DNA from: Amoebophrya sp. AT5.2
Taxonomy: Eukaryota; Sar; Dinophyceae; Syndiniales; Amoebophryaceae
Assembly: GCA_005223375.1 (NCBI GenBank)
Contig: RXOD01005503.1
Span: forward strand, 1 to 13,728
Direction: 5' to 3'
DNA: 13,728 bases
The translations under genes were made by a program, and so were the position numbers. A model generated the notes under the pieces. That model did no database searches, was not told where the DNA came from, and was given only the letters and a program-made list of their open reading frames with translations. Below are positions 1-13,728 of the stretch, in pieces (positions within the stretch are counted from its first letter, which is position 1; the number at the start of each line of letters is the position of its first letter).

Positions 1-195
1 GCGTAACGACGTCCGTAGGGTATTATTTAAGTCAGGCGCAAGGCCAGCAGAACAGATTCAGTATCAGTAGGCATTTCCTAGTCTAGCAATACAATGGGTC
101 ATCTCGAGCGACGCACTTGCATTTCGGAGGGTTGAGGCAACGCCTGCCGCAAATCTAAACCAATGCGATAGCCATAGGGTTTATTTTTCTTGCAA

Positions 196-851
196 TCAAG
201 TCAGAATCTCCCCAAGAACGAACTTCATTACGTGCTCCTCCGCTTGCTTCGTGTTTGGTACGGATGCAGGAACTGCCGCAGGGTCTATCAGATCGCGGGC
301 GCTAAGGCTGCCGACCGGGCCGTCTCGGGTGGGCGGCAGCGAGACCTTGTCGAACTCCGTGCCCTTGATGTCCGCGGGCGTGAACCGCTTCTTCGTCGCG
401 TAGCCTGGCATGCTGAGCCTGGCGTCCGAAATCGTACCACCGTTTTGATACTGCCGCCACGGCATCTCGTCCTTCACTCGCAGGCGGCACACCGGTTCTG
501 CCCGGGGCAACGGGACGCGCGGTTCTGCGGCGAACCGATTTGTTTCAAGCGCTTCTTCAAGCCGCCCCTTCCCGTCTCTCTTCAACCTTTTTTCGGTCTT
601 CTTGTCCATTCCTGCTCTGAAAGTCGGATTCAGGAGCTGGTAGCTCAGGTTCTCCCCATCCTCGAGGCGCCGCTCTGCCCGGAACTCTGTTCCACCCAGA
701 TCCGAGTACGCCTTCCGTGCCTTCTGCCTTGTCGCCCCCTCCTTGAGCGAATCCAGAGCCCCGAACACCCCCATGTCGACCAAATTCGGCCGCCCGTGAA
801 CGATTGCTGCACCTCCAACAACTGCTGCGCGCGGGCAATATTGGACTTCAT
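196..851 (-). CDS. GST C-terminal / PTGES2-like fragment, frame-shifted
   Basis: Two minus-strand frames make one protein-like product. The first runs from an ATG at 851-849 and reads MKSNIARAQQLLEVQQSFTGG. The second carries on at about position 790 with PNLVDMGVFGALDSLKEG and stays open to a TGA at 196-198. Read together, F-x-GG-PNL-x-D-x-x-V-x-G-x-L-x(4)-EG matches the C-terminal helices of the glutathione-transferase fold, closest to my memory of mitochondrial prostaglandin E synthase 2 (PTGES2). The frames meet in GGGCGGCCG and are one base out of register, which suggests an indel (assembly or real). A 71-nt intron with a poor GTGCAG donor could also reconcile them. The remaining ~150 residues are charged, rich in K/R/E, and match nothing I know. 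The thioredoxin-like N-terminal half with a CPxC motif was not found, so this is either a remnant or lacks upstream exons. An open frame from a TTG at 783 is not a likely start. Confidence 0.45.
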
Positions 852-1517
852 GGACACGCGAACGAACTGAAGCCGCGACGAGCGTACGCTTTCCGCTGGA
901 GACCGTGAAAGACGAGCGGAGAGCCGCCGGTCCTGAACTCTCTGCAGTCTGTACGACAAGGACAAATCATTCTATCTTCTACGACACTAGGTTGTTTGAA
1001 TTCAACGAACTGCGATACTAACTTAGATTGCGCTAGGTCAGAGGAACAGAAGCAAGACGCAGCAATTGTACTCGTTTCACCTACATCTTGCGTTCTGCTG
1101 TCCATCCTGTTGTTCTGGTGTCCTCGCTCAGACGCAGTCTACTTTGGGGGCACTCCGGCTCCGCTCCTGCGCGCCACAGCTGAATCGTTTTACAATCGCA
1201 TGGGTGTATGTTTTTGCACAAGCAATGCTGGCCGGGAGAACACACTTCTTTTGACGGAAGTCTTGATGGAAAAGTGGCCTGCAGAATGCAGAATCGAATA
1301 GGCCGATCAACTTCATATTCCATAGAAGTGCACAACAGCGTACGCACCTTCAGAGCACGCCCAATGCCCGCGGAGATGACTACATCATCGATTCATTCAT
1401 TCACGTCATTCATGTTTTTCGCGTCACTGTCTGTACGAACTCTGTGTAAATGCGCCGCAAGCTACTCACCTACTCTCTCAGAAAACGTAAACGAATCGAT
1501 CGCCTCCAATATATCGA
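852..1517. other. Intergenic, no supportable gene
   Basis: Both strands hold short open frames with no recognisable domain. This stretch should contain the promoter and any upstream exons of the GST-like gene and the 3' end of the transporter transcript. One minus-strand ATG at 1316 starts MKLIGLFDSAFC, which faintly recalls the first strand of a glutathione transferase, but the following residues do not continue that fold and I cannot link it to the downstream frame. Confidence 0.4.
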
Positions 1518-2644
1518 TCACTCCTGTCCCCCGCCGTCGACCCCTCCTGGGGCGACGCTCTCCAGCAGGCCCATTTTTACTCGCGTGAGCTCTTCCTCCT
1601 TCGCCGCGATCGTGCCCGCCAGCAGCAGGTTCACGGCGAAGAGGACGGCTGCGAAGCACACAAACACCGCCGCGTACGAGCCGGCGGCTAGATCGACCAG
1701 CATCCCCGTCGAGGTGTACAGAAACGTGCCGGCGTGCTTCGCGGCGAGAAACGCCAGGTTCTGCGTCCACAGCAGGCCCGCGAGGTAGCGGCTGCGGCTG
1801 TTCCCCGCCATCACCGAGAGCGCGTTCGGCGACACGAACCGCGTGACGAGTAGCGGCGGCAGCACTAGCTGCACGGCGAGACAGAGCCCCAGGGAGAGGG
1901 CGTACGCGTTGAGCAGCAGCTTCAGCGGGTACGTGGCGAAGAGAAAGGGCAGAAACAGGTTGGCGGAAAACAGGTTGTTGCCCACGTCGGAGTAGATGCG
2001 GGAGATGAGGTAGTGTCCCTCGTCGGTTATCCTGTAAAGCAAAACGCAGCCGAGAAGCGCGGCGAAAAGAAGGAGGTAGGCGAAGGACGACGTGAAGGCG
2101 TACGAAAGCTTCGAGTCGTCCGTGAGCGGCTGGGGGGCGCTGTGGAATCGATTCGCAAAGTACTTCAAGTTGAACCTGATTTGGCAGGAGGAAGAAACCG
2201 ACTGTCTTGAACAGTATACCTCAGCATGGGATTCCCCAGTGGCCGCAGGTCTTCCCGGAAGGGGTTGTAGACGACGTAGAGCTCTTTCGTGACGAATCCC
2301 GCGCCGAAGAAAAACAAAGTCGCCCAGCCGGACCAGAAAAAGCATGCCAACACGTACGTCAAGCGAGCGCCAGACCCGGAACGCGGGATCAAAATATTTG
2401 TTGGCGAGAGGGATGAGGAGGCGGCGGCCTGCATTTGTTGTTTCAGGAGCGGCGTATTTTCAAAAACCAAGCTATCATATAGCTGCTGTCGCTGTGCATA
2501 ATGACAAGACAGACCGCCCGCTTTACTGCGAGGGAACATCAAATACTCTCGTCGCAAGTCGGGTGCAGATGAGCAGCACCAAAAATCTCAAAAAAAAATT
2601 GTTTACACTTCTCGATTTGTGCGTGTCATCCTTGCGCAGGGGCC

Positions 2645-2676
<32 letters not shown>

Positions 2677-4123
2677 ACGGATGACTCCCGAAGGAGATCC
2701 GACACTAATGCCGCGCGCTACGGTTGTGTCTTTAGAATAAGACTGCGAAATAGGATTTGAGAGAACTCAGACGGCATTTCACTGCAAAAAGTATACGTCT
2801 TTGCACACCAATTGTCCTCCAGAGAGGGCCCCTATCCTACGGCCCTGCGTGCTCATTTACCTAGAATATCCTACCTCGAGAGAAGCCCCAGCATTTGCTT
2901 CTTCCGTAGCCACAAAAATGAACCAGCTGTCCCGCCACTGAGCACAGCGCTCCCTTCTCCCTGCTCTGTTGCCAGCCTGGGGCGATGCGGGATTCATTAT
3001 CAACCAGGACATAATAGCTTGCGCCGCGCTGCCCTTGCCAACTGCGATCTTGGAAAGGACTGATTCGTTATCTACGCAGGAACACAGCACGAGCCAGGCC
3101 TTGGAAAAAGACTACGAAATAAAGTTTGGGGGAACATTAAACCCCGTTACTTCCAGCTCTATGCAAGAATGGCGGCATTTTTGAGTATGGCCACTATTAA
3201 TTTGGGCGTTATCTTGTCTTCCCCATTCGCCATGCCGTGGCGCAAATTAAACAGAATTGCGAATGCGTGAGCACTACATACTTGCATTTCCAATTTTAAC
3301 ACTAAGAATTGGTAGGTACTGCTGCGTCCTTGTGTTGGCACAGCTGCGGCACTCGGGCTAGGAGAGAGAGGCTCGTTGCCAGCACGCAGATCACCGGACA
3401 CACCAGGTGGAACGCGAACTTGAAGTCCACACACATCCCAAGGCACTTTTTGCCCGCGACGTAGTGCTCCGCCCAGGAGAGGTTCGTGATCTGTAGCGCG
3501 AACAGCACTCCTACGACCTCCAGGCCGCCCGCGATGCTGAACAGCTTACCGTACCTGTCTTGCCCGTTTCCCTGCCCCGCCCTCTGTATCAGCAAGACTC
3601 CCGCAAGCCGGCCGGTCTGGAGCCCGGCGAAAAGGAGCGCCGCCGGGTAGTAGCCGGGCGCCTGGCCGAGAAGGAACGACCCGGTCAACGTCACGCACGC
3701 GGAGAACGCGAGCACGCGCTTCGTCTCCACATAGTCGAGGAGCACGCCGGCCAGCGGTATGGCGAAAATTCCCACGAAGAACGGGAGCGAGAGCAGCTGT
3801 AGTGTCATTCTTCGTCGTAATTTTCGCCGCTCACAGCGTCGTAGTGTCGGTGGAGGATTCATTCATTGTGAGTAAAAGCATCGCAAAGAAAACACAAAAC
3901 ACTCTCTCGAGAATCAAGGGCATCGATGCCTCGAAAGCAGTACGTCGTCTGTGGTGGTCGTTTCCGCGGCCGGTGTGAGCGATCGCTGGTACTTGAGAAT
4001 TTCTCCTGCATACTGGAAGTAGCAGCCCTCGAGCAAGCCCACTGCGAGAAAAGAGCAGGCGATGCGCAGCAGATCCACTACCCCCAGCGGGTCAACCACC
4101 ACAGCCACAATCCTGTTCGACAT
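1518..4123 (-). CDS. 12-TM major facilitator superfamily transporter, four exons
   Basis: Proposed exons are 3944-4123, 3320-3796, 2220-2491 and 1518-2175, totalling 1587 nt with phases that agree (528 residues). The first half has six hydrophobic helices at residues of about 15-36, 61-83, 88-106, 110-130, 144-165 and 183-207. [13 protein letters not shown] between helices 2 and 3 fits MFS motif A (G-x-L-x-D-R-x-G-R-R). After a ~50-residue polar central loop, six more helices follow, the usual MFS 6+6 layout. The best-supported junction is a 44-nt GT-AG intron at 2176-2219, joining NPMLR to FNLKYFAN. The other two junctions are reasoned from frame and motif. Substrate is unknown; an SLC43/ApiAT-like amino-acid carrier is only a guess. 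The ATG at 4123 is the first in frame after a TGA at 4229-4231. The alternative is two separate six-helix genes, the second starting at an ATG at 2539. A U6 gene lies in the second intron. Confidence 0.6.
2176..2219 (-). other. 44-nt GT-AG intron of transporter gene
   Basis: On the minus strand the sequence reads AG^GTATAC, a pyrimidine-rich middle, then AATCAG^GTTC. Removing it joins two frames in phase 2 and restores continuity between a hydrophobic N-terminal part and the downstream helices. Without removal, the upstream frame stops about 18 codons on. Confidence 0.8.
2590..2598 (-). terminator. Pol III T-run terminator of U6
   Basis: Nine consecutive T on the minus strand directly follow the U6 3' sequence AGTGTAAACAA. 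This is the standard RNA polymerase III stop signal and gives the oligo-U tail to which Lsm2-8 binds. Confidence 0.85.
2594..2700 (-). ncRNA. U6 spliceosomal snRNA
   Basis: The minus strand contains the U6 core almost base for base as known from animals to protists: AAAATTGGAACGATACAGAG, then AAGATTAGCATGGCCCCTGC and GCAAGGATGACACGCA. The ACAGAGA box (5' splice-site pairing, about 2655-2661) and the AGC triad with the internal stem-loop region are intact. A 5' hairpin CTCC-TTCG-GGAG begins near 2697 and is extended by GGAT/ATCC pairing, so the 5' end is probably close to 2700. The 3' end runs into an uninterrupted T tract, as expected of RNA polymerase III transcripts. Human U6 uses a different 5' stem sequence, so the conservation is functional rather than contamination. 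It lies about 50 bases upstream of the transporter's second-half reading frame and on the same strand. Confidence 0.96.
2731..2740 (-). promoter_or_regulatory. TATA-like element upstream of U6
   Basis: The minus strand reads TTATTCTAAA about 30-40 bases before the presumed U6 start. This is where external (type 3) pol III promoters place a TATA box. The match is imperfect and no proximal sequence element could be identified. Confidence 0.3.
3797..3943 (-). other. Inferred 147-nt intron of transporter gene
   Basis: Donor GACGAC^GTACTG and acceptor CTACAG^CTGCTC, both phase 0. The intron removes an in-frame TGA and joins helix 1 ([16 protein letters not shown]) to helix 2 ([17 protein letters not shown]). 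The exact sites are inferred; another nearby pair could be used. Confidence 0.5.
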
Positions 4124-4228
4124 CGAATCTCGCGCACGGGAAACGCAGGTGCTCTTGCCCTGCGGCTCAATTACCGACCACGACGAGCCTTCCGCGTACT
4201 CATCATAAAATTGACTCGGAGGCACTGC

Positions 4229-4474
4229 TCATGACTTGCGTCCGTTGGTATATTTATAGTATGAATGTTCTGCTCCAAGTAGTACAGAGCGTGAAGTAAA
4301 CATGAAGTAAAGTGGCAGTGTGTTGTTGTACATAGGTTCGAGCTCCTGCAAAAGAGAGCGGAGGCTCGTTTTTCCAGCTGCCTGCAGCAATGCTGCACAG
4401 CACAATGACGTTGGCAACAGCAATGCAACAGCAGCAATACTGCACAGTACGCGAAACGCAGGAGCGCGAGACAT
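4229..4474 (-). CDS. Possible small secreted protein, or upstream exon of transporter
   Basis: The frame starts at ATG 4474 and gives 81 residues to a TGA at 4229-4231. Residues 8-28 (FRVLCSIAAVALLLPTSLCC) look like a signal peptide or single membrane helix after a short basic start, MSRAPAF. The rest has no known motif. It is in the same frame as the transporter start region, separated by this one TGA. A donor at 4285 (TCT^GTACTA, the same hexamer as in the polymerase gene) and an acceptor at GAGCCGCAG would bypass the stop and give the transporter an N-terminal extension. Codon content alone does not prove that it is coding, and a TATA-like box overlaps its tail. Confidence 0.28.
   Translation of the reverse strand: MSRAPAFRVLCSIAAVALLLPTSLCCAALLQAAGKTSLRSLLQELEPMYNNTLPLYFMFTSRSVLLGAEHSYYKYTNGRKS
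4249..4258 (-). promoter_or_regulatory. TATA-box-like sequence upstream of transporter
   Basis: Minus strand TATAAATATA lies about 125 bases before the proposed transporter ATG at 4123. If functional, transcription would start near 4220, giving a leader with a short upstream ORF (MMSTRKARRGR). If the organism were a core dinoflagellate, a TATA box would be unexpected. Confidence 0.3.
4384..4450. repeat. Pair of 20-bp direct repeats, 18/20 identical
   Basis: Copies at 4384-4403 and 4431-4450 differ at two positions. The first contains a 13-base palindrome, GCAGCAATGCTGC. They lie in the sequence that encodes the hydrophobic stretch of the small ORF, so the similarity may reflect Ala/Leu/Cys codon runs or a local duplication. 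Confidence 0.6.
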
Positions 4475-4834
4475 CTGCGAGTACGAGAGCAGCACGCGAC
4501 ATTCAACATCGGATCTGATGTAACAACCAGGCTCTGTTCGCCGGTCCAAGCTCAACGACGAAAGCCAAATGGATCCCAATCTTCGATCCCTCGACAGCAC
4601 TGCACTGTCGGCACGCGCCTACATGTTCTTCACGAAAAGCACAAAAGCGAAACGGGATACAGCGAGAACACTCCACGAACAAACAGCCGAGCCTCGTCAC
4701 TAGCTCCAGTCCGGATATTTTCCTGGGGGTGCACACGCACTTCAACTGCAGCCGTTCTTTCGGTTGTCATCGTCAATCGGTGCGAAGTCGTGGGTCGACT
4801 CTTGGGACGTCCCACGGTGCGATGCCGGTCGATA
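4475..4834. other. Intergenic, no gene seen
   Basis: Between the FAM210-like stop and the small ORF, short frames exist on both strands without recognisable features. It probably holds the 3' untranslated region of the FAM210-like gene. Confidence 0.4.
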
Positions 4835-5614
4835 CTATCCGCGTCCTAGGAGCCTTAGCAGCGGTTTGAAGGTGGCGGCGACGAGGAGGAAGCGCGGCAC
4901 CTCGAGCGCTTCGTTCAGGAGAAAGGAGACCAGCACTCGCACCCAGAACCCGTCCACGCGAAATGATCCGGCATTTGTTCCTTCTTCCTTCGTGGCAGCT
5001 TCCGGCAGTCTGCTTGCCAGTGCTTCCGGCAGCTCTAGCCCGACCGCCTCCAGCACGACAAGCGGGTCCGGCAGAAGCTTCATCTCGAAGAGCAGCAGAA
5101 TGCCCCCCCACATGCCGAAGTACGCGGTACCGTAGATGACAATGAAGGGGGTCCCGTACTCCTGGAAAAAACCCATGAAGCGCGCGAAAAAACCGCCCTT
5201 CTTCTCCGTCTTCGTCACGCGCTGCTCCAGCTCGGTAAATCGCTGCTCCAGCGAGTCCAGTCGGGCAGCGGTGGGGGGCGACGCTTCTGTAACGTTCGTG
5301 GAGGTGGAAGAAGATGACGCGGAGCTCAAGCTGGCGCTGGAGGCCGGTGGGTGTGGCGTGCTAGTCGGTGATGAGGTGGACGATGAGGTTGATGAAAAAC
5401 AGACTCGGCTAGCCGCATCGCTTCTCATGCGAAAGAACGCGGCGCAGGGGTGCCCTGAGCGCGGTGGTGGCTGGAAGGCGGGAAGCGCGCGCAGCATGGT
5501 TTTCGGCGTTGGTATTGGCTGCATCCGGGACGAAAAGGGCGCTTGGGGGCGGACGTCTCTCGTCCGTTGGGCGAAAGGGGGCGTCCGCTGAAATCGAGGC
5601 CGGACGCGAATCAT
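4835..5614 (-). CDS. FAM210/DUF1279-domain mitochondrial protein
   Basis: Single exon of 259 codons from ATG 5614 to TAG at 4835-4837. The first ~85 residues are rich in R, S and P with almost no acid, typical of a mitochondrial presequence; in-frame ATGs at 5524 and 5497 are alternative starts. A Ser/Thr/Pro-rich tract follows, then a predicted coiled coil at about residues 118-139 (RLDSLEQRFTELEQRVTKTE). The C-terminal part, residues 145-257, fits DUF1279: FFQEYGTPFIVIYGTAYFG starts the first membrane helix, and a second amphipathic segment ends RFLLVAATFKPLLRLLGRG, matching the family's R-x(6-8)-P-x-x-R-x-L-G tail. Human FAM210A/B are inner-membrane proteins linked to mitochondrial translation and metabolism; the role here is inferred from that. 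No regulatory signal is apparent upstream. Confidence 0.75.
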   Translation of the reverse strand: MIRVRPRFQRTPPFAQRTRDVRPQAPFSSRMQPIPTPKTMLRALPAFQPPPRSGHPCAAFFRMRSDAASRVCFSSTSSSTSSPTSTPHPPASSASLSSASSSSTSTNVTEASPPTAARLDSLEQRFTELEQRVTKTEKKGGFFARFMGFFQEYGTPFIVIYGTAYFGMWGGILLLFEMKLLPDPLVVLEAVGLELPEALASRLPEAATKEEGTNAGSFRVDGFWVRVLVSFLLNEALEVPRFLLVAATFKPLLRLLGRG

Positions 5615-6384
5615 TCTGTGGCTATGACTGTAACTTTGCGAGCAAGTCCTCGCGCGAAGTCCTCTCAATTAATGTGGTGAAGCATGCAGCTGTATGGGTA
5701 CGTCTGAGGATGCAATTCCGTGCGCAAAAGATAGCGTCTACAACATGTTGTGGTGTCCAAAAGATATACAACTTACAATGGCTAAGGCTAGTACAGGAAC
5801 TCAACAGGCGTGCTCGTCCCTGCCTGCGTCTCGCGTTTCACGACCAGATCTTATCCACGACAGAATTCTGCACTTTTTTTTTTGTGTTTTTCTACAGACA
5901 AATCCGCCTTTTCATCGATCAAGGAGGAGCATGGTCCTCGGACTGGTGTTTCGTCTTGATCTCCTGGCTCTTCCGAACAAACTACTCGAGGAGTCACAGT
6001 CAGGACACACACAGAGAGTGGACATGCACCTGTGCGAGCTGCAGACACAAATGACGCCTGCAGCTCGCTCGCACAGGTGCATGTCCTTTCAAATAGAGTG
6101 AGAGTGATAGCTCGAGCTCCAGGCGCGGGCCAGGAAGAGTTCATTCAAATCAAATGCGGTGGAATGAGCAGCTTTCGCCTGAGCAACAGATGAAAAAGGA
6201 CAGATCGCAACGTTCTTCAGATGAATTTTGATAGAAATCCGGAAATTGCAAGGACTCGTTGTCGTTTAGCGTGGCGGTGAGCAACCGCGCCTCGCCACGC
6301 CGTCAGTCACTCATCGGAGAAACCAAGATAAAAACTCTACCTGGTGGAGCTATTCCATTATTTGGGACCAACTTGTTTGGCTCG
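5615..6384. other. Intergenic with T tract and hairpin, no gene
   Basis: This stretch lies between the polymerase gene's stop and the FAM210-like start, so it should hold the 3' UTR of one and the promoter of the other. Its marked features are a 10-T run at 5874-5883 followed by TTTTTCTACAG on the plus strand, which resembles a splice acceptor, and the inverted repeat at 6020-6086. Plus-strand frames at 5464-6054 and 5694-6101 overlap each other and lack any recognisable domain. Confidence 0.45.
6020..6086. repeat. Strong inverted repeat (25-bp stem, 13-nt loop)
   Basis: Arm 1 is 6020-6044 and arm 2 is 6058-6086. All 25 bases of arm 1 pair with arm 2 without mismatch except for a 4-base bulge (a second CTCG) in arm 2. 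The loop is 13 bases. It lies about 300 bases beyond the polymerase gene's stop codon and 400 bases before the FAM210-like start. It could be an RNA hairpin in the 3' UTR, a 3'-end or small-RNA precursor signal, or a relic of a tiny inverted-repeat element. No target-site duplication was evident. Confidence 0.9.
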
Positions 6385-9300
6385 CTAGTATAGGACAAAC
6401 TGGGCAAGCGCAAGCTCCGTCTCCCAAATCTTTTCGGATTCCGCGACGATGCGGCGCCAACTTTTCCCGAGAAAGCTGTTACTCTGGCCTACATTCGTAG
6501 TCTTGTTTGCGGCTCTGGCGTTTCCTTTGTACCACAAATACCACTTCGGCCGCCTCTCAGGTGCCTCTCTACAATTTTCGACGTCTCCGCATCTTCCGCT
6601 AGCACCTTTCATCCCCGCGGCCCCCTTGTCGCCCCCGGCCGCACGGGCGCGCTCATTCAACACGCTCCAGCACGCGAGTGCTTCTGGTGAGTTCTTCTTG
6701 CTTTGCAGCCAGTGCTTACAAAACTCCCGTGTTAGTTTCCTGTCCACCGCGAGTTCGCAAAGGACCCCGAACTCCTGTGCGAGGGGGTCCGCCACACCGC
6801 ACTCGTCGGCCCGGCAAAGCCATGCAGTGTCGCAACGGGGTAGAAGAGCCGCATTCCGAACTTCGTCCAGAATCTCCCGAATGATGCCCCCTTGGATTTG
6901 TGACGGGATGCCGTTGACGTGGCTTCTGGTGTCCTCTACAACCGGACACGCAGGCCCGCTGGTGCGATTCAACATGTGCTTGCTGTGCATCCTTCGCAGG
7001 TCACCGACGAAGGGGGGGTCATCCAGAACAGGACTGATCAGGCGTAGCAAGTCGTCATCCCTGGTGTGATGTGCCTTTTTTCCGGTACGAAATCAAAAAA
7101 ATCAAGCGAAAGAATGCGGGCTTGCCGCGAGGCCGGAACACGTACACGAACATCATACCAAAGTAAAGTACTTCTTCATCGTTACGCGAACATCATACCA
7201 TAGTGGTAGTAAAGCTACGAAAGTCAAAGTAAAGAAGCATGCAATACTCAAACACGAGCGGGGCATCTCCATCCGCATCCATGCCAGCGTGGTAGTCAAA
7301 TACCCAGCGGCCGTTTCTCGTCTTTGCCGGCATGATCAGAATATTGTCGTGCGCGTAACCGTATTCACCGCCGAAACGAGCTTCCACGTCGTCTTTGCTG
7401 AGCGCCCGGTAGCGTTGGAAATTTGTCGGCAGCTTCGCCGGATTCTTCATCACGCCGATGGTGCCGTTGAAGTATTCGCCATTGCGCTCTGGTATAAAGT
7501 GATCATGGAACAAACATAAAACAAATGGATAAAATGGCGCGTCATTTCTTGAAGAGGTATTTATTGAAATTAAATTTGCACTTTAAGCAGCTCCTTGCAC
7601 TTGATGAGCTTACTTTGTTAAGCTTCAGTATAAGTTTGGGAACCGAGATGAAAAATTACGATCTCGATCGTGCCGGTGACGCTACTTTTTTACAAAAGAG
7701 GAACTCACGTAGGTCGACGACCACTTCAATCATCCAAAGGTCATTGACTAAGTTAGTTGTAGATTATCTGGAAATAGCACCACAGCCTGTTCCTCTCCTC
7801 CAGCTCCAGCTCCAGCTCCAGCTCGTCAAGCATCAAGAGTTTGGTTTCTAAAACTAAGGCAAGCTCATCGAATGAAACGAAAATGAAAATAAAATAAAAG
7901 AATCTTTAGCTCCTGAGCGAAGCTGCCTGCGTCAGTCTTAATAAACATAAACTTAAAAGTTCGTAGTAAAGAGTTCGAGTAAAAAGTACTCCATATGACT
8001 CTATCTGGCGGTAGCGTCTGGGTCATGTCGGGTGCAACGCGCGGCCGGTAGGCTTTTTTCGCCAACGGGACGGGCGCGAACTTCTTGACCCCCGGCATGA
8101 AAATCATTCCACACCAAATTTTTGTCGCGGCGTCGAAAGCTTCGCGCGTGCTTCCGTTGTCGAGCAAGCGCAGACCCCTTTCTGCGTCACCGGCGTAGTT
8201 TTCCGGATATCGCTTACTTCGGCGCAGCTTGGTCCAGTCCTCCAGTTTTGATCGCAAGTTACCCCGCTCCCGCAGGCTCAGAGCGGCGTCTTCCGCTGCT
8301 GCCCGTGCGCGCTCCCGCAGCTTCTTCAGCAGAAGACTCTCAAGGGCCTCGAGTCTGCCGCACTGTTTCGCGAGACCCCCCAGAACCAGCACCATCTCCC
8401 AGGGTATTGCGTAGTCATCTTTCAGCCTTATGGACGCGAACTGAACAAAGCACGCGCGGATCCGCCGCGCCGGCTCCGAGAGCGAAGCAAAATCCGTGAC
8501 GGGAAACTTCTGCACCGACTGCGGCAGATTGATCCACAGCGCGTTCGCGTCCACCCCCCGGTTGATCAGGCAGCCCGCTTTGGCATTGGCAAACCGCATT
8601 TGCACGAAGGACACATCGTCTCCCTTTGTCTCCCCGAACAGGTACTTCGCTAGCCCGAGACTCATCTCGGCCGCGCCGTCCGACACCAGCATGTTTCTGT
8701 TTCCATTCACGTCCAAGTCCAGCCGATCTCCCGCTTCCCGCCGGTAGATGGGGTGGAGGGGGTTGCCGCTCCAGATCGCGGTTGCTGAAACCACACTTGG
8801 CATCGACTGCGCTTCCGACAACGCCAGCCGCACTCGCGAAATCAATTTGTTTTGCGACAGGAGTTTGTCCACCGCCGCGCGCGAGAAAAAAAGCGTTTCG
8901 TAAAGCTGCTCGACGGCAACAGGCTCCAGGCCAGGACCAGACTCCGCAAAAAAGCAGACACTGCAGGAGCCGAAGGCGTTGCGGTTGCTGGCGGGTGCGG
9001 TCAGTTCTATTTCCTTGTGCCTTCTGGCGAAAAACGCTGCCGCGGAGTTGGAGCAGCTACTCCCAGCGTTCTTGGACAGCGTCTCGTGCACGAAGGGGTC
9101 CTCTACGCTGTTGTCGTCCTTGAGCGAGAGGCACCGTGTGTAGACCACGCCGTTGAAACTTACCTTGCCCACAAGGGAAATTTCTTCAGGACGGAGCGGA
9201 ACCACCACAAACCGGTCGCTGCCGTACATGGCGAGAAGGTGGCGGCTGTTGTTCTTGCTACACAGCGAGGCTCGGATAGGGCGGACAGGACGGGGGAAGC

Positions 9301-12300
9301 TGTTGCAGGTGCCGCTCAAAGAAGATTGCGGCCCGCTAGTGCTGGGCGGCTGCTCCTGGTCCTGCTGCAGCTCCATGTGCACGAGGACGGTCGAAGGCGA
9401 AGCATCGTAAAGCCTTTGCACACCACTCGTTTTGAGAATAGGAGCGGACGAACTAGATCTAGAACCAGCTGCAGCGGCAGCGGCCGCAGCGGCAGAGATC
9501 GCATCGACAAAACTAACCCACCTGCTCTTGATGTCGCTGGAGGTCTGGCCATTTGAGCCTGCTGCCGCACCGCTCGTGGTCGTGAAGCACGAATTTGGAG
9601 TCCCACTGAAGGTTGAGGCTGAGCTCGTCAGGTTGAGCAGGTTGTCACGATGTCCTCCTGCAGAAGTAGAAGACCACTGTCCACAGGCGATGGTGCTCGA
9701 CGTAGGCTCCAGCAAGCTGCTCCAATCCGACAAGTGATCCTCTACGTCGGAAGTTGATGCTCCCCGGTTATGGCCTCCGATGTTGGCAAAGCCTGGAGCT
9801 TGTTCTGCTTCACTGTCGCTTAGAGCGAAGGTGTCGTCAGGAACTGCGCCAATAATGTTGTTCACGCTCGCGCTGATCGCACTGACACTTCCCGTGGATT
9901 CTTCGGGATTCGTGGTTGCTGAAGAAGCGCGTCCTGGACCACACCAGACATGATCTGAGAGATCAGGGCGCCACTCGGATCCGGTTTCCGGTGGTTTTGC
10001 TTGTTGGTGCTGCTGTTCTTCGTAGTCTCGCGGCAAGCTGTCCTGAAACCACGTCGTGGAAGAGAACTCCGTGCTTGGGGCTTGCGTCGACGAGCCGCGA
10101 GCATCCCCTCGCATGCCAGACCCAGAACCCGGACTGATGAGCTGCGCACTTGCTATTGCGTGCGGCCGAGCTGCCTTTATCCCAGACCCATTCGTCCCTG
10201 TAGTACCCACGTTAGCGGACGGAGTGGGCGCGGAGTTGTAGCCGGGTTCACGATCACGATCACCACCGTTCAAGACGTTTCCCACCGCGGCAGCTCCTCG
10301 GTGCCGCAGCCCGCCGTCTGTTGAGAGCGTGGCGGCTTGAACTGCTGCCGAGGAAGAATTGCCTGGAAAACCTCCGCAACTGCTGCCTTGCGAGGTGGAG
10401 GCCGACTGCGCTTGTCCAGCGCCGCCGCTGCCGCCATCTCCTTGCAGGGAGCGGGACTGCGTAAAGCGCCTCCACATCGAGTTGTTCGGGTCGTTAGGCG
10501 AATTCCACGGCTGAATGATGCTCTGCGCGTGCTGCCCGAACGGCTTCAGCACGGGCGACATGGGCGCAAACATTAAATTCTCGATCGCCTTGTCGAAGCT
10601 GGTCTGGAATCGGCGATGCCACTCGCCCATCTCTTTTTTAACCCCCACCTTGTAGAGGTAGTTTTCGCTGATGCTGACGGAGATGCGCCACTCCGTCTCG
10701 GAACACTCCGTAATCTTCAATTTCGCGAGTTCCATCTGCCCCCGCGTCCGCACTTTCTCTGGTAGCAGTTCTCCCTCTGGTAAGATCTCGTGCCGCGTCA
10801 CGGCAACCGGCCGCAGGATGCTACCGTTCGCCCCGGGAACGCGATCGCGAAGAGACCAATTGACGTGCGTTCGCTGAGGAGCCGCGTCGGCGTTGTGCAC
10901 GCGCCAGTCCCGCCACTGGATCTTGTGGTCAACCTCCCGCACGAGACCAATCACCGTGTCCGATTCGAACAGGGTTAGATCACGATAGTCGACGAAAAGT
11001 CCAACTGCGTCTGCCGCCCCCTCCTCATCCCGCATAGGCGCGTAAACCGTGTAGGTGAGGGGCGATTTCGTGTCCGAAGCGCGTCTTTCTGCGGCAACCG
11101 AAACCGCGAAAAGCAGGCGGTCCAGCGGGATTCTGTAGATGGTCGCAAGGCGGCGAACTGCGGTCAGCACCGGGCCACACAAGCGCAGCTCGCGTGCCCC
11201 TGCGCGCGACCATTGGCTCTTGAAAAAGTATCCCGATTCTACCGGCGAACCGTAGTAGGCATGGAATCCGCGTAGGGACGTCCGAGAAGAGTTTTTAGTC
11301 GCGGTGTCCGCGCCCCCTAGCGTGGCAAAGAGCCGTCGTTGCAGGATTTGCGGTCCGTCATGGCCGGCGTGGGGGCCACGTCGACCAGGGGCAACACTCT
11401 TCGGCAACACACCCCGTGAAGGTTGAGTCAAGCCGAACGGGGTCTCGTAGAAGGCGAACAGGTCCGCAGCGATGATTTGGATTGTTGTTGGGTCGGCGAT
11501 CGCATGGATGGCGGACAAAGCGATGAACTCTCTGACTCTGTCTTTTTCTCCTGCTCCCTCCCCCGCCACTTGCACCACCGCCACCTGCAGCGGTGCCCTG
11601 GCCTGCTTTGCGAGCTTGGACTCGAGTAGATCTAGATACGTGCTGCTGTTGCTGCTGCTGCTGGCGTGCCCGCTGTCCTCGCCTATTATCCTCCCCGAGT
11701 GGTCGGATTTTGCGGACGTTTTCCCTCGTCGCAAAGACCCTTCGAATTCGCGTATGGAAGAGAAAGGGATGGTGGCGGCCACGAGCGATTTCGTGCGATC
11801 ATATGCTGCTTCCGGCACCGCCAGCGGAGTAATCCGGAGTACGGGCCACGATTGCTGCCAGACGCCGCTCAGCCACCCGAAGGACTGCGCAGTCGAAGCT
11901 GCGTTACTCACAAATCGAAGGTACGCGGCCCCGTCGTCCAAGCGCGCACTGTTGTTGATTGAAGAATTTCTATATTTGCGACTACGTTCATCTTCTGGCT
12001 CTGGTTCTTTCCGTCCTTCTGAAGCTGTTCGTCCACTCGAAAGGAAGCTCCGTACAAAGTACAGTGAAAATCCATGTTTGAACATGATCCAACCATCGTC
12101 AAAACAGTGATCACGTTCACGATTCTGATCGAGTGACAGTGAAACACGGTTGTTTTAGAGAAATTTGAGTAAAGTACTTACCCGAGAAGAGGGTGCTTCT
12201 GCAGCACGCGGGCAATCGCTTCGCTGAGCCGCTGTTCGTTAATCTTCGCTTCTCCCTTCACTTCGTACATGTAAATGCCCATCGGTTTGCAGTGACCAAA

Positions 12301-13728
12301 GGTGAACCAGGCGGCGACATCGGCATGCTCGCTTTCTCTTTCCGCAGTACAAGACCCAGCCGTGGTTTGTCGGATCAGTTGCCCGTAGCCGCTCCGGGGT
12401 GTCGCAGCCTGTGCCTTGGTGGTCGCTTGGTGTCCTTGGGCACACTTGAGCTCGAGCAGGTCGACGACCTCGCCGACGCTCTGGCACTGCAAAAACGGAC
12501 CCGTGGGCAGCTCGCAATCCAACCGCGAATTGAATTCCTGCAGCAGGCCCATCTTGTCCAAACTGTCGAGGTGTGAAATCGATGTATCGGAGTGTAGATT
12601 CTCCGCCGTGCAGAGCCAGGGGCGTAGTATTGCGATGGCGATGTCGCGCGTCACGCTCGAGACCGGCAGGCCTGCAGTTTGCCCGTCCTGCCTCCGCGTC
12701 GTGGTGAGCCCCTCAGTGCCGCGCAAGAAAATCTCGATCTGGTCGCACCTGCGCGGTGTGTGAAACAGTTTCCCCGTGCCTTCCTTGTCCAAGTAGTATT
12801 GCTCGAATTCCCGCGTTTCGGTCAACTGCGGTGAAGTCGCGGAGTCAACACCTTCAGAATCTGACGCGTCATCCTCAGCGTTCCTCGTGCGGAGAACTAA
12901 TGCCCAGACAGACTTGAAGAAGCCACGCAACTTCGCACGCAGCGGCGTCCTGGAAATGGAAAGCAGGATGGAGATGAAGCTAAAGACGAGTAGATTTAAT
13001 GTTGCGAATTGCGATCCTCGTGGAATTGTGAGGTAGATGAAACAGGTACTACGTTGTAGTACCACCCCCGCTTGCTTGTAGTTTCGTCGATCGCCACAAT
13101 CTGCCAGTACACTCGCACCCAGCTTCGGTTTCCCCAACCGAAAAAGAGCAAGAGGAACGTAAAAGCCTTCACCGCCCGCAATATGTAGACGAGCTGCAGC
13201 GCAGGGCCGCGCGTGTCGACTTCTGGCGCGCCAAGAGGCACATGAAGGAAGCCAGCGAGGGTTTCGCTTTCCCTGAGCCGTCGCGCGTGCGTTGCAGACG
13301 AAACGCCAGACGAAAAGACAACCGTGCCCCAGAATAGAAAGGCATGGCCCAGTCTTCGAAAGCAGCTCTGTGCGGGGGCGCTTCCAGTCGTCCATCTGCA
13401 CAGCTCTGCACGCAGGTACGGATCGCACTCCTCGGACCACGTGGAACGCAACACCCATCTGTGCAGCAGCGGCACAAGCACGAATACGAAAAAGAAGTCC
13501 ACGGTGACGTCCAGCAGCACCGCGTGGAGCTCGTTCGCGACGTACGCATACAACGCAAACAGCACGGCGGCAGGAACCACAAGCCGGTGGAAAAACAGGT
13601 ACCAGTACGCTGCTTTCACGCGGGGCTGCCAGAAGCGCCGCGCATCTTTGGTCTTGCTATTTGTACGAGCCGGCGCAGCCTCCCGGCTCTCGTGCTTTTC
13701 GTATTGCGTGGTTGCTTTATCGGTTTCG
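6385..13728 (-). CDS. Membrane-ACP-condensation-RNA-dependent RNA polymerase fusion (5' partial)
   Basis: Five exons are proposed: 13063-13728 (open to the window edge), 12182-12979, 7990-11948, 7248-7488 and 6385-7060. They total 2112 codons plus a TAG at 6385-6387, and all four junction phases agree. In order, the protein has four or five membrane helices, a carrier protein with a phosphopantetheine-serine motif, an NRPS-type condensation domain, a low-complexity Ser/Gly/Ala linker, and a cellular RdRP of the RDR/QDE-1 class. RdRPs of this class turn single-stranded RNA into double-stranded RNA for RNA interference. NRPS carrier and condensation domains join thioester-bound acyl or aminoacyl groups. 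I know of no described protein that combines them. The continuous frame across the linker is read directly; the domain names come from motif matching by eye; a joint function is speculation. The alternatives are two products from one locus by an internal promoter or alternative splicing. The start lies outside the window, where an adenylation domain would be expected if this is an NRPS-like module. Confidence 0.65.
7061..7247 (-). other. 187-nt intron between DxDGD exon and last exon
   Basis: Donor TTTGA^GTATTG, acceptor CACACCAG^GGAT, phase 2. Splicing gives DADGDAPLVFE-DDDLLRLISPVL, exactly the spacing seen in the family between DLDGD and the following W-D-x-x-L. Unspliced, the upstream frame ends after 18 codons of unrelated sequence. 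Confidence 0.75.
7143..7200. repeat. Direct repeat of 18 bp, 40-bp period, inside intron
   Basis: 7143-7160 and 7183-7200 match at 17 of 18 bases (core CGAACATCATACCA identical). AGTAAAG follows each copy closely. The pair sits within the 187-nt intron of the polymerase gene, near its donor end. Confidence 0.85.
7489..7989 (-). other. 501-nt intron within the polymerase domain
   Basis: Donor TATGGA^GTACTT, acceptor CTTTATACCAG^AGCG, phase 1. Splicing gives PPDRVIWK-RNGEYFNGTIGV, leading straight into the polymerase motif with KNP. The upstream frame otherwise continues into lysine/phenylalanine-rich sequence of intron type. The intron is A+T-rich compared with the exons and contains a short CTCCAG tandem repeat. 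Confidence 0.65.
7798..7824. repeat. CTCCAG hexanucleotide microsatellite
   Basis: Four perfect CTCCAG units plus a partial unit in the 501-nt intron. The number of units is likely to vary between strains. Confidence 0.9.
9300..10560 (-). other. Low-complexity Ser/Gly/Ala/Thr linker in the fusion ORF
   Basis: About 420 residues with no stop in the frame, rich in S, G, T, A, N and Q. It includes a nine-alanine run (codons 9467-9493), a SRSSSS tract and Q/E/P clusters. There is no recognisable domain, and it is probably disordered. Short charged islands such as SDSEAEQAPGF and DVEDHLSDWSSLLEP could be binding motifs. That it stays open for 1.26 kb argues it is translated, and it physically joins the condensation and polymerase parts. 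Confidence 0.7.
10560..12360 (-). other. NRPS-type condensation domain
   Basis: The N-terminal motif INEQRLSEAIARVLQKHPLL fits L-x-x-A-L-x-x-V-x-x-R-H-P-x-L. It is split by the 233-nt intron and continues GARLDDGAAYLRF. The active-site motif HHxxxDG appears as IHAIADP, with the catalytic second His (codon 11504-11506) and the structural Asp (11492-11494) kept, the first His replaced by Ile and Gly by Pro. It is followed by TIQIIAADLFAFYE, the usual helix. Further on, SPLTYTVYAPMRDEEGAADA then VGLFVDYRDLTLF matches the domain's R-x(4)-E-x-x-G-x-F-x-N segment. The end, YKVGVKKEMGEWHRRFQTSF, matches the closing helices. The domain looks complete. Other HxxxD acyltransferases share this fold, so the substrate is open. 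Confidence 0.7.
11949..12181 (-). other. 233-nt GT-AG intron inside condensation domain
   Basis: Donor CTCGG^GTAAGT is fully canonical; acceptor is AACAACAG^TGCG; phase 2. The junction reads QKHPLLG-ARLDDGAAYLRF, continuous with the condensation-domain N-terminal strand-helix. This is the strongest evidence that the carrier-protein exon and the long 4-kb exon belong to one transcript. Confidence 0.85.
12445..12690 (-). other. Acyl/peptidyl carrier protein (PP-binding) domain
   Basis: The translation ISHLDSLDKMGLLQEFNSRL, followed by a CELPTGPFLQCQSVGEVVDLLE stretch, has the carrier-protein pattern: D-S-L with the phosphopantetheine-accepting serine, a second helix, 'LP' before a helix, then S/T-V-x-(E/D)-L. 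The serine codon is at 12562-12564. Upstream ITRDIAIAILRPWL-type residues would form helix 1. A phosphopantetheinyl transferase encoded elsewhere would be needed to activate it. Confidence 0.75.
12960..13640 (-). other. Multi-helix membrane region of the fusion protein
   Basis: Hydrophobic segments include LVVPAAVLFALYAYVANEL, VTVDFFFVFVLVPLL, LGHAFLFWGTVVFSSGV and ALQLVYILRAVKAFTFLLLF, with FISILLSIS after the 83-nt intron. A basic and charged stretch (ARTNSKTKDARRFW) precedes the first helix. The region would anchor the downstream carrier and condensation domains at a membrane. Bacterial poly-lysine-type synthetases also mix membrane helices with carrier and condensation-like domains, but I see no specific sequence match to them. 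Confidence 0.65.
12980..13062 (-). other. 83-nt intron after the membrane helices
   Basis: Donor GGGGTG^GTACTA and acceptor CTCGTCTTTAG^CTTC with a pyrimidine tract; phase 2. It is the only donor/acceptor pair found that joins the two open frames without a stop. Acceptor AG at CATTTCCAG, slightly further on, is also in phase. Confidence 0.6.

Follow-up and report, generated by a model that had tools for sequence, protein, structure and literature searches.

Does a single gene of Amoebophrya sp. AT5.2 encode both an acyl-transfer module of the peptide synthetase type and a cellular RNA-dependent RNA polymerase (RdRP)? This question was raised by a sequence-only reading of the window, i.e. of the whole stretch of DNA that was analyzed, which is the entire contig C1707 (13728 bases) of a draft assembly of 50.7 Mb in 2759 contigs. 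A single open spliced frame had been proposed, and such a frame was indeed recovered, with carrier and condensation-like domains, a cellular-type RdRP and hydrophobic segments upstream. We consider it about two-thirds probable that the locus is a real nuclear dinoflagellate gene for one long, membrane-anchored, bifunctional protein, and that this protein is a true fusion, the halves of which work independently. The genome is assigned to a dinoflagellate, probably near the parasitic Amoebophrya/Syndiniales group, in agreement with the dinoflagellate spliced leader of 21 bases, which has 18 exact copies in the assembly (10 forward and 8 reverse; reversed control 0), and with the only significant protein relative, which is from Amoebophrya (see below).

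The gene is located on the minus strand and extends from the contig end to position 6385. The spliced model has 5 exons with 2101 codons plus the stop codon. The frame is still open at the contig end, after 13728 bases, showing that the 5'-part of the gene is lost. The predicted protein contains, in one open and phase-compatible spliced frame, hydrophobic (membrane) segments, a carrier, a condensation-like (HxxxD) acyltransferase, a linker of about 420 residues, and an RDR-class RdRP, and each of the predicted active parts has retained its key catalytic residues, i.e. the carrier serine, HxxxD, and DxDGD. The features are as follows, with P0001 denoting a protein of Amoebophrya sp. A25 and L002 another RdRP of the same genome:

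13066..13727, minus strand: exon 1, open at the 5'-end, linker and membrane segment (Kyte-Doolittle scan; BLASTP to A25 P0001 starting at residue 69)
12950..13065, minus strand: inferred intron GTGGTA..CAG, exact ends uncertain, joins two frames that both match P0001
12182..12949, minus strand: exon 2, carrier (PP-binding) and N-terminal part of the condensation-like domain (PF00550, 20.2 bits; 32% to P0001 over 215 columns)
11949..12181, minus strand: intron GTAAGT..CAG, 233 nt, acceptor set by the P0001 alignment
7990..11948, minus strand: exon 3, 3959 nt, uninterrupted frame with the remainder of the condensation-like domain (ending at about 10540), the linker (about 10540-9268), and the N-terminal half of the RdRP (about 9268-7990) (P0001, 44% over 328 columns; PF05183)
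11489..11509, minus strand: condensation active-site motif IHAIADP (H625, D629), HAIAD identical in P0001
7489..7989, minus strand: intron GTACTT..CAG, 501 nt, BLASTP to the RdRP L002 spans the join
7248..7488, minus strand: exon 4, catalytic exon of the RdRP with MDADGD (PF05183, 12.6 bits for the frame alone; aspartates align to the other RdRPs of the genome)
7061..7247, minus strand: intron GTATTG..CAG, 187 nt, with a 14-nt direct repeat, phase-compatible
6385..7060, minus strand: exon 5, C-terminal part of the RdRP and stop codon (the PF05183 match ends in this exon)

The splicing model is supported by two independent homologies, namely the collinearity with the A25 protein and a spliced RdRP half that exceeds the Pfam cut-off. 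P0001 has 2176 aa and no assigned name, and it was the only significant protein relative when the region of the condensation (C) domain was used as a query (8000 candidates scored). Its last 669 residues are collinear with residues 69-805 of the window protein (265 of 754 columns identical, 35%, E=3e-102), and the alignment crosses the introns 13065-12950, around which it is gapped, and 12181-11949. The former intron is inferred because of a frame change at this position and the A25 alignment; it lies in the membrane part and is a fourth one, in addition to the three introns proposed before. Within exon 1, the segment 13392-13526 is 40% identical to residues 1507-1551 of P0001, and a Kyte-Doolittle scan of the spliced protein revealed hydrophobic stretches at residues 45-63, 70-88, and 179-197. 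The acceptor of the 12181-11949 intron was set by the pair HPLLGARLDDG (window) and HPLLRVRMDEG (A25). In a first splice model, an earlier acceptor was used for this intron; it produced a 33-residue insert in comparison to A25 and was replaced.

With these additions, the proposed exon structure was confirmed. One exon covers most of the condensation-like domain and the first half of the RdRP, and its length from 11948 to 7990 is exactly 3959 nt, without a stop codon. The upstream intron is of the canonical GTAAGT-AG type, and the DxDGD exon and the C-terminal exon each follow after one further intron (7989-7489 and 7247-7061, respectively). Repeats were observed in two of the introns, i.e. two copies of TGGTATGATGTTCG in 7247-7061 and a GAGCTG run in 7989-7489. 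Introns of Amoebophrya are known for repeated elements, as described in the A25/A120 paper (PMC7789003).

The acyl-transfer module was analyzed by comparison with P0001 and with domain profiles. The Pfam families that the sequence-only reading had named did not yield uniform results. For the RdRP, PF05183 clearly exceeded its cut-off (see below); the carrier scored 20.2 bits with PF00550 (18.4 bits in another cut of the sequence), just under the cut-off of 20.8 bits; and PF00668 did not match the window's own protein at all, neither in single frames nor in the spliced form, including a stretch recut from the corrected model. Also in the whole genome, PF00668 had 0 matches. An NCBIfam scan gave a single weak acyl carrier match of 11.6 of 92 bits. 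The carrier of P0001 is above the cut-off (24.5 bits), and the phosphopantetheine serine is present in an LDSL motif in both proteins (S350 in the window protein, codon 12564-12562).

For the C domain, P0001 reached 30.9 bits with PF00668 at a cut-off of 30.6 bits (model 117-294 of 456), and an A25 fragment of the same domain, which is 49% identical to that of the window, matched with E=1.6e-10. When a profile was built from the C domains of the window and A25, it retrieved one solved C-domain type II peptide synthetase with E=0.062, a match that is weak by itself, but in which the HxxxD is aligned (IHAIADP with HHTAADA of the solved protein). The exon-3 frame retrieved nothing better than E=2 from the solved structures, and the predicted structure of the C part had a mean pLDDT of 31.6, a confidence too low for use. 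Compared with the signature HHxxxDG, the motif IHAIADP has kept the catalytic histidine and aspartate, and the first histidine and the glycine are replaced. Because these two residues are not kept, the domain is best named condensation-like and should probably not be regarded as a canonical C domain. A complete condensation domain had been proposed. By homology this is correct, as the A25 relative is above the PF00668 cut-off, but PF00668 does not match the window's own domain, and its signature is degenerate.

The RdRP half was recognized with higher scores. When spliced, it reached 54.6 bits with PF05183 (cut-off 23.8 bits, E=1e-14, model 85-538), in agreement with the proposed assignment to the RDR/QDE-1 class, and the DxDGD motif is kept. 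The RdRP half has 754 aa, and model position 538 corresponds to its residue 645, within exon 5. The three frames singly gave no match, 12.6 bits, and no match, respectively, and the window contig was absent from the matches of a genome-wide six-frame search with PF05183. The RdRP of the window is detectable only once it is spliced. The catalytic MDADGD (D1867, D1869, and D1871; 7279-7265) is aligned to SDLDGD, GDMDGD, and GDYDGD of other RdRPs. Of the 8 RdRP loci of the genome, the 4 with the longest matches were used to build a profile; it matched the window protein with 32.9 bits, the DxDGD region being the strongest, and the first part of the match was weak (1.2 bits) but collinear. The best pairwise match was to L002 (29% over 138 columns, E=4e-12 in a single BLASTP comparison); it covers residues 1798-1918 in the numbering of the first model and thereby crosses the 7989-7489 join at 1829. 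For L001, the RdRP of the same genome that is close to solved RDR-type polymerases, and for L003 and L004, the best E values were 0.020, 0.002, and 1.3, respectively (BLASTP). An alignment of five RdRPs, including that of the window, contained 8 invariant columns, among them K1600 (AKAG) and G1568 (SDG).

Other searches with this half were negative. The L002 RdRP frame found itself and contig C680 in the genome, and not the window (5 candidates scored). A protein search with the RdRP half as the query returned nothing, and the same was true for a search with both halves; the latter also missed P0001, so both searches were insensitive and carry no information on absence. The predicted structure of the exon-3 RdRP part alone had a mean pLDDT of 41.8, also too low for use. 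Two pattern matches among viral contigs were found, and neither of them was a relative. In comparison to the cellular RdRPs of this family, e.g. plant RDR2 and Neurospora QDE-1, the RdRP of the window is similar in the matched part of the model and in its DxDGD triad, but it is divergent, and an acyl-transfer module and hydrophobic segments are attached to it.

Are the two halves really parts of one protein? The linker (about 10540-9268) is rich in Ser, Gly, and Ala. In the 1245 nt tested, the coding frame contains 0 stop codons, whereas the two other forward frames contain 8 and 14 and the three reverse frames 8, 8, and 22, and none of 2000 base shuffles was free of stop codons (mean 13.5 stops). 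The coding frame is the best of the six across the whole linker, but it is surpassed by a reverse frame in the last third. At the DNA level, the predicted join is thus well supported. P0001 is neutral in this respect, speaking neither for nor against a join of the condensation-like domain and the RdRP, because it stops inside its C domain.

The same region also bears on the possibility that the locus has two products, a synthetase and an RdRP, which would be separated by an internal spliced-leader acceptor or start codon, by alternative splicing, or by cleavage of the linker. The coding signal of the linker is weak, with a codon usage of 0.033 bits per codon versus 0.17 and 0.25 in the flanking domains, and in-frame Met codons are present at residues 968, 1089, 1335, and 1384. 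In addition, dinoflagellate mRNAs are trans-spliced, as stated in a study of dinoflagellate transcriptomes (PMC6027434), such that a separate RdRP message would easily be made. However, the stop-free 1245 nt between the halves, where shuffled sequences average 13.5 stops, argue for a continuous frame, and a separate synthetase would require a terminal exon in another frame. We therefore regard two products as unlikely, albeit as an alternative that deserves serious attention.

An artefact, i.e. a misassembled contig or a wrong assignment of the RdRP or the condensation-like domain, appears highly improbable. Admittedly, the assembly is a single draft of 2759 contigs, the C domain has no direct PF00668 match in the window, and both structure models were of low confidence (mean pLDDT 31.6 and 41.8). 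However, a misjoin would need to have occurred in frame within an open exon, the RdRP is well above the curated cut-off of PF05183, and the homology of the C domain runs via a 49% identical relative that is above its own cut-off.

The domain architecture of P0001 was compared with that of the window protein. The domains of P0001 above the Pfam cut-offs are SNF2-related, AMP-binding (PF00501), PP-binding (PF00550), and Condensation (PF00668). The stretch from the membrane part via the carrier to the condensation domain is collinear in both proteins, whereas P0001 has an SNF2-family helicase, followed by an AMP-binding domain, at its start, and its deposited model ends in the condensation domain, without an RdRP. 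In the A25 protein model, the helicase (residues 85-515) is fused to an AMP-binding/carrier/condensation module. A25 was the only outside relative, and a second species with a condensation-RdRP join was not among the relatives found. P0001 had 24 matches in the assembly, none of which was recognized as an A domain of the window gene. Contig C2294, which encodes a helicase 47% like P0001, was considered as a possible upstream piece and was set aside, as its frame ends at a stop codon and the AMP-binding region of P0001 has no listed match on this contig.

Further loci of the same genome contain similar parts. PF05183 had 9 matches in a six-frame search of the assembly. A second RdRP on contig C680 (L028:5015-7579 and 7708-9999) continues, via an inferred phase-0 intron, into a frame with a GT8 glycosyltransferase; the joint frame has no stop codon and yielded 111.3 bits with PF05183, up to model position 581 of 582, and 44.8 bits with PF01501. 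A paralogue of the acyl-transfer module is encoded on contig C1990 (L025:4784-7969 and L029). Like the window protein, it has several hydrophobic segments, a carrier-like part, and a condensation-like start, together with an AMP-binding domain (47.3 bits). Its carrier-condensation (T-C) part can be aligned to A25 and the window, with E values of 6e-8 and 9e-5, respectively. Unlike the window gene, it is cut by the contig end within the C domain, and its T-C frame had no Pfam match; as a query, this frame found only itself. The whole exon-3 frame of the window found, apart from itself, one match in its own genome (E=0.088). On contig C661 (L030), a frame of 3889 aa from 4780 matches the AMP-binding region of P0001 with its start, and by eye it resembles a large NRPS-like gene without a membrane part.

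The fusions bear on the meaning of the join. The fusion might have no function at all, with the RdRP half drifting, if this genome and its relatives often fuse neighbouring genes, a reading that overlaps with the preferred one. The RdRP-GT8 fusion on C680, the SNF2 fusion in P0001, the helicase contig C2294 without an A domain among the P0001 matches, and the divergence of the window's RdRP (29% to L002, its best match) all point in this direction. However, DxDGD, K1600, and G1568 are kept, and drift would not favour that. A fusion without meaning is therefore rather improbable in our view.

The preferred reading is a bifunctional, membrane-anchored fusion protein, and the simplest version of it is that the fusion co-localises two independent activities and would not involve a joint reaction. 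The domains and residues are observed in the predicted protein, and every functional step is inferred. From the A25 arrangement, an AMP-binding domain would be expected upstream of the contig end. It could load an amino acid or another carboxylic acid onto the phosphopantetheine of the carrier (S350), and at the membrane the HxxxD domain (H625/D629) might transfer the acid to an acceptor with an amine or hydroxyl group. RNA copying by the RdRP, which is attached via the long flexible linker, would proceed separately at the same membrane.

Alternatively, the two activities could be coupled. RNA that the RdRP makes or binds might be acylated or aminoacylated by the module, or the module might acylate partner proteins of the polymerase. 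The key residues are kept at both active sites, and in the A25 relative the SNF2 helicase lies beside the A-T-C module, so that both known members combine the module with a nucleic-acid enzyme. However, neither a substrate nor a specificity lends support to this proposal, SNF2 proteins are usually DNA translocases, and GT8, the fusion partner of the second RdRP, is unrelated. This RdRP-GT8 pair suggests that a fusion in this genome need not mean shared chemistry. Two explanations fit the RdRP-GT8 and SNF2 fusions, namely frequent and maybe functionally neutral fusions in this group, or a purposeful pairing of acyl-transfer and nucleic-acid enzymes, of which we prefer the former. Coupled chemistry is thus very improbable. 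The window protein, cut at its 5'-side, and P0001, cut at its 3'-side, might also be overlapping halves of an ancestral giant membrane-bound enzyme in the order SNF2 helicase, AMP-binding, membrane helices, carrier, condensation-like domain, and RdRP. The acyl-transfer module would then have a nucleic-acid motor on one side and an RNA polymerase on the other, and it could acylate RNA or nascent RNA-protein complexes. We regard this proposal as very doubtful.

The individual domains are known, and the combination is new as far as the literature was searched. Membrane-bound NRPS-like synthetases, i.e. poly-lysine and poly-ornithine synthetases, combine an A domain and a carrier with membrane helices and condensation-like domains in a single chain. 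Compared by description, the window protein differs in that the condensation-like domain occurs once, after a membrane segment and the carrier, and in that it is joined to an RdRP. No protein in which a cellular RdRP is combined with a thioester-based acyl-transfer module was found in the literature searched, mostly at the level of search results, and thus the sequence-only reading, to which no protein with both chemistries was known, was borne out within this scope. In the main text of the A25/A120 paper, the terms silencing, helicase, NRPS, polyketide, and nonribosomal are absent, and the two passages on polymerases concern other polymerases (PMC7789003). A protein with an RdRP domain has been reported in transcriptomes of two core dinoflagellates (PMC6027434).

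A role in RNA silencing was also considered. Six-frame searches of the genome yielded no match for Piwi (PF02171) or RNase III (PF00636), in a draft that may be incomplete and in which introns may split matches, as in the case of the window's own RdRP; the controls were positive in 1 and 8 of 14 control genomes, respectively. PAZ also had no match in the genome, and its control was silent too. The silencing reading is weakened because Piwi and RNase III matches are missing, but their absence is not firm in a draft assembly with introns. This raises the possibility that the RdRPs of these dinoflagellates, with no Argonaute or RNase III match detected, act outside the standard silencing setting. 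If the predicted protein is expressed as one chain, an RNA-copying enzyme would be placed at a membrane, and it could be tested concretely whether RNA is ever a target of peptide-synthetase-type chemistry.

The remainder of the window was also inspected. Downstream of the gene, minus-strand frames are present at 199-966, 1521-2459, 3305-3862, and 4838-5668, some of which are rich in hydrophobic segments by eye; no Pfam family exceeded its cut-off in these frames, and one weak MFS match was obtained (14 of 33.4 bits). No tRNA was found in the window. A U6 snRNA gene (106 bits; 2594-2699, minus strand) and an SRP RNA match (79.5 bits; 2920-3066, minus strand) lie close together, which fits a eukaryote.
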